Part shown: one piece after another, positions 1 to 64,000 of the stretch
How positions within the stretch are numbered: position 1 is the stretch's first letter
How the letters are laid out: every line of letters begins with the position of its first letter
Assembly: GCF_012927165.1 (NCBI RefSeq)
Contig: NZ_JABBGA010000002.1
Location: 248,001 to 312,000, forward strand
From: Zoogloea dura
GTDB lineage: Bacteria; Pseudomonadota; Gammaproteobacteria; Burkholderiales; Rhodocyclaceae
Direction: 5' to 3'
Length of the DNA: 64,000 bases
Program-made: the position numbers and the translations under genes
Notes under the pieces: model-generated
What the model was told of the DNA's origin: nothing
Databases searched by the model: none
The model's input: the letters and a program-made list of their open reading frames with translations, nothing else

Positions 1-2
1 CG

Positions 3-542
3 CCGGCTGCCGCTGCCCAGCCCACCAACAGTTTCGCCGCCATGCATGCCGCCGCGCTGGCCAACCTGCAGGCCGCCTCCCCCCAGAGCACACCCTCCCC
101 GGTCCCTCTGCATGTCGCCACGCCGGCGTCCAGCCCGCACTGGCCCGAAGAAGTGGGCAACAAGGTCAGCTGGATGGTGAGCAATACGGAAAGCCATGCC
201 GAACTGACGCTGACCCCGCCCCAACTCGGCAAGGTGGAAGTCTCGATCACGGTCAGTGGCGATCAGACCAGTGCCCAGTTCGTCGCCGCCACTCCTGCCG
301 CACGGGAGCTGATTGAGCAGAACCTGCCCCGCCTGCGCGAAATTCTCGAACAAAGCGGCATCAATCTGGGCCAGACGGATGTGGGAACCTCAGGCCAGTC
401 AGCCCAGTCCGGAGATACGCCGACGGGCCGCCAGCGCAGCGGCTGGCAGTCCCCGACCGGAGGTGACGAAGGCCCCGCGACAAGCCCGGTGCCGGCCCAT
501 TGGGCCCGCCGAGGAGAAGGACTTGTAGACACGTTTGCCTGA
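3..542 (+). CDS. fliK: Flagellar hook-length control protein FliK, C-terminal part
   Basis: The reading frame is open from the left edge of the window, so this is only the C-terminal part; the ATG at 42 is internal. FliK is secreted by the flagellar export apparatus, measures the hook and triggers the switch from hook to filament export. The segment around residues ELTLTPPQLGKVEVSI is the conserved C-terminal FliK domain (Flg_hook), rich in beta strands, followed by a Gln/Ser/Gly-rich tail. Position directly upstream of fliL, fliM and fliN supports the call. The N-terminal ruler region lies outside the window. Confidence 0.9.
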   Translation, partial: PAAAAQPTNSFAAMHAAALANLQAASPQSTPSPVPLHVATPASSPHWPEEVGNKVSWMVSNTESHAELTLTPPQLGKVEVSITVSGDQTSAQFVAATPAARELIEQNLPRLREILEQSGINLGQTDVGTSGQSAQSGDTPTGRQRSGWQSPTGGDEGPATSPVPAHWARRGEGLVDTFA

Positions 543-634
543 ATGGGCAAAATGGCGGGCCCTTGCACGCCTTTTCCCTGTTTGCCGGGCGGACGTGACG
601 GATAACAATCAAAGCAGACCAGGAGTGATCCAGC

Positions 635-1207
635 ATGTCGAAAGCACCGGCCAAGGCCGAAGCCGCCGAAGGCGAAGTCCCTGCAAAGGGAGGCAAGAAA
701 AAGCTCATCATCATCATCGCGGCCGTGCTCGTGCTGGCGATTGCCGCCGGGGCGGCCTTCATGCTGCTTGGCAAGAAGAAGCATGCCGAGGGCGAGGATG
801 GCGAGGAGGAGCCCGCCCACCACGAACCACCCAAGGTCAAGGTCGACCCGTCAAAGCCGCCGATCTTCGTCCAGCTCGACCAGTTCACCGTGAACCTTGC
901 GCCGGAGGAGGGCGAGCACTTTCTGCAGGCCACCATGGTCCTGCGCGTTGCCGATGCCAAGGTGGGTGACTCGCTCAAACTCTACATGCCCGAACTGAAG
1001 CACCGCATCATCATGCTGCTGTCGTCCAAGAAGCCCTCCGACCTGGTCCCCGCGGAAGGCCGCGAAGAACTGGCCGACGAAATCAAGGAAGAGGCCAACG
1101 ACGTGCTCGGCTACGCCCCCAGCCCGAAGAAGAAAGGCAAGCGCAACCGGCCGGAAGACGACGGCCCGGTGCTGTCCGTCCTGTTCAACCAGTTCATCGT
1201 GCAGTAA
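635..1207 (+). CDS. fliL: Flagellar basal-body protein FliL
   Basis: FliL is a single-pass inner-membrane protein around the stator and MS ring that supports motor torque. The 190-residue protein has a Lys/Ala-rich cytoplasmic start, one hydrophobic helix at about residues 24-45, a charged linker, and a periplasmic domain beginning near PIFVQLDQFTVNL, typical of FliL. The C-terminus (VLFNQFIVQ) also matches the family. The start is supported by CAGGAG about 10 bases upstream. It lies 14 bases before fliM, so the two are co-transcribed. Confidence 0.96.
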   Translation: MSKAPAKAEAAEGEVPAKGGKKKLIIIIAAVLVLAIAAGAAFMLLGKKKHAEGEDGEEEPAHHEPPKVKVDPSKPPIFVQLDQFTVNLAPEEGEHFLQATMVLRVADAKVGDSLKLYMPELKHRIIMLLSSKKPSDLVPAEGREELADEIKEEANDVLGYAPSPKKKGKRNRPEDDGPVLSVLFNQFIVQ

Positions 1208-1221
1208 GCGCGGAGCCCACA

Positions 1222-2214
1222 ATGGCCCAGGACTTTCTCTCCCAGGAAGAGGTTGATGCCCTGCTCAAGGGCGTCACCGGGGAGAGTGACGACACCGAAC
1301 ATCAGGAGGAGCATCAGGGCGGTGTCCGGGATTACAACCTGGCCACCCAGGAGCGCATCGTGCGTGGGCGCATGCCCACCATGGAGCTCATCAACGAGCG
1401 CTTCGCCCGTTATCTGCGGATCGGCCTGTTCAACTACATGCACCGCAACGTCGAAGTGTCGGTAGGGCCGATCAAGGTCCAGAAATTCAGTGAGTTCGTG
1501 CGCAACCTGGTGGTCCCGACCAACCTGAACCTCTTCATCGCCAAGCCCCTGCGCGGCACGGCCCTGGTCGTCATGGATCCGAACCTGGTGTTCCTGGTGG
1601 TGGACAACCTGTTCGGCGGCGACGGCCGTTTCCACACCCGGGTCGAAGGACGCGACTTCACCCCGACCGAGCAGCGCATCATCCAGGGCTTGCTGAAGGT
1701 TATCTTCGGCGAATATGAAAAGGCCTGGGGGCCCGTGCAGAAACTCGAATTCGAGTATGTCCGCTCCGAGATGAACCCCCAGTTCGCCAACATCGCCACG
1801 CCCAGCGAGATCGTGGTGGCGTCGTCATTCACGCTGGAGTTCGGCGGCTCCCAGGCAGAAATGCATTTCTGCTTCCCCTACTCCATGCTCGAGCCGATCC
1901 GTGAAACGCTCTACTCGACCATGCAGAGCGACCACCTGACCCAGGACAACCGCTGGGTCAGCATGATGGGCAAGCAGCTGCAGACCGCAGAAGTGACACT
2001 CGCGGCGCGGCTCGGAACATCCAACGTCACCCTCCGGGACATCGTGAACATGAAACCGGGCGACGTGATCCCCCTCAACATCCCGGAAACCGTGCAGGCC
2101 GAAGTGGATGGCATCCCCTTCATGGAATGCCGCTACGGCGTCCAGCGCGGCCAATACGCCCTCAAGGTGGAGCGCTTCCTGGCCCAGGAAGACGAGCCCC
2201 CCGGCAAGGCCTAG
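1222..2214 (+). CDS. fliM: Flagellar motor switch protein FliM
   Basis: FliM forms the middle of the C-ring and binds phosphorylated CheY to reverse rotation. The 330-residue length is normal. The extreme N-terminus has the CheY-binding signature LSQEEVDALL. The middle domain follows (VSVGPIKVQKFSEF, LFGGDGRF), and a SpoA-type C-terminal domain (LGTSNVTLRDIVNMKPGDVI) pairs with FliN. It is 9 bases upstream of fliN, in the fliLMN block. Confidence 0.98.
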   Translation: MAQDFLSQEEVDALLKGVTGESDDTEHQEEHQGGVRDYNLATQERIVRGRMPTMELINERFARYLRIGLFNYMHRNVEVSVGPIKVQKFSEFVRNLVVPTNLNLFIAKPLRGTALVVMDPNLVFLVVDNLFGGDGRFHTRVEGRDFTPTEQRIIQGLLKVIFGEYEKAWGPVQKLEFEYVRSEMNPQFANIATPSEIVVASSFTLEFGGSQAEMHFCFPYSMLEPIRETLYSTMQSDHLTQDNRWVSMMGKQLQTAEVTLAARLGTSNVTLRDIVNMKPGDVIPLNIPETVQAEVDGIPFMECRYGVQRGQYALKVERFLAQEDEPPGKA

Positions 2215-2223
2215 GAGTTCAGC

Positions 2224-2673
2224 ATGTCAGAAACCGATACCCCCGACGACAACCAGATCAGCGATGACGACTGGGCGGCCGCCATGCAGGAGCAGGCCGT
2301 AGCAGAAGGCCTGACCGAACCCGCCCTCGGCGAGGAGTCACCCTACCAGGCCAAGCCAGCCAGCCAGCTCTTCCCGGATTTCGGCCAGAGCGGCCCCAAG
2401 GGTGGCTCGATCAACGATTACGACATGATCCTGGACATCCCGGTGCAGCTCACCGTGGAGCTGGGACGCACCAAGATCGCCATCCGCAACCTGCTGCAGC
2501 TGGCCCACGGGTCGGTGGTGGAACTGGACGGGCTGGCGGGCGAGCCGATGGACGTGCTGGTCAACGGGACCCTCATCGCCCAGGGCGAGGTGGTGGTGGT
2601 GAACGACAAGTTCGGCATCCGCCTGACCGACATCATCACGCCCGCCGAGCGGATCCGCAAACTGCGCACCTGA
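2224..2673 (+). CDS. fliN: Flagellar motor switch protein FliN
   Basis: FliN completes the base of the C-ring and helps dock the export ATPase complex. The 149-residue protein has an acidic, variable N-terminal half and a C-terminal SpoA domain (about residues 65-145) containing LTVELGRTKIAIRNLL and VVNDKFGIRLTDI, diagnostic for FliN. It begins 9 bases after fliM with GGAG upstream of ATG. A strong terminator follows 50 bases after its stop, so fliO starts a separate transcription unit or relies on read-through. Confidence 0.98.
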   Translation: MSETDTPDDNQISDDDWAAAMQEQAVAEGLTEPALGEESPYQAKPASQLFPDFGQSGPKGGSINDYDMILDIPVQLTVELGRTKIAIRNLLQLAHGSVVELDGLAGEPMDVLVNGTLIAQGEVVVVNDKFGIRLTDIITPAERIRKLRT

Positions 2674-2722
2674 GCGACCGAGAGCGCACACCCGCCCGCG
2701 ACATACACCGCTGCTCCACCGA

Positions 2723-2764
2723 CAGGCAGGCCCCGCAGGAACAGGCGCGGGGCCTGCCTGTTTT
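2723..2764 (+). terminator. Rho-independent terminator after fliN
   Basis: A perfect 14-bp GC-rich stem (2723-2736 with 2747-2760), a 10-base loop and an immediate TTTT form a textbook intrinsic terminator. It ends the fliLMN transcript, unusually placed between fliN and fliO. Confidence 0.85.
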
Positions 2765-2976
2765 CAGGCTGCCGAAACCTCGCCGGGACGGGGCGACAGC
2801 ACCGATCGGCTCGGCCGGCGGTCAGGGGCATTGGCCCGATGCAGCAACCATTTCTCACCCAGGATCAGCAAGGCCCTCTGCCGCTTGGCCTCGTAGCCCG
2901 GAGGCGGTGAAGACTCGTCCCGATGTTGTTCGGATGCGCCAGCCACCGGCTGGATCTCACGATGCCACAGCAACAT
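2764..2976 (-). CDS. Small hypothetical protein between fliN and fliO
   Basis: I do not recognise a named family for this 70-residue basic protein. It is probably real because GGGGGGAG lies 6 bases before its ATG, it fills the gap between two flagellar blocks, and its stop abuts the fliN terminator. Visible features are a start rich in W, H and Q, a Pro-rich stretch, and a central RALLILGEKWLLH segment that could form a short helix; the end is rich in R, P and S. There is no signal peptide or metal motif. It lies opposite to the fli genes. A chance frame in GC-rich DNA is the alternative. Confidence 0.5.
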   Translation of the reverse strand: MLLWHREIQPVAGASEQHRDESSPPPGYEAKRQRALLILGEKWLLHRANAPDRRPSRSVLSPRPGEVSAA

Positions 2977-3146
2977 GACTGCTCCCCCCTGAACCTGACG
3001 AGTTGTTTGATTGATAGCACAGGGGGCAGTTCATCTGCAAAGCATCTAAGCCGCGATGTGTGAGACTTTTGCCCGCTTTTTCAGGACAGCCGGTATCACC
3101 CGCCAAGGGTAAACTGCGGCCACGCTACCCGGAGTCCACCATCGCC

Positions 3147-3560
3147 ATGCCTCCCCTGCCCTTCGTCGTCGGCCTGTCACTGCTGTCCGGCCCGTTGCTC
3201 GCTGCAGACGGTGGCTTTGACGCGACCTCAAGCGTCCTGCAGATGCTCCTGGGACTGGCCCTCGTCATCGGCCTGTTGTTCGCCGCCCTGCACACGCTCA
3301 AACGCCTCAGCGGCAGCAAGGGGCTCGCCGCAGGCGTATTGCGGATCCGCGGCGCAACGGCGGTCGGCCCGCGGGAGCGTGTCGTGCTGCTGGAGGTGGC
3401 CGACAAGATCCTCGTACTCGGCGTAGCCCCCGGCCGGATCAATACCCTGCACACCCTGGACGCCACTCAACTCCCTGCCGGCACGGCGCCCCAGCCGCCC
3501 TCCGGAAACGATGACTTCCAGACCTGGCTCAAACGCACCCTGGAACGCCGCACCCGATGA
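3147..3560 (+). CDS. fliO: Flagellar biosynthesis protein FliO
   Basis: FliO helps assemble the FliP ring of the flagellar type III export gate. The frame is open from 3060, but the ATG at 3147 gives a normal N-terminus (MPPLPFVVGLSLLSGPLLAADGG, signal-like) of a 137-residue protein and has GGAG upstream. A transmembrane helix follows at about residues 33-50 (LLGLALVIGLLFAALHTLKR). The cytoplasmic domain with GPRERVVLLEVADKILVLGV is typical of FliO. It overlaps fliP by four bases (ATGA), indicating coupled translation. Confidence 0.9.
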   Translation: MPPLPFVVGLSLLSGPLLAADGGFDATSSVLQMLLGLALVIGLLFAALHTLKRLSGSKGLAAGVLRIRGATAVGPRERVVLLEVADKILVLGVAPGRINTLHTLDATQLPAGTAPQPPSGNDDFQTWLKRTLERRTR

Positions 3561-4306
3561 AAGCCTCTCCCTTCACGCTCCGCAAGGTCGGGGCGACACT
3601 GCTGACGCTGGCCCCCCTGACGGTCCTGGCCCAGGCCATGCCCGCCATCACCAGCACGCCGGCCGGAGGCGGTGGCACCCAGTACAGCCTGTCGATCCAG
3701 ACCTTGCTGTTGCTCACCTCCCTGAGCTTCCTGCCAGCCCTGGTCCTGATGACGACCTGCTTCACGCGCATCATCATCGTCATGTCCCTGCTGCGCCATG
3801 CCATGGGAACCCAGACCTCCCCGCCCAATCAGGTCCTGGTCGGCCTGTCCCTCTTCCTCACCTTCTTCATCATGGCGCCGGTAGCCGACAAGGTTTATAC
3901 CGATGCCTGGGTACCGCTTTCGGAAAACCGCATCACCTTCAATGAAGCTCTCGACCGGGCCACCGTACCCGTCAAGACCTTCATGCTGAAGCAGATTCGC
4001 GAGCCGGACCTGAACCTCTTCTCCAAGCTGGCCAAGACCCCTCGGGTCGACAAGGCCGAAGACCTGCCGATGCGGGTCGTCATTCCCGCCTTCGTCACCT
4101 CCGAACTCAAGACCGCGTTCCAGATCGGCTTCATCGTCTTCATCCCCTTCCTGATCATCGACATGGTGGTCGCCTCGGTGCTGATGTCCATGGGCATGAT
4201 GATGATGAGCCCGGCGATTGTCGCGCTGCCCTTCAAGATCATGCTTTTCGTGCTTGTGGACGGCTGGAACCTGCTCATCGCCTCCCTGGTACAGAGCTTC
4301 GGATAG
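3557..4306 (+). CDS. fliP: Flagellar export gate protein FliP
   Basis: FliP is the core subunit of the FliP5-FliQ4-FliR1 export gate in the inner membrane. The 249-residue protein has a cleavable-looking signal sequence, then hydrophobic helices including LLLLTSLSFLPALVLM, the conserved FTRIIIVMSLLRHA block, a periplasmic segment, and the C-terminal pair IGFIVFIPFLIIDMVVASVL and MMMMSPAIVALPFKIMLF. All are FliP signatures. It is translationally coupled to fliO and followed by fliQ after 8 bases. Confidence 0.98.
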   Translation: MKASPFTLRKVGATLLTLAPLTVLAQAMPAITSTPAGGGGTQYSLSIQTLLLLTSLSFLPALVLMTTCFTRIIIVMSLLRHAMGTQTSPPNQVLVGLSLFLTFFIMAPVADKVYTDAWVPLSENRITFNEALDRATVPVKTFMLKQIREPDLNLFSKLAKTPRVDKAEDLPMRVVIPAFVTSELKTAFQIGFIVFIPFLIIDMVVASVLMSMGMMMMSPAIVALPFKIMLFVLVDGWNLLIASLVQSFG

Positions 4307-4314
4307 GAGCCCCC

Positions 4315-4584
4315 ATGACCCCCACCACCGTCGTAGACCTCGGCCGCCAGGCCCTCGAGCTGACCCTGCTGGTCTCGGCGCCGCTGTTCATCGCGGCGCT
4401 TGTCACCGGCCTGCTGGTGTCCATCTTCCAGGCCGCCACGCAGATCAACGAACAGACCCTGTCCTTCGTGCCCAAACTGATCGCCACCTTCATTGCCCTG
4501 GTGCTCGCCGGCCCGTGGATGATCACGATGATGACCGACTTCATCCGGCGCCTCTTCGAGAGCATCCCGGCCATGATCGGCTGA
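4315..4584 (+). CDS. fliQ: Flagellar export gate protein FliQ
   Basis: FliQ is the small two-helix subunit of the flagellar export gate. The 89-residue length is canonical. Two transmembrane helices are visible (about residues 17-38 and 53-73) around the conserved loop FQAATQINEQTLSFVPK. It is preceded by AGGAG and lies 10 bases before fliR, completing the fliOPQR block. Confidence 0.98.
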   Translation: MTPTTVVDLGRQALELTLLVSAPLFIAALVTGLLVSIFQAATQINEQTLSFVPKLIATFIALVLAGPWMITMMTDFIRRLFESIPAMIG

Positions 4585-4594
4585 GCCTCGCGTC

Positions 4595-5377
4595 ATGCTG
4601 AGCGTCACCTCCGCCCAGCTCGAAGCTTGGCTCGCCCTGTTTGCGCTCCCCCTGGCCCGGGTGCTCGGCATGCTCGGTACGGCCCCGGTATTCGGCAACA
4701 ATGCCCTCCCCCGCCGCAGCAAGCTGGTCATCAGCCTGGGCGTGGCGATCGGTGTCATCCCCACCCTGCCGCCGGTACCCGCGATTCCGCTCGACTCCTG
4801 GCCGGGCATCCTGCAGCTGCTGGAGCAAACACTGATCGGTATCGCCATGGGGCTGAGCATGCGAGTGGTATTTGCCGCCCTTGACCTGATGGGGGAGCTG
4901 ATCAGTCTGCAGATGGGCCTGTCCTTCGCCACCTTCTTCGACCCGGTGGCAGGCGGCCAGACAGCGGTGGTGGCAGAATTCCTGACCCTGCTGGCAACGC
5001 TCATCTTCCTGTCACTGAACGGTCACCTGCTGATGGTGGACACCCTGCACCGCAGCTTCGAATGGTTGCCGGTCACCGATAGCATGCTTAACAAGGGCGG
5101 CTGGCTGATCCTGGTACGCTCGGGCGGCACGATCTTCGCCAGCGGCCTGCTGCTGGCACTGCCGGTGGTCACCGCACTGCTGATCACCAACATCGCCCTG
5201 GGCATCCTCACCCGCGCGGCCCCCCAGCTCAACCTGTTCGCGATCGGCTTCCCGATCACCCTGACCGTTGGTTTTACCATGTTGATGCTGACCCTCACTC
5301 ACATGGCCCCCCTGCTCCAGGGTTTCTACGATGCAGGCTTCGACACACTCGCCAGCATGCTGCGGGCCCTGCGCTGA
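4595..5377 (+). CDS. fliR: Flagellar export gate protein FliR
   Basis: FliR is the single-copy subunit closing the FliP/FliQ export gate. The 260-residue protein is strongly hydrophobic with several membrane helices. It contains GTAPVFGNNALPRRSKLVIS, the conserved block GLSFATFFDP, and the C-terminal LNLFAIGFPITLTVGF expected of FliR. flhB often follows fliR; here the next gene is instead a histidine kinase that begins right after the fliR stop. Confidence 0.97.
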   Translation: MLSVTSAQLEAWLALFALPLARVLGMLGTAPVFGNNALPRRSKLVISLGVAIGVIPTLPPVPAIPLDSWPGILQLLEQTLIGIAMGLSMRVVFAALDLMGELISLQMGLSFATFFDPVAGGQTAVVAEFLTLLATLIFLSLNGHLLMVDTLHRSFEWLPVTDSMLNKGGWLILVRSGGTIFASGLLLALPVVTALLITNIALGILTRAAPQLNLFAIGFPITLTVGFTMLMLTLTHMAPLLQGFYDAGFDTLASMLRALR

Positions 5378-5392
5378 GTGCCGGCGACGGCC

Positions 5393-7636
5393 ATGAGCCT
5401 GCCCTTCCCGCCAGACCTGCTGCTAAGCCTGGTGGCGATCGCCCTGTCGGTCGGCCTGGGCTTCGCCGTGCAGCGCCTGGCCCGGGAAAAGTCCCGCACC
5501 CGGATCCTGGAAGCGCGCGTCAGCCAAGAGCGGGAACACCGCCAGGCCACCGAGGCCGCGCTCGAGTCGGCCCACGAACGCTTCACCCAGGTTTTCCAGT
5601 TTCTCCCCGAGCTGGTGACCCTGACCAGCCTGGATGACACCCGGTTGATGGACATGAACCGGAACTGGACACCCCTGCTGGGCTACAGCCGCGAGCAAGG
5701 CCTGGGACGCAGCAGCATCAAGCTCGGTATCTGGCAAAGGCCTCAGGACAAGTCCGAGATCTTCGCCGAGCTGGCCACCGGCCTGGAAGTCCATGACCGG
5801 CAGGTGACCCTCCTGCATCGGGACGGGCATCCGGTGAACACCCTGGTCAGCGCCCGCCTCCTGCACATCGGCGGGCACGACTGTGTCCTGGCGGTATTCC
5901 GCGACATCACCGAGCAGGTGCGCCTGGAGCGTGCCGAAAGAGCTGCGGCCGAAGCCCAGCGGATCTCCGAGGCGATGTTCTCGGCAGCCTTTCACGGCAG
6001 CCCCGACTACATCACCATCAGCCGGGTGTCGGACGGCAAGATCCTCGAGGTCAATCACGCCTTCGCCCAGCTGGTGGGCTGGAGCCGCAGCGAAGCCATC
6101 GGCACGACCTCGGTGGAGCTCGGACTGTGGCCCATCCCGGAAGAACGCGTCGCCCTGGTGGACCTGGTGGTCCAGCATGGCGCCCTGCGCAACTACCCCT
6201 GCACCATCGGGACCCGCAACCAGGGCCGGCGCCACTGCCTGGTCAATGCATCCACCGTCCGCATCGAAGGGCAGGACTGCCTGATCGCCATCGTCCGCGA
6301 CGTCACCGAGCAAAAGGCCGCCGCCGACGCCCTGCAGGAAAGCCAGGCCCGCTTCGCCGCCATCTTCGCCTCCGCCCCGGTGGCGATGTCCCTGACCCGC
6401 ATCGACGACCGCACCCACGTGGATGCCAACCCGGCCTGGGAGCGCCTGTTCGGACTCGACCGAACCTCCGTGCTGGAGCGCAGCACCGGCGAACTCGGCT
6501 TCTGGGTGGACCAGGACGTCTATGACGGGCTGTACAGCCGTATCGCCCGGGACGAAATCGTGGAGCAGCAGGAGGTGCGCATCCGCCCGCGTGGCCGCGG
6601 CGAGATCGCCACCTGCCTGGTATCCGGCTGCCGCCTGCGCATCAAGGGCGAGGACTGCGGCCTGTGGTCCCTGGCGGACATCTCCGAACTGCGCCGGGTC
6701 CAGGGCCACATAGAGGAGCTCAACGAAGGCCTCGAGCGACGTGTTGCGGAGCGCACCGGCGAACTGCGCACTGCCCTCGAAACACTCCACCAGGCCCGTG
6801 ACGAACTGGTCCGCAGCGAAAAGCTGGCGGCACTCGGATCACTGGTCGCCGGCATCGCCCACGAACTCAACACGCCGATCGGCAACAGCGTCACCGTGGC
6901 GACCACCCTGGCCGCCCGTACCACCGACATGGCCCGGGAGCAGGCCGCCGGCACCCTGCGGCGCGCCCACTTCGACAGCTTCGTGGCCTCGGCCCTGGAG
7001 GCCAGCGAACTCCTGATGCGCAACCTGACCCGCGCCCGAGAACTCGTCCGCAGCTTCAAGCAGGTCGCGGTGGACCAGGCCAGCGAAGTACGCCGCCCCT
7101 TCGAACTGGGCGAAGTCCTGCGGGAGATAGGCATGACCCTCGGGCCGATGTTCCACGCCACGCCCTACACCCTCGAGATCGACTGCAATACCCCCATCCC
7201 GATGGACAGCTACCCCGGAGCCCTGGGCCAGATCCTGACCAACCTGGTCACCAACGCCCTCATCCACGGCCTCGAGGGTCGGCCCGCGGGACGCATCCAG
7301 GTCATCGCCCGGCCCGCGGCGGAGTCGGTCAGCATCCGCGTCTGCGACGATGGTGCAGGCATCGGGGAGAGCGCCCTGCAGCGGATCTTCGACCCGTTCT
7401 TCACCACGCGCCTCGGCAAGGGGGGCAGCGGCCTCGGGCTGTACATCGTTTACAACCTCGTCACGCGCAGCCTGGGCGGTCAGATCAGCGCCGCCAGCGA
7501 ACCCGGCACCGGGACCTGCTTCACCCTGTCGCTCCCCCGTACAGCGCCCTCCACCGACGCCCCGGGCGATGCGCTGGCCATCCCGTCACGCCCCACACCA
7601 GGACTAAACTTCGACGATGCAGGGCCGATAAACTGA
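5393..7636 (+). CDS. Membrane-anchored histidine kinase with three PAS domains
   Basis: This is a sensor kinase of about 747 residues. An N-terminal helix (LLLSLVAIALSVGLGFAV) anchors it. Three PAS/PAC units follow, each ending in phrases such as CVLAVFRDITEQ, CLIAIVRDVTEQ and CGLWSLADISEL, then a coiled coil and the catalytic core. The H-box is GIAHELNTPIG (His near residue 490), the N-box LTNLVTNALIHG, and the G-boxes DDGAGI and GGSGLGLYIVYNLV. The ATG at 5393 is chosen; a GTG directly after the fliR stop (5378) would add five residues. Neither has a good ribosome site. It probably phosphorylates the receiver/HD-GYP protein encoded next. The ligand is unknown. Confidence 0.9.
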   Translation: MSLPFPPDLLLSLVAIALSVGLGFAVQRLAREKSRTRILEARVSQEREHRQATEAALESAHERFTQVFQFLPELVTLTSLDDTRLMDMNRNWTPLLGYSREQGLGRSSIKLGIWQRPQDKSEIFAELATGLEVHDRQVTLLHRDGHPVNTLVSARLLHIGGHDCVLAVFRDITEQVRLERAERAAAEAQRISEAMFSAAFHGSPDYITISRVSDGKILEVNHAFAQLVGWSRSEAIGTTSVELGLWPIPEERVALVDLVVQHGALRNYPCTIGTRNQGRRHCLVNASTVRIEGQDCLIAIVRDVTEQKAAADALQESQARFAAIFASAPVAMSLTRIDDRTHVDANPAWERLFGLDRTSVLERSTGELGFWVDQDVYDGLYSRIARDEIVEQQEVRIRPRGRGEIATCLVSGCRLRIKGEDCGLWSLADISELRRVQGHIEELNEGLERRVAERTGELRTALETLHQARDELVRSEKLAALGSLVAGIAHELNTPIGNSVTVATTLAARTTDMAREQAAGTLRRAHFDSFVASALEASELLMRNLTRARELVRSFKQVAVDQASEVRRPFELGEVLREIGMTLGPMFHATPYTLEIDCNTPIPMDSYPGALGQILTNLVTNALIHGLEGRPAGRIQVIARPAAESVSIRVCDDGAGIGESALQRIFDPFFTTRLGKGGSGLGLYIVYNLVTRSLGGQISAASEPGTGTCFTLSLPRTAPSTDAPGDALAIPSRPTPGLNFDDAGPIN

Positions 7637-7644
7637 GCATATAC

Positions 7645-7670
7645 CTGCCACGGGGGCATTCCCCCGGCAG
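7645..7670 (+). other. Hairpin between kinase and HD-GYP regulator genes
   Basis: A stem of CGGGGG with CCCCCG (7651-7656/7661-7666, loop CATT) is extended by CTGC/GCAG after a two-base bulge. No T-run follows, so it is not a classical terminator. It may tune mRNA stability or read-through between the two signalling genes. Confidence 0.45.
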
Positions 7671-7689
7671 TACGCCTATCGGAGCCTCC

Positions 7690-8732
7690 ATGGCCATTGC
7701 GATCGTTGACGACACCCCCCTCAACCTCACGCTGATTCAGGCACTGGTCCGCAAGCTCACCCCCCCGGGCACCGAGATTGTCTGCTTCACCTCCCCGCTC
7801 GCAGGCCTGGACTGGTGCGCCAACCACGAGCCAGACCTGATCATCGTCGACTACATGATGCCCGACCTCAACGGGGTCGAATTCATCGAAGCGGTACGCA
7901 AGCAGCACCCGGCCGATGTCGTACCGATCCTGATGGTGACAGCCGCTCATGAGAAGGAGGTCCGCTACGAAAGCCTCGGTGCAGGGGCCAACGACTTCCT
8001 GACCAAGCCCATCGACCGCCACGAGTTCGACCCGCGGGTGCGCACCATGCTGACCCTCCGCGAGAGCCAGAAACGCATGCGCAGCTGGAACGACGACCTG
8101 CAGCAGGCCGTCCTGCGCCAGACCGCCGACATCGTGGCGCGGGAACGGGAAACCATCACCCGGCTGGCCCGCGCCGCCGAGTATCGCGACCCGGAAACCG
8201 GCGCCCACATTCTGCGCATGGCCCACTACTCGCGCCTGATCGCCAAGCGCCTGGGTGTGGACGAGGCGCTCTGCGACCGCCTGCTGAGCGCCGCCCCGAT
8301 GCACGACGTGGGCAAGGTCGGCACCCCCGATCACATCCTTCTCAAGCCAGGCCGCCTCACCGACGATGAGATGGTCATCATGCGGCGCCACGCAAGCATG
8401 GGTCATGACATCCTCAAGGGCTCCTCGTCCCCCATGATCCAGCTTGCCGCCGAGATCGCCCTCACCCACCACGAGAAGTTCGATGGCACAGGCTACCCTG
8501 CGGGTCTGGCCGGCGACGCCATCCCCCTGATGGGGCGCATCGTCGCGGTGGCCGACGTGTTCGACGCCCTCACGTCCGCCCGCCCCTACAAGCCGGCATG
8601 GGAGATCGAGCGGGCGGTCGACTTCCTGAAGGAACAAAGGGGAGCCCACTTCGACCCTGCCTGCGTCGACGCCTTCCTGACAGACTGGCACGAAGTCCTG
8701 GAAATCCGCCGACGCTTCAAGGATGACGACGC

Positions 8733-8736
<4 letters not shown>
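7690..8736 (+). CDS. Receiver plus HD-GYP cyclic-di-GMP phosphodiesterase (RpfG family)
   Basis: A response regulator that should degrade cyclic-di-GMP when phosphorylated. The receiver occupies residues 1-125 with the phospho-acceptor Asp near 54 (LIIVDYMMPDLNG) and the conserved Lys in FLTKPID. The HD-GYP domain spans about 150-340, with H205-D206 in MHDVGKVG and G268-Y269-P270 in HHEKFDGTGYPAGLAG, so the metal ligands look intact. GGAG precedes the ATG. Its stop overlaps the start of the following hybrid kinase by four bases, so these two proteins are co-translated and probably act in one pathway. Confidence 0.95.
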
Positions 8737-11837
<3,101 letters not shown>

Positions 11838-11843
11838 ACGCCC

Positions 11844-11876
11844 CCGGAGAGGCGGCTGTTCAAGCCGCCTCTCCGG
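11844..11876. terminator. Hairpin terminator between convergent genes
   Basis: A perfect 14-bp GC-rich inverted repeat (11844-11857 with 11863-11876, loop GTTCA) lies between the stops of the hybrid kinase (+) and gloA (-). The T-runs are poor on both strands, so it is a likely bidirectional terminator of moderate strength. Confidence 0.65.
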
Positions 11877-11887
11877 ATTGCCGTGGA

Positions 11888-12271
11888 TCAGGCTACCTGG
11901 ATCAGCTCGATCTTGTAACCGTCCGGGTCCTCGACAAAGGCGATCACGGTGCTGCCGTGCTTCATCGGCCCCGCTTCCCGCACCACCTTGCCACCACGGG
12001 TCCGGATCGCGTCGCAGGCAGCGTAGGCATCCGGCACCGCCAGGGCGATATGCCCGTAGGCGGTACCCAGCTCGTAGGACTCCACGCCCCAGTTGTGGGT
12101 CAGCTCGATGACCGCCCCTTCCGACTCATCCTGGTAGCCGACGAAGGCCAGGGTGAATTTGCCCTCCGGGTAATCCTGGCGGCGCAGCAGGCGCATGCCG
12201 AGCACCTCGGTATAGAAGGCCAGGGAGCGATCGAGATCGCCGACGCGGAGCATGGTGTGAAGCAGGCGCAT
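11888..12271 (-). CDS. gloA: Glyoxalase I (lactoylglutathione lyase)
   Basis: GloA isomerises the glutathione hemithioacetal of methylglyoxal to S-lactoylglutathione. The 127-residue protein starts at [20 protein letters not shown]; upstream codons in the same frame lack family similarity. The metal ligands fall at His5, Glu56, His74 and Glu122, the same numbering as in E. coli GloA, indicating the Ni-type short form. It is the last gene of the glyQS-gmhB-plsC-ygjP-gloA run, 14 bases after ygjP. Confidence 0.97.
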
Positions 12272-12285
12272 GGGAGGTCCTTGTA

Positions 12286-13020
12286 TCAGAGCACGGGAAG
12301 GGCAGCACCCGCCTGGCGCAAGGCACGGCGGGCCGATGCATGGTCGGGGTAGAGCGACTCCACCACGGACCAGAATTTCGGGGAGTGGTTCATCTCCACC
12401 AGGTGAGCCACCTCGTGGGCCACCACATAATCGATCAACGGCAGCGGCAGATGGATCAGGCGCCAGTGCAGACGAATGCCGGTCCGGCTGCTGCAACTGC
12501 CCCAGCGGGTCCGGGCAGAAGACAAGCCAACCAGCGGCACCGGGCGCCCCAGGCGCAGGCAGTACTCCTCGACCCTGTTGCGGAACAGCTCCAGCCCGCG
12601 CTGCTGGAGGGCCTTGAGCAGCAGCGCGCGGGCGCTGCTGCCGGCGCGCAGGGCCAGTTCCAGGACAGGGCCGGATTCACCCAGTTTGATGCCCTCGTGC
12701 CACACGATGCGGTTACCACCCCGCCCGATGCGGAGCCGCCAGGGCAACCCCAACACCGGGATCTCCGCGCCATCGCAGGGCTCGCAGGATTCGGCGGGCG
12801 GCAATGCCGGCCGGGCCTGGAGCTGGTCCACGACCCAGTCCGCGTGCTTGCGGATGAAGGACTCGATGTCGCCGAGGCCGACCCTCAGCGGCACCCCCAC
12901 GGTCAGCCCGCGATGATCGATGCGCAGCCCAAGGGTCTTGCGGACGCTGCGCCGCAGGGTGTAGCCGACCCGCTGGCCGGCCAGCTCGATCTCGCGGGAC
13001 TCAAGGGCCGGCGCGCTCAC
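12286..13020 (-). CDS. YgjP/SprT-like zinc metallopeptidase (DUF45, M48 type)
   Basis: A 244-residue protein with the zinc motif [16 protein letters not shown] (HExxH plus a downstream H) near residues 195-210, preceded by the family pattern [18 protein letters not shown]. This matches the YgjP-like DUF45 metallopeptidases, whose substrates are unknown. The start is a GTG whose last two bases join the plsC stop (GTGA overlap), so translation is coupled to plsC. It is in the glyQS operon. Confidence 0.88.
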
Positions 13021-13769
13021 GCCTGGGCCTTCTCCCGGGGCTTGCTGGAATCGCGGTAGTGATGGGGAAAGAGGCGGCGCATCTCGCCCTCGACCCAGGT
13101 TTCGGCCTTGCGGTTGATCTCCTCGGCGGACAGCCCGCGGGTATCGATGACCGGGCCGATGCTCACCACCACCTCGCCGGGGCGCTTGAAGAAGGCATTG
13201 CGCGGCCAGAACTCGCCGGCGTTATGGGCCACCGGCACCACTGACGTGCCGGTCTGAGCGGCCAGCCACGAGCCGCCGGCCTTGTAGCGCTTCTTGCTGC
13301 CGGGCGCCACACGGGTGCCTTCCGGAAAGATGGTGACCCAGAAGCCGTGGGCCAGCCGGTCACGCCCCTGCTCCTCGACCTGGGCCAGGGCATCCTTGCC
13401 GGCGGTCCGGTCGATGGCGATCATCGGCATCTGGGCAATGCCCCAGCCGAAGAAAGGAACCTTGTGAATCTCCCGCTTCATCACGAAGACCATGGGCGGG
13501 AAGATGTCCTGCAGCATGATGGTTTCCCAGGCCGACATGTGCTTGGACACGATGATGGCGGGCCCGGCGGGGATGTTCTCGGTGCCGATGAGACGGTAGG
13601 GAATGCCCAGCACGTGCTTGATCACCCAGGCCATGATGCGCGGCCAGCCCCGGATGATCTTGTGCCGGGTCTCCGGCCCGAAGGGAAAGGTCGCCATCCC
13701 GATCAACGCATAGAGCGGCGTGAATATGGCGAGGGCGAGCATGAACAGGAGGTTGCGGATCAGAACCAC
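13017..13769 (-). CDS. plsC: 1-acyl-sn-glycerol-3-phosphate acyltransferase
   Basis: PlsC-type enzymes add the second acyl chain to make phosphatidate at the inner membrane. The 250-residue protein has an N-terminal hydrophobic helix, acyltransferase motif I KHMSAWE (His77, four residues, Glu82, so an HX4E rather than the usual HX4D form) and motif III FPEGTRVAPG. The HX4E variant occurs in betaproteobacterial homologues to my recollection. The gene sits between gmhB and ygjP in one operon. Confidence 0.9.
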   Translation of the reverse strand: MVLIRNLLFMLALAIFTPLYALIGMATFPFGPETRHKIIRGWPRIMAWVIKHVLGIPYRLIGTENIPAGPAIIVSKHMSAWETIMLQDIFPPMVFVMKREIHKVPFFGWGIAQMPMIAIDRTAGKDALAQVEEQGRDRLAHGFWVTIFPEGTRVAPGSKKRYKAGGSWLAAQTGTSVVPVAHNAGEFWPRNAFFKRPGEVVVSIGPVIDTRGLSAEEINRKAETWVEGEMRRLFPHHYRDSSKPREKAQA

Positions 13770-13780
13770 GGGCAGGGCTT

Positions 13781-14314
13781 TCAGGCAGTCAGTTCGGCAG
13801 CCACGGCTGCAAGGTCGGGATAGATCATGGTCCCGTCGGGCAGATCCGGGTCGAGCTGGGTCTTGGCGCCCTTGCCGGTCAGCACCAGGTAGGGTTTGCA
13901 GCCCACCGCCACGCCGGCCTGCAGGTCGCGCAGGCTGTCACCCACCACCGGCATGCCCTTGAGGTCGGCGTTGAAGCGCTCGGCGATCTCGAGGAACATG
14001 CCCGGCTTGGGCTTGCGGCAGGCGCAGGTGGAGTCGGCCGCATGGGGGCAGAAGAAGACGGCGTCGAGGCGCCCCCCCTTCTGGCCGATGGCCTTGACCA
14101 TCTTTTCGTTGATGGCGTTGAGGGTGTCCATGTCGAACAGCCCGCGCCCGACCCCGGACTGGTTGGAGGCGACCACCACGCGCCAGCCCGCCTCGTTGAG
14201 GCGGGCGATGGCCTCGAGGGAGCCGGGAATGGGCTTCCACTCCTCCGGCGACTTGATGAACTGGTCGGAATCGAAGTTGATGACCCCGTCCCGGTCGAGC
14301 ACGATGATTTTCAT
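13781..14314 (-). CDS. gmhB: D-glycero-beta-D-manno-heptose 1,7-bisphosphate 7-phosphatase
   Basis: GmhB makes heptose-1-phosphate for the lipopolysaccharide inner core. The 177-residue HAD phosphatase has the catalytic DRDGVIN motif at residues 8-14, SNQSGVGRG, the zinc-binding CPHAADSTCACRKPKPG block, and VGDSLRDLQAG. All are GmhB hallmarks. It lies between glyS and plsC with gaps of only 20 and 11 bases, an arrangement common in betaproteobacteria. Confidence 0.95.
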   Translation of the reverse strand: MKIIVLDRDGVINFDSDQFIKSPEEWKPIPGSLEAIARLNEAGWRVVVASNQSGVGRGLFDMDTLNAINEKMVKAIGQKGGRLDAVFFCPHAADSTCACRKPKPGMFLEIAERFNADLKGMPVVGDSLRDLQAGVAVGCKPYLVLTGKGAKTQLDPDLPDGTMIYPDLAAVAAELTA

Positions 14315-14334
14315 GGGCTACCCTCAGCAGGCCA

Positions 14335-16419
14335 TCAGGCCGACAGGCGGGAGATGTCGGCAACCTGGTTCATCAGGCCGGCCAGCTGGTTGAGCAGGGC
14401 CAGGCGGTTCTGACGGACCAGCGGCTCCTCGGCCATCACCATCACCTCGTCGAAGAAGCGGTCCACCGCGGCACGCAGGCCGGCCAGGACGCGCAGCGCA
14501 TCGGTGTAGGCTTCGTTCTGGAAGTGCGAGCGGGCCAGCGGCGCAACCTCGACAATGGCATGGAACAGGGCCTTCTCGGCCTCCTCCACCAGCAGCGCCA
14601 CGTCGGGTTCGCCCAGCTCGCCCTCGGCCTTCTTGAGAATGTTGACGATCCGCTTGTTGGCTGCCGCCAGGGCTGCGGCTTCCGGCAGTTGCTGGAAGGC
14701 CAGCACGGCCTCGAGCTTGGGCACCACCAGGTCGATGCGGGTCGGCTTGAGCGCCAGCACCGCATCCACCACGTCCTGGGCATGCCCCGCGTCACGCAAG
14801 GTGTTGCGCAGGCGCTCGAGCATGAAGTCGTACAGCGGGCCATCCACGCCGACGGTCAGCACGCCCGGGTTGAAGGCCTCTGCAGCGTGCTTGATGAGTT
14901 CGGCCAGATCGAGGGGCAACGGGCCTTCCATGAGGATGCGCAGCACGCCAAGGGCCGCCCGGCGCAGGCCGAAGGGGTCCTTGTCGCCGGTGGGGATCTG
15001 GCCGATGCCGAAGAAGCCGGCCAGGGAGTCGAGCTTGTCGGCCAGGGCCAGGGCACGGCCGATGTTGCTGTCGGGCAGGGCATCACCGGCAAAACGCGGG
15101 CGGTAGTGCTGCTCGATGGCCTCGGCGACCACGGGCAGGGCGCCTTCCGCGAGAGCGTAATAGCGCCCCATGGTGCCCTGCAGTTCGGGAAACTCGCCAA
15201 CCATGTCGGTCAGCAGGTCGGCCTTGGAGAGCAGCGCGGCGCGGTTGGCCAGGTTCTCGTCGGCGCCCAGCAGGCCGGCGATGCGGCGAGCCACGGTGGA
15301 CATGCGCTCGACACGGTCGCCGAGGGAGCCCAGCTTGTTGTGATAGACCACCGAACCGAGCTTGACCACCCGGGGGGTGAGACCGGCCTTGATGTCCTGC
15401 TCGAAGAAGAAGCGGGCATCGGACAGGCGCGGACGCACCACGCGCTGGTTGCCGGTGATGATGTTGGACGGGTCGGCCAGCTCCATGTTGGACACGATCA
15501 GGAAGCGGTTGAGCAGCTTGCCTTCGGTGTCGAACAGCGGAAAGTACTTCTGGTTGGCCCGCATGGTGAGGATCAGGCACTCCTGGGGCACGGCCAGGAA
15601 CTCCGCCTCGAACTCGCCGACGTAAACCGTCGGGTGCTCGACCAGCGCAGTCACTTCGTCCAGCAGGTCGGCGTATTCGCCAAGGGTGGCGTTCTGGCGG
15701 CCGGCTTCGGAGACCAGCTGCTTCTCGATGTTGGCGCGGCGCTCGGCGAAGTCGGGGATGATCTTGCCTTCGGCCAGCAGGGTCGGCTCGTAGGCGTCGG
15801 CGGTGGCGATGTCGATGTCGCCGCGGCTCATGAAGCGGTGGCCGCGGGTGGTACGGCCGGACTGGATGTCGAGCACACTGCCCGGCACCACGTCGGCACC
15901 GTGCAGCAGGGTCAGCTTGTGGGCAGGGCGCACGAAGGTGGCATCGCCGTCACCCCAGCGCATCACCTTGGGGATGGGCAACTGCCTGAGGGCATCCTGG
16001 ACGATCCCGCCGAGCACTTCGGCCAGCTTCGCGCCAGCGACCGTGGAGGTGTGGAACAGGGCTTCGGCCTTGCCATCCATGCGGCGCTCGAAGCTGGCCA
16101 CGGCGGACAGCGGGATGCCCTTGGCCTCCAGCTTCTTGCTCAGGGCCGCGGTGGGCTGGCCATCGGCGGTGAGTGCCACCGACACCGGCATGATCTTCTC
16201 TGTCACATCCTTCGGCGCGCCTTCGGACAGCACGCCGGCCACCGTGACGGCCAGGCGGCGCGGAGTGGCAAACCAGCGGGAGGCGCCATCAGCAGGCGCC
16301 AGGCCACGGCTGCGGAGGCCCGCCAGGATGCCATTGGCAAAGGCCTGTCCCAGCTTTGGCAGGGCCTTGGGCGGCAGTTCTTCGGTGAGCAGTTCAACGA
16401 GCAGGGTCGCGCCGGTCAT
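14335..16419 (-). CDS. glyS: Glycyl-tRNA synthetase beta subunit
   Basis: The beta subunit of the tetrameric bacterial glycyl-tRNA synthetase, needed for tRNA binding. The N-terminus [17 protein letters not shown] is invariant in the family and the roughly 694-residue length is normal. The C-terminus holds the anticodon-binding-like region ([20 protein letters not shown]). The ATG at 16419 overlaps the glyQ stop (TGATG); a GTG one codon earlier is possible. Co-translation with glyQ ensures balanced subunits. Confidence 0.98.
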
Positions 16420-17327
16420 CACGCGGCCTCCTTCTTCAGCATCGGGAAGCCGAGGGCTTCGCGGGAGTTGTAATAGGCCTGGGCCACTTCACGGGCCAGC
16501 ACGCGCACGCGGCCGATGTAGGCGGCCCGCTCGGTGACGGAGATCGCCCCGCGGGCATCGAGCAGGTTGAAGGTGTGGGAGCACTTCATGACCATCTCGA
16601 AGGCCGGCAGCACCAGCGGCACCGCCAGCAGGCGCTTGGCCTCGCCTTCGTACTCGCCGAACAGGCGGAACAGCCACTCCACGTTGGAATGCTCGAAGTT
16701 GTAGGTGGACTGCTCCACCTCGTTCTGGTGATAGACGTTGCCGTAGGTGACCGGCGTGCCGTCGGGGCCGATGGACCACACCAGGTCGTAGACGTTTTCG
16801 ACGCCCTGCAGGTACATCGCCAGACGCTCCAGACCATAGGTGATCTCGCCCAGCACCGGCTTGCAGCTCAGCGAACCGACTTCCTGGAAGTAAGTGAACT
16901 GGGTGACCTCCATGCCATCCAGCCAGACTTCCCAGCCCAGGCCCCAGGCGCCGAGGGTCGGCGACTCCCAGTCATCCTCGACAAAGCGGATGTCGTGGGC
17001 ATTGGGGTCGATGCCCAGCGCCCGCAGGCTGTCGATGTAGAGCTCCTGGATGTTCACGGGAGACGGCTTGAGCACCACCTGGTACTGGTAGTAGTGCTGC
17101 AGGCGGTTGGGGTTCTCGCCGTAGCGGCCATCCTTGGGGCGCCGGGAAGGCTGCACGTAGGCCGCGTTCCAGTGCTCGGGCCCGATGGAACGCAGGAAGG
17201 TGGCGGTGTGGAAGGTGCCGGCGCCCACCTCGATGTCGTAGGGCTGGAGCAGGGTGCAACCGTGCTCGGCCCAGAAGTTCGAGAGGCGCAGGATGATCTG
17301 CTGGAAAGTCGGTTTTTGGACGGACAT
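16419..17327 (-). CDS. glyQ: Glycyl-tRNA synthetase alpha subunit
   Basis: The alpha subunit carries the class II catalytic core. The 302-residue protein begins [18 protein letters not shown], includes the signature [19 protein letters not shown], and retains the ARP-like [19 protein letters not shown] segment. It is the first gene of the glyQS-gmhB-plsC-ygjP-gloA operon and is divergent from a chemoreceptor gene across a 250-base gap. Confidence 0.98.
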
Positions 17328-17407
17328 GGGTGCTCCGCGGCATGTTGCCGCGCGGATTGGGGCAAAGCGCGGATTTTACTGGGTTTCTGCGGACAGGGCA
17401 TGTTCCG

Positions 17408-17442
17408 CGGTCGGAGCAGGCTCGCTGAGCCTGCTCCGACCG
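17408..17442. repeat. Perfect 16-bp inverted repeat, REP-like
   Basis: Bases 17408-17423 pair perfectly with 17427-17442 around a GCT loop. The sequence CGGTCGGAGCAGGCTC resembles the palindromic core of REP elements known in Pseudomonas. It lies between divergent genes, so it is not a simple terminator. Confidence 0.6.
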
Positions 17443-17492
17443 TCGCATTCTGCAAAATAAGGTGTCAAGAAAATGCACACCCGATCCGTAAA

Positions 17493-17519
17493 TAAGCAAA
17501 CACAAATAAAAGCCGGCGT
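17493..17519 (+). promoter_or_regulatory. Possible sigma-28 (FliA) promoter of the chemoreceptor gene
   Basis: TAAG (17493-17496), 15 bases, then GCCGGCGT (17512-17519) resembles the flagellar sigma-28 pattern TAAA-N15-GCCGATAA, with the second half of the -10 box poorly matched. The spacing and the AT-rich surroundings upstream of an MCP gene make it plausible only. Confidence 0.3.
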
Positions 17520-17577
17520 TCCCCAATGACTGGTGTGTGACCCGTAGACAGCGGGATTTGATGGAGAGGAACTCATC

Positions 17578-19203
17578 GTGAACCTGGCAAACCTGCGCGT
17601 TTCGACGCGCATGCGACTTCTTGTCGCCCTTACCCTGATCGGCCTGATCGTCCTGTGTGGTGTCAGCCTCGCTCACCTGCGCGGCAGCATGATGGACGAT
17701 CGCAAACTGCAGACCCAATACTTGGTGGAGAGCACGCGGGGCATCCTCGAGCACTTCCACAAGTTGGCCCAGGCCGGCACCCTACCTGAGGCGGACGCCA
17801 AGAAGGCGGCCACCGAAGCCATCCGGTCCATGCACTATGACAAGACCAACTACCTCTTCATGGTGGACACCAACAACCGCTACATCCTGATGCCCCCCAA
17901 GCCGGAAAGGGAAGGCGGCGATGCGAGCGGCTTGAAGGACGCCAACGGCAAGGCCATCATCGTCGAACTGGTCAAGGCCGCCAACGCTGGCGGCGGCTTC
18001 GTGGACTACCTGTTTCCCAAGGCCGGCGAAGAGCAGCCGCAGCCCAAGATATCCTATGCCGCCCCCTTCACCCCCTGGGGCTGGATCCTCGGCACCGGCA
18101 TTTACGTGGACGATGTGGACCGCCAGTTCCGCTCCATCGCCGCCCTGCTCGGCGGCATCTCGGTCGTCCTGCTGGCAACCCTGGGCATCGTCGGCTGGCG
18201 GGTCAGCGCCAGCGTGACCAACCAGCTGGGCGGGGAACCGCAGAACGCCACCCAGGTGATGCAACAGGCGGCCGCCGGCGACCTCACCGCCTCGGTGGGC
18301 AGCGCCCGCGAAGGCAGCATGCTGAAAGCCCTGGCCAACATGATCGGCACCCTGCGCACGATGATGGGCGAGATCAACAGCGGCGCCAATCAACTGGTCA
18401 CCAACGCCGACCACATCAGCCGGGTCTCCAGTGAGGTGGCCGACGCAGCAGTACGCCAGTCCGATGCCACGGCCTCGATGGCCGCCGCCATGGAAGAGCT
18501 GACGGTGAGCTCCAGCCATATCTCTGCCAGCGCCCTTGAAACCGAGGAGAACTCCCAGGAGGCCATGCGCCTTGCCGCCGAAGGCAGCGAGCGGGTGGGC
18601 CAGGCCTCCAGCGCCATCAAGCGCATGTCCGAAACCGTGACCAGTGCATCCAGCCGCATCCTGGCCCTGGAGGAACGCATCGGCCAGGTTTCCTCCATCG
18701 CCAACGTGATCAAGGAGATCGCCGGCCAGACCAACCTGCTGGCCCTCAACGCCGCTATCGAAGCAGCGCGGGCCGGCGAACAGGGCCGCGGCTTTGCGGT
18801 GGTCGCCGACGAAGTCCGCAAGCTGGCCGAACGCACCTCCTCGGCCACCACCGAGATCGAGCAGATGATCGTCGGCATCCAGGACGACACCAGCAGTGCC
18901 GTCGGGGCCATGAATGCGGCCCTGCCGGAAGTGGACCAGGGTGTCGCCCTCGCCGCCTCCGCCGCCGAGGCCCTGAAGGCCATCGAGGAAGGCGCCCGCC
19001 AGACCCTGGTGCGGGTCCGCGAGATTGCCGAAGCCACCCGCGAGCAAAGTGCCGCCAGCACCTCCATCGCCCAGCGCGTGGAGGAGATCTCGTCCATGGT
19101 GGAATCCACCTCCGAGAGCATCCGCGGCGCAGCGGATGCGGCCATCGGTCTGGAGCAGATTGCCGGCAACCTCAAGGATCAGATCGCCCGCTTCCGGGTC
19201 TGA
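17578..19203 (+). CDS. Methyl-accepting chemotaxis protein with single Cache domain
   Basis: A 541-residue transmembrane chemoreceptor that signals through CheW/CheA. Helix one is at about residues 13-35. A periplasmic single-Cache domain follows ([20 protein letters not shown] and [20 protein letters not shown]), then helix two (about 186-206), a HAMP linker and a long signalling coiled coil with the hairpin tip [20 protein letters not shown]. The GTG start is supported by GGAGAGGA upstream. Single-Cache receptors often bind small organic acids; the ligand here is unknown. Confidence 0.95.
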
Positions 19204-19220
19204 CCCATAGCGAAAGACAA

Positions 19221-19259
19221 AACGGCGCGGGCCCCGGCAAAGGGGCCCGCGCCGTTTTT
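19221..19259. terminator. Bidirectional intrinsic terminator
   Basis: A perfect 15-bp stem (19221-19235 with 19242-19256) with loop GGCAAA is followed by T residues on the plus strand and preceded by AAAA, giving a T-run on the minus strand too. It separates the convergent chemoreceptor and TrpB-like genes. Confidence 0.9.
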
Positions 19260-19273
19260 ACGGCAGAACAGGC

Positions 19274-20647
19274 TCAGGCGTCGACCTGGGGCAGTCCGGC
19301 CAGGGCCATGGCCAGTTCCTTCTCGTCGTAGGCCTGATCCACCAGCTTGCCGGAGAGGTAGTTGGTGTAGGCGGTCATGTCGAAATGGCCGTGACCGGAC
19401 AGGCAGAACAGGATGGTCTCGCTCTTGCCTTCGGCCTTGCAGCGCAACGCCTCCTCGATGGCCCCACGGATCGCGTGGGTGGACTCGGGCGCCGGCACGA
19501 TCCCCTCAGTGCGGGCGAACATCACCCCGGCCTCGAAACAGTCGGTCTGGGTCACGTTGCGGGCCTCGATCAGGCCGAGCTCCTTGACGTGGCTGACCAG
19601 CGGCGCCATGCCGTGGTAGCGCAGGCCGCCGGCATGCAGGCCCGGCGGCGTGAAGTCGCTGCCCAGGGTGTGCATCTTGACCAGCGGGGTCAGGTGGGCC
19701 GTGTCGCCAAAGTCATAGGCATATTTACCGCGACTCAGGGACGGACAGGCCGACGGCTCCACGGCGACGATGCGGCGCTTCTTGGCGTTGGGGCCGCCGC
19801 GCAGTTGCAGGCCGATGAAGGGGAAGGCAATGCCGGCGAAGTTGGAGCCGCCACCCACGCAGCCCACCACCACGTCGGGATCGTCGCCCGCCATCTCCAT
19901 CTGCAGGATGGCCTCTTCGCCAACGATGGTCTGGTGCAGCAGCACGTGGTTGAGCACTGACCCCAGGGCGTACTTGGTGTCGTCGTTCTTGGCGGCCACC
20001 TCGACGGCTTCCGAGATGGCGATGCCGAGGGAGCCGATGTGGTCCGGGTGCTGCGCCAGCACGGCGCGGCCATACTCGGTTTCGTTGGACGGAGAGGCGA
20101 TGCAGCGTCCGCCCCAGGTCTCCATCAGCGCCCGGCGATACGGCTTCTGGTCGTAGGACACGCGCACCTGGAAGACCGTCACGTCCAGCCCGAACAGGCC
20201 GCCCGCATAGGACAGGGACGAACCCCACTGGCCCGCACCGGTTTCGGTGGACAGGCGCTTGACCCCTTCCTGGGCGTTGTACCAGGCCTGGGGCACGGCG
20301 GAGTTGGGCTTGTGGCTGCCGGCGGGAGAAACGCCCTCGTACTTGTAGTAGATCTTGGCCGGCGTGCCGAGCAGCTTTTCGAGGCGGCGGGCGCGGAACA
20401 GGGGGCTGGGGCGCCACTGGGTCAGCACGTCGCGGACCGGCTCGGGGATGTCGATCCAGCGCTCGGTGGACATCTCCTGGGCAATGATGGCGCTCGGGAA
20501 GATCGGCGCCAGGTCCGACGGCCCGAGGGGCTGCAGGGTGCCCGGATGCAGCGGCGGCGGCAGCGGCACCGGCAGGTCGGCGGCAATGTTGTACCAGGCC
20601 TTGGGCATGCGGGATTCATCGAGCAGATACTTGATCTGTTCGCTCAT
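19274..20647 (-). CDS. TrpB2-type tryptophan synthase beta-like PLP enzyme
   Basis: A 457-residue member of the TrpB2 branch of tryptophan synthase beta chains, longer than TrpB1 (about 400). The PLP lysine is in GSHKPNSA, and the phosphate-binding glycine loop is [15 protein letters not shown] seven bases before the ATG at 20647 decides the start; 19 further in-frame codons upstream are not used. No trpA is nearby, which fits TrpB2 proteins, thought to make tryptophan from indole and serine without TrpA. It is at the end of the lnt/corC gene run, where no link to tryptophan synthesis is visible. Confidence 0.88.
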
Positions 20648-20717
20648 GGCGATCCTCCTTGATTCGTGTTGGTCTTGTAAGTACGAAAAACAGGCCCGCA
20701 TCACGCGGGCGGCACGC

Positions 20718-21119
20718 TCAGACTGCGGCCAGATCCTCGAGGGCGATGTCCCAGCGGCTCATCAGGAAGCGCAGCAGGCTCTGTTCGCCTTCACTCACGC
20801 TGCCATCAGTCTTGGCGATGATCAGCATGGCGGACAAGGCCACCCGGCGCAGCGCAGGGTCGGTGATGTCGTCGGCCAGGCGGGCGAGGCGATGGTCCTC
20901 AAGCAGGAACACCCGCTCCTGCTCGGCTTCGTTGATCACGTCGCGGCAACAGTCGAGCAGCACCTGGATCAGGGTGTCACGATCCACGCCGAGCAGCGCC
21001 GCGGTGTCGTTGTGCTTGATCCAGTCGACTTCCCGGTTGTCCAGGCGGCCGTCGGCAAGGATGGCCATGGCCACGAGGCGGGCCAGGGCTTCGGGACTGT
21101 TCTGAGAATATGAGCGCAT
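20718..21119 (-). CDS. TerB-like (tellurite resistance TerB fold) protein
   Basis: A 133-residue all-helical protein with two acidic, Ca-binding-like repeats, [15 protein letters not shown] and [16 protein letters not shown], as in the TerB/DUF533 fold. Such proteins are linked to stress and membrane functions, but the exact role is unknown. It has no signal peptide, so it is presumably cytoplasmic. It lies between lnt and the TrpB2-like gene, all on the minus strand, with no other ter genes around, so a tellurite role is not implied. Confidence 0.7.
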
Positions 21120-21169
21120 GATTCGGAACTTCGGATAAATGGGCGAGCAAGGATGATACGCCCTCCCGT

Positions 21170-22657
21170 TCAGCTCCGCCGCCGCGCACTCCCCAGGCCA
21201 AGCAGCACCAGCAGCATGGCCAGCCCCACGGCAGGCCAGTTTCCCCAGTGGGCGTAGGGCGTCATTCCGGCATGGCCCCGCAGTTCGACCTGCAGTACAG
21301 CGCGCTCGAAGGCCGGCAATACCGCCTCCACGCCACCATCGGGCCTAACCAGGGCGGTCATGCCGGTATTGGTCGAGCGCAACATCGGCCGCCCCGTCTC
21401 GAGCGCCCGCATGCGGGCGATCTGCAGGTGCTGGGGCTGGGCGAATGAGTCGCCATACCAGGCCAGATTGGAGATGTTGAGCAGCAGGGTCGCCTCCGGC
21501 AAGGAGCGGATCAGCTCCTCGCCGAACACATCCTCGTAGCAGATGTTGAGCGCCACCTTCTGCCCCGCCAGAAGCATCGGCGCCTGCACCGCCGGGCCCC
21601 GCGTCTGGTCGGCCATGGGGATGCTGGCCAGGTCGTAGAACCAGTTGAAGAGTGGCGGCGAATACTCGCCGAAGGGTACCAGGTGCTGCTTGGCATAATG
21701 CCCGGGGGCTGCGAGCCCCACGCTGATCGCGGCATTGAAGATATGCCCGGCGCCGTCGCGGGTGAAGGTGCCGAGGATGGCGTCGCCGCCATGCCCGATG
21801 GCGATCCGCCGGACCTCCTCCAGGTAGCCCTCGGGCAGGCTGTCCACCAGCAGCGGAATGGTGGTTTCCGGCAGCACCGCGATCTGCGCCGGATTGTCGC
21901 GCAGCATCTGCAGGTTGATGTCCAGCCAGTGCTGCAGCATCTCGGGACGCCACTTGAGGCTCTGCTCGATATTCGTCTGCAGCAGCGCGACCCGCACAGG
22001 CTCACCGACCGGTGCCGTCCAGGCCACCAGCCGCAAGGCGGCGCCACAAGCGAGCAGCAGCAACAGCACGCCGGCAGGTCGCCAGCAACGCCGCTGCACC
22101 GCCTGGACCACCAGGGCGGCGCCAAAGGCCAGCAGGCCTCCAACGCCATACACCCCGACGATCGGCGCATACCCTGCCAGCGGGCTGGGCGGTGTCTGGG
22201 TGTAGCCGCTGACCAGCCACGGGAAGCCGGTGAACATCCAGCCTCTCAGCCATTCGCCAAGCAGCCAGGCCGCGGCGAAGAGCGCGGCATCCAGCCAGGG
22301 CCGGCCCCGGCGCAAGGCGCTGAACAGCGCACCCGCCAGCCCCGCATGCACAGCCATACCCGCACAGAAGAGCAGCACGGCCAGCACGGCCAGCGGCATG
22401 GGCATGCCGCCAAAGCGATGCAGCGCCACGTAGATCCAGGACACACCGGCAAGCAGCGCCCCCAAACCCCAGGCAAAGCCGATCCCGAAGCCCCGGCGCA
22501 GTGCCCCTCCCCTGCCCGCCGCCGGCCCCTCGGTATCGAGAAGCCGGAACAGCAGCGCCAAGGCGACGAAGGCCAGCGGGAACAGCTCGAAGGGGGCGTA
22601 AGCCAATACAGACGTGGCCCCCGCCAGCAGGGCCAGGCCCGGACGCAGGAGACGCAT
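21170..22657 (-). CDS. lnt: Apolipoprotein N-acyltransferase
   Basis: Lnt adds the third acyl chain to the N-terminal cysteine of lipoproteins in the inner membrane, the last step of lipoprotein maturation. The 495-residue protein has several N-terminal membrane helices, then a periplasmic nitrilase-type domain with the triad Glu264 (LPETTIP), Lys323 (KQHLVPFGEY) and Cys373 (NICYEDVF), and a final helix. It overlaps corC by one base; corC-lnt linkage is widespread in proteobacteria. Confidence 0.97.
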   Translation of the reverse strand: MRLLRPGLALLAGATSVLAYAPFELFPLAFVALALLFRLLDTEGPAAGRGGALRRGFGIGFAWGLGALLAGVSWIYVALHRFGGMPMPLAVLAVLLFCAGMAVHAGLAGALFSALRRGRPWLDAALFAAAWLLGEWLRGWMFTGFPWLVSGYTQTPPSPLAGYAPIVGVYGVGGLLAFGAALVVQAVQRRCWRPAGVLLLLLACGAALRLVAWTAPVGEPVRVALLQTNIEQSLKWRPEMLQHWLDINLQMLRDNPAQIAVLPETTIPLLVDSLPEGYLEEVRRIAIGHGGDAILGTFTRDGAGHIFNAAISVGLAAPGHYAKQHLVPFGEYSPPLFNWFYDLASIPMADQTRGPAVQAPMLLAGQKVALNICYEDVFGEELIRSLPEATLLLNISNLAWYGDSFAQPQHLQIARMRALETGRPMLRSTNTGMTALVRPDGGVEAVLPAFERAVLQVELRGHAGMTPYAHWGNWPAVGLAMLLVLLGLGSARRRS

Positions 22658-23499
22658 CAGCCGCCGATCGCTTCCGGGTCGGGCGCGCGCTCGACAAGCA
22701 CGGAATGAACACGCCGGCTGTCGGCCCGCAGCACCTGGAAGCGCAGGCCGGCCAGGTCGATCACCTCGTTGCGCTTGGGCAGGCGCCCCAGCTTGCGGAT
22801 CAGCAGACCGCCGACGGTGTCGTACTCGGCATCGCTGAAGGTCGTGGCGAAGGCTTCGTTGAAATCCTCGATTTCGGTACCGGCCTTCACTCGATAGCGC
22901 CCGGCCTGGTCGAGACGGATGTTGTCGGCGGTTTCGTCGAAGTCGTACTCGTCCTCGATGTCGCCGACGATCTGCTCAAGCACGTCCTCGATGGTCACCA
23001 ACCCAGCCACGCCGCCGTATTCGTCCACCACGATGGCCATGTGGTTGCGGCTGACCCGGAAATCCCGCAGCAGCACGTTGAGACGCTTCGACTCGGGCAC
23101 AAAGACCGCCGGGCGCAGCATTTCACGGAGATTGAAGGCTTCGCCGGCGAAGACCCGCAGGAGGTCCTTGGCGAGCAGCACGCCCAACACGTCGTCCTTG
23201 TTCTCGCCGATCACGGGGAAGCGGGAGTGGGCCGCGCCGATGGCAAAGCGGGTGATGTCCTCGACGGAGTCGTGGAGGCAAACAACGTCCATCTGCGCCC
23301 GGGGGACCATCACGTCCCGCACCTGCATGTCGGAAACCTGCAGGGCACCTTCGATGATCGCCAGCGCGTCCGCATCGAACAGATTGCGGTCGTGGGCGGC
23401 GTGCAACAGGCTCAGCAATTCTTCCCGGTCTTCCGGCTCCCGTGTCAGGAGGGCGGAAAGCCGTTCGAGCAAGGACGGTTTACTACTGGAGGGTTCCAT
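22657..23499 (-). CDS. corC: CorC/HlyC-family CBS-domain protein
   Basis: CorC-type proteins are associated with Mg/Co efflux; they carry two CBS domains that bind adenine nucleotides and a C-terminal CorC_HlyC domain. Here CBS segments begin at VRDVMVPRAQMDVV and include YGGVAGLVTIEDVLEQIVGDI, followed by the C-terminal domain (YDTVGGLLIRKLGRLPK). There are no membrane helices, as in CorC. The ATG at 23499 is preferred to one at 23526, which would lie inside an inverted repeat arm; neither has a clear ribosome site. It sits between ybeY and lnt. Confidence 0.9.
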   Translation of the reverse strand: MEPSSSKPSLLERLSALLTREPEDREELLSLLHAAHDRNLFDADALAIIEGALQVSDMQVRDVMVPRAQMDVVCLHDSVEDITRFAIGAAHSRFPVIGENKDDVLGVLLAKDLLRVFAGEAFNLREMLRPAVFVPESKRLNVLLRDFRVSRNHMAIVVDEYGGVAGLVTIEDVLEQIVGDIEDEYDFDETADNIRLDQAGRYRVKAGTEIEDFNEAFATTFSDAEYDTVGGLLIRKLGRLPKRNEVIDLAGLRFQVLRADSRRVHSVLVERAPDPEAIGG

Positions 23500-23508
23500 A
23501 AAAAGGGT

Positions 23509-23580
23509 GGATGAGAAATGGGCCATGGGCGATGCAAACCGATCTCAACCGGCCCATCGCCCATGGCGCATTGCTCACCG
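23509..23580. repeat. Long imperfect inverted repeat between ybeY and corC
   Basis: Arms 23509-23534 and 23555-23580 are complementary with few mismatches; the inner 13 bases, GCCATGGGCGATG with CATCGCCCATGGC, are perfect. The spacer is 20 bases. In the mRNA it forms a hairpin just upstream of the corC start. It may be a dispersed hairpin repeat of this genome or a translational control element. Confidence 0.6.
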
Positions 23581-23586
23581 CACCGT

Positions 23587-24081
23587 TCATCTGCCAGCTC
23601 CCGGGGCATCCTGGTAAGGATCGGAATACCCCAGCCCGGCGAGGATCTTGCGTTCAAGTGCTTCCATTTCTTCGGCCTCTTCGTCCTCAAGGTGGTCGAA
23701 GCCCTGCAAATGCAGCATACCATGCACGGATAAATGGGCGTAATGGGCGTCCAGGCTCTTCCCCTGCTCCGCCGCCTCACGCTCCACCACCTGCCGACAC
23801 AGCACCAGATCACCCATCAGGGGCAGCCCTTCGGGCAGCGGCATATCTTCCCCTTCACCATAGGCGAAAGTCAGCACATTGGTGGGGTAATCCTTGCCCC
23901 GATAATCCCGGTTGAGTTCCCGCCCTTCGTCCTCGTCCACGATGCGCACGGTGATCCGCGCGGCCCCCGGCTCTGCGGCACGCAACCAGCGGCGGAAGTC
24001 GGCCCGGGAGGGTAGCCCCTCACGGTTACAGGCGTATTGCACGGAAAGGTCGAGACGGCGAGGAAGCTTGATGTCGCTCAT
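23587..24081 (-). CDS. ybeY: Endoribonuclease YbeY, 16S rRNA maturation factor
   Basis: YbeY is a zinc-dependent RNase involved in 16S rRNA 3' end processing and ribosome quality control. The 164-residue protein has the three-histidine motif [11 protein letters not shown] near residues 127-137 and the family segment [17 protein letters not shown]. Its ATG overlaps the phoH stop by four bases, giving translational coupling; phoH-ybeY pairs are conserved. Confidence 0.96.
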
Positions 24082-25085
24082 TGCTGCTGGGTCTGCTGTT
24101 GCGGAGGTTGCTGCTGGGTCTGCTGTTGCAGCGGCGAGCTGCGCAGGGAGTGCTTCTCGTAGGCATCGACGATGCGGGCGACGAGGGGATGGCGCACCAC
24201 GTCTTCCTTGAGGAAGCGGGTGAAGGCCACGCCACGCACATCGGCCAGCACCTGCACCGCCTCGCCGAGACCGCTCTTCTGACCACGCGGCAGGTCCACC
24301 TGGGTCAGGTCGCCGGTGATCACGGCGCGGGAGCCGATGCCGATGCGGGTCAGGAACATCTTCATCTGCTCCGCCGAGGTGTTCTGGGCCTCGTCGAGGA
24401 TGATGAAGGCGCGGGACAAAGTCCGCCCGCGCATGAAGGCCAGCGGGGCGATCTCGATACAGCCCCGCTCGAACAGTTTGGTGACCCGCTCGAAGCCCAT
24501 CAGGTCATACAGCGCATCGTAGAGCGGACGCAGGTACGGATCCACCTTCTGGGCCAGATCGCCGGGCAGGAAGCCCAGGCGCTCGCCGGCTTCCACCGCA
24601 GGGCGGGTCAGGACGATGCGCTCCACGTGCTCCCGCTCGAAGGCATCCACTGCGCTGGCCACCGCCAGGTAGGTCTTGCCGGTGCCGGCCGGGCCTATTC
24701 CGAAGGTGATGTCGTGATCCTGGATCTGCCGCAGGTAATCCACCTGGCGCGGCGTGCGGCCGTGCAGTTCGGTCTTGCGGGTCATCAGCACCGGCGCCTG
24801 CGGGGTGGCCTGGGACAGGTTGGCCAGCTCGATGAGCCCCAGCTGGATGTCATCCACCGACAAGGCCGCCTCGGAACGCTCGTAAAAATGCCGCAGGGCG
24901 CGCGCCGCCTGGTGGGTGCGCGGCGCCGCGCCGTGCAGGGTGAAACGCTCGCTGCGGCGGGCGATGGTGACGTCGTAGGCGGTCTCGATCTGGCGGATGT
25001 TCTCGTCGAGCGCCCCGCACAGATTGGCGAGGCGCACGTTGTCCAGGGGATGCAGGATGATTTCGGTGGGCTTCATCACCGCCAT
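24078..25085 (-). CDS. PhoH-like ATPase
   Basis: A 335-residue PhoH/YbeZ-type ATPase that partners YbeY in RNA metabolism. Walker A is [13 protein letters not shown] and Walker B is [10 protein letters not shown]. An N-terminal KH-like region precedes the ATPase core. The C-terminus is unusual: a Gln-rich tail ([17 protein letters not shown]) made by a 22-base direct repeat. It lies between miaB and ybeY in one operon. Confidence 0.93.
24081..24129. repeat. 22-bp direct repeat encoding the PhoH glutamine tail
   Basis: TTGCTGCTGGGTCTGCTGTTGC-type units at 24081-24102 and 24108-24129 are identical with a 27-base period. They encode the two QQQTQQQ blocks at the PhoH C-terminus and end in the ybeY start region. 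This is a potential slippage site. Confidence 0.75.
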
Positions 25086-25131
25086 GCTGCCAGAGGGATG
25101 CCCGCCGGGGAAGGGACAAACGTCAAATCCA

Positions 25132-26466
25132 TCAATCCCGGGTCACGATCTCGCCGCGCAGGGAATGGGGCAGCGCGGAGACGATGGTCACGTCCACGAA
25201 ATGCCCGACCAGACGCGGATTGCCGGCGAAGTTGACCACCCGGTTATTGTCGGTGCGGCCGGCCAGCTCGTTGGGGTCCTTCTTCGACGGCCCTTCCACC
25301 AGGATGCGCTGCACCGAACCGACCATCGCCTGGCTGATCTTCGCGGCGTTCTCCTCGATGCGCTTCTGCAGCCGCGACAGGCGGGCCAGCTTGACGTCCT
25401 GCGGCGTGTCGTCCGGCAGGTCGGCCGCTGGCGTACCCGGGCGCGAGCTGTAGACAAAGCTGAAGGAGGTGTCGAACTCGAGGTCTTCGATCAGCTTCAT
25501 GGTCTGCTCGAAATCGGCCTCGGTCTCGCTGGGGAAGCCGATGATGAAGTCCGACGACAGGGAAATGTCCGGCCGTGCCGCGCGCAGCTTGCGCACCAGG
25601 GACTTGTACTCCAGCACCGTATAGCCGCGCTTCATGGCGGCCAGCACCCGGTCGGAACCGGCCTGCACCGGCAGGTGCAGGTGGGACACCAGCTTGGGCA
25701 GGCGGGTGTAGGCATCGACCACACGCTGGGTCATCTCCCGCGGATGGGAGGTGGTGTAGCGGATCCGTTCGATGCCGGGGATGTCATGCACGCATTCGAG
25801 CAGGAAGGCAAAGTCGGCCATCTCGCCCGCATCGCCATCCACCGGCGCGCGCCAGGCATTCACGTTCTGGCCCAGCAGGGTGACCTCCTTGACCCCCTGG
25901 GCGGCGAGGCCCGCCACCTCGGCCAGCACATCGGCCAGCGGACGGTAGATCTCGTCGCCGCGGGTGTAGGGCACGATGCAGAAGGTGCAGTACTTGGAGC
26001 AGCCTTCCATGATCGACACGAAGGCGCTCGCGCCTTCCACCCTGGCCGGAGGCAGGTTGTCGAACTTCTCGATCTCCGGGAAGGAGATGTCCACCTGCGA
26101 CCGCCCGGTGGCCTTGCGCTCGGCGATCAGCTTGGGCAGGCGGTGCAGGGTCTGCGGCCCGAACACCAGGTCCACATAGGGCGCCCGCGCCACGATGGCG
26201 TCGCCTTCCTGGCTCGCCACACAACCGCCGACACCGATGATCAGGTTGGGGTTCTTCTGCTTGAGGTGCTTGACCCGCCCGAGATCGTGAAAGACCTTCT
26301 CCTGCGCCTTCTCGCGTACCGAGCAGGTATTGAAAAGGATCACGTCCGCCTCTTCCGGGTTGTCCGTCTTCTCCAGACCATCGGCGGCCCCAAGCACATC
26401 CGCCATCTTGTCGGAGTCGTACTCGTTCATCTGGCAACCGAAGGTACGGATATAGAGCTTTTTCAT
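25132..26466 (-). CDS. miaB: tRNA-2-methylthio-N6-isopentenyladenosine synthase MiaB
   Basis: MiaB is a radical SAM methylthiotransferase acting at A37 of tRNAs that read U-starting codons. The 444-residue protein has an N-terminal UPF0004 domain with three cysteines (TFGCQMN, NTCSVRE, GGCVA) for an auxiliary 4Fe-4S cluster. The radical SAM motif is [15 protein letters not shown], and a TRAM domain is C-terminal. ATG at 26466 is preferred over the preceding GTG. It heads the miaB-phoH-ybeY-corC-lnt operon and is divergent from the tRNA-Met gene. Confidence 0.97.
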
Positions 26467-26472
26467 CACGTG

Positions 26473-26501
26473 TTGACCGAATTCAAATGAATCCCTATTA
26501 T
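26473..26501 (+). promoter_or_regulatory. Sigma-70 promoter of the tRNA-Met gene
   Basis: TTGACC (26473-26478), a 17-base spacer and TATTAT (26496-26501) make a near-consensus promoter. Transcription would begin about 8 bases before the mature tRNA end. A GC-rich stretch after the -10 box could act as a stringent discriminator. Confidence 0.8.
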
Positions 26502-26515
26502 AGCGGGCTTCGGTT

Positions 26516-26592
26516 GGTGATGTAGCTCAGACGGTTAGAGCGACGGATTCATAACCCGTAGGTCGGCGGTTCGATTCCGCCCATCACCACCA
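26516..26592 (+). tRNA. tRNA-Met (CAT anticodon)
   Basis: The 77-base gene folds as a full cloverleaf: acceptor GGTGATG/CATCACC, D arm TAGCTCAGACGGTTAGAGC, anticodon CAT at 26550-26552, T arm GGCGG-TTCGATT-CCGCC, discriminator A and encoded CCA. A paired first acceptor position indicates elongator rather than initiator Met; a CAT anticodon could also be a lysidine-modified Ile tRNA, but the resemblance to elongator Met is better. The anticodon stem has an A-C mismatch at positions 31-39. Confidence 0.95.
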
Positions 26593-26604
26593 ACAGAATC
26601 AAAG

Positions 26605-26636
26605 AAAAAGGCCAGCCCTCCGGGGCTGGCCTTTTT
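26605..26636 (+). terminator. Intrinsic terminator of the tRNA-Met transcript
   Basis: A 9-bp GC-rich stem GGCCAGCCC/GGGCTGGCC with loop TCCG is flanked by AAAAA and TTTTT that extend the stem and form the T-tract. It lies 12 bases after the tRNA, so the tRNA is a single-gene unit. Confidence 0.93.
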
Positions 26637-26738
26637 CGTTTCCGGCCGCCGCAGGCTGATTGTTAAAAGATGTTGACGGATTTCACGGGGACTCTTCCCG
26701 CGCTCCGCCCATACTTCGCGACGTCGTAATCTAAGCCA

Positions 26739-26762
26739 TTGAAAAATTAAACGATTTTTCAA
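26739..26762. promoter_or_regulatory. AT-rich palindrome upstream of the PEP-CTERM gene
   Basis: TTGAAAAAT (26739-26747) and ATTTTTCAA (26754-26762) form a perfect 9-bp inverted repeat with a 6-base spacer. It sits 86 bases before the PEP-CTERM start codon and about 24 bases upstream of a sigma-54-like element, where an activator could bind. Confidence 0.4.
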
Positions 26763-26783
26763 CAACAGCTCAGGCGGGACGAA

Positions 26784-26800
26784 TTGGCGTTAGTTTTGAG
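26784..26800 (+). promoter_or_regulatory. Imperfect sigma-54-like promoter of the PEP-CTERM gene
   Basis: TTGGCG...TTTTGA has the GG-N10-G spacing of -24/-12 promoters (GG at 26786-26787), but the -12 GC is GA. PEP-CTERM genes in related bacteria are linked to PrsK/PrsR and RpoN, which makes it plausible. No alternative sigma-70 promoter stands out. Confidence 0.35.
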
Positions 26801-26847
26801 TAACGCATACCGGACAGATTCAGATTGATTTGAAAAGGAAAAGAACA

Positions 26848-27723
26848 ATGATGCAAGCGATTCGCATGGGGCTCATTGCGCTATCAGCCTCGATGGCCTT
26901 GCCTGGCATGGCAGTCGCGGCACCGGCGGTTAGCACCCCGGGGCTCTGCAACCAGGCGGCCGTCGTGGTCAATGACATCACCACCGGCACGCTGAGCGGA
27001 TCGTCCTGGTACTCGACCTCCTCCGGAACCAGCTTCACCGAGTGCGTCGGTGCCTATGTGGGCAACGACACCCCCTACCCTGGCACCGGGGGTGGCGCCA
27101 ACCTGGGCTATCTTGGCGACGGCTTGGTGAACGGCGCTGCGCAGGCTGGCGGAGGCAACACCGGCGGGAGCGTCCTCTTCCCGGACGGCATGTTCAGCGA
27201 CCTGTACACCAACCAGAACCTCGCCGGCAATGGCGCGGTCGATCCGGGCTGGATCTATGTCGGCCAATGGGTGTCGGGCGCCTTCTCCGGAGCGACGATC
27301 GGCAAGGGCACCAGCAGCCCGGTGACGATCTCCAGCTCCACCTTCAAGGTCTCCCTCAACAATGGCGGGAAGAGCGGCACTTTTGCGCTGACCCCGGATG
27401 TGGATATCGTGTCCCAGCTGAACGCAGTGCTCCACGGCAACCTGCTGGACCAGTTCGCCATCGTGTTCAAGGCCGGCAATGCTTTCGAGGCCTTCGACTT
27501 CACCGCCGAGACGCTCGGCCTGCCCGTCTCGGATGAGACGGTTTACAACTTCTATGGCTCGTTCGACATCAGCAGCCTGATCAACAAGTACGGTGGCCTG
27601 TCACACATCGACCTGTACGTGCGGGACCCGATTCCGACCAATGTTCCTGAGCCTGCATCGTGGGCCCTGCTCGGACTCGGGCTTGCCGGGCTGGGTGCTT
27701 CCCGCTTCCGCAAGCAGGGCTGA
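26848..27723 (+). CDS. PEP-CTERM sorting-domain protein
   Basis: A secreted 291-residue protein. It has a signal peptide (about residues 1-25, ending AVAA), a Gly/Ser/Thr-rich, low-Lys body and the C-terminal PEP-CTERM tag: VPEPASW, a hydrophobic helix (ALLGLGLAGLGAS) and a basic end RFRKQG. Exosortase EpsH/XrtA cleaves such tags during export with exopolysaccharide. A single Cys pair lies in the N-terminal half. ATG 26848 has AAGGAAAAG upstream; a TTG 18 bases earlier is unlikely. No exosortase or polysaccharide genes are in the window. The function of the body is unknown. Confidence 0.93.
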   Translation: MMQAIRMGLIALSASMALPGMAVAAPAVSTPGLCNQAAVVVNDITTGTLSGSSWYSTSSGTSFTECVGAYVGNDTPYPGTGGGANLGYLGDGLVNGAAQAGGGNTGGSVLFPDGMFSDLYTNQNLAGNGAVDPGWIYVGQWVSGAFSGATIGKGTSSPVTISSSTFKVSLNNGGKSGTFALTPDVDIVSQLNAVLHGNLLDQFAIVFKAGNAFEAFDFTAETLGLPVSDETVYNFYGSFDISSLINKYGGLSHIDLYVRDPIPTNVPEPASWALLGLGLAGLGASRFRKQG

Positions 27724-27745
27724 TCGCTCTGCCGCACGTGTGCCA

Positions 27746-27770
27746 CGGCAGGTAGCTCAATGGCCTGCCG
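27746..27770. terminator. Weak hairpin between PEP-CTERM and Nudix genes
   Basis: CGGCAGG (27746-27752) pairs with CCTGCCG (27764-27770) across an 11-base loop. It lies between convergent genes, without a T-run, so it is a possible weak terminator. Confidence 0.35.
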
Positions 27771-27790
27771 CGGCAATTCATTCCCCGGAC

Positions 27791-28213
27791 TCAGGCCTTG
27801 ATCTTGTTGAGCAGCCCCTGCTTGATCGCCACGGTGGTCGGCCGGTTGAACCTGGCGGGCAGGCTTCTGCGCTTGAACCACCGGAAGCTTGAGTGCTCCC
27901 TGTTGAGCCGGGGAGCGATCTCCTGCTCGAGGCACAACAGGAAGTAATGCATGCTGCGTCCGCCCGAGACGCGCCCCAGCTTGATCAGCTGCTTCTCCTT
28001 GACGCGCAGCCCCGCCTCTTCGCCCAGTTCCCGCACCAGGGCGCGGCGGGGGTCCTCGCCCCGATCAACACGGCCCCCGAAGAAATTCCACGCGCCGGCG
28101 TTATTGACCTCCCCCGAGCGCTTGCCGAGCAGGAACTTGCCCGTATCCGCGCAGCGGATGATGGCCCAGGCGCCCGCCTGGGGGGATGAGGGTTTGACGC
28201 GATCCTTGGCCAT
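27791..28213 (-). CDS. Nudix hydrolase
   Basis: A small hydrolase for nucleoside diphosphates linked to another moiety. The full Nudix box is present: GRVDRGEDPRRALVRELGEEAGL fits GX5EX7REXXEEXGX. The 140-residue size suits a single-domain enzyme; the substrate cannot be told from sequence. ATG at 28213 is chosen; another at 28240 would add nine residues, and neither shows a clear ribosome site. It is convergent with the PEP-CTERM gene and divergent from an HD-GYP gene. Confidence 0.9.
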   Translation of the reverse strand: MAKDRVKPSSPQAGAWAIIRCADTGKFLLGKRSGEVNNAGAWNFFGGRVDRGEDPRRALVRELGEEAGLRVKEKQLIKLGRVSGGRSMHYFLLCLEQEIAPRLNREHSSFRWFKRRSLPARFNRPTTVAIKQGLLNKIKA

Positions 28214-28518
28214 GAGTATCGAGGTCGGGCTGGGCTGCATGCAGTTGAGCGGTCGAGAGTCCAGAACATAAACGATTTGTCCCGCCGTTTTATTTCACTT
28301 GGGTGACAGAGACGGGCCCACGGCGGTTATTTGTGTGTCGCCGCGACGGATTACCGCTGCCCGCGCAGCAGCCTGCGCCACCCCGAAAATTCCCATAATC
28401 ACCAAATTTGACAAATGTGACGTTTTTATCGGGTCGATTTTCAGCCTTGTCGTAGCATGGACGCACAAATGAATGAACTGCGTCATCACGACGCACCGCC
28501 ATGGACGAGGAAGAAAAC

Positions 28519-29376
28519 ATGAGCACGCTCCTGCCCTCCCGGAACACGCTGCCGGCCACGCAGCGGTCTGAAGCCCGCCCAGCCGCCACCGAACCGACAG
28601 TGCTGGCACGGGAACTGGAGCAGGCCCGGCGCGAGCTGGCGTCCATGCGGATGCAGCTGACCTCGGCCGAGGCCGAGGTAGAGGCGATGCGCCGGGAAAG
28701 GGACTGGGCTCTCCGCGCCCTGACCGACCTGCGCAACGAGACCTTCCTCGACCTGGCCCGCAGCGCCGAGCGCCATGACGGTGAATCGCCGATGCACACC
28801 ACCCGGATCGGTCTGTACACCGGGCTGATCGCCTCCGAGCTGGGCTGCCCCAGCGGGCTGTGCCGCATGCTCGAAAAGGCCTCCCAGCTTCATGACATCG
28901 GCAAGATCGGCATCCATTCGAGCATCATCGGCAAACCGGGGCCGCTGACGACCGAAGAGTGGCGGGTGGTGCGGGAACACCCGCGGATCGGCGCCAGCAT
29001 CATCGGTGAGTCCGACGAGCCCATGCTCCAGCTGGCCGCCGAGATCGCCATGACCCACCACGAGCACTTCAACGGAGCCGGCTATCCCCAGGGTCTGGCC
29101 GGCGAGCGGATTCCGCTGGCGGGCCGGATCGTCGGCCTGGCCGACTTCTTCGACGCCCTCACGACCGAGCGCAGCTACCGCCCGGCCCGGCCGGTGGCCG
29201 AAGTCATCGAGATGATCCGCAGCCGGCGCGGAGAACAATTCGACCCCGCAGTGGTGGACGCCTTCCTGCGTGCCACCGAGCGGATCGAGAAGGTCCTGCA
29301 GTTGACGACCAAGCAGGAAGCCACGGCCCTGGCCAACGTGACCGGCTGGGACGGCGACTGGTGGATGGTGACCTGA
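28519..29376 (+). CDS. HD-GYP domain protein, probable cyclic-di-GMP phosphodiesterase
   Basis: A 285-residue cytoplasmic protein: a coiled coil at about residues 35-75, then an HD-GYP domain with H125-D126 in LHDIGKIG, HHEHFNGAGYP (G188-Y189-P190) and GLADFFDALTTERSYRP. It resembles the HD-GYP half of the protein at 7690-8736 but has no receiver; the coiled coil may join it to a sensory partner. The ATG at 28519 has GAGGAAG upstream; the ATG at 28501 would overlap that ribosome site. A short TGCGTC/GACGCA inverted repeat (28479-28495) lies just upstream. Confidence 0.9.
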   Translation: MSTLLPSRNTLPATQRSEARPAATEPTVLARELEQARRELASMRMQLTSAEAEVEAMRRERDWALRALTDLRNETFLDLARSAERHDGESPMHTTRIGLYTGLIASELGCPSGLCRMLEKASQLHDIGKIGIHSSIIGKPGPLTTEEWRVVREHPRIGASIIGESDEPMLQLAAEIAMTHHEHFNGAGYPQGLAGERIPLAGRIVGLADFFDALTTERSYRPARPVAEVIEMIRSRRGEQFDPAVVDAFLRATERIEKVLQLTTKQEATALANVTGWDGDWWMVT

Positions 29377-29415
29377 CGGGTCTCCAGTGAGGATGGGTGG
29401 CCGCGACCCCGCCGC

Positions 29416-30726
29416 TCACACCTCCAGCATGCGCGTCAGGGCCGCAAACAGCGGCCGCTCGTCACAGGCGTCAGACAGGCAGGCATCCCGCACCCGCTCC
29501 AGCCTGGCCAGGATGCCCTGCGGGTCGGCAAATGCCCCCTGGTGGTTCAGCAGCTCCTCCACCAGACAGCCGAAGGCCCGCACCTCGATCCGCTGCAAGG
29601 CCTCCGCCAGCCCCTGCTGCCCTGCCGGATAGCAGGACGCCGCTCCGAAATCGCCCAGGCGGATGGCGGCCTCCCCGCCGTAGAGCAGGTTGTGGGCGTA
29701 CAGATCACCATGATTCACCCCGCGCCCGTGCAGATGCGCAGCCGCCGAGGCGATGCTGCGGGCGATCGCCAGGGCTTCGTCCGGCGAGAAGCGCGTGCCT
29801 GCCGGATAGACATCCCGGGTGCAGGTCTCGAAATCCGGCGGCCCTGCCAGGCTGCGGAAGGACGGCGCCACCAGCGGCATCACCAACCCCTCGACGCCCT
29901 CCGGGTGGCCGCTCAGGCGCCCGAGCACCGGGATGAGGGCCGGATGCCGGCCCGCGCGCAGCCACGCCCGGATCTCGCTGGACGGCAGACCGTCGCTGGT
30001 CACCGCCCCCTTGAACAGCTTGAGGGCCACCGGCTGCGTCCCATCGGGCGTGCCCAGCAAGGCCTCATGGATGTGGCCGGAGGCGCCCTGCCCCAGCAGG
30101 CGCCGCACGCTCAGCGCCTCCCAGTGCAGCGCATCGACCGCCGCATCGCCCCCTTCCGCCCAGGCTTCGCAGAAGGGATTGCCGGCAAAGGCCAGCCAGG
30201 CCAGGCGCGGCAGCGTCAGCAACCACCCGGGCAGCGACTCCAGGCGGTTGGCCGCGATCCTCAGCAACTCCAGCGCCAAGCAGCCCGCCAGATCCGGCGG
30301 TAGCGCCGTGAGCTGGTTACCGGCCAGCATCAGCTTCTGCAGGTGCGTGCAGCGCCCGATCTCCGGCGGCAGGGACGTCAGGCGGTTATCGGTCAGGATC
30401 AGCCAGCGCAGGCGCGGCGGCAGGGCTTCGCCCGGCACCGTGTGGATGCGGTTGGCCTTGAAGCCGATCATCTCCAGCTGCGGGCAGCGCCCCAGCACCG
30501 CCGGCAGCACCTCGAAGGGATTGTCGGAGCAGAACAGGATGCGCAGCCGGTGCAGGCGCGGCAGCTCCTCCGGCAGTGAAGTCAGCCGGTTGCCGGACAG
30601 GTCGAGGATTTCTAGGGAGTCCGCCAGCGTGAAGATCTCGGGCGGAAACCCGGTCAGCCCTTCGGCCAGCCTCAGGTGGCGGGCACCGGCCAGGCGGCCG
30701 GCGCGCAGATCGGCAAGAGAATTCAT
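29416..30726 (-). CDS. Leucine-rich-repeat protein with C-terminal protein kinase domain
   Basis: A 436-residue fusion. Residues 14-185 hold about seven LRRs of 22-24 residues (for example LEILDLSGNRLTSLPEEL). Residues 205-436 are a eukaryotic-like kinase domain with a glycine loop LGQGASGHI (212-217), Lys236 in PVALKLFKG, a catalytic loop HGDLYAHN (Asp341, Asn346) and DFG at 359-361. All catalytic residues are present; the HRD arginine is a glycine (HGD), as in some bacterial kinases. There is no signal peptide or membrane helix, so it is cytosolic. The substrate is unknown. It lies downstream of aroG, perhaps by chance. Confidence 0.88.
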   Translation of the reverse strand: MNSLADLRAGRLAGARHLRLAEGLTGFPPEIFTLADSLEILDLSGNRLTSLPEELPRLHRLRILFCSDNPFEVLPAVLGRCPQLEMIGFKANRIHTVPGEALPPRLRWLILTDNRLTSLPPEIGRCTHLQKLMLAGNQLTALPPDLAGCLALELLRIAANRLESLPGWLLTLPRLAWLAFAGNPFCEAWAEGGDAAVDALHWEALSVRRLLGQGASGHIHEALLGTPDGTQPVALKLFKGAVTSDGLPSSEIRAWLRAGRHPALIPVLGRLSGHPEGVEGLVMPLVAPSFRSLAGPPDFETCTRDVYPAGTRFSPDEALAIARSIASAAAHLHGRGVNHGDLYAHNLLYGGEAAIRLGDFGAASCYPAGQQGLAEALQRIEVRAFGCLVEELLNHQGAFADPQGILARLERVRDACLSDACDERPLFAALTRMLEV

Positions 30727-30780
30727 GAAACAGGCGGGGCGCGCAGGCGGCCCCGCCGGATTTGCAGGATTGTTGGCGGA

Positions 30781-31863
30781 TTACTCGGAATCGGCGCGCT
30801 TCACCCGGCGCGCACGCACGGCTTCGGCCAGCACGTCGAGCACGGTCAGGCTGTCTTCCCAGCCGATACAGGCATCGGTGATGCTCTTGCCGTATTCCAG
30901 CTCGACACCGGGCTTCAGATCCTGGCGGCCTTCCTTCAGGTGCGACTCCACCATCACGCCGATGATGCGGTCTTCACCATTGGCCATCTGCGCCCCCACA
31001 TCCCGCGCCACTTCCACCTGCAGCTTGTGCTGCTTGCGGCTGTTGGCATGGGAGAAGTCCACCATCAGCTTGCCCGGCAGGCCGGAAGCGGCCAGCTCCT
31101 TGCAGGCGGCGTCCACGCTGGCCGCATCGTAGTTGGGGCCCTTGCCGCCGCGCAGGATCAGGTGGCAGTCCTCGTTGCCGGAGGTGGACACGATGGCCGA
31201 GTGGCCGGCCTTGGTCACCGACAGGAAATGGTGGGGCGACTGGGCCGCCTTGATCGCATCCACGGCGATGCGGATGTTGCCGTCGGTGCCGTTCTTGAAA
31301 CCCACCGGGCACGACAGGCCGGAGGCCAGCTCGCGGTGCACCTGGCTCTCGGTGGTACGGGCACCGATGGCGCCCCAGGAGATGAGGTCGGCGATGTACT
31401 GCGGCGTGATCATGTCGAGGAACTCGGTGCCGGCGGGCAGGCCCAGCTCGTTCACTTCCCACAGCAGCTTGCGGGCGATGCGCAGGCCTTCGTTGATGCG
31501 GAAGCTGCCGTCCATCATCGGGTCGTTGATGAGGCCCTTCCAGCCCACCGTGGTACGGGGCTTCTCGAAGTAGACCCGCATCACCACCAGCAGGTCGTTC
31601 TTGAGGCGGTCGGCCTCGGCCTTCAGGCGGCGGGCGTACTCCATGGCCGCGTCGGTGTCGTGGATCGAGCAGGGGCCGATCACCACCAGCAGGCGGTCGT
31701 CCGCGCCGAACAGGATGCGGTGGATCGCCGAGCGCGCCTCGAAAGCCGTCTCCGCCGCCTTGGGGGTGGCGGGAAACTCCCGCAGCATGTGGATCGGCGG
31801 AGCAAGCTCCTTGATCTCCCGGATACGGACATCGTCGATATGGACTTTCGAGGAGGCGTGCAT
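30781..31863 (-). CDS. aroG: 3-deoxy-7-phosphoheptulonate synthase (DAHP synthase, type I)
   Basis: Catalyses the first step of aromatic amino acid synthesis from PEP and erythrose-4-phosphate. The 360-residue protein has GPCSIHD, EKPRTTVGWKGLINDP, GARTTESQVHRELASGL, and KAGHSAIVSTSGNEDCH, all signatures of the AroF/G/H class. The start at MHASSKVHIDD (31863) is preferred over longer in-frame options because homologues begin near VRIREIKELAPP. Which aromatic acid inhibits it cannot be decided here. Confidence 0.95.
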   Translation of the reverse strand: MHASSKVHIDDVRIREIKELAPPIHMLREFPATPKAAETAFEARSAIHRILFGADDRLLVVIGPCSIHDTDAAMEYARRLKAEADRLKNDLLVVMRVYFEKPRTTVGWKGLINDPMMDGSFRINEGLRIARKLLWEVNELGLPAGTEFLDMITPQYIADLISWGAIGARTTESQVHRELASGLSCPVGFKNGTDGNIRIAVDAIKAAQSPHHFLSVTKAGHSAIVSTSGNEDCHLILRGGKGPNYDAASVDAACKELAASGLPGKLMVDFSHANSRKQHKLQVEVARDVGAQMANGEDRIIGVMVESHLKEGRQDLKPGVELEYGKSITDACIGWEDSLTVLDVLAEAVRARRVKRADSE

Positions 31864-31966
31864 GGTGAATCCTGTGGGCAACTTTGAGTGAGTCGATGAT
31901 TCTAGCCCATGGCCGCACCCCGGGGCCATGGGCGCGGCCTATCGGCGCGATGGAACTCCCGGCGAC

Positions 31967-33841
31967 TCACAGGATGACCTGGGTGCCCAGCTCGACCACC
32001 TGGTTGGCCGGTAACTTGAAGTAGGTGCCGGAACCCTCGGACTGGCGCACCATCCAGGCAAAAATGCTGCAGCGCCAACGTGGCAGCTTCCCCGGGCCGT
32101 CGACGATGGTCGAGCGGGCGACGAAGTAGGTCGTGGCCATCGGCTCGAGTTCCAGCCCGAACTTCGCAGCCAGGGCCAGTGCGGCCGGCACGTCGGGCTC
32201 CTCCCGGAAGCCGAAGCGGGCATCCACGTTGTAGATCCCGGGGGCAGGCTGGGTCACCTCGACCCGCTCGTCGTCCGACACCCGCGGAATGTTCTCATTC
32301 ACCACGTGCAGGAACACCGTGCGCTCGTGCATCACCTTGAAGTGCTTCAGGTTGTGGAACAGGGCGCTGGGCACCAGGCTCGGTTCCGAGGTGAGATACA
32401 CCGCCGTGCCAAACACATGCGGCACGTCGGGCAGCGGCCCCTTGATGAAGCCGTCCATCGGCACGTCGATCTGGCAACGCTGCTCGGCCACCAGGCGGGT
32501 GCCCTCCTTCCAGGTGGTCAGCAGCAGGAACAGGATTGCGCCCAGCACCATCGGCAGCCAGCCGCCCTCGCCCAGCTTGGTCAGGTTGGAGCTGAAGAAC
32601 AGCGTCTCGATCAGGCCGAAAGCCGCCAGGGCCACGAGCAGGCCGATGCGCAGGCGCCCCTCGGCGGTCAGTACGACAAAACCGGTCAGCAGGGTGGTGA
32701 TGATCATGGTGCCCGACACCGCGATGCCGTAGGCCGCCGCCAGCGCACCCGACGAGCGGAACTGCAGCACCAGCACGATCACCGCCACCAGCATCAGCCA
32801 ATTGACACTGGGAATGTAGATCTGCCCCCTCTCGGTGTCGGAGGTGTGCAGGATGCGCAGGCGCGGCAGGTAGCCCAGTCGTGTGGCCTGCAGGGTCATC
32901 GAATAGGCGCCGGTGATGGTGGCCTGGGAGGCGATCACCGTGGCCAGGGTCGCCAGCCCCACCAGCGGCAGCAGGAACCAGTCGGGTGCCAGCAGGTAGA
33001 AGGGGTTCTCGATGGCCACCGGCTCACGCAGCACCAGGGCGCCCTGGCCGAAGTAGTTGAGCACCAGCGACGGCCACACCAGGCAGTACCAGGCCAACCG
33101 CACGGGGCGCGCCCCGAAGTGTCCCATGTCGGCATACAAGGCCTCGCCCCCGGTCAGGGACAGGAACACCGCCGACAGCAGGATGAAGGCCAGATGGGGC
33201 TCATCCGCGGCAAATCGGATGGCGTATCGCGGGTCCAGGGCACGCAGCACATCGGGCGTCTGGACGATGCTGGCCACGCCCATGGCCGCCAGGGCCAGGA
33301 ACCAGATCACAGTGACCGGCCCGAAGAAGCGCCCGACCTGGCCGGTGCCGTGCTTCTGGATCATGAACAGGCCGATCAGGATGCCCACCGTGATGGGCAC
33401 CACGTAGTGCTCCAGGTGGGGCGTGGCGACACTGAGGCCCTCCACCGCAGACAGCACCGAGATGGCCGGGGTGATGATGGCGTCGCCGTAGAACAGCGCC
33501 GCCGCGAAGATCCCGCCGCCTACCGCCAGCATCGCCAGGCGCGGGCTGCGGGCCACCCGGCGGGCCAGCGCGGTGAGAGCCAACACACCGCCCTCCCCCT
33601 CGTTGTCGAAGCGCAGCACCACCCACACATACTTGAGGGACACCACCACCAGCACCGCCCAGAAGAAGGCCGACAGGGTAGCCAGCACATGGGCCTCGCT
33701 GGGGTCGATGCCGTGGGAGCCGGAGAAGGCCTCCTTGAAGGCATACAAGGGACTGGTACCGATATCCCCGTACACAACGCCCAGCGCTGCCAGGGCAAGC
33801 CCTGCAACACTGGAGCGGGATTCGGAATGCGGATTCTGCAT
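31967..33841 (-). CDS. kup: Kup/Trk-D type potassium uptake protein
   Basis: Kup is a proton-coupled K+ importer of the inner membrane. The 624-residue protein has the conserved N-terminus ALGVVYGDIGTSPLYAFKE, about 12 helices, the GGEALYADMGHFG segment, and a hydrophilic C-terminal domain (TTYFVARSTIV). ATG 33841 has GGAG upstream; the GTG at 33853 is less likely. The gene follows KdpE/KdpD-like regulators on the same strand, suggesting that they control this transporter or are its partners. Confidence 0.96.
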   Translation of the reverse strand: MQNPHSESRSSVAGLALAALGVVYGDIGTSPLYAFKEAFSGSHGIDPSEAHVLATLSAFFWAVLVVVSLKYVWVVLRFDNEGEGGVLALTALARRVARSPRLAMLAVGGGIFAAALFYGDAIITPAISVLSAVEGLSVATPHLEHYVVPITVGILIGLFMIQKHGTGQVGRFFGPVTVIWFLALAAMGVASIVQTPDVLRALDPRYAIRFAADEPHLAFILLSAVFLSLTGGEALYADMGHFGARPVRLAWYCLVWPSLVLNYFGQGALVLREPVAIENPFYLLAPDWFLLPLVGLATLATVIASQATITGAYSMTLQATRLGYLPRLRILHTSDTERGQIYIPSVNWLMLVAVIVLVLQFRSSGALAAAYGIAVSGTMIITTLLTGFVVLTAEGRLRIGLLVALAAFGLIETLFFSSNLTKLGEGGWLPMVLGAILFLLLTTWKEGTRLVAEQRCQIDVPMDGFIKGPLPDVPHVFGTAVYLTSEPSLVPSALFHNLKHFKVMHERTVFLHVVNENIPRVSDDERVEVTQPAPGIYNVDARFGFREEPDVPAALALAAKFGLELEPMATTYFVARSTIVDGPGKLPRWRCSIFAWMVRQSEGSGTYFKLPANQVVELGTQVIL

Positions 33842-33889
33842 GGAGTGCTCCACGAAAGACGAACGGGGAAAAGGATGGGAAACAGGAGA

Positions 33890-34573
33890 TCAGAGCCGGA
33901 ACCGGTAGCCCACCCCGGTTTCAGTCAGAAAATGGCGGGGCCGGGCCGGATCAGCCTCCAGCTTGTGGCGCAGGTGGCCCACGTAGATGCGCAGGTAGTG
34001 GCTGTTGTCGCTGGCGTCCGGCCCCCACACCAAGCGCAGCAGCTGGCGATGGGTCATGACCTTGCCGGCCTGGCCGACAAGCAGGCCGAGCAGCCGGAAC
34101 TCGATCGGGGTGAGCTTCACCGGCCCCCCGCCGCGACGCACCTCACGCAGGGAGAAATCCACCTCCACGTCACCGAAGCGGACGACCGCCTCTTCATCCA
34201 GGCGCCCGCGCCCGCGCCGCAGCAGGGCCCGCACGCGGGCCTGCAGCTCACCCACCGCGAAGGGCTTGGTCAGGTAGTCGTCGGCGCCGGCATCGAGCAC
34301 GCCGATCTTGTCGTGCTCGGTGGAGCGGGCGGACAGCACCAGCACCGGCGCCGACGACCAGGCCCTGAACGCGTCGATGAAGCGGGCGCCGTCGCCATCG
34401 GGCAGCCCCAGGTCGAGGATCACCAGGCCCGGCCTGCTGCGCCCCGCCTCGGCCAGGCCGCCGGCACAGCTCTCCGCCTCGACCACCGGCAGGCCCTCCC
34501 GCTCCAGCGCAAGCCGGACCACGTGGCGGATCTGCAGCTCGTCCTCGATCACCAGCACCGTGGCATCAGGCAT
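33890..34573 (-). CDS. kdpE: KdpE-type response regulator (OmpR family)
   Basis: A 227-residue DNA-binding regulator. The receiver has acidic VIEDE, phospho-Asp in LVILDLGLPDGDG, and Lys in YLTKPFAVGEL. The C-terminal winged helix has LTPIEFRLLGLLVGQAGKV and the KdpE-like end HLRHKLEADPARPRHFLTETGVGYRF. The true start MPDATVLVIEDE overlaps the kinase stop by eight bases; the upstream frame is not coding. In other bacteria KdpE controls kdpFABC, which is not in the window; kup is next. Confidence 0.9.
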   Translation of the reverse strand: MPDATVLVIEDELQIRHVVRLALEREGLPVVEAESCAGGLAEAGRSRPGLVILDLGLPDGDGARFIDAFRAWSSAPVLVLSARSTEHDKIGVLDAGADDYLTKPFAVGELQARVRALLRRGRGRLDEEAVVRFGDVEVDFSLREVRRGGGPVKLTPIEFRLLGLLVGQAGKVMTHRQLLRLVWGPDASDNSHYLRIYVGHLRHKLEADPARPRHFLTETGVGYRFRL

Positions 34574-36116
34574 GCGTCGGCACCTCGCCTGCAGCCTCGA
34601 GCTCGAAAGGCGGAGGCGTCCCTTTGGGCAGGGTGAAGACCACGCAGCCACCGCCCTGTGCAGGATTGAAGGCCCGGATCCGGCCGCCATGGGCCTCGAC
34701 GATGGTCCGGCAGATGGCCAGTCCGAGCCCCATCCCGGCGATGGGCACCTCGGCCTGGCCGCGCTCAAAAAGTGCGAACACCTGCTCCAGCCGGTCCGGC
34801 GGAAAGCCCGTGCCACCGCTGACGACCCTGAACTCCACCGCCTCGCCGGCATCATGGGCCGACAGCACGATGGGCGATTCGGCCGGTGAATACTTGGCGG
34901 CATTCTCGAGCAGGTTGCAGAAGACTCGCTCCATCAGCACCGCATCGATCTCGAGCAAGGGCTGCTCACCCAGTCCCTCGACCCGCAGGACGCGGCCCGC
35001 CAGCACGCTCTCGAGCAGCTTCAGGCTGGCGCCCACCACCTCCTCGGCGGGCTGCCACTCGCGCCGCAGCTCCACCCGCCCGCTGCGCAGGCGGGCCATG
35101 TCGAGCAGGTTGCCGACCATGCCGTTGAGCCGGAAGGCCTGGTCGCGGATCGCCAGCGCGTTGACGCGGGCCTCCTCGGGCAGCGGCCGGGGGCCGGTCA
35201 GCATCGAGTCGGCCAGGCCGTAGAGCGCGGTCAGCGGCGTCCTTACGTCATGGGACAGGGCCGACAGCAAGGTGCTGCGCAGCCGTTCGGAAACCGCCTC
35301 CAGCTGGGCAGCCTGGGCCACCTCGACAAAATGCAGGCGCTCCACGGCGGTCACCACCAGGGCCGCCAGCCCCTCCAGCAAGGGCGCCATGGCAGCATCG
35401 TCGCCCCTGCGCAGCACCAGCAAGACCCCCCGGTTACGGGTCGCCCCAGCCAGCGGCAGCAGGTCGCAACAGCGCCCACCACGCCGCGGCAGCCGGCTCG
35501 GGTGGCCGTCGGCCATGACCTCCCGCAGCACCTCGTCGGGCACATCCAGCTCGCCGTCGCCGGCACACGGGAGGGCCGGCCCCTGGTCGGCCGGCAGCAC
35601 CAGGCGACCACGGGCATCACCCCGCACAAGCAGGAAACGCTCCACCGCATCGGCCACCTGGGCCACGCTCATCGCTCCGGCCAGCTCACGCGCCAGGTCG
35701 TACAAGGCCCTGGCAAGACGCTCGCGGCGGGCTGCCTCGGTGGCCTGGGCACGCAGCCCGGCCGTCAGCTGCCCCACCACCAGGGACACCACCAGCATCA
35801 CGACAAAGGTAAGCAGGTGGCGCGCATGGCTCACCTCGAGCGAAAAGCGCGGCGGCACGAACAGGAAATCGAACAGCGCCACCCCCAGCACCGACGCCAG
35901 CACCGCGGCACCGCGCCCGGCCAGCACCGCCACCAGCACCACGGCGAGCAGGAACAGCATCACCGTGTTGGGCAGATCGAGGGCCGGCTGGAACGGGAAG
36001 ATCAGCGCCGCAGTCAGGCCGCACACGCCCACAGCCAGCCCGTAGCGGCGAAGCACCGTGGGGAAATCCGGGGAGCGAAGGGCTGGCATCAGGAACATCA
36101 GGTTCGGAAGGCGCAT
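34566..36116 (-). CDS. Short KdpD-like sensor histidine kinase lacking the N-terminal KdpD/Usp domains
   Basis: At 516 residues this is far shorter than canonical KdpD (about 900). It begins with the DUF4118-like four-helix region (FPFQPALDLPNTVMLFLLAV), then a GAF-like domain, the H-box LSALSHDVRTPLTALYGL and N-box NLLENAAKYSP. The N-terminal cytosolic KdpD and Usp domains are absent. The G1 box reads VVSGGTGFP where VVDNGPG is expected, so the adenine-contacting Asp is Ser; the G2 box GMGLGLAICR is intact. It pairs with the downstream KdpE. Activity may be altered. ATGs at 36098 and 36089 are alternative starts. Confidence 0.88.
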   Translation of the reverse strand: MRLPNLMFLMPALRSPDFPTVLRRYGLAVGVCGLTAALIFPFQPALDLPNTVMLFLLAVVLVAVLAGRGAAVLASVLGVALFDFLFVPPRFSLEVSHARHLLTFVVMLVVSLVVGQLTAGLRAQATEAARRERLARALYDLARELAGAMSVAQVADAVERFLLVRGDARGRLVLPADQGPALPCAGDGELDVPDEVLREVMADGHPSRLPRRGGRCCDLLPLAGATRNRGVLLVLRRGDDAAMAPLLEGLAALVVTAVERLHFVEVAQAAQLEAVSERLRSTLLSALSHDVRTPLTALYGLADSMLTGPRPLPEEARVNALAIRDQAFRLNGMVGNLLDMARLRSGRVELRREWQPAEEVVGASLKLLESVLAGRVLRVEGLGEQPLLEIDAVLMERVFCNLLENAAKYSPAESPIVLSAHDAGEAVEFRVVSGGTGFPPDRLEQVFALFERGQAEVPIAGMGLGLAICRTIVEAHGGRIRAFNPAQGGGCVVFTLPKGTPPPFELEAAGEVPTHA

Positions 36117-36203
36117 GGGCTACCGGCAGGAGACCTGAAAATTGTTGCACCGCTCATATAAAAATGGCGTAAACACACTGCAACGAAAGGATTCGTCGAT
36201 CTA

Positions 36204-36223
36204 TACTGTATACACATACAGCA
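36204..36223. promoter_or_regulatory. LexA (SOS) box
   Basis: TACTGTATACACATACAGCA matches the proteobacterial LexA operator CTG-N10-CAG with an AT-rich alternating core, 18 of 20 bases in line with TACTGTATATATATACAGTA. It overlaps a -10-like TATACT and ends 19 bases before the radical SAM start codon, an ideal repressor position. Confidence 0.82.
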
Positions 36224-36242
36224 AAATCCGACAACTCCCGAC

Positions 36243-37325
36243 ATGCCCGCCCCTCTTCCGCCCCATGGCCGTGGCAGCCGGCTGAACCCTGGCAACCGCT
36301 TCAGCGACTGGCAGCGGGATGGCTTCGATGACGGCTGGCAGGATGCCGGCGACACCGGCCCGCCGCCTCCCGCGACCATCCTGCTGGTCGAGCGCAGCCG
36401 CTCGGTGATCTCCCGCAACACCTCGCCCGACGTGCCCTTCAGCCAGTCGATCAACCCCTACAAAGGCTGTGAACATGGCTGCGCCTATTGCTTCGCGCGG
36501 CCTGGCCACGCCTACCTGGGCCTGTCCCCCGGCCTCGACTTCGAAACGCATATCGTCTGGAAGCCCGACGCCCCCGAGATCCTGCGCCGGGAGCTGGCCT
36601 CTCCCCGCTACCGCTGCCTGCCCATCGCCCTGGGGATCAACACTGACGGCTGGCAGCCGGTGGAGCGGCGCCTCAGGCTGAGCCGTCACCTCCTCGAGAT
36701 CCTCTGCGAGACCCGCCACCCGGTGTCCATCGTCACCAAGTCGGCGCTGATCGAGCGGGACCTGGACCTGCTCTCCGACATGGCCCGGGACAATCTGGTG
36801 AATGTGATGTTTTCGGTGACCACCCTCGACCCGCAGCTCGCCCGCAAGCTCGAGCCCCGCGCCGCCTCACCGGCCCGCCGCCTGGCCGCCATGGCGCGTC
36901 TGCACCAGGCCGGAGTGCCCGTGGGCGTGCTGTTCGCCCCGCTGATCCCGGCCATCAACGACCACGAGCTGGAGCGGGTGCTGGAAGCGTCCCGGCAGGC
37001 CGGAGCCACCCAGGCCGGCTACGTGCTGCTGCGCCTGCCCAACGAGCTGAAGCAATTGTTCGCCGACTGGCTCGACAGCCACTTCCCGGACCGGGCCGCC
37101 CATGTTCACAGCCTGCTCCGGCAAATGCGCGGCGGAGCGCTCAATGACAGCCAGTTCGGCCGTCGCATGCGCGGCCAGGGTGTGTTTGCCGACCTGTACA
37201 GCCAGCGCCTGAAACGGATCTGTGCCCGCCTGGGCCTCAACCGGGAACGCCTGGCGCTGAATACCACGGCCTTCCGGCCGCCTCGCTCCGGCACGGCCGA
37301 CAGCCCCCAGATGCCGCTGTTCTGA
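36243..37325 (+). CDS. PA0069-family radical SAM protein (spore photoproduct lyase-like)
   Basis: A 360-residue radical SAM protein with the 4Fe-4S motif CEHGCAYC (Cys76, Cys80, Cys83) following VISRNTSPDVPFSQSINPYKG, and the HIVWKPDAPEILRREL and HPVSIVTKSALIERDLDLL segments of the Rv2578c/PA0069 family. Members resemble spore photoproduct lyase and may repair nucleic acids, but the reaction is not established. A LexA box lies just upstream, fitting DNA damage induction; I recall PA0069 being listed in the P. aeruginosa LexA regulon. The gene is transcribed alone. Confidence 0.9.
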   Translation: MPAPLPPHGRGSRLNPGNRFSDWQRDGFDDGWQDAGDTGPPPPATILLVERSRSVISRNTSPDVPFSQSINPYKGCEHGCAYCFARPGHAYLGLSPGLDFETHIVWKPDAPEILRRELASPRYRCLPIALGINTDGWQPVERRLRLSRHLLEILCETRHPVSIVTKSALIERDLDLLSDMARDNLVNVMFSVTTLDPQLARKLEPRAASPARRLAAMARLHQAGVPVGVLFAPLIPAINDHELERVLEASRQAGATQAGYVLLRLPNELKQLFADWLDSHFPDRAAHVHSLLRQMRGGALNDSQFGRRMRGQGVFADLYSQRLKRICARLGLNRERLALNTTAFRPPRSGTADSPQMPLF

Positions 37326-37351
37326 GGCCTGCTCCTGCCGCCCCGCCCGGC

Positions 37352-37894
37352 TCAGCGCCCGTAGCGGATCCCCCAGCCGGATCCGCCGTACCCCCAGGGG
37401 CGCCCGTAGCGGTGGTAGGGGGAGCCAAAGACGCCACCGTAGTTCAGGTACAGGGAAGAGTTCCACTCCGCGTCACGCCAGGCCCGGCGATAAGCCTCCG
37501 CCCGGGCCCGCTCGGCAGCCGCCTGCGCAGCCTGCTCGCGGCGGATCTTGTCGGCCGCGGCCTCGTCCCGCGCCCAGCGCTCCTGGGCCTCGACCAGCGC
37601 ATCGAGCACCTCCGGCACCACCCCTTGCTCCTGCAGACGCAGGGCCGCGGACGGCGTCAGGACGTGGCGGGTGCCCGTGCTACGCAGGATCTCCAGTTGT
37701 TCGGGGAGCGGAATTCCGCGGCGCGACAGGGCCACCACCTCGTCCAGGCCGAGCGGCCGGCCCGGACGGGCCGCCTCGATCTGCGCCAGGGCCGCCGGAT
37801 CCAGCCGACGGATGGCGCGCGGGTCAGCAGAGGGCGTCACGCAGGCGCTCAGGCTGCCGGCCACCAGCAGCCAGCCCAGGCGCCACCGGCTCAC
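37352..37894 (-). CDS. Hypothetical lipoprotein
   Basis: A 180-residue protein with a lipoprotein signal (LLVAGSLSAC, Cys18). The middle has a helical segment (LGLDEVVALSRRGIPLPEQLEILRSTGTRHVLTPSAALRLQEQGVVPEVLDALV broken into two repeats resembling short helical hairpins), then an Ala/Arg/Glu coiled coil and a Gly/Tyr-rich tail. No named family is recognised. It overlaps the upstream PilJ-N-type gene by four bases, so the two envelope proteins are likely produced together. Confidence 0.75.
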   Translation of the reverse strand: MSRWRLGWLLVAGSLSACVTPSADPRAIRRLDPAALAQIEAARPGRPLGLDEVVALSRRGIPLPEQLEILRSTGTRHVLTPSAALRLQEQGVVPEVLDALVEAQERWARDEAAADKIRREQAAQAAAERARAEAYRRAWRDAEWNSSLYLNYGGVFGSPYHRYGRPWGYGGSGWGIRYGR

Positions 37895-38691
37895 GCCTCA
37901 CCCTCCCGGGCGGCGCGCTCGTACAGACCCACGATCAGCTCCATTTCCTCGAGGATGCGCTCGCTGGTGGTAGCCACGTCGGCCGCCGCCTTGTCCTGGT
38001 TGCCGCTGTCCCGCAGGGTCAGTGCGTTGCGGAAGAAGTACCACTGCTGCTCCACCAGGGCCAGCCCGGCCTGGATCTGTCCGGCCCCCGGGCGTGGCGC
38101 CTTGAGCTCCTCATGGGCGCGGGCAAACTCGCTCATCGCCTGCTCGAGCATCTCGCCAGCCGGCCCGGGCAGGACGCCCAGGCGCCGGAACAGGTAGGCC
38201 TTGGCCATGCGCTGGGACAACATGCGCTGCCGCCCCGACACGTTCACCAGGCGCCCCGCCGGCTTGGCATAGGCCCGCTCGTAGGCCAGCGTGAGCTTGT
38301 GCGCAGCGCCCAGCACGGCCTCGCTGCCCGACCATACGGCCTGGCCGTTGCTGCGGATGTCGGCGAGCAGCGGCCGGAAGCGCCCCCACTCATGCTCCAG
38401 CTGCAGGTGCAGGCCGCGCAGCTCGTCGCTGGGCAGGAGCGCGCCGAGTTCGGCCAGCTGCTGCTCGAACAACGATATCGACTGGTTCAGGATGAGCTTG
38501 GCCCGCTCGGGCAGCACCCCCAGCACCAGCATCGCCCAGGCTTTGGCGGTGCGCTGGGACAGCATGCGCTGGCGGCCCGACTTGTTGATGGCGGCGGCGA
38601 GGCCATGGAGCGGCGCCAGCGGCCCCGCCCCCCAGGCCGCCGTCATCGCCAGGCAGCAGCCGGCGAGGATCAGGAAGCCGCGCCGGTCCAT
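37891..38691 (-). CDS. Exported PilJ/NarX-type sensor-like protein, no signalling domain
   Basis: A 266-residue protein with an N-terminal export signal (MDRRGFLILAGCCLA, a possible Tat motif) and two copies of the PilJ_N/type IV pili chemotaxis-transducer motif: SGRQRMLSQR at residues 38-47 and 152-161. In NarX/PilJ this motif forms the periplasmic ligand-binding helices; here no HAMP, kinase or MCP part follows, so it would be a free periplasmic binder. It overlaps the downstream lipoprotein gene and follows tldD by three bases. The role is unknown. Confidence 0.8.
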   Translation of the reverse strand: MDRRGFLILAGCCLAMTAAWGAGPLAPLHGLAAAINKSGRQRMLSQRTAKAWAMLVLGVLPERAKLILNQSISLFEQQLAELGALLPSDELRGLHLQLEHEWGRFRPLLADIRSNGQAVWSGSEAVLGAAHKLTLAYERAYAKPAGRLVNVSGRQRMLSQRMAKAYLFRRLGVLPGPAGEMLEQAMSEFARAHEELKAPRPGAGQIQAGLALVEQQWYFFRNALTLRDSGNQDKAAADVATTSERILEEMELIVGLYERAAREGEA

Positions 38692-38694
38692 GGT

Positions 38695-40149
38695 TCAGCC
38701 GGTTCCGCCGACGGTCAGACCGTCGATGCGCAGGGTCGGCTGGCCGACCCCCACGGGCACGCTCTGGCCGTCCTTGCCGCAGGTCCCCACGCCCGGATCG
38801 AGGGCCAGATCGTTGCCGATCATGGACACCCGGGTCAGGCAGTCAGGGCCGTTGCCGATCAGGGTGGCGCCCTTCACCGGACGGGTCACCTTGCCGTCCT
38901 CGATGAGGTAGCACTCGGAGGTGGAGAAGACGAACTTGCCGGAGGTGATGTCCACCTGGCCACCACCGAAGTTGGCCGCGTACAGGCCGTTCTTCACCGA
39001 GGCGATGATCTCGGCCGGTTCATGCTGGCCGGCCAGCATGATGGTGTTGGTCATGCGCGGCAGGGGCAGGTGGGCAAAGGACTCGCGGCGGCCGTTGCCG
39101 GTGGGCTTGACGCCCATCAGGCGGGCATTGAGCGTGTCCTGCATGTAGCCGGTGAGGATCCCGTCCTCGATCAGCACGGTGCGCTGGGTCGGGTTGCCCT
39201 CGTCGTCGATGGTCAGGGAGCCGCGGCGATCCGGCAGGGTGCCGTCGTCCACCACGGTGACGCCCTTGGCCGCCACCTGCTGGCCGATGCGGCCGGCGAA
39301 GGCGGAGCTTTCCTTGCGGTTGAAGTCGCCCTCCAGGCCATGGCCAATGGCCTCGTGGAGGAGGATGCCCGGCCAGCCGTTGCCCAGCACCACGGTCATG
39401 GAGCCTGCCGGGGCCGGCGAGGCACCGAGGTTGACCCGCGCCTGATGCACCGCCGCCCGGGCATAGCCGGTCAGCACCTCGTCGCTGAAATGGCCGTAGT
39501 CGTAGCGACCGCCACCGCCGCCCGAGCCCTGCTCGCGGCGGCCGTTCTCCTCCATGATCACCGTCACCGAGACCCGCACCAGCGGCCGCACGTCGGCGGC
39601 CAGGTGGCCGTCGCTGCGCGCCACCAGCACCACCTCCCAGGAGCCCACCAGGCTGGCCATCACCTCCTTGACCCGCGGATCCTCGGCCCGCGCCATGCTT
39701 TCCAGGCGCTCCAGCAGCTTGACCTTGGCCACGTCGTCCAGCGAACCGTGGGGGTTGTCGGCCCGGTACAGGGCCAGCGGCGGCTTGCGCACGGCCTCGA
39801 TCTTGTGGGTCTTGCGGCGGCCGCTGTCGGCGATCGCGCGGGTCGCGTCGGCGGCGTCCTTGAGGGCCTTCAGGCTGATGTCGTCGGAGTAGGCGAAGGC
39901 GGTCTTCTCGCCGGTGATGGCGCGCACGCCCACACCCTGCTCGATGTTGAAGCTGCCCGACTTGACGATGCCCTCCTCCAGGCTCCAGGCCTCGGAGCGG
40001 TGGTACTGGAAGTACAGGTCGGCGTAGTCGAGCTTGTGGCGGAAGAGCTTGCCGAAGACCTTGTCCAGGTCCTCGAAGTCCAGGTCGTAGGGCTTCAGCA
40101 GCAGCTTGCTGGCGATCTTGAGGGGGTTGGGGGGCGGATTCTTGCTCAT
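38695..40149 (-). CDS. tldD: Metalloprotease TldD
   Basis: TldD, with TldE/PmbA, is a zinc protease that degrades or matures peptides such as microcin B17 and CcdA. The 484-residue protein has the zinc motif [11 protein letters not shown], the N-terminal [18 protein letters not shown] and the C-terminal [20 protein letters not shown]. The length is normal. No pmbA is in the window. It follows the nitrilase-family gene by 28 bases, a gene order seen in many betaproteobacteria. Confidence 0.96.
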
Positions 40150-40177
40150 GATGTGTCGGGTCCGGAATGCGTTGGGG

Positions 40178-40990
40178 TCAGCCGATCTTGCGATGCTTGA
40201 GGGCCGGCAGGCTGGCCCTCACGTCGGCGATGCGGGCGGGATCGAGGTCGGCCACCACCACGCCGGGGCCTTCCGGCAGGCGGGCGATGACGTCACCCCA
40301 GGGGTCGATGATCATGCTGTCGCCAAAGGTGCGACGGCCACTCGGGTGGCGGCCGCCCTGGGCGCTGGCCAGCACGTAGCACTGGTTTTCGACGGCACGG
40401 GCACGCAGCAGCAGTTCCCAATGGGCCTGGCCCGTGGTGTAGGTGAAGGCGGCGGGCAGGACGATGAGATCCACCGTGCCCATCGCCCGGAAAAGCTCCG
40501 GGAAGCGCAGGTCGTAGCAGATCGACAGGCCCACCTGGCCGCAGGGCCCCTCGAAGCTGACCACGTCGTCACCGGCCTCGATGGTGGCGGATTCGTCGTA
40601 ATACTCCTCGCCCTTGCGGAAACCGAAGAGGTGGATCTTGTCGTAACGGGCCACGCGCCGCCCCTCGTCGTCGAAGACCAGGGTGGAATTGCGGACCTTG
40701 TCGGGGCTGCTGGCTGCCATCGGGCAGGAACCGCCCACCAGCCACACCTTGTGGGTGCTGGCCATGTCACGCAGGAAAGACTGGATCAGGCCGCCGCCTT
40801 CGGCCTCGCGGATGCGCACCTTGGCGGTCTCGTCACCGGAGATCAGGGGAAAGTACTCGGGCAGCGCCACCAGGCGGGCGCCCGCCGCGGCGGCCTCGGC
40901 GATCAGGCGGCCGGCCTCGGCGAGATTGGCCTCCACGTCCGGTCCGGAGACCATCTGGACGGCGGCGATGCGGCAGGCCGGTGTGCTCAT
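40178..40990 (-). CDS. Nitrilase-family amidohydrolase (deaminated glutathione amidase-like)
   Basis: A 270-residue carbon-nitrogen hydrolase. The catalytic triad is visible: Glu in ALPEYFPL, Lys in [15 protein letters not shown], and Cys in [14 protein letters not shown]. These surrounding sequences match the Nit1/YbeM group, which hydrolyses deaminated glutathione as metabolite repair. An omega-amidase role is the alternative. The ATG overlaps the yhdP stop by four bases; it lies between yhdP and tldD. Confidence 0.9.
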
Positions 40991-43900
40991 GGGAATGTCC
41001 TTGCAGGCTGGGCTTGTTGAGGTGAGGCCGCCGGCAGGACCGAAAGTTTCTCGACTTTCGGGTCCGACCAGCCACCGGTCACTGCGTATTCGAAACTGAA
41101 CAGCTTCTCCACCGGATCGCTGAGGGCCTTCTGCACCAGGTAGGCCGCCAGCCCGAGGGCCGGGTGGATCGCCCCGGAGGCGGCCAGCGCCGAGCCGACC
41201 GCGACGGATTCGGAGAGGGTCGGCTGGACCTTGACCCGCAGGTTCTGGGTTTCCCTGGCGGCGTCGGCCTCGCCGCGCATGAAGACCCGGGCCGCCGGGC
41301 CGAAGATCTCCAGGTCGTCGGTGCGGAGCACGCCGTTGGTCATCTGGATGCTACCGGAAATGCGATCGAAGGCGAATCCTTGGGAGAAGACATCGCGAAA
41401 GTCCAGGGTGATGCGGCGCGGCAGGGCCTGCAGGTTGAGCACCCCGAGCAGACGCCCGGCGCCGGGGTCAAGCTGGGTGAACTGCCCGTTCTCCACCTGG
41501 ACCTGCATGTGGCCACCCAGCGAGGGGTAGTGCAGGGAGGTCGGCGGCCCCTTCCAGGCCAGCTCCCCTTCGAGCTGCCCCTTGCCCCGATGCACCGCTT
41601 CGGGATAGCCAAAGCGGGTCAGCATGCGCTCCACGCTGTCCACCTGAAAACGGAACTTGAGCCGGGTCTCCTCCCGCGCGCCGGGTCGCCACACGCCATC
41701 GCCGCTGAGGGCGCCATCGGGGTTGGTGATGCCGAAATGCTCGAGCCGCCAGTTGTCGCCCCGGTTGGCCGCCTTCAGCTCGAGGCGCCCCAGGGCGCGG
41801 CCGCGCAGCACGAAGCTGTCGGCCACGATGTCCAGGCCGGGCAGCTCGGACAGGCGCTCGCCATCGGGGCGCCCGGCGTCCGCGTCGGCGGTTGTATCGG
41901 CGCCGCCCAGGGCCAGCTGGCGGAAGCGGGCCTGCAGGCGGCCCCGCCCCTGATCGCGCCACAGGATGTCGCCCTCGGCCTCCTTGCTGGTCAGGCGGGC
42001 CTGCCAGCCGCCCTCCTCCATCACCGCGCGAAGGCTGACATCGTTGAGGCGCTGCCCGAGGATCTGCATCTCACCGGCCCGCAGGGCCAGCCCCGACAGG
42101 GGAAAGCCGCCCTCCATGGGCGCCGCCGGATCTGCCGCCAGATCGGCCTTATTCGCGGCCCCGCCGGCCAGCGCCCGGCGCCACGCGTCCGCATCGAGCC
42201 TGTCGGCGCGGGCGGCTACCAGCACGCCTTTGTCGGCCATCCGCACCGGCTCGTTGAGGGCCAGCCCGCCGCGGCTGATGACCAGCCGCTCACCCTCCTT
42301 GCGGCGCAGAAACTGGGCCTGGAAGAGCGGCCCGGCGCTCAGCTTCATGCTGTCGCCGCCACCGCCGGGCGGCACCGCCAGCTCGAAACGGAAGGGCAAT
42401 GTGGAGGCGGCCGACTTGTTGAGCGGCAGCGGCAGGCTCGAGCTGACGCCCTGCAGGGTGCTGTCCACCGCCAGCTCGACCCCGCCCTTGCGCGGCACGG
42501 TGACGGTGCCGCGCCACTGGGCGGTACCCGACAGGTGATCCAGCACGGGCAGGTCCAGCTCCTTGCGCAGGGCCAGGGCCGTGATGCTGCCCTGCGCGTT
42601 GAGCAGCACGCTGCCGTCGGCACGCGTCCCGCCGTTCACCGTGACCGGCTCACCGAAGAGGCGCGCGGCGCCGCTGCGGACCACCAGCTGGCTCTCGGTG
42701 AAGGCCACCTTGCCGGCCGCCTCGGTGAACACCGGCAGGGCCGGGTCGGGCTGGAACTGGTTGTGGCTGAACTGAAACTCGCCCTTCACCTTTGCGCTCT
42801 CCAGCTTCTGCAGCGGCAACACCAGGTGCAGGTCGAGGCTGCCGGTGCCCTCCGAGCGGAAGGCGTCGGTGGCGTGGTTGATCATGCCGCCCACCGGGCT
42901 GTCCACCAGGAAGCGCAGGAAATCCCGGGTCGGCCCTTGGGCGGAGCCGCGGATGGTGAGGACATCATCCGTCTCGAAGTCCGGCAGCACGGTGGTCACG
43001 TCACGCAGCTCGACCCCGAAGATGCGGGCCCGCCGTGCCTTGATCGTCATGCCCGGCCCTTCGAAGATCAGCTCCCCGCTGACGCCCTCGATGGCCGGCC
43101 AGCCCGGCGCGTAATCGAGCTTGCCGTCGGCCATCCGGGCGGTGACCTGGAAATGTCCGTCGCGGGCGTTGCGGAAGGGGAAGCGGGACAGATCGCCCTT
43201 GAGCACCAGGCGGGTGTCCAGGGCCTTGCCCCCCACCAGGCTCTGCTGCAGCCAGTCGCGCGCCTGCTTGCTCACCACGCTGGGCATGTAGCGCCACACG
43301 GCGGTGCTGTCGGCCTCCGACAGGCGGGCCTGGAGATCGATCTCGCCGGGGGTGTCCGGGGTGGCCCGGTAACGGCCCGAGGCGGTGCCACGCGCATCCC
43401 GGTTGGAGAAGCTGGCGCTGGCCAGGCGCACCTCCAGCATACCGCCGGGGTGGCTCCACGCGCCCTCCATGCCCAGCTGGGCCAGCTCCAGACGCGATTC
43501 GGAGAAGACCTGCGGCAGCTTGAGCGCCGCATCGCGGCCGCTGAGGCTGAAGTGCCCCCCCTTGTCGTTGCCCTCGATGCGCCCGGCCATGCCCGAGAAG
43601 CCCGGCCAGGCCCCAAGCGGCTCGATGCCCAGCCCGGAAAAGCGGGCATCCACGGCATAGGTCTGCAGCCCCCCGTCGTCGACACTCCATTTGACGTTGA
43701 GGGGCGCCACGCTGCCCGACGGCGCCAGGCGGGCCAGGCGCTGGCGCAGCCCCTCATCGAAGGGCAGCCGCCCGGCCAGGCGGGACAAGGCCTCCAGGTC
43801 GAGCTGATTGGCCAGGAACTCGCCCTTGCCCGGCGTGCTCCCCTGCTTGTCCTGCACGCGCAGGAAGAAGTCTGTCGGCGCCACCTCCAGGCCATCCCGG

Positions 43901-44934
43901 GTCTTCAGCGCCAGGTGCTTGCCGCTTGCCTCCAGCACCCCGCCGTCGCGGTGGTAGCGCAGGCGGCCGGAGGCCTCCTTCATCGGGATGTCTTCCAGGT
44001 CCGGCGCCAGGCGCACCCGCGCATCCTTGAGGGCGAAGTCGGCGGTCACCCCGCTGAGCCGGCCCTCGCCGAAATCCAGCCAGGCGCGCACGCCACCGGC
44101 GCCCTGCAGATCGAGGGGGTAGTCCAGCCAGGGGTGCCAGGCGCCCAGGTCGGCGTAATCGAGGCCGGCATACACCTCCCCGCGCCAGGTCTCCGGCTGC
44201 GCCGGGTCGCGGCCGTGCAGGTCGCCGCGCAGGTCGAGCGCCGCGGCCAGCCTGGCCGGCGGCTGGGCGTGGAGGCCGAAGCGGTGCTGGGCGCCACGGT
44301 TCTCGAGCCTGAAATCGAGGCGCTCGAGGATCAGGGTTTCCGCGCCGCGCTGGGCGTCGGCCCACTCCACCCGAGCGTTGCGGATGACGATCTCGCGCTG
44401 GTCGAAGAGCCAGCGCGGAAAGTCGCCCGGCCCGCCCCCGGCCTGCAGCGCCAGGCCGGCCACGAAGACGCGCCCGTCGGCGCTGCGCCGGATCGACAGC
44501 TCCGGCGCCTCGATCTCCAGACGGTGCAGGCGCAGGCGCAGGTACAGCAGGGAGGTCCAGCTCACCTCGGCGGCCACCTGGTCGAGGGACAAGGCCTCCT
44601 GCCCGGCGGCGTCGCGGATCATCAGCCCGCCGATCTGCAGGCGCGGATGCAGGCCGCGCCAGTCCGCCGACAGCGCGCCGATCTCCACCGGCAGGCCGAG
44701 GGAGCGCGACAGCAGCTGGGCGACATCGCTGCGGTAGGCCGGCACATTGGGCAGCACGCCGTGGCGCACCACCAGGAAGGCCAGGCCGACCACGAAATAG
44801 AGGACCAGCCCGATCCGGATCAGGCGACGCAGGCAGAGGGCCGGCAGGTGCAGGAAAGACAGGCGCGACTCAGCCACGCGGAGGCAGGGCGAAGGACGGT
44901 GCGGGCCTCGCGGGGCAAGCCACGCATCCGGCAT
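40987..44934 (-). CDS. yhdP: YhdP family AsmA-like envelope-spanning protein
   Basis: A 1315-residue protein of the AsmA-like YhdP group, thought to bridge the periplasm and carry phospholipids to the outer membrane. One membrane helix lies near residues 40-60 (IGLVLYFVVGLAFLVV). The long beta-rich body follows, and the family C-terminus LKVQPTLSESVAVGSALA is seen. The first about 30 residues look weakly conserved, so the true start may be a later codon. The gene is divergent from glnE. Confidence 0.9.
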   Translation of the reverse strand: MPDAWLAPRGPHRPSPCLRVAESRLSFLHLPALCLRRLIRIGLVLYFVVGLAFLVVRHGVLPNVPAYRSDVAQLLSRSLGLPVEIGALSADWRGLHPRLQIGGLMIRDAAGQEALSLDQVAAEVSWTSLLYLRLRLHRLEIEAPELSIRRSADGRVFVAGLALQAGGGPGDFPRWLFDQREIVIRNARVEWADAQRGAETLILERLDFRLENRGAQHRFGLHAQPPARLAAALDLRGDLHGRDPAQPETWRGEVYAGLDYADLGAWHPWLDYPLDLQGAGGVRAWLDFGEGRLSGVTADFALKDARVRLAPDLEDIPMKEASGRLRYHRDGGVLEASGKHLALKTRDGLEVAPTDFFLRVQDKQGSTPGKGEFLANQLDLEALSRLAGRLPFDEGLRQRLARLAPSGSVAPLNVKWSVDDGGLQTYAVDARFSGLGIEPLGAWPGFSGMAGRIEGNDKGGHFSLSGRDAALKLPQVFSESRLELAQLGMEGAWSHPGGMLEVRLASASFSNRDARGTASGRYRATPDTPGEIDLQARLSEADSTAVWRYMPSVVSKQARDWLQQSLVGGKALDTRLVLKGDLSRFPFRNARDGHFQVTARMADGKLDYAPGWPAIEGVSGELIFEGPGMTIKARRARIFGVELRDVTTVLPDFETDDVLTIRGSAQGPTRDFLRFLVDSPVGGMINHATDAFRSEGTGSLDLHLVLPLQKLESAKVKGEFQFSHNQFQPDPALPVFTEAAGKVAFTESQLVVRSGAARLFGEPVTVNGGTRADGSVLLNAQGSITALALRKELDLPVLDHLSGTAQWRGTVTVPRKGGVELAVDSTLQGVSSSLPLPLNKSAASTLPFRFELAVPPGGGGDSMKLSAGPLFQAQFLRRKEGERLVISRGGLALNEPVRMADKGVLVAARADRLDADAWRRALAGGAANKADLAADPAAPMEGGFPLSGLALRAGEMQILGQRLNDVSLRAVMEEGGWQARLTSKEAEGDILWRDQGRGRLQARFRQLALGGADTTADADAGRPDGERLSELPGLDIVADSFVLRGRALGRLELKAANRGDNWRLEHFGITNPDGALSGDGVWRPGAREETRLKFRFQVDSVERMLTRFGYPEAVHRGKGQLEGELAWKGPPTSLHYPSLGGHMQVQVENGQFTQLDPGAGRLLGVLNLQALPRRITLDFRDVFSQGFAFDRISGSIQMTNGVLRTDDLEIFGPAARVFMRGEADAARETQNLRVKVQPTLSESVAVGSALAASGAIHPALGLAAYLVQKALSDPVEKLFSFEYAVTGGWSDPKVEKLSVLPAASPQQAQPARTFP

Positions 44935-45015
44935 CAGGCTTGACGAAAATCAGTCCGGCAGACATAAGACGGGTTGAACATAAACGAACCCGCATTCTAC
45001 CAATCGGCCCCCGCC

Positions 45016-47700
45016 ATGTCCGAACAGCCCGCCCAACTGCCCCAGCCCCTCCTCGACGCCCTCGCCTGCTCGCGCTTCCTGCGCCGCCAGCTCGACAGCC
45101 GCCCGTGGCTCACCGAACGCCTGGTCGCCAGCATCGGCGCGCCCCTCGACGCCACCGCCCTGCGCGACTACCTGCGCGGCGAGGTGCTCGACGACAACAC
45201 CCTCAAGCCGGTGCTGCGCAAGCTGCGCGCCTGGGTGATCTGCCATGTGCTGGTGCGCGACATCGCCCGCCTGGCCGACCTGGGCGAAGTCACCGAGAGC
45301 ATGACCCTGCTCGCCGACATCACCGTCGAGGCCGCCCACGACGTGCTGCGCGAGCAGCTGGTGGCGCGCCACGGCACGCCCCTGTCGGCCGACGGGCGCG
45401 AGCAGGAGTTCATCATCATCGGCATGGGCAAGCTCGGCGGCCGCGAGCTCAACGTGTCGTCGGACATCGACCTGATCTTCGTGTACCCCGAGGACGGCAG
45501 CACCGCCGGGCCCAAGATCATCGACAACTTCGAGTTCTTCACCAAGCTCGGCCGCGGGGTGATCCAGGCCCTCAACGACATCACCGGCGACGGCCAGGTC
45601 TTCCGGGTGGACATGCGCCTGCGCCCCAACGGCGACTCGGGCCCCCTGGTGGCCAGCTTCGACATGCTGGAGAACTACTTCATCACCCAGGGCCGCGAGT
45701 GGGAGCGCTACGCCTGGATCAAGGCGCGGGTCATGACCGGCATCCGCAGCGCCGAGCTCACCGCCATCGCGCGACCCTTCATCTTCCGCAAGTACCTGGA
45801 CTTCGGCGCCATCAACGCCATGCGCGACCTGCACGCCCAGATCCGCCGCGAGGTGGCCCGCAAGGACATGGTCAACAACGTCAAGCTCGGCCCCGGCGGC
45901 ATCCGCGAGATCGAGTTCCTGGCCCAGGTCTTCCAGCTGATCCGCGGCGGGCGCGACACCTCGCTGCAGATCAAGCCGACCCTCAAGGTGCTCGGCCGCC
46001 TCGCCGAGCGCGGCATCATCACCCGCGAAACCGAGCGCGAGCTGGCCGCCGCCTACGACTTCCTGCGGCGGGTCGAGCACCGCCTGCAATACCTCGACGA
46101 CGCCCAGACCCACAACCTGCCCACCAGCGAGGGCGACCAGGCCATCATCGCCCGGGCCATGGGCTTTGCCACCTACGAAGGCCTGCTCAACGAGCTGGAC
46201 GACCACCGCGGGGCGGTGGCCCGCCACTTCAACGGCGTCTTCGGCGACCCCAACGAGAAAGGCCACGACCTCGACACCCTGTGGGCCAGCGCCGGCGACG
46301 AAGAACACTGTGGCGAGGAGTTCCGGCGCCTCGGCTACGCCGACCCGGCCTCCGCCGCGCGGCGCCTGGCCACCCTCAAGGGCGGCAACCGCTACCTGCA
46401 GATGCCGCCCTCCATCAAGACCCGCTTCGACCCGCTGATCCCCCGCGTGGTCGAGGCCGCCGCCGAGACCACCGACCCCAACGCCACCTTCGAGCGCCTG
46501 CTCGACATGCTCGACGCGATCAGCCGGCGCGGCTCGTACCTGGCCCTGCTGCAGCAATACCCGCAGACCCTGCACAAGGTGGCCGAGCTGGTCGGCGCCT
46601 CGCTGTGGGCCGCCCAGTTCCTCAACCGCCACCCCATCCTGCTGGACGAAGCCCTCGACCCACGCATCCTCGAGGAAGAGCTCGACCTGCCCGCCTTCCG
46701 CGCCGAACTGGCCGCCCAGCTGGACGAGATCGAGCCGGACATGGAACGCCAGATGGACCTGATGCGCGAACAGCACCACGCCCAGGTGTTCCGCCTGCTC
46801 ACCAAGGACATCGCCGGCAAGCTCACCGTGGAGCGCCACGCCGACTTCCTGTCAGCCCTCGCCGACATCATCGTGGACCTCACCGTCACCATGTGCTGGC
46901 GCAAGATCAAGACCCGCCACCGCGACGACCCGAAGTTCGCCGTGCTGGCCTACGGCAAGCTGGGCGGCAAGGAGCTGGGCTACGCCTCCGACCTGGACAT
47001 GGTCTTCGTGCACGACGACGACGCCCCCGAGGCCGCCGAGCTGTACACCCGCCTGGGCCAGCGCACCAACACCTGGCTGTCGGCCCAGACCCCGGCCGGC
47101 CACCTCTTCGAGACCGACCTGCGCCTGCGCCCCAACGGCGACTCGGGCCTGATGGTGGTGTCCCTCGAAGCCTTCCGCCAGTACCAGCTGGAGAACGCCT
47201 GGGTATGGGAGCACCAGGCCCTCACCCGGGCCCGCTTCTGCGCCGGCGACCGGGACATCGGCCGCAAGTTCGAGGCCATCCGGGTCGAGGTGCTGCGCCA
47301 GCAGCGCGACCTGGCCAAGCTGCGCGAGGAGGTCATCGCAATGCGCCAGCGCATGGCCGAGGCCCATCCCAGCAAGACCGAGCTGTTCGACCTGAAGCAC
47401 GACCGGGGCGGCCTGATCGACGTGGAGTTCATCGTCCAGTACCTGGTCCTCGGCCACGCCCACCAGCACGCCAGCCTCACCGGCAACCTGGGCAACATCG
47501 CCCTGCTCCACATGGCCGGCGAACTCGGCCTCATCCCCGCCGACCAGGCCGGCACGGTGGCCGACAGCTACCGGGAGTACCGCCGCCTGCAACACGGCCT
47601 GCGCCTCAACAACCAGGCCTCGCGGGTGGAACGCGAGCAGGTCGCCGAAGCCGCCGCGGGCGTGCGGACACTCTGGGCGCACGTCTTCGGCAGCGCCTGA
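45016..47700 (+). CDS. glnE: Bifunctional glutamine synthetase adenylyltransferase/deadenylase
   Basis: GlnE adenylylates and deadenylylates glutamine synthetase in response to PII and glutamine. The 894-residue protein has two nucleotidyltransferase domains: the first has GMGKLGGRELNVSSDIDLIF, the second AYGKLGGKELGYASDLDMVF. These are the deadenylylase and adenylylase active sites. The ATG at 45016 is chosen; an upstream TTG at 44974 is unlikely. Codon use is strongly G/C biased. It ends at a terminator that serves the opposite eutC strand. Confidence 0.97.
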   Translation: MSEQPAQLPQPLLDALACSRFLRRQLDSRPWLTERLVASIGAPLDATALRDYLRGEVLDDNTLKPVLRKLRAWVICHVLVRDIARLADLGEVTESMTLLADITVEAAHDVLREQLVARHGTPLSADGREQEFIIIGMGKLGGRELNVSSDIDLIFVYPEDGSTAGPKIIDNFEFFTKLGRGVIQALNDITGDGQVFRVDMRLRPNGDSGPLVASFDMLENYFITQGREWERYAWIKARVMTGIRSAELTAIARPFIFRKYLDFGAINAMRDLHAQIRREVARKDMVNNVKLGPGGIREIEFLAQVFQLIRGGRDTSLQIKPTLKVLGRLAERGIITRETERELAAAYDFLRRVEHRLQYLDDAQTHNLPTSEGDQAIIARAMGFATYEGLLNELDDHRGAVARHFNGVFGDPNEKGHDLDTLWASAGDEEHCGEEFRRLGYADPASAARRLATLKGGNRYLQMPPSIKTRFDPLIPRVVEAAAETTDPNATFERLLDMLDAISRRGSYLALLQQYPQTLHKVAELVGASLWAAQFLNRHPILLDEALDPRILEEELDLPAFRAELAAQLDEIEPDMERQMDLMREQHHAQVFRLLTKDIAGKLTVERHADFLSALADIIVDLTVTMCWRKIKTRHRDDPKFAVLAYGKLGGKELGYASDLDMVFVHDDDAPEAAELYTRLGQRTNTWLSAQTPAGHLFETDLRLRPNGDSGLMVVSLEAFRQYQLENAWVWEHQALTRARFCAGDRDIGRKFEAIRVEVLRQQRDLAKLREEVIAMRQRMAEAHPSKTELFDLKHDRGGLIDVEFIVQYLVLGHAHQHASLTGNLGNIALLHMAGELGLIPADQAGTVADSYREYRRLQHGLRLNNQASRVEREQVAEAAAGVRTLWAHVFGSA

Positions 47701-47751
47701 GCGCCTGGGCCGCGGCGACCTGCCGGAAGCCGCGGGCGGAGCTGCTGAATG

Positions 47752-47782
47752 AAAAAAGGGTTGAGGGGGAGGCCCTCAACCC
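47752..47782 (-). terminator. Intrinsic terminator of the eut operon
   Basis: On the minus strand, GGGTTGAGGG/CCCTCAACCC (47773-47782 with 47758-47767, 5-base loop) is followed by six T residues. It ends the porin-eat-eutB-eutC transcript 31 bases after eutC. Confidence 0.88.
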
Positions 47783-47812
47783 AAACCAAAGGTATCAATC
47801 GACCCTCGGAGA

Positions 47813-48601
47813 CTATTCCAGAAGAAAGTTGCTCCCGGCCCCGCCGGCCAGCCTGGCCTGGGAGGCCGTCTCGTCCTTCAGCGTGACGCCGGAGAGGCCG
47901 CGCCTGAAGGCTTCGGAGACCAGGTACATCAGCTTGTAGACCGCCTCTTCGTAATGCAGCCCGTCGCGCCGCACGTTGGAGATGCAGTTGCGCTGGGCAT
48001 CGGTGGTGCCCTGCGCAGGCGCCCAGGTCATGTAGATGCCCATGCTGTCGGGCGAGCTGAGGCCGGGCCGCTCGCCGATCAGCACGACGACGAGCTTCGC
48101 CCCCAGGGCCTCGGCGATCGGGTCGCCGATCGCCACCCGCCCCTGGCGGACCACCGCCACCGGCGCCACGCCGAGCCCCTGCGCCGTGAGCTGGGGCACG
48201 AGCAGGTCGAGGAAGGGCAGCACGTTCTGCTCGATGGCGAAGGCCGACAGGCCATCCACCACCACGATGGCCACGTCGAAGCCGCTGGCGCCGAAGGCAC
48301 CCAGGTAGGCCTTCGAGGCCTCGGACGGCACCCGCCCCAGGTCGGGCCGCTGCAGGTAGGTGGCGCGATCGGGGGCCGCGCTATGCACCACGAAGCTGCG
48401 GATCCCGCGCTCGTCCAGGGCGGCGCTGAGCGCCTGTTCATCCAGCGGGTGATGCACCGCATTGCGCGCCCGGGCATGAGCGAACTGGAACTCCAGGTGC
48501 GGGCGGGTCGGCAGGCTGGTCCCGGCGCGTCCCAGGGCGATCCGCGCCTGGGTGAAGCGGGCCAGGGCATTCCAGGCGTTCTTGGTGACGATGTCGCTCA
48601 T
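47813..48601 (-). CDS. eutC: Ethanolamine ammonia-lyase small subunit
   Basis: EutC forms the adenosylcobalamin-dependent ethanolamine ammonia-lyase with EutB, giving acetaldehyde and ammonia. The 262-residue protein has RARNAVHHPLD, ALGAKLVVVLIGERPGLSSPDSMGIYMTW and NCISNVRRDGLHYEEA, all EutC signatures. The start MSDIVTKNAW follows the eutB stop after a single base (TGAGATG). An in-frame extension upstream is not used. Confidence 0.97.
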   Translation of the reverse strand: MSDIVTKNAWNALARFTQARIALGRAGTSLPTRPHLEFQFAHARARNAVHHPLDEQALSAALDERGIRSFVVHSAAPDRATYLQRPDLGRVPSEASKAYLGAFGASGFDVAIVVVDGLSAFAIEQNVLPFLDLLVPQLTAQGLGVAPVAVVRQGRVAIGDPIAEALGAKLVVVLIGERPGLSSPDSMGIYMTWAPAQGTTDAQRNCISNVRRDGLHYEEAVYKLMYLVSEAFRRGLSGVTLKDETASQARLAGGAGSNFLLE

Positions 48602-48602
48602 C

Positions 48603-49994
48603 TCAGGCTCCCAGCTTGCGGATGCTGTCGAGGAAGAGGCCCGGGGTCTTGTCGGCGAGGATCCGCCCGTCCCCCGAGAAGATACCCACACCTTCCAGCC
48701 AGGCCTCGAACTCCGGCGCGGGCCGCGCGCCCAGCACCTTGCGCACATAGAGCGCGTCGTGGAAGGAGGTGGTCTGGTAGTTGAGCATCACGTCGTCGGA
48801 GCCGGGGATGCCCATCACGAAGTTGATGCCGGCCACGCCAAGCAGGGTCAGCAGCATGTCCATGTCGTTCTGGTCGGCCTCGGCGTGATTGGTGTAGCAC
48901 ACGTCGCAGCCCATCGGCACGCCCAGCAGCTTGCCGCAGAAGTGGTCCTCCAGGCCGGCACGGATGATCTGCTTGCCGTCGTAGAGGTACTCCGGCCCGA
49001 TGAAGCCGACCACCGTGTTCACCAGGAAGGGCGAGAACGCCCGCGCCACCGCGTAGGCGCGGGCCTCGCAGGTCTGCTGGTCCACCCCGTGGTGGGCGTT
49101 GGCCGACAGGGCGCTGCCCTGGCCGGTCTCGAAATACATGACGTTGTTGCCCACCGTGCCCCGCTTGAGCGACAGCGCCGCCTCATGGCCCTCGCGCAGG
49201 ACACCCAGGTTGATGCCGAAGCTGCGGTTGGCGGCCTCAGTGCCAGCCACCGACTGGAAGACGAGGTCCAGCGGCGCACCGCGGTTGATGGCCTCGATGC
49301 TGGTCGTCACGTGGGTCAGCACGCAGGACTGGGTGGGGATGGAATAGCGCTGGATGATCGCGTCCAGCATGTGGATCAGCGTCATCACCGCGCCCACGTT
49401 ATCGGTGGCCGGGTTGATGCCGATCACGGCATCGCCGCTGCCGTACATCAGGCCATCCACCAGGCTGGCCGAGACCCCCGCCGGATCATCCGTCGGGTGG
49501 TTGGGCTGCAGCCGCGTGGACAGGCGCCCAGGCAGGCCCACGGTGGTGCGGAAGGCCGTCACGACGCGGCATTTCCGGGCCACCAGGATGAGATCCTGCA
49601 CCCGCATGATCTTCGATACGGCCGCCGCCATCTCCGGCGTCAGGCCAGGAGCCAGGCGGGCCAGCGCGTCCTCGGTGGCCAGGTCGGAGAGCAGCCAGTT
49701 GCGGAAATCCCCGACCGTCAGATGGGCGACCGCCTCGAAAGCCTGCCGGTCGTGGCGGTCGATGATCAGCCGGGTCACCTCATCCTCTTCGTAGGGGATG
49801 AGCGCTTCGGACAGGAACTGCGCCAGCGGCACCTCGGCCAGGGCCATCTGGGCGGCCACCCGCTCTTCGTAATCGGCCGCCGCGATGCCGGCCAGGTAGT
49901 CGCCGGAACGGGCGGGCGAAGCCTTGGCCAGCAGGTCCTTCAGGTCGTCGAAGGCATGGACCTTGTGATCGACTGTGTGTGTGTACATCGGCAT
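48603..49994 (-). CDS. eutB: Ethanolamine ammonia-lyase large subunit
   Basis: The catalytic TIM-barrel subunit. About 463 residues, normal for EutB. Signatures include SKIMRVQDLILVARKCRVVT, GYxSR-like GLPGRLSTRLQPNHPTDD, GVPMGCDVCYTNHAEADQND and GINFVMGIPGSDDVMLNYQ. The start MPMYTHTV is chosen, with GGGGAA upstream. No microcompartment shell, eutA or aldehyde dehydrogenase gene is in the window, so acetaldehyde handling must be elsewhere. Confidence 0.97.
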   Translation of the reverse strand: MPMYTHTVDHKVHAFDDLKDLLAKASPARSGDYLAGIAAADYEERVAAQMALAEVPLAQFLSEALIPYEEDEVTRLIIDRHDRQAFEAVAHLTVGDFRNWLLSDLATEDALARLAPGLTPEMAAAVSKIMRVQDLILVARKCRVVTAFRTTVGLPGRLSTRLQPNHPTDDPAGVSASLVDGLMYGSGDAVIGINPATDNVGAVMTLIHMLDAIIQRYSIPTQSCVLTHVTTSIEAINRGAPLDLVFQSVAGTEAANRSFGINLGVLREGHEAALSLKRGTVGNNVMYFETGQGSALSANAHHGVDQQTCEARAYAVARAFSPFLVNTVVGFIGPEYLYDGKQIIRAGLEDHFCGKLLGVPMGCDVCYTNHAEADQNDMDMLLTLLGVAGINFVMGIPGSDDVMLNYQTTSFHDALYVRKVLGARPAPEFEAWLEGVGIFSGDGRILADKTPGLFLDSIRKLGA

Positions 49995-50064
49995 TGGGTG
50001 ATTCCCCGCTTCTCTTCCCGGCGGGGGGCCGGCCAAGCGGCGCCCCCGCCCACTTTTGATACGT

Positions 50065-51516
50065 TCAGACCTTCGCCTTGACGGCGAGCTGCCGTTCGAT
50101 CTTCAGCTCCTCGGCGGACTCCAGCATCTCGTCCAGCGGTGCCACTTCACGCTCCCGCTTCACCGCGATGAAGACCAGGTAGCCGAGGGCCAGCATGCCG
50201 AAGAAGACCCCCGCCACCGCGGTGTTGTAATACACCATGGTGCCCAGGCAGATCAGCGCCCCCAGCAAGGCGAACAGCGGGAACCAGGGATAGAACGGCG
50301 CCTTGAAGGGCCGCTCCATGCCGGGCTCCGACTTGCGCAGCTTGAAAAGGGACAACATGCTGGTGATGTACATCACGATGGCGCCGAACACCGACATGGT
50401 GACGATGTTGGCGGTCAGGGTCTGCCCGCCGAACTGGATCAGCTGGTCGCTGTAGATGGCCGCGATGCCCACCACCCCGCCGGCCAGGATGGCCCGGTGC
50501 GGCGTCTTGAAACGCGGATGCACCTCGGCAAACCAGTGGGGCAGGTAGTTGGCGCGGGCCAGCGCAAAGATCTGCCGCGAGTAGCCCAGGATGATCCCGT
50601 GGAAGGAGGCGATCAGGCCGAACATGCCCAGCCACACCAGCATGTGGGTCCACCCGCTGTTCTCGCCGACGATGTACTGCATGGCCTTGGGCAGCGGATC
50701 GTTGATGTTGGACAGCTGGGTCCAGTCGCCCGCGCCGCCGGCAAAGAACATCACGCCAATGGCCAACACCAGCAGGGTGAGGATGCCCGAGACGTAGGCC
50801 ACCGGGATCGAGCGCTTCGGGTCCTTGGCCTCCTCGGCCGCCATGGCCACCCCTTCGATGGCCAGGAAGAACCAGATCGCGAAGGGTACCGCCGCGAAGA
50901 TGCCCGGGATCGCCGCCGCGCTGAAGCTGTCCTGCCCGGCCCAGCCGCCCTTCACCAGATTGGCCACCGAAAAGCCCGGCGCCACCACGCCCATGAAGAC
51001 CAGCAGCTCGAAGATCGCCAGCAGGGTCACCACCAGCTCGAAGGTGGCGGCGATCTGCACCCCCACGATGTTGAGGGTCATGAACACCAGATAGGCCCCC
51101 ACCGCCACGTGCTTGGGATCGAGATCCGGAAACTGTACGTTCATGTAGGCCCCGATCGCCAGGGCGATCGCCGGCGGCGCAAACAGGAACTCCACCAAGG
51201 TGGCGGTGCCGGCCACGTAGCCGCCGAAGGGGCCGAAGGCATGCCGGGCATAGGCGAAGGGCCCACCCGCATGGGGGATGGAGGTGGTCAGCTCGGTGAA
51301 GCTGAAGATGAAGGTGGTGTACATCGCGGCGATGAACACCGAGGTGACGAAGAAACCCAGCGTCCCGGCGGCGGCCCAGCCGTAGCTCCAGCCGAAGTAC
51401 TCGCCGGAGATGACGAGGCCGACGGCGATGCCCCACAACTGCCAGGTGCCGAGGGTCTTGCTGAGTTCATGATGCGTGACGCTGCCAACGTGCAGCCCGT
51501 GCTTTTCGAGTTCCAT
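50065..51516 (-). CDS. eat: Ethanolamine permease
   Basis: An APC-superfamily importer of ethanolamine. The 483-residue protein has 12 predicted helices, with SGEYFGWSYGWAAAGTLGFF, FTELTTSIPHAGGPFAYARHAFGPFGGY and IPGIFAAVPFAIWFFLAIEGVAM typical of the Eat family. GGAG precedes ATG. It is 16 bases after the porin gene and 70 bases before eutB, so it provides substrate to EutBC. Confidence 0.95.
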   Translation of the reverse strand: MELEKHGLHVGSVTHHELSKTLGTWQLWGIAVGLVISGEYFGWSYGWAAAGTLGFFVTSVFIAAMYTTFIFSFTELTTSIPHAGGPFAYARHAFGPFGGYVAGTATLVEFLFAPPAIALAIGAYMNVQFPDLDPKHVAVGAYLVFMTLNIVGVQIAATFELVVTLLAIFELLVFMGVVAPGFSVANLVKGGWAGQDSFSAAAIPGIFAAVPFAIWFFLAIEGVAMAAEEAKDPKRSIPVAYVSGILTLLVLAIGVMFFAGGAGDWTQLSNINDPLPKAMQYIVGENSGWTHMLVWLGMFGLIASFHGIILGYSRQIFALARANYLPHWFAEVHPRFKTPHRAILAGGVVGIAAIYSDQLIQFGGQTLTANIVTMSVFGAIVMYITSMLSLFKLRKSEPGMERPFKAPFYPWFPLFALLGALICLGTMVYYNTAVAGVFFGMLALGYLVFIAVKREREVAPLDEMLESAEELKIERQLAVKAKV

Positions 51517-51532
51517 CAGTCCCGCTCCCCGG

Positions 51533-52423
51533 TCAGAACGCGCGTGCGATCGACAGCACCGCGCGGGTACGGCCGACGCTCTCGGTATCGCCGCTCCCCG
51601 TGAGCGCCACGTAGTTCTTGAACGCCGCCGGCTGCGTCGTCCCCCACACCGACAGGCCCACGCTCCAGTTGTCGGCCAGCGTCTTGCTCACCCCGACCCG
51701 CAGGTAGGACCAGTCCAGGCCCGAACTGTTGGCAACCCATTCCCGCCCGAGCTGCAGGGACAGATTGACCGACTCCCACACATCACAGGACGCCCCCAGC
51801 TCCACATACTGCGAACCGCGGGTCGAGCCCTTGACCCCGGCATGCACATCCTCGGCCGAGAATACGCCCGGCGCCGAGTTATTGACGTTCCAGCCATAGA
51901 ACCTGCTGAGCGTGCGACCGTATTTGACCGAGGCCCACTCGTAGGCGAAGCCGATGGAGGGCTCGAGGGTGTGCGGCTTCGAACTCTGGAAAGTCCTGCC
52001 ATCCAGCGCTTTACTATAGTCACCGCCGGGATAATAGACATACAGCAGATTCAGGTCGAGAAAGAACCCCGACGCAATTTCGGTCTTGTAGCCCGCGTAA
52101 TAGTCCGTTTCGAGATTGGCCCCTGGAACCCATTTCTCGGAAACATTCGATGCCCAGAAGCCGGCATATAACCCGGAGCGATGCTTCCAGTCTGTGCCGA
52201 ATTGCAGGGCCGGCCCGCCGAAGGTCTGGGTCAGCCCGCGCCAGACATAATCGCTGTTGAAGGACACATTGCCGGTAATGGAATAAGCCGGTGCTTCGAC
52301 GGCCCCCGCGGAGGCCTCTGCGGCCCCCCCGGATGCCGGCATGAGAAAGGCTGTCAGCCCGCCCATCACCCCGATTGCAGCAAGGCGCGGAATGCGCCGA
52401 CAGCAGCTCTGAAACTCGATCAC
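51533..52423 (-). CDS. TorF-family putative porin
   Basis: A 296-residue outer-membrane beta-barrel protein of the TorF type. It has a signal peptide after a GTG start (GAGGAGA ribosome site) with cleavage near GGAAEA, followed by YSITGNVSFNSDYVWRGLTQT, the family hallmark, and alternating amphipathic strands to a terminal Phe (SIARAF). It is first in the ethanolamine operon and may admit ethanolamine through the outer membrane; this is inferred from position. Confidence 0.87.
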   Translation of the reverse strand: MIEFQSCCRRIPRLAAIGVMGGLTAFLMPASGGAAEASAGAVEAPAYSITGNVSFNSDYVWRGLTQTFGGPALQFGTDWKHRSGLYAGFWASNVSEKWVPGANLETDYYAGYKTEIASGFFLDLNLLYVYYPGGDYSKALDGRTFQSSKPHTLEPSIGFAYEWASVKYGRTLSRFYGWNVNNSAPGVFSAEDVHAGVKGSTRGSQYVELGASCDVWESVNLSLQLGREWVANSSGLDWSYLRVGVSKTLADNWSVGLSVWGTTQPAAFKNYVALTGSGDTESVGRTRAVLSIARAF

Positions 52424-52733
52424 GATTGTCTCCTCGTTATGGATATAAGGGGCCGGCCCGTGACATCTGCAGCCCTTACGTAACGTTAAGGCCGCGTGAC
52501 AAGCCCCGCTATCGCAAATCGGCACACTTCAACAATCGTCTCAAGCAACTGATTTAACAGAACATCTTGCACCATCCCGGAACTTGGCCTAGGCTTCACC
52601 CAGGCCTTCACCAGAATGGGCCATCCAAAATCGGCAAGCGCCCACCCCCTCCTTGCACGGGGCACAGACCTTGCAAGCACATTGCCGCAACACTATTCCG
52701 CTCCCCATTTCCCTTGATCCGGACGCCCTCCCG
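52424..52733. promoter_or_regulatory. Divergent regulatory region between porin-eut operon and eutR
   Basis: This 310-base gap holds control sites for both directions. Near the porin side is an imperfect palindrome CCTTACGTAACGTTAAGG (52474-52491), a possible regulator site. Near the eutR side is a sigma-54 promoter (52659-52675). A TGCACC-N5-GG half-site at 52568-52580 weakly resembles an NtrC box. No cobalamin riboswitch was recognised. Confidence 0.5.
52659..52675 (+). promoter_or_regulatory. Sigma-54 (RpoN) promoter upstream of eutR
   Basis: GGGGCACAGACCTTGCA contains GGCAC, then 5 bases, then TTGCA with the exact GG-N10-GC spacing (GG 52661-52662, GC 52673-52674). Transcription would start near 52686, 48 bases before the eutR ATG. 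Confidence 0.65.
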
Positions 52734-53735
52734 ATGATCGACCTGACCCGCCAGCCCCTGTCGTTCCCGCCGCCCGACGAAGGCTCGCCCCAGCACGTCC
52801 GCTCGGTCAGCACCTCCGATATAGAAGAGCAGGCGGCGCAGCTCAGGGGCTGGCAGCAGCATTATTCCCAGCTGTCGTCGGGCGCATTCAGGGGTGAATT
52901 CCGCGAGCTCGAACTGCACGGCCTGCAGCTGTTTTTTGAAACGACCAGCAGCAACCTGTTCCAGACTGGAGCAATACAAAAGGACACCATCGCAATTGGC
53001 CTGCCCCTCGCCTACAAGGGCGAAGGCCATTTCTGCGGCGAGGCCATGTCGGAGACGTCCCTGCATTTCTTTTCGGGAAAGGACGGCTTCGAATATCTCT
53101 CCCCCGAGAGCCTGATCATGTCCGGCATCGTCATCCAGACCCGCGACCTGCTCGAGCAACTCACCCAGCGGGAGGCCGAGGTAGTGTCGGCCCTCATCGA
53201 GAAGCCCCAGCTGGTCAAGGTGGACGCGCACAGCATCGCCGCCCTGCGGCAGTTCATCACCAGCATCTCGCAGATGGCGGAGCACGCCCCCCAGGCCCTG
53301 GAGAACGAACAGCTGCTGCACTCCCTGGGCCAGTCCATCTTCAACTCCTTCATCGACACCATCGTCACCCGCATCGACCGCGATGCGCCCCGCCTGAGCA
53401 ATGCCCAGCGCCTCAAGCTGATCAAGGACGTGCGCGACATCGTGGTCAGCGCGCCCGACGCCCCGCCCGGCATCCAGGACATCTGCAATGCCCTCAACGT
53501 CAGCCGCCGGACCTTGCAGAACTGCTTCCAGGTGAGCATGAACTGCACCCCGCTCGACTTCATCAAGATCGTCCGCCTCAACGGCGTGCGCTCCATGCTC
53601 CGCCACAGCACCACCGTGTCGGAGGCCGCCGCCCACTGGGGTTTCTGGCACTTCGGCAATTTCGCCCGCGACTACCGCGCCCTGTTCGGCAAGCTGCCCT
53701 CCGAAGAGCACAGCCTGTTGCAGAAGAAGCGCTAG
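52734..53735 (+). CDS. eutR: AraC-family regulator, EutR-like
   Basis: A 333-residue regulator with a ligand-binding N-terminal part and a C-terminal AraC helix-turn-helix (about 240-325): DICNALNVSRRTLQNCFQ, FIKIVRLNGVRSMLR and VSEAAAHWGFWHFGNFARDYRALFG. This C-terminal end matches EutR-type activators, which sense ethanolamine and adenosylcobalamin. It is divergent from the porin-eat-eutBC operon, which it probably activates. The ATG at 52734 is chosen because the earlier frame start is a TTG inside the promoter. Confidence 0.88.
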   Translation: MIDLTRQPLSFPPPDEGSPQHVRSVSTSDIEEQAAQLRGWQQHYSQLSSGAFRGEFRELELHGLQLFFETTSSNLFQTGAIQKDTIAIGLPLAYKGEGHFCGEAMSETSLHFFSGKDGFEYLSPESLIMSGIVIQTRDLLEQLTQREAEVVSALIEKPQLVKVDAHSIAALRQFITSISQMAEHAPQALENEQLLHSLGQSIFNSFIDTIVTRIDRDAPRLSNAQRLKLIKDVRDIVVSAPDAPPGIQDICNALNVSRRTLQNCFQVSMNCTPLDFIKIVRLNGVRSMLRHSTTVSEAAAHWGFWHFGNFARDYRALFGKLPSEEHSLLQKKR

Positions 53736-53741
53736 CGGGCG

Positions 53742-55457
53742 TCAGAAGAACAGGGTCAGCGCCAGGTTGAGGCGGAAGGCTGCGTCGGGCATGTCTGCCG
53801 GCTTGACCACCGGCCTGCCGGCGATGGCCTCGAAGCTGCCGGCACGGCCGGCCAGCCGCAGCCCGAGGCCGGTCGACATCAACGTTGCTGCGCGGCCGCT
53901 GGCCAGCATCCGGACATGGCCGGCATCCCAGAAGCCGAAGGGTTCGACCTGCCAGGGTGTGCCGAAAGCTGCCATGGCGAAGCCGCGCGCCAGCTCACTG
54001 CGCCAGTAGCCTCCCCGGTCACCGGCCTGCGCCGACTCGGCAAAGCCGCGCACGCTGGCCACGCCGCCGACGAAGATCTGCTCGGAGGAAAACAGCGGCA
54101 CGCCGCTCCACTGCGCGGCCCCGTTGCCGCGCAGACTCCAGCTGCCGGGCAGGTTGAGGACGACACTGGCCGACACATCCAGCTTGCTGAAACGTGAACG
54201 GGCCGCCGGTCCGGCGCTGCTGCCCACATCGCTCATCGCACCGAAGGCCTCGAGGCCCCGCGACAGGCCGCCATCCACGGTCCATTGCCCGCTGCCAGCG
54301 GCGGCATCGAAGCGGCTCAGGCGATTGACGCCGGCGCGCAGCACCGTCAGCCGTTGCGGCACCAGGCCCACGTTGTTGATCTCGCGGCGGGCCTCGCGCA
54401 GGGACAAGGCCAGGTCACCGCCGATCTTGCTGTCCTGGTCGCGGTAGAGCAGGCGGTTCCAGGCCGCCGCATAGTTGGTGGAGGTGCCGTAGAGCAAGGC
54501 CACGTTGCCGATCAGGCTTTGATACTCGGACCAGGTGGCCAGCATGCTGAAGGTGTTGTAGCCCCAGGGCAGGGAGAGGCCGGCATTCAGCGCGTTGGTT
54601 TCGATGCTGCCGGTGTAACCCAGGTTGAAGGTCTCGTTGAAGCCTGCCAGATCGCCGGCTTCCAGCCCGAGGCGCAGGCGACGCGAGCCGGTGCTGCGGC
54701 TGCCCTGGTTGTCCATGCCCAGCCATGGGCGCCAGGCCGACGCCGCCGGCGGGTCGACGATGTCGAGCACCGACGCGCCCGGCATCTCGCCCGGCAGGAT
54801 GCGCACCTGGGCCTGGCGGCCGCGCACCCGGTTCAACTGATCAAGGCCCTGCTCGATGTCGCGTAGCTGGAGGATGTCATCCACGCCCATCGGCAAGGCC
54901 AGGCGCAGGCCCGCATCCGCCCAGGCCTCCACCACGAAGGGGTGCCCGTTGTAGCGGATCGCCTCGATGCGACCGGGCACGATGCGCAGGCTGAGCACCC
55001 CGCCCGCCAGGTTCTGGCCGAGGGCATAGGCGCGGGAGGTGATGAAGCCGGCGTCGATGAGGTCCTTGTTGAGCCCCTGCAACAACAGCCCGATGCGCAC
55101 GGCCCCCAGCGCCAGCCCCCGGAAGGGCCCCAGCCGGCGCTCGAGGACGCTGGACGGCAGCAGCTCCCCGCCCTCCACCTCGATACGCTCGATGCGAAAC
55201 ATCGGCGCCCGCTCCTCCACCGCCGCCGGATCCTGCGCGCCGCCGTCACCGGCCGCGGCGGGTGCCGCCGCCGGGGCGGGCACGGCCGGCGTCGCGACGT
55301 GGGGAGTCTGCTGGCGCAGCAGGCGCTCGCGCGCCTTCTCCATCTCCTCGCGCAGGATGCGGTCGCCCTGGTCCTGGCGGGGCTGGGGCGGCGGAAACTG
55401 CTGGGCCAGGGCCGGCGTGCTGCCGGCCAGCGCCAGCGTGATCATGAGGCGGCGCAT
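53742..55457 (-). CDS. TpsB-type outer membrane transporter (ShlB/FhaC family)
   Basis: The pore of a two-partner secretion system. The 571-residue protein has a signal peptide (MITLALAGSTPALAQ), a linker helix with a Pro/Ala-rich stretch, a POTRA domain (about 85-165: FRIERIEVEGGELLPSSVLE), a second POTRA-like unit and a 16-strand barrel with the conserved VRGFAESAQAGDRGGYWRSE motif and terminal Phe (LNLALTLFF). It begins four bases after the tpsA stop, an A-B gene order. It should export the adjacent TpsA protein. Confidence 0.93.
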   Translation of the reverse strand: MRRLMITLALAGSTPALAQQFPPPQPRQDQGDRILREEMEKARERLLRQQTPHVATPAVPAPAAAPAAAGDGGAQDPAAVEERAPMFRIERIEVEGGELLPSSVLERRLGPFRGLALGAVRIGLLLQGLNKDLIDAGFITSRAYALGQNLAGGVLSLRIVPGRIEAIRYNGHPFVVEAWADAGLRLALPMGVDDILQLRDIEQGLDQLNRVRGRQAQVRILPGEMPGASVLDIVDPPAASAWRPWLGMDNQGSRSTGSRRLRLGLEAGDLAGFNETFNLGYTGSIETNALNAGLSLPWGYNTFSMLATWSEYQSLIGNVALLYGTSTNYAAAWNRLLYRDQDSKIGGDLALSLREARREINNVGLVPQRLTVLRAGVNRLSRFDAAAGSGQWTVDGGLSRGLEAFGAMSDVGSSAGPAARSRFSKLDVSASVVLNLPGSWSLRGNGAAQWSGVPLFSSEQIFVGGVASVRGFAESAQAGDRGGYWRSELARGFAMAAFGTPWQVEPFGFWDAGHVRMLASGRAATLMSTGLGLRLAGRAGSFEAIAGRPVVKPADMPDAAFRLNLALTLFF

Positions 55458-55461
55458 GGTT

Positions 55462-57426
55462 TCAGCGCCACACGGCACTGAACAGCCCGAGGTGGCTGCT
55501 CAGCACGACAGGGTCGCGGCCCGGCGTCCGGACCACGGTGATCACGCCATCCACCCCCTCGCTGGCGGTGAAGAAGCCGCGGTTCTGGATCGCCTCGCCG
55601 GTGAGGCTGAGGCGCCCGGCCTGAGCCGTGAAGCCACCGCCCTGGTCGATGGCATACAGCTCGGCCCAGCGGTCACCGAAGAAGGCGCGCAAGCCATCCG
55701 AGCGGCTCAGCGCCACATGCACCGGCACGCCATTGGCCTCCACCCGCGGCACGTCGAGGCGCATGTCCTTGGCGGCCAGGATCAACCCGCCATCGTTGAC
55801 CAGGGTCCCGCCGCCCTTGATGCGCACATCCCGGCCGGACAGGATCTGCCCACCCACCAGGCTCTCGCTGCTGCTGGCCGAGCGGCGGCAGAACAGGATG
55901 TTGCAGGACTCGCGAAGGCTCACCGTGCCGGTCAGCCAGGCCCGGTTGAGGATGCCGCCAGCCACGTCCAGCACCACGTCACCCTGGTTGGCAAAGACGT
56001 AGCCGCCGAGGTTGTGCAGGCTGCCGGCGGTGATCCGCACGTCGCCCTCGGCCACCCAGTAGGCCATGTGCTCCGGGTCGGCCAGCTGGCCGTTGTCGAT
56101 GCTCACTCCGCTGCGCCGGCGCGGCAGGCCGAGCCAGGTCTGCTCGCTCCGTGTCCAGCGCTGCGCCCCGGCCCCGGCGACGAACTGCGACTCGTTGAGC
56201 GCCACCCCGCCCACCTGGACGATCAGCGCACCGTTGGAGACGATGCGCCCGTTGATGTTGCGCAGGTCGCCGCCGGCCTCGAGCAGCACGTCGTCGCTGG
56301 CCCCGAAGAGCACCGCCGTGCTGCCGCCGGCCGGCGTCTGGTTGACGATATCGCCGCCGGCGACGATGCGCACGGCGGCGGGGCTGGCCCCTTCGGCCGG
56401 GTTGCGGGCCGCACCGGCGAGGCTGCCCCCAAGGTTGGTCACGCCGCCCATCACCGCAATGTCCAGGCTGCCCGACGCCGTGATGGCGGGCATCTGCGCC
56501 TCGCTGCCGGCCTGCTGGAGCAGGGAGCCGGCATGGATGCGGATGTCGCCGGCCGCATCCATTCGGCCACCGCGTTGCTCCAGCGCACCGCTGCTGTCGA
56601 GCACGAGGTCGCCGGCCGTGGCCTGGATCTGGCCGGCGTTGCGCACGCCCGCACCGGCGTCGGTGACGAGCAGTTCGATGCGCCCTGAGCTGAGCCTGGC
56701 CTGGCTGCCCAGGTCGATCACGAAGCCCTGGCCCGGCGTGCTGCCCGCACGGTAGTAGGCCCACGGCGTGAGGTTGTCGGTGGGCGACGCGGCTGTGTCG
56801 AAGAGCACGCTCGCGTCGCCACCCACCAGGCGGACCAGGGCGGTGGGCGAACTGTAGGCGTTGCCGAGCGGCCCGTTCACCTCGATCCGCCGGGCCAGCA
56901 GCTCGAGGCGGATCAGATCGGCCGCCAGCCCGTCAGGGCCGATGCTGATGCTGCTGCCCGCCGCGCTGCCCCCGGTGCTTGCCGACACATACACCTGCGC
57001 ACCGCCGCTGCCGTCATTGCGCGGGTCGAGGGTGACGCTGCCGGCCACCAGTGCGACGCTGCCGAAGTTGACGAAGCTCCCGCCATTGACCACCAGACCG
57101 TTGGGATTGGCGATGACCAGGTTGGCCCGCGGCCCGTCCACCGACAACGCCCCCTCGAGGCGGGACGGCGAGGCGGAGCGGACCTCCGCCACAATGCTGC
57201 GGGCGCCTGCGTCCTGGTTCTGGAAGGCCGCACCGGCGCGATCCACGTCAAAGCGCGAGAAGGCGTTGTAGGACACACCGCCGGCAGGCGGGGCCACCTG
57301 GATGCGGGTCTTGCCCGACGGGTCGAGCACTGCAGAGGTGGCGGTGGAGCCATCCGGCACGATGCCGCTGCCGGCATGCAGGGCCAGCGGAAAGAAGCAG
57401 GCGATCCGGAAAAATGATTTCAGCAT
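55462..57426 (-). CDS. Short TpsA protein with filamentous hemagglutinin N-terminal (TPS) domain
   Basis: A 654-residue secreted exoprotein. It has a signal peptide to about residue 18 (LALHA), the TPS domain (about 19-260) with YNAFSRFDVDRAG and the NPNG motif at 107-110 (IANPNGLVVNG), and then beta-helix repeats. A pair of cysteines lies at 508 and 513 (SCNILFCR). It lacks the long hemagglutinin repeats, pretoxin domain or toxin tail of larger members, and no immunity gene follows. A function as adhesin or biofilm protein is likely but not shown. It is co-transcribed with the TpsB gene downstream. Confidence 0.9.
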   Translation of the reverse strand: MLKSFFRIACFFPLALHAGSGIVPDGSTATSAVLDPSGKTRIQVAPPAGGVSYNAFSRFDVDRAGAAFQNQDAGARSIVAEVRSASPSRLEGALSVDGPRANLVIANPNGLVVNGGSFVNFGSVALVAGSVTLDPRNDGSGGAQVYVSASTGGSAAGSSISIGPDGLAADLIRLELLARRIEVNGPLGNAYSSPTALVRLVGGDASVLFDTAASPTDNLTPWAYYRAGSTPGQGFVIDLGSQARLSSGRIELLVTDAGAGVRNAGQIQATAGDLVLDSSGALEQRGGRMDAAGDIRIHAGSLLQQAGSEAQMPAITASGSLDIAVMGGVTNLGGSLAGAARNPAEGASPAAVRIVAGGDIVNQTPAGGSTAVLFGASDDVLLEAGGDLRNINGRIVSNGALIVQVGGVALNESQFVAGAGAQRWTRSEQTWLGLPRRRSGVSIDNGQLADPEHMAYWVAEGDVRITAGSLHNLGGYVFANQGDVVLDVAGGILNRAWLTGTVSLRESCNILFCRRSASSSESLVGGQILSGRDVRIKGGGTLVNDGGLILAAKDMRLDVPRVEANGVPVHVALSRSDGLRAFFGDRWAELYAIDQGGGFTAQAGRLSLTGEAIQNRGFFTASEGVDGVITVVRTPGRDPVVLSSHLGLFSAVWR

Positions 57427-57471
57427 GGCACCGGGCAGAAAATGATCAGGGCGCCATCAGAACACCTATCC

Positions 57472-57498
57472 CATAAACATAAACACGATTTGCATAAA
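57472..57498 (-). promoter_or_regulatory. AT-rich TTTATG repeats upstream of tpsA
   Basis: Three TTTATG units on the tpsA strand (57472-57477, 57478-57483, 57493-57498) lie in the only AT-rich island of this intergenic gap, 46-72 bases upstream of the tpsA start. They could form the promoter or a regulator site; no clear -35/-10 pair was assigned. Confidence 0.3.
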
Positions 57499-57678
57499 TT
57501 AACGCACCCGGGCCACCAGGCAGCGCCGCCGGCTGAGCCCGGGCCGGCGTCGCCCCCATGGCGTGCCGCCGCGGCTGCTATGCTGCAGGCCGCGCCCTTC
57601 CACCTTGCCGGAGGCAGGCTGTTCCGCCCGGCGGCGCCCCATGCCGATCAAGGCCCCACATTGCCAGCAGGACTCATC

Positions 57679-58293
57679 ATGAACACGCTCAAACTCACTT
57701 ACTTCGACTTTCCCGGCGGCCGGGCCGAACCCGCGCGCCTGGCCCTGCACCTGGGCGGCATCGCCTTCGAGGACCATCGCTTCCCGTTCGCCGACTTTGC
57801 CGAAGTGCGCAAGACCACCCCGCTGCGCCAGGTGCCCACCCTGCATATCAACGGCGTGCAGGTCACCCAGAGCGACGCGATCACCCGCTATGCCGGCAGG
57901 CTGGCCGGCCTGTACCCCGAAGACGCGCTGCAGGCCTTGTTGTGCGACGAGGTGCTGGGCGCCCTGGAAGACATCAACGTGAAGCTCGGCGCCACCTTCG
58001 GCCTCACCGGCGAAGCCCTCGAAAGCGCACGCAAGGCCCTGGTGACGGGCGCCCTGCCCCTGTATCTGAAATGGCTCGAGACACAGCTCGAACAGCACGG
58101 TGGCGAATATCTTGTCGACCAGCGCCTGACGGTGGCCGACCTCAAGGCCTTCGTGGTGCTGCGCTGGCTGGTGTCCGGCAAGCTCGACCACATCCCCGCC
58201 GACCTGCTCGACACGCTGGCCCCGAAACTCACCGCCTACCTGCAGCGCATCGCCGCCACCCCGGCGATCGCCCAATACTACGCATCCCTGTAA
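57679..58293 (+). CDS. Glutathione S-transferase
   Basis: A 204-residue GST. The thioredoxin-like N-terminal domain includes Tyr in LTYFDFPGGRAEPARLALHLGG, the cis-Pro and glutathione-binding TLRQVPTL-like segment (TPLRQVPTLHINGVQVTQSDAITRYAG is broken here into VPTL and QSDAI motifs). The Tyr near residue 7 and the sequence pattern suggest a sigma/alpha-like cytosolic form. The helical C-terminal domain has the N-capping LVDQRLTVADLKAF. The ATG at 57679 has CAGGA upstream; earlier in-frame codons are not similar to GSTs. Substrate unknown. Confidence 0.92.
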   Translation: MNTLKLTYFDFPGGRAEPARLALHLGGIAFEDHRFPFADFAEVRKTTPLRQVPTLHINGVQVTQSDAITRYAGRLAGLYPEDALQALLCDEVLGALEDINVKLGATFGLTGEALESARKALVTGALPLYLKWLETQLEQHGGEYLVDQRLTVADLKAFVVLRWLVSGKLDHIPADLLDTLAPKLTAYLQRIAATPAIAQYYASL

Positions 58294-58300
58294 GCCGCTG

Positions 58301-58323
58301 CGGCCCGCCCCTCCGGCGGGCCG
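58301..58323. terminator. Hairpin between convergent GST and dehalogenase-like genes
   Basis: CGGCCCGCC (58301-58309) pairs perfectly with GGCGGGCCG (58315-58323) around a five-base loop. It lies between two convergent stops and is probably a weak bidirectional terminator, though no T-run follows. Confidence 0.5.
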
Positions 58324-58333
58324 GCAGCCCCCC

Positions 58334-59017
58334 CTAGCGCGCCACCCAGCCCCCGCACACCGGGAACACCTGCCCCACAAAGCAACTGGCCGCGTCGCTG
58401 CACAGGTAGGCCGCGAAGGCCGCATCCTCCTCCGCGCCCACCAGGCGGCCCAGCGGCACCTCGCGCTTGAGGCGCTCCTGGAAGCGCGGGTTGGCCTGCA
58501 CCTCCGGCGGGAAGTAAGTAGGGTTGTCCACGAAGTTCTGGGCGATCGCATTGACCTGCACATTGTGCGGCGCCACCTCCACCCCCACCGCCTGCACGTA
58601 GGCCAGCTGCGCGCCGCGGGCGGCGCTGTAGCTGGAGGCGCGCTTGATGCCGCGCAGGGCCGAGGCGCTGCCCATCACCAGGATCTTGCCCGCCCCGCGC
58701 TCGATCATGGCGGGCAGCACGGCGCGCACCAGGCGCGGCAGCGGGTCCACCAGGGCGGCAAAGGTGGCCCGCCATTCATCGTCGCCCACCTCGGTCACCG
58801 GCGTGGTCGGCGCCGCGATGGCGAGGTTGGCAAGCAGCACGTCTACGCGCCCCGCTGCCGCAACGGCCGCCGCCGGCGCGTCCGGATCAAGCAGCGGGTC
58901 GGTGCTGGCGATCACCGTGGCCCCCTGGCGGGCCAGCACATCGCACAGCACCGGGCCCATGAAGGCGTCGGCGTGGGTCACCAGGATGCGCTTGTCGCGC
59001 AGGGGCAGGTCGGTCAT
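58334..59017 (-). CDS. Probable halohydrin dehalogenase (SDR superfamily)
   Basis: A 227-residue Rossmann-fold protein that would usually be labelled short-chain dehydrogenase, but key residues fit halohydrin dehalogenases, which convert vicinal haloalcohols to epoxides without NAD(P). The cofactor glycine motif TGxxxGxG is replaced by T14-HADA-F19-M-G21, the T-X4-F-X-G halide-pocket pattern. The catalytic set is Ser117-X12-Tyr130-X3-Arg134, with Arg in place of the SDR Lys. The C-terminus GQVFPVCGGW resembles HheC GQVFWLAGGF. GAGGAG before the ATG at 59017 sets the start. A degenerate SDR with another function is the alternative. Confidence 0.75.
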   Translation of the reverse strand: MTDLPLRDKRILVTHADAFMGPVLCDVLARQGATVIASTDPLLDPDAPAAAVAAAGRVDVLLANLAIAAPTTPVTEVGDDEWRATFAALVDPLPRLVRAVLPAMIERGAGKILVMGSASALRGIKRASSYSAARGAQLAYVQAVGVEVAPHNVQVNAIAQNFVDNPTYFPPEVQANPRFQERLKREVPLGRLVGAEEDAAFAAYLCSDAASCFVGQVFPVCGGWVAR

Positions 59018-59224
59018 GGCGAAGGTCTCCTCGAGGCGGGCGGCATGGCGCCCATGTTGTAATGATGGCGCACCCGCGCCCTGCCCCCCCTTGGAGCTGG
59101 CCGCGGGCAGGCACGCCAGATTGAATCCCGACCCCGGGCTTTGCGCAAGCCTGGCCCACGGCCTTGCCGCATTCCCCGCCCCTTGATGCACAATGGAGCC
59201 CGCCCCGCGGTTTGAACCGGAACA

Positions 59225-60385
59225 ATGCCTTCTCTGCCCCGCAGCATCGCCCACCTGGACATGGACGCGTTCTACGCGTCGGTGGAGCTGCTGCGCTATC
59301 CGCAACTGCGTGGCCAGCCCGTGGTGGTGGGCGGGCGCCGGGCCACGCCGGGCGGCGAGACAGGACACTTCCCCCACCTGCGCGACTACGTCGGGCGTGG
59401 CGTGATCACCACCGCCACCTATGAAGCCCGGGCCCTCGGCGTGCATTCCGGCATGGGCCTGATGAAGGCTGCGCAGTTGGCGCCGGAGGCCGTGCTGCTG
59501 CCCGCCGACTTCGACGCCTACCGGCATTACTCCCGCCTGTTCAAGGCCGCCGTGCGCGAGATTGCGCCGGAGCTGGAAGACCGCGGCATCGACGAGATTT
59601 ACCTCGACCTCAGCGCCCTCAACCCCGACGGCAGCCGCGAAGGCGCCCGCGCCATCGCCCTGCGCCTGCAGCAGGCGGTGCGCGACGCTACCGGGCTGTC
59701 CTGTTCCATCGGCGTGGCGCCCAACAAACTGCTCGCCAAGCTGTGCTCCGACCTCGACAAGCCCGCCGGCATCAGCGTGGTGGCCGCCGCCGACATCCCG
59801 GCCCGCATCTGGCCGCTGCCGGCCAAGCGCATCAACGGCATCGGCCCCAAGGCGGCGGCGCGGCTGGACAGCCTGGGCATCCACAGTATCGGCGAGCTGG
59901 CCGCGGCGGACCCGGCCTGGCTGCAGGAACACTTCGGCGAGCGCTACGGCGTGTGGCTGCACAACGCCGCGCAGGGCATCGACGAGCGCCCGGTGGTCAC
60001 CTACAGCGAGCCCAAGAGCCTGTCCCGCGAGACCACCTTCGAGCGCGACCTGCACCCCCGGCTCGACCGGGATGCCTTGTCGCGGAGCTTCACCCGCCTG
60101 TGCGAGCAGCTGGCGGCCGACTTGGCGCGCAAGGGCTACGTGGGCAAGACCATCGGGCTCAAGCTGCGCTTCGACAATTTTCATACGGTCACCCGCGACC
60201 AGACCCTGCCCCGCCCCATCGGCGAAGCCGCGGCGATCCGCCAGGCCGCCGGCGAGTGCCTCAAGCGCGTACCCCTGGAGCGGCGCATCCGCCTGCTCGG
60301 CGTGCGCGTGGCCAGCCTGACGCGGCACGATGCCGTCCCCGAACACGAAGCAGCGCAACCGGCCCAGGCCGAACTCTTCGCCTGA
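59225..60385 (+). CDS. dinB: DNA polymerase IV
   Basis: A Y-family translesion polymerase of 386 residues. Catalytic motifs are HLDMDAFYASVE near residue 10 and GIDEIYLDLS near residue 120. The two helix-hairpin motifs are in the thumb (INGIGPKAAARLDSLGI), and the C-terminal little-finger domain ends in QAELFA, a beta-clamp-binding motif. No LexA box is visible upstream. It is followed 42 bases later by ovoA, and the two may be co-transcribed. Confidence 0.95.
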   Translation: MPSLPRSIAHLDMDAFYASVELLRYPQLRGQPVVVGGRRATPGGETGHFPHLRDYVGRGVITTATYEARALGVHSGMGLMKAAQLAPEAVLLPADFDAYRHYSRLFKAAVREIAPELEDRGIDEIYLDLSALNPDGSREGARAIALRLQQAVRDATGLSCSIGVAPNKLLAKLCSDLDKPAGISVVAAADIPARIWPLPAKRINGIGPKAAARLDSLGIHSIGELAAADPAWLQEHFGERYGVWLHNAAQGIDERPVVTYSEPKSLSRETTFERDLHPRLDRDALSRSFTRLCEQLAADLARKGYVGKTIGLKLRFDNFHTVTRDQTLPRPIGEAAAIRQAAGECLKRVPLERRIRLLGVRVASLTRHDAVPEHEAAQPAQAELFA

Positions 60386-60427
60386 ACCTCCCCCAGAATA
60401 ACGACCGCCGCATTCCAGGAGATCTGC

Positions 60428-62827
60428 ATGTCCCACCCGAACCTCGACACGGCGATGCCCTCCGCCGTGGAGCCCTGGCGCAAGAACCTGCGCGGCACCC
60501 ACGACGCCGCCCTGCAAGGCCCCCGCCCCGCCTGGTGGTGGACCGGCCTGAGCCCGCAAGACTGCCCCGGCCGCCAGCCCGACGGCACGCTCACTGCCCT
60601 GCCCCAGCCCCGGCTCGATACCTGTACCCGCGAATCCGTGCTGGCCGCCTTCGACAACGGCTGGACCCTCACCGAACTCTTGTTCGCCAGCCTGCAGGGC
60701 GAAGAAGCCTTCTACCGGCCGCCTTACCACCATCTGCGCCACCCGATGGTCTTTTACTACTGCCACCCGGCCACCCTGTACATCAACAAGCTGCGGGTGG
60801 CGGGCCTCATCGACAACCCGATCAATCCCTATTTCGAACGCATCTTCGAAACCGGCGTGGACGAGATGCGCTGGGATGACATGTCGAAGAACGAGATGGA
60901 GTGGCCCGACTTTGCCGAGGCCCACACCTACCGGGCACGCGTGTACACCACCGTGCGCCATCTCATCGAGACCCATCCCGACCTGGCCGACGGGCACCCG
61001 CCGATCACCATGGACCACCCCCTGTGGGCGCTCTTCATGGGCTTCGAGCACGAGCGCATCCACCTCGAGACCTCCTCGGTGCTGATCCGCGAGCTGCCGG
61101 CCGAACTGCTGCGCCGCCCAGCCGAATGGCCGGCCGTGCATGCCAGCGCCAACACGGCGGCCCACTTTCCGCCGCGGGCCGGGCAGGACTACCCCGTCGC
61201 CCGGCAGGTGTCCGTGCCCGCCAGCCGGGTCTGCCTGGGCAAGCCGCGCGACTGGCCCAGCTTCGGCTGGGACAACGAATACGGCCGCCGCGAGGTGGAT
61301 GTGCAGGCCTTCCAGGCCGACAGCCATCTGGTCTGCAACGGCGCCTTCCTGGAGTTCATCCAGAGCGGCGGCTACCTCGAGCAAGGCTGGTGGACCGAAG
61401 CCGGCTGGGAATGGCGCGGCTTCCGCAACAGCAAGTGGCCGTGTTTCTGGGTGCCGGATGGCCCCGCCGGCCTGCACCGCTACCGCCTGCGCACCCTCTT
61501 CGAGACCATCGAGATGCCGTGGAGCTGGCCCGCCGAGGTGAATGCCCACGAAGCCGCCGCCTACTGCGCCTGGCGCAGCGCGCGGGACGGCATCCCCTGT
61601 AGATTGCCCACCGAGGCCGAGCACAACGCCCTGCGCGACGCCTCCTGGGCCGACACCGATCCCCCCTCCCGCGTCGACGGAGCCCGCCTGGGCCGCGAGC
61701 AAGGCTGGAACAGCCAGCTGGCCCACGGCTCACCCTGGCCGGTGGATGCCGGCCAGCCCACGGCGGCGGGCATCCACGATGTGTTCGGCAATGTCTGGCA
61801 GTGGCACGGCGACGACTTCAACCCGCTGCCTGGCGCCCGCGTCCATCCCTACTACGACGACTTCTCCACCCCCTGCTACGACGGCCAGCACAGCATGATC
61901 CTGGGCGGCTCGTGGATCTCCTGCGGCGACGAGGCCAGCGTGTGGGCGCGCTTCCACTTCCGCCCCCACTTCTACCAGCACGCCGGCTTCCGGGTCGTCC
62001 AGGCGGCTCACGACGGCGGCGTGGTGAAGCTCGGCGGCGAGGGCAGTGCCAGCCAGGTCTATGAAGATGCCCGCATGGTGGACGACTACATGCTGCTCCA
62101 CCACGGAGAACCGCAATCCCAGATGCCGTGGCCCGGCGGCCCGCAGTGCGCCACCGCCTTTCCGCAGCGCTGTGCCGACTGGCTGATCGACGGCGCCCGC
62201 AAGTTCGGCTCCGGCACCGCCCGCGCCCTGGATGTGGGTTGCGCGGTGGGCGGCGCCAGCTTCGAGCTGGCCCGCGGCTTCGACGAGGTGCTGGGCGTGG
62301 ACCTCTCCCGCGCCTTCATCGACGCCGCCAATGTGCTCAGGAAGGATGGCAGCCGCGACTACTTCCGGCGTGACGAGGGCAATCTGGGCACCACCGTGAC
62401 GGCCCGCATCGATCCGTCCATCGAACGCCAGCGGGTCAGCTTCCGCCAGGCCGACGCCTGTTCGCTGCCGGCCGAGCTGGTGGACCTGGACGCCGTGCTG
62501 ATGGCCAACCTGCTATGCCGCCTGCCCAGCCCCAGGTCCCTGCTCGGCCGCCTCGGCGGCCCGCGGGGTCTGGTCAAGGTGGGGGGGCTGGTGGCCTTGT
62601 TCTCACCCTATTCGTGGCTGGAGCAATTCACCCCGCAGGAGGCGTGGATCGGCGGCTTCGAGAAGGACGGCCAGCCGCTGCGCAGCGCCGACGCCCTGAA
62701 GGCCTTCCTGAGGGACGAGGGCTTCGTGCTGCGGCGCGAGGAGGAGGTGCCACTGGTGATCCGCGAGCACGCCCGCAAGTACCAGTTCATCGTCACCCAC
62801 GGCATGCTCTGGCAGCGGGAGCGCTGA
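60428..62827 (+). CDS. ovoA: OvoA: 5-histidylcysteine sulfoxide synthase fused to methyltransferase
   Basis: A 799-residue enzyme for ovothiol A synthesis. An N-terminal DinB-like domain (about 30-220) has the iron ligands H208-x3-H212-x-E214 in EHERIHLETSSVL. A formylglycine-generating-enzyme-like domain (about 240-560) includes the NVWQWHGDDFNPL and DGQHSMILGGSWISCGDEAS segments. A C-terminal SAM methyltransferase domain (about 570-790) has the motif ALDVGCAVGGASFELA (Asp602). The three-domain order matches OvoA rather than EgtB, which lacks the methyltransferase. The enzyme couples His and Cys and N-methylates the thiohistidine. The separate C-S lyase OvoB is not in the window. Confidence 0.93.
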   Translation: MSHPNLDTAMPSAVEPWRKNLRGTHDAALQGPRPAWWWTGLSPQDCPGRQPDGTLTALPQPRLDTCTRESVLAAFDNGWTLTELLFASLQGEEAFYRPPYHHLRHPMVFYYCHPATLYINKLRVAGLIDNPINPYFERIFETGVDEMRWDDMSKNEMEWPDFAEAHTYRARVYTTVRHLIETHPDLADGHPPITMDHPLWALFMGFEHERIHLETSSVLIRELPAELLRRPAEWPAVHASANTAAHFPPRAGQDYPVARQVSVPASRVCLGKPRDWPSFGWDNEYGRREVDVQAFQADSHLVCNGAFLEFIQSGGYLEQGWWTEAGWEWRGFRNSKWPCFWVPDGPAGLHRYRLRTLFETIEMPWSWPAEVNAHEAAAYCAWRSARDGIPCRLPTEAEHNALRDASWADTDPPSRVDGARLGREQGWNSQLAHGSPWPVDAGQPTAAGIHDVFGNVWQWHGDDFNPLPGARVHPYYDDFSTPCYDGQHSMILGGSWISCGDEASVWARFHFRPHFYQHAGFRVVQAAHDGGVVKLGGEGSASQVYEDARMVDDYMLLHHGEPQSQMPWPGGPQCATAFPQRCADWLIDGARKFGSGTARALDVGCAVGGASFELARGFDEVLGVDLSRAFIDAANVLRKDGSRDYFRRDEGNLGTTVTARIDPSIERQRVSFRQADACSLPAELVDLDAVLMANLLCRLPSPRSLLGRLGGPRGLVKVGGLVALFSPYSWLEQFTPQEAWIGGFEKDGQPLRSADALKAFLRDEGFVLRREEEVPLVIREHARKYQFIVTHGMLWQRER

Positions 62828-62845
62828 GCCAGCGCCAGGCCCGCC

Positions 62846-64000
62846 CTATTCGGGCAGGCTGGCCGCGCCGGCGACGCCGTTGGCCATGGCCTGGCGCCGC
62901 AACTGGCGCGCCATGTCGGGCGCAGCCGCCAGCATGCGCTCGAACATACTCCTGGCCGCGGGCAGATCAGCCTGCATCAGCAAGGCCACCACCTCGAGGC
63001 CCAGTACCTGGGGCGCCTGGGGCAGGCGGCGGAAAAGCTGGGCCGTCTGCTCCCGGGTCTTCGCGGGCAGGCGCGCCACCAGGTAGGCCTGAGCCAGGAA
63101 GAGCCGCGCATCCATGGCCTCCGGCTCCAGGGAGATGGCCTTCTCCAGGGCCTGGATGGCACGCGCCAGGTTGCGGTTCTTCAACTGGGCCTCGCCGAGA
63201 TTGATCCACGGATTGGCCACGCCGGGCTCGAGGCGGACCGCGGTCTCGAGCGCCTGCACGCCTTCGGCCACACGCCCCAGCTTCACCAGCGCATAACCCT
63301 TGCTGCTCCACGTCACGCCGTTCGCCGGCTCGATCTCGAGGGCACGCTCCAGGTAGGCCAGGGCGCCATTCATGTCCCCACGCTGCCCGAGCACCTTGGC
63401 GGTGATCTGACACATGCGCAGGAAGCGCGGATCCTTCTCCTCCAGCGCCTTGAGCGTCTTCAGCGCAAGCTCCCCATGGCCGTTGCCCAGTTGGGCTTCG
63501 GCCCGGGTGGCCTGATCATCCAGCGGCAGGGGCCCCAGGCCGGCGGCCGTCTCATACGCAGACTCCGCATCCGCATAACGGCGCATGTCGGTCAGGACCC
63601 GGCCCAGGGCACGCCAGCCGTCGATCTGTGCGGGGAAGCTCTCGGACGCCAGGCGGGCATCCGCCAGCGCCTCCTCCAGGCGCTTCTGGCCACGCCGCAG
63701 TTCGGCCCGGTTGAAGAGCACCGCGAGGTTCGGACCATCGAGCGCCAGGGCACGCTCGAAAGCCCTCTCGGCCTCGGCGGATCGCTGCGTGCCGGCAAGC
63801 ACCATGCCGAGCCCGCCCCAGGCGGCCCCGAGCTCGGGCGCCTGCTCGACAGCCCTGCGCATGGCCTCCTCGGCGGCCTTGATACGCCCCTGCCGGAATT
63901 CCGTCATGCCCAGCAGGATCTGGGCAAGCGCGCCCTGCCGCCCCGCCCCCTCCCCCCTCTGGACCGACCGCGAGGCCTGGCCCAGGTCACCCGCCCTGAA
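62846..64000 (-). CDS. TPR-repeat protein, C-terminal part (cut by the window end)
   Basis: The frame stays open to the right edge, so the protein continues beyond the window and the ATG at 63907 is internal. It is built of tetratricopeptide repeats of about 34 residues, such as PELGAAWGGLGMVLAGTQRSAEAERAFERALALD broken as repeat one, and ANGVTWSSKGYALVKLGRVAEGVQALETAV. At least eight repeats are visible. Such proteins scaffold complexes; no enzyme domain is seen here. It is convergent with ovoA, 18 bases apart. The role is unknown. Confidence 0.85.
   Translation of the reverse strand, partial: FRAGDLGQASRSVQRGEGAGRQGALAQILLGMTEFRQGRIKAAEEAMRRAVEQAPELGAAWGGLGMVLAGTQRSAEAERAFERALALDGPNLAVLFNRAELRRGQKRLEEALADARLASESFPAQIDGWRALGRVLTDMRRYADAESAYETAAGLGPLPLDDQATRAEAQLGNGHGELALKTLKALEEKDPRFLRMCQITAKVLGQRGDMNGALAYLERALEIEPANGVTWSSKGYALVKLGRVAEGVQALETAVRLEPGVANPWINLGEAQLKNRNLARAIQALEKAISLEPEAMDARLFLAQAYLVARLPAKTREQTAQLFRRLPQAPQVLGLEVVALLMQADLPAARSMFERMLAAAPDMARQLRRQAMANGVAGAASLPE

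Follow-up and report, generated by a model that had tools for sequence, protein, structure and literature searches.

A probable D-type halohydrin dehalogenase gene in Zoogloea dura and a phage-borne homologue

The window, a 64,000-nucleotide stretch of Zoogloea dura (contig NZ_JABBGA010000002.1, positions 248,001 to 312,000), carries an open reading frame (ORF) whose product resembles short-chain dehydrogenases/reductases (SDRs) and was originally predicted to be a halohydrin dehalogenase (HHDH). The question was which of the two it is, and what such an enzyme might do in its host. The ORF, here termed hheD, runs from 59017 to 58334 on the minus strand, starts with ATG and encodes 227 amino acids plus a stop codon. 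It was annotated as follows:

58334..59017, minus strand: hheD, D-type halohydrin dehalogenase by sequence (ORF reading, PDB sequence search, tree)
58532..58537, minus strand: N161-F162, possible part of the halide pocket by analogy with HheC, aligning with the N-Y that we take, in HheC numbering, to follow P175
58616..58669, minus strand: motif 2 (catalytic triad), S117-X12-Y130-X3-R134, defined as in the available text of PMC4989007
58955..58978, minus strand: motif 1 (nucleophile pocket), T14-X4-F19-X-G21, defined as in the same source
59027..59032, minus strand: GAGGAG, likely ribosome-binding site, 9 nt upstream of the hheD ATG, read off the sequence

According to the available text of PMC4989007, the motifs of HHDHs are T-X4-F/Y-X-G and S-X12-Y-X3-R. 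Where SDRs have TGxxxGxG, the hheD product reads T14-HADA-F19-M-G21, and in place of YxxxK it has Y130-SAA-R134, so the classical SDR signature is absent. The replacement of the glycine motif at residues 14–21 and the catalytic set S117-X12-Y130-X3-R134 had both been predicted, and the motif check on the ORF bore them out with the residue numbers correct. Both motifs were then counted in 979 ORFs from 81 loci, comprising the window and the best 80 of 492 stretches that encode an hheD relative in the genome collection. In order and 60–140 residues apart, they occurred in 80 of the 81 HheD ORFs and in none of the 898 neighbouring ORFs, whereas motif 1 alone (with F, Y or W) was found in 75/898 of the latter; the pair is therefore informative and motif 1 by itself is not. 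The sole HheD ORF failing the pair, at locus L107 (8001-8681), has Ala instead of the Gly of motif 1, a position described in the available text of PMC11976700 as hardly mutable in HheC and HheG. The two motifs were also found in 0/17 SDRs of the same genome, a figure that is not independent because those 17 had been chosen for the glycine motif and YxxxK. Among 23 HheD members, 70 of 227 columns were invariant, including T14, F19, G21, S117, Y130 and R134.

In a PDB sequence search, the hheD product matched 7b73 with 336 bits (1e-99), 8xxb with 318 bits and HheB with 177 bits, and the best ordinary SDR lay far behind the HheD matches (79 bits, 5e-21). Foldseek with the AF2 model returned 7b73 (titled HheD2) first and then 8xxb (titled HheD8 triple mutant with chloride), the identities being 69% and 67%, respectively. 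The model had a mean pLDDT of 81, with residues 118-125, 161-166, 187-191 and 220-227 below 50; it supports the predicted fold and not the pocket, which is poorly modelled because its loops fall among these stretches. As for the subtype, both identities lie within the 57–95% by which HheD19-38 resemble the verified HheD to HheD6 in the available text of PMC4989007. The line of <30% between subtypes given there does not fit, the hheD product being 45% identical to HheB.

For the phylogeny, 28 HHDH rows (23 HheD members, HheD2 and the HheD8 mutant from the PDB, HheB, HheC and 6a41; HheA and HheE-G were left out) were combined with SDRs from the same genome. From 33 SDR matches, 19 stretches were used, two of which had no ORF passing the filter for glycine motif and YxxxK, leaving 17. 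In the IQ-TREE tree, one branch with support 100/99 split the HHDH rows from all 17 SDRs, with hheD on the side of HheB, HheC and 6a41; the program flagged long branches, including that of HheC. Loss of the glycine motif by drift in an ordinary NAD(P)-dependent SDR would accord with the profile searches, in which only SDR families were named (two Pfam families above cut-offs; 178 NCBIfam families, the 25 listed being SDR families, all below cut-offs). This reading is scarcely credible, given that HHDH-type residues stand in place of both the glycine motif and YxxxK and that identity and tree place the product inside HheD, the tree already contradicting it. Motifs, homology, tree and fold search thus upheld the predicted family, and the gene very probably encodes a cofactor-free HHDH of the D type, with its activity deduced from sequence. 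The prediction had also mentioned an HheD-type member from Dechloromonas: four of the kept loci (L065, L074, L077, L078) do come from this genus, but the word is absent from the main text of PMC4989007.

The distribution of hheD was determined at a match threshold of E <= 1e-40, with the own genome included. Matches were present in 14/23 Zoogloea genomes, in at least 32/249 genomes of the family sample and in at least 4/398 genomes of the phylum sample, the latter two counts being lower bounds because scoring was limited to 11 and 7 candidates per genome, respectively. The best 80 loci of the 492 were 74-94% identical to the hheD product, the closest being L042 from a Zoogloea sp. metagenome-assembled genome (MAG), and spanned Burkholderiales, Marinobacter, Pseudomonas, Thiothrix and MAGs labelled Holophagaceae, Cytophagales and Desulfatitalea, some of which labels may reflect contamination. 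These loci hold the closest relatives, and the contexts of distant HheD genes lie outside the sample.

Within the window, hheD is accompanied by the following genes:

53745-55457, minus strand: tpsB, two-partner secretion, same strand as hheD
55465-57426, minus strand: tpsA, two-partner secretion, same strand as hheD
57679..58290, plus strand: gene for a GST-like protein, convergent neighbour of hheD, not in a conserved unit with it
59225..60382, plus strand: dinB, DNA polymerase IV, divergent neighbour of hheD
60428..62824, plus strand: ovoA, 5-histidylcysteine sulfoxide synthase, forms a pair with dinB in Zoogloea whether hheD is present or not

Genes around hheD were called with a custom gene caller, 8 of the 81 loci lacking a neighbour on one side, and the ORFs were clustered. 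No conserved partner of hheD beyond a genus or small group was found in these 81 closest loci; the commonest other neighbour cluster was present in 9/81, at varying positions, and 49 of the 73 loci with both neighbours had no same-strand gene within 60 nt of hheD. The dinB gene was near hheD in 7/81 loci (five from Zoogloea, L096 and L109), tpsA with tpsB in 6/81 including the window and ovoA in 5/81, these last two in Zoogloea only. Ten Zoogloea stretches were compared, seven taken around ovoA and three picked for the presence of hheD. All ten had dinB and ovoA paired, and hheD was within 0/7 of the ovoA-centred stretches: three of these genomes (G005, G012, G020) have no hheD match, and four (G003, G004, G013, G021) have hheD elsewhere. 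The window, L042, G001, G006 and G016 (the last three being the genomes of L047, L067 and L046 in another collection) share one layout, in which hheD is found at the dinB end of the pair and tpsA-tpsB farther out; tpsA-tpsB and hheD possibly form one accessory block beside dinB-ovoA.

The same data bear on the earlier suggestion that hheD belongs to an electrophile-detoxification cluster with the GST and ovothiol synthesis. GST and ovoA do lie within 4 kb of hheD, and ovoA is found more often in genomes of the family sample that carry hheD (21/32 vs 52/217 of the others, p = 5e-6), but by genus the association fades (8/16 with hheD vs 15/52 without, p = 0.14), and the co-occurrence was therefore taken as common descent, not function. 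Among the members listed, genera g1, g48, g49 and g64 also have ovoA in genomes without an hheD match. A gene of the GST cluster adjoins hheD in only two of the 81 loci, the window and L042 (in L060 it is four genes away), and dinB-ovoA stands without hheD in seven Zoogloea stretches. The proposed link to GST and thiol genes did not hold up against these counts, and such a cluster is quite improbable.

An epoxide hydrolase, used as a single query, matched none of the 979 ORFs at 1e-5 (best 4e-4), and in the own genome gave one partial match (residues 3-111 of 274, 34%). Because of this lack of matches, the context of hheD, unlike that of HheC, gives no pointer to a dehalogenation pathway. Two upstream neighbours of hheD were alpha/beta hydrolases by Pfam (Abhydrolase_6). 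Among the genes of up to 1000 aa that adjoin hheD outside the window (76 on the upstream side and 76 downstream), HMGL-like was the most frequent Pfam family (5/76). An HMG-CoA lyase-like gene comes immediately after hheD in five loci (L044, L045, L051, L055 and L074); in all of these except L074, a biotin carboxylase gene also stands one or two genes ahead of hheD, as if hheD had been inserted in a leucine degradation operon; in three other loci it precedes a photolyase gene. Upstream regions (<=200 nt, 80 loci) gave no shared motif, their k-mers rising barely above one crude shuffle (commonest 8-mer in 11 loci vs 8 shuffled, commonest 10-mer in 6 vs 4) and the commonest being GC-rich or similar to ribosome-binding sites.

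Two further relatives were noted. On L128, a contig classed as viral, positions 2-418 encode the C-terminal part of an HheD-like protein (65% identity), followed at 490-1314 by an alpha/beta hydrolase with PDB matches to 8hgu (alpha/beta hydrolase, 260 bits), 9c2g (isobutylene epoxide hydrolase, 211) and 1ehy (soluble epoxide hydrolase, 183), and with no NCBIfam family above cut-off. On L172 (4793-6666; Novosphingobium plasmid pSA2), an annotated epoxide hydrolase family gene is followed after 11 nt by that of a 45% identical relative, in which Ser replaces the Thr of motif 1, and the two are a plausible halohydrin-to-diol pair.

According to the available texts of PMC4989007 and PMC11976700, the Tyr of HheC serves as the base, with its pKa lowered by the Arg, and the nucleophile pocket is lined by the motif 1 loop. 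Since the hheD product has all motif residues, cofactor-free interconversion of halide and epoxide is the expected chemistry. By analogy with HheC, Tyr130, with its pKa lowered by Arg134, would take the hydroxyl proton of a vicinal haloalcohol held by Ser117, and the alkoxide would close to the epoxide while the halide leaves into a pocket replacing the NAD(P) site. This pocket would be formed by the T14/F19/G21 loop, probably together with the N161-F162 loop. In reverse, the enzyme would open epoxides with halide, azide, cyanide or nitrite. In its host, hheD is a single accessory gene with no pathway beside it, and its role, judged by analogy, is most likely to detoxify or salvage small halohydrins or epoxides.

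A substantial, though lesser, chance falls to another natural reaction of HheD, in which a different nucleophile or leaving group opens or closes the epoxide and dehalogenation is a laboratory side activity, the fold and the promiscuous halide chemistry having been kept; its assignment to the HHDH family would be unaffected. The strong conservation (the 70 invariant columns), the want of a conserved pathway neighbour and of a nearby match to the epoxide hydrolase query would suit such a reaction, but catabolic enzymes may be orphans too, and we know of no alternative substrate of HheD. In the available text of the review PMC4989007, only two of the HHDH genes then known share an operon with an epoxide hydrolase gene and room is left for other physiological functions; the same text also reports confirmed HHDH activity for the characterised HheD enzymes. 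HheD genes combine strong conservation with a patchy distribution and, within the loci studied, have no pathway partner beside them, which sharpens the question of what job HHDHs have in nature.

A scan of viral contigs returned seven relatives of the hheD product. On six contigs of contractile-tailed phages (L122-L127), a 228-aa HheD homologue is encoded that is 51-52% identical to the Zoogloea protein; a second scan with the phage sequences as queries gave the same six contigs. The gene was located as follows:

L125, 4983-5666: phage HheD homologue gene
L127, 4983-5666: phage HheD homologue gene

It is identical in five contigs, and the L127 protein is 78% identical to theirs, so two phage lineages were distinguished. 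The 88-kb phage contig (40 kb read) carries genes for tail sheath, tail tube, head-tail adaptor, UvsX-like and SSB-like proteins and 12 tRNA genes. In both lineages, the homologue is flanked by a 376-380-aa ORF on one side and the head-tail adaptor gene on the other. In the Pseudomonas jumbo phage PA5oct, homologues of these two flanking genes (gp292 and gp291) are adjacent, 35 nt apart, and are followed by dNMP kinase and tail sheath genes in the same order as in the hheD-bearing phage; the flank matches were 28-30% and 42-44% identical in the rows listed, those of the adaptor covering about 60%. Match coordinates placed the flanks side by side in five further Pseudomonas phages as well (PP408249, OR142618, OR805293, LC727698, LC727697), and because of this adjacency the homologue looks like cargo in this lineage.

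Between the lineages, pS of the homologue was 0.78 (saturated) and pN 0.16, compared with pN of 0.09-0.13 in three neighbouring genes, which points to purifying selection slightly weaker than on the neighbours. The tree placed it as sister to HheD2 (96/91) on a long branch, the bootstrap not having settled, and the best structural match of its model (pLDDT 86) was HheD2 as well (55% identity). Motif 2 is intact, and motif 1 reads T-X4-M-X-G, so the homologue fails the strict HHDH motif test, Met replacing the aromatic residue. Both phage proteins keep 54 of the 70 bacterial invariant columns, the changes including F19M, N64G, L65A and N165-P166-T167 to T-E-M. The available text of PMC11976700 names G, A, C, S, Q, H and Y as active variants of F12 in HheC and Phe as the only replacement of Tyr18 in HheG; with Met not among the F12 variants named, activity of the phage homologue is uncertain.

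In 50,697 phage records, 34 matches were obtained, all <60% identical; the 20 listed were 26-33% identical, and the few annotated among these bear SDR names. Judged by titles, none of 11 papers that mention both halohydrin dehalogenase and phage deals with a phage-borne enzyme. A tentative and rather doubtful proposal is that D-type HHDHs serve a general cellular function, not xenobiotic breakdown, valuable enough for PA5oct-related phages to keep a copy with a remodelled nucleophile pocket, maybe for another nucleophile or leaving group. As phages keep genes useful within infection, the substrate of the phage HheD should be present in the infected cell. The phage copy therefore offers a handle on natural HHDH function; it is the more novel result and the part worth following. 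The Zoogloea find is real, most likely a D-type HHDH, and not new in kind; the gain from it is modest, a further HheD, this one from Zoogloea, which Pfam and NCBIfam recognise only as an SDR.

Among known HHDHs, HheC (PDB 1pwx), from which the mechanism was carried over, shares both motifs with the hheD product and is distant (68 bits). In the available text of PMC11976700, the HheC gene shares its operon with one for an epoxide hydrolase. HheB (PDB 4zd6) has both motifs in common with the hheD product at 45% identity in the Foldseek alignment, but has Tyr instead of Phe in motif 1 and represents a separate subtype. The same two motifs uncovered 37 new HHDH genes in the available text of PMC4989007, with activity confirmed for the 19 selected for expression. 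Closest are the two D-type structures, which agree with the hheD product in their motifs: HheD8, represented by the engineered triple mutant with chloride (PDB 8xxb), at 67% identity, and HheD2 (PDB 7b73), at 69% identity (1e-99), which differs in its host.
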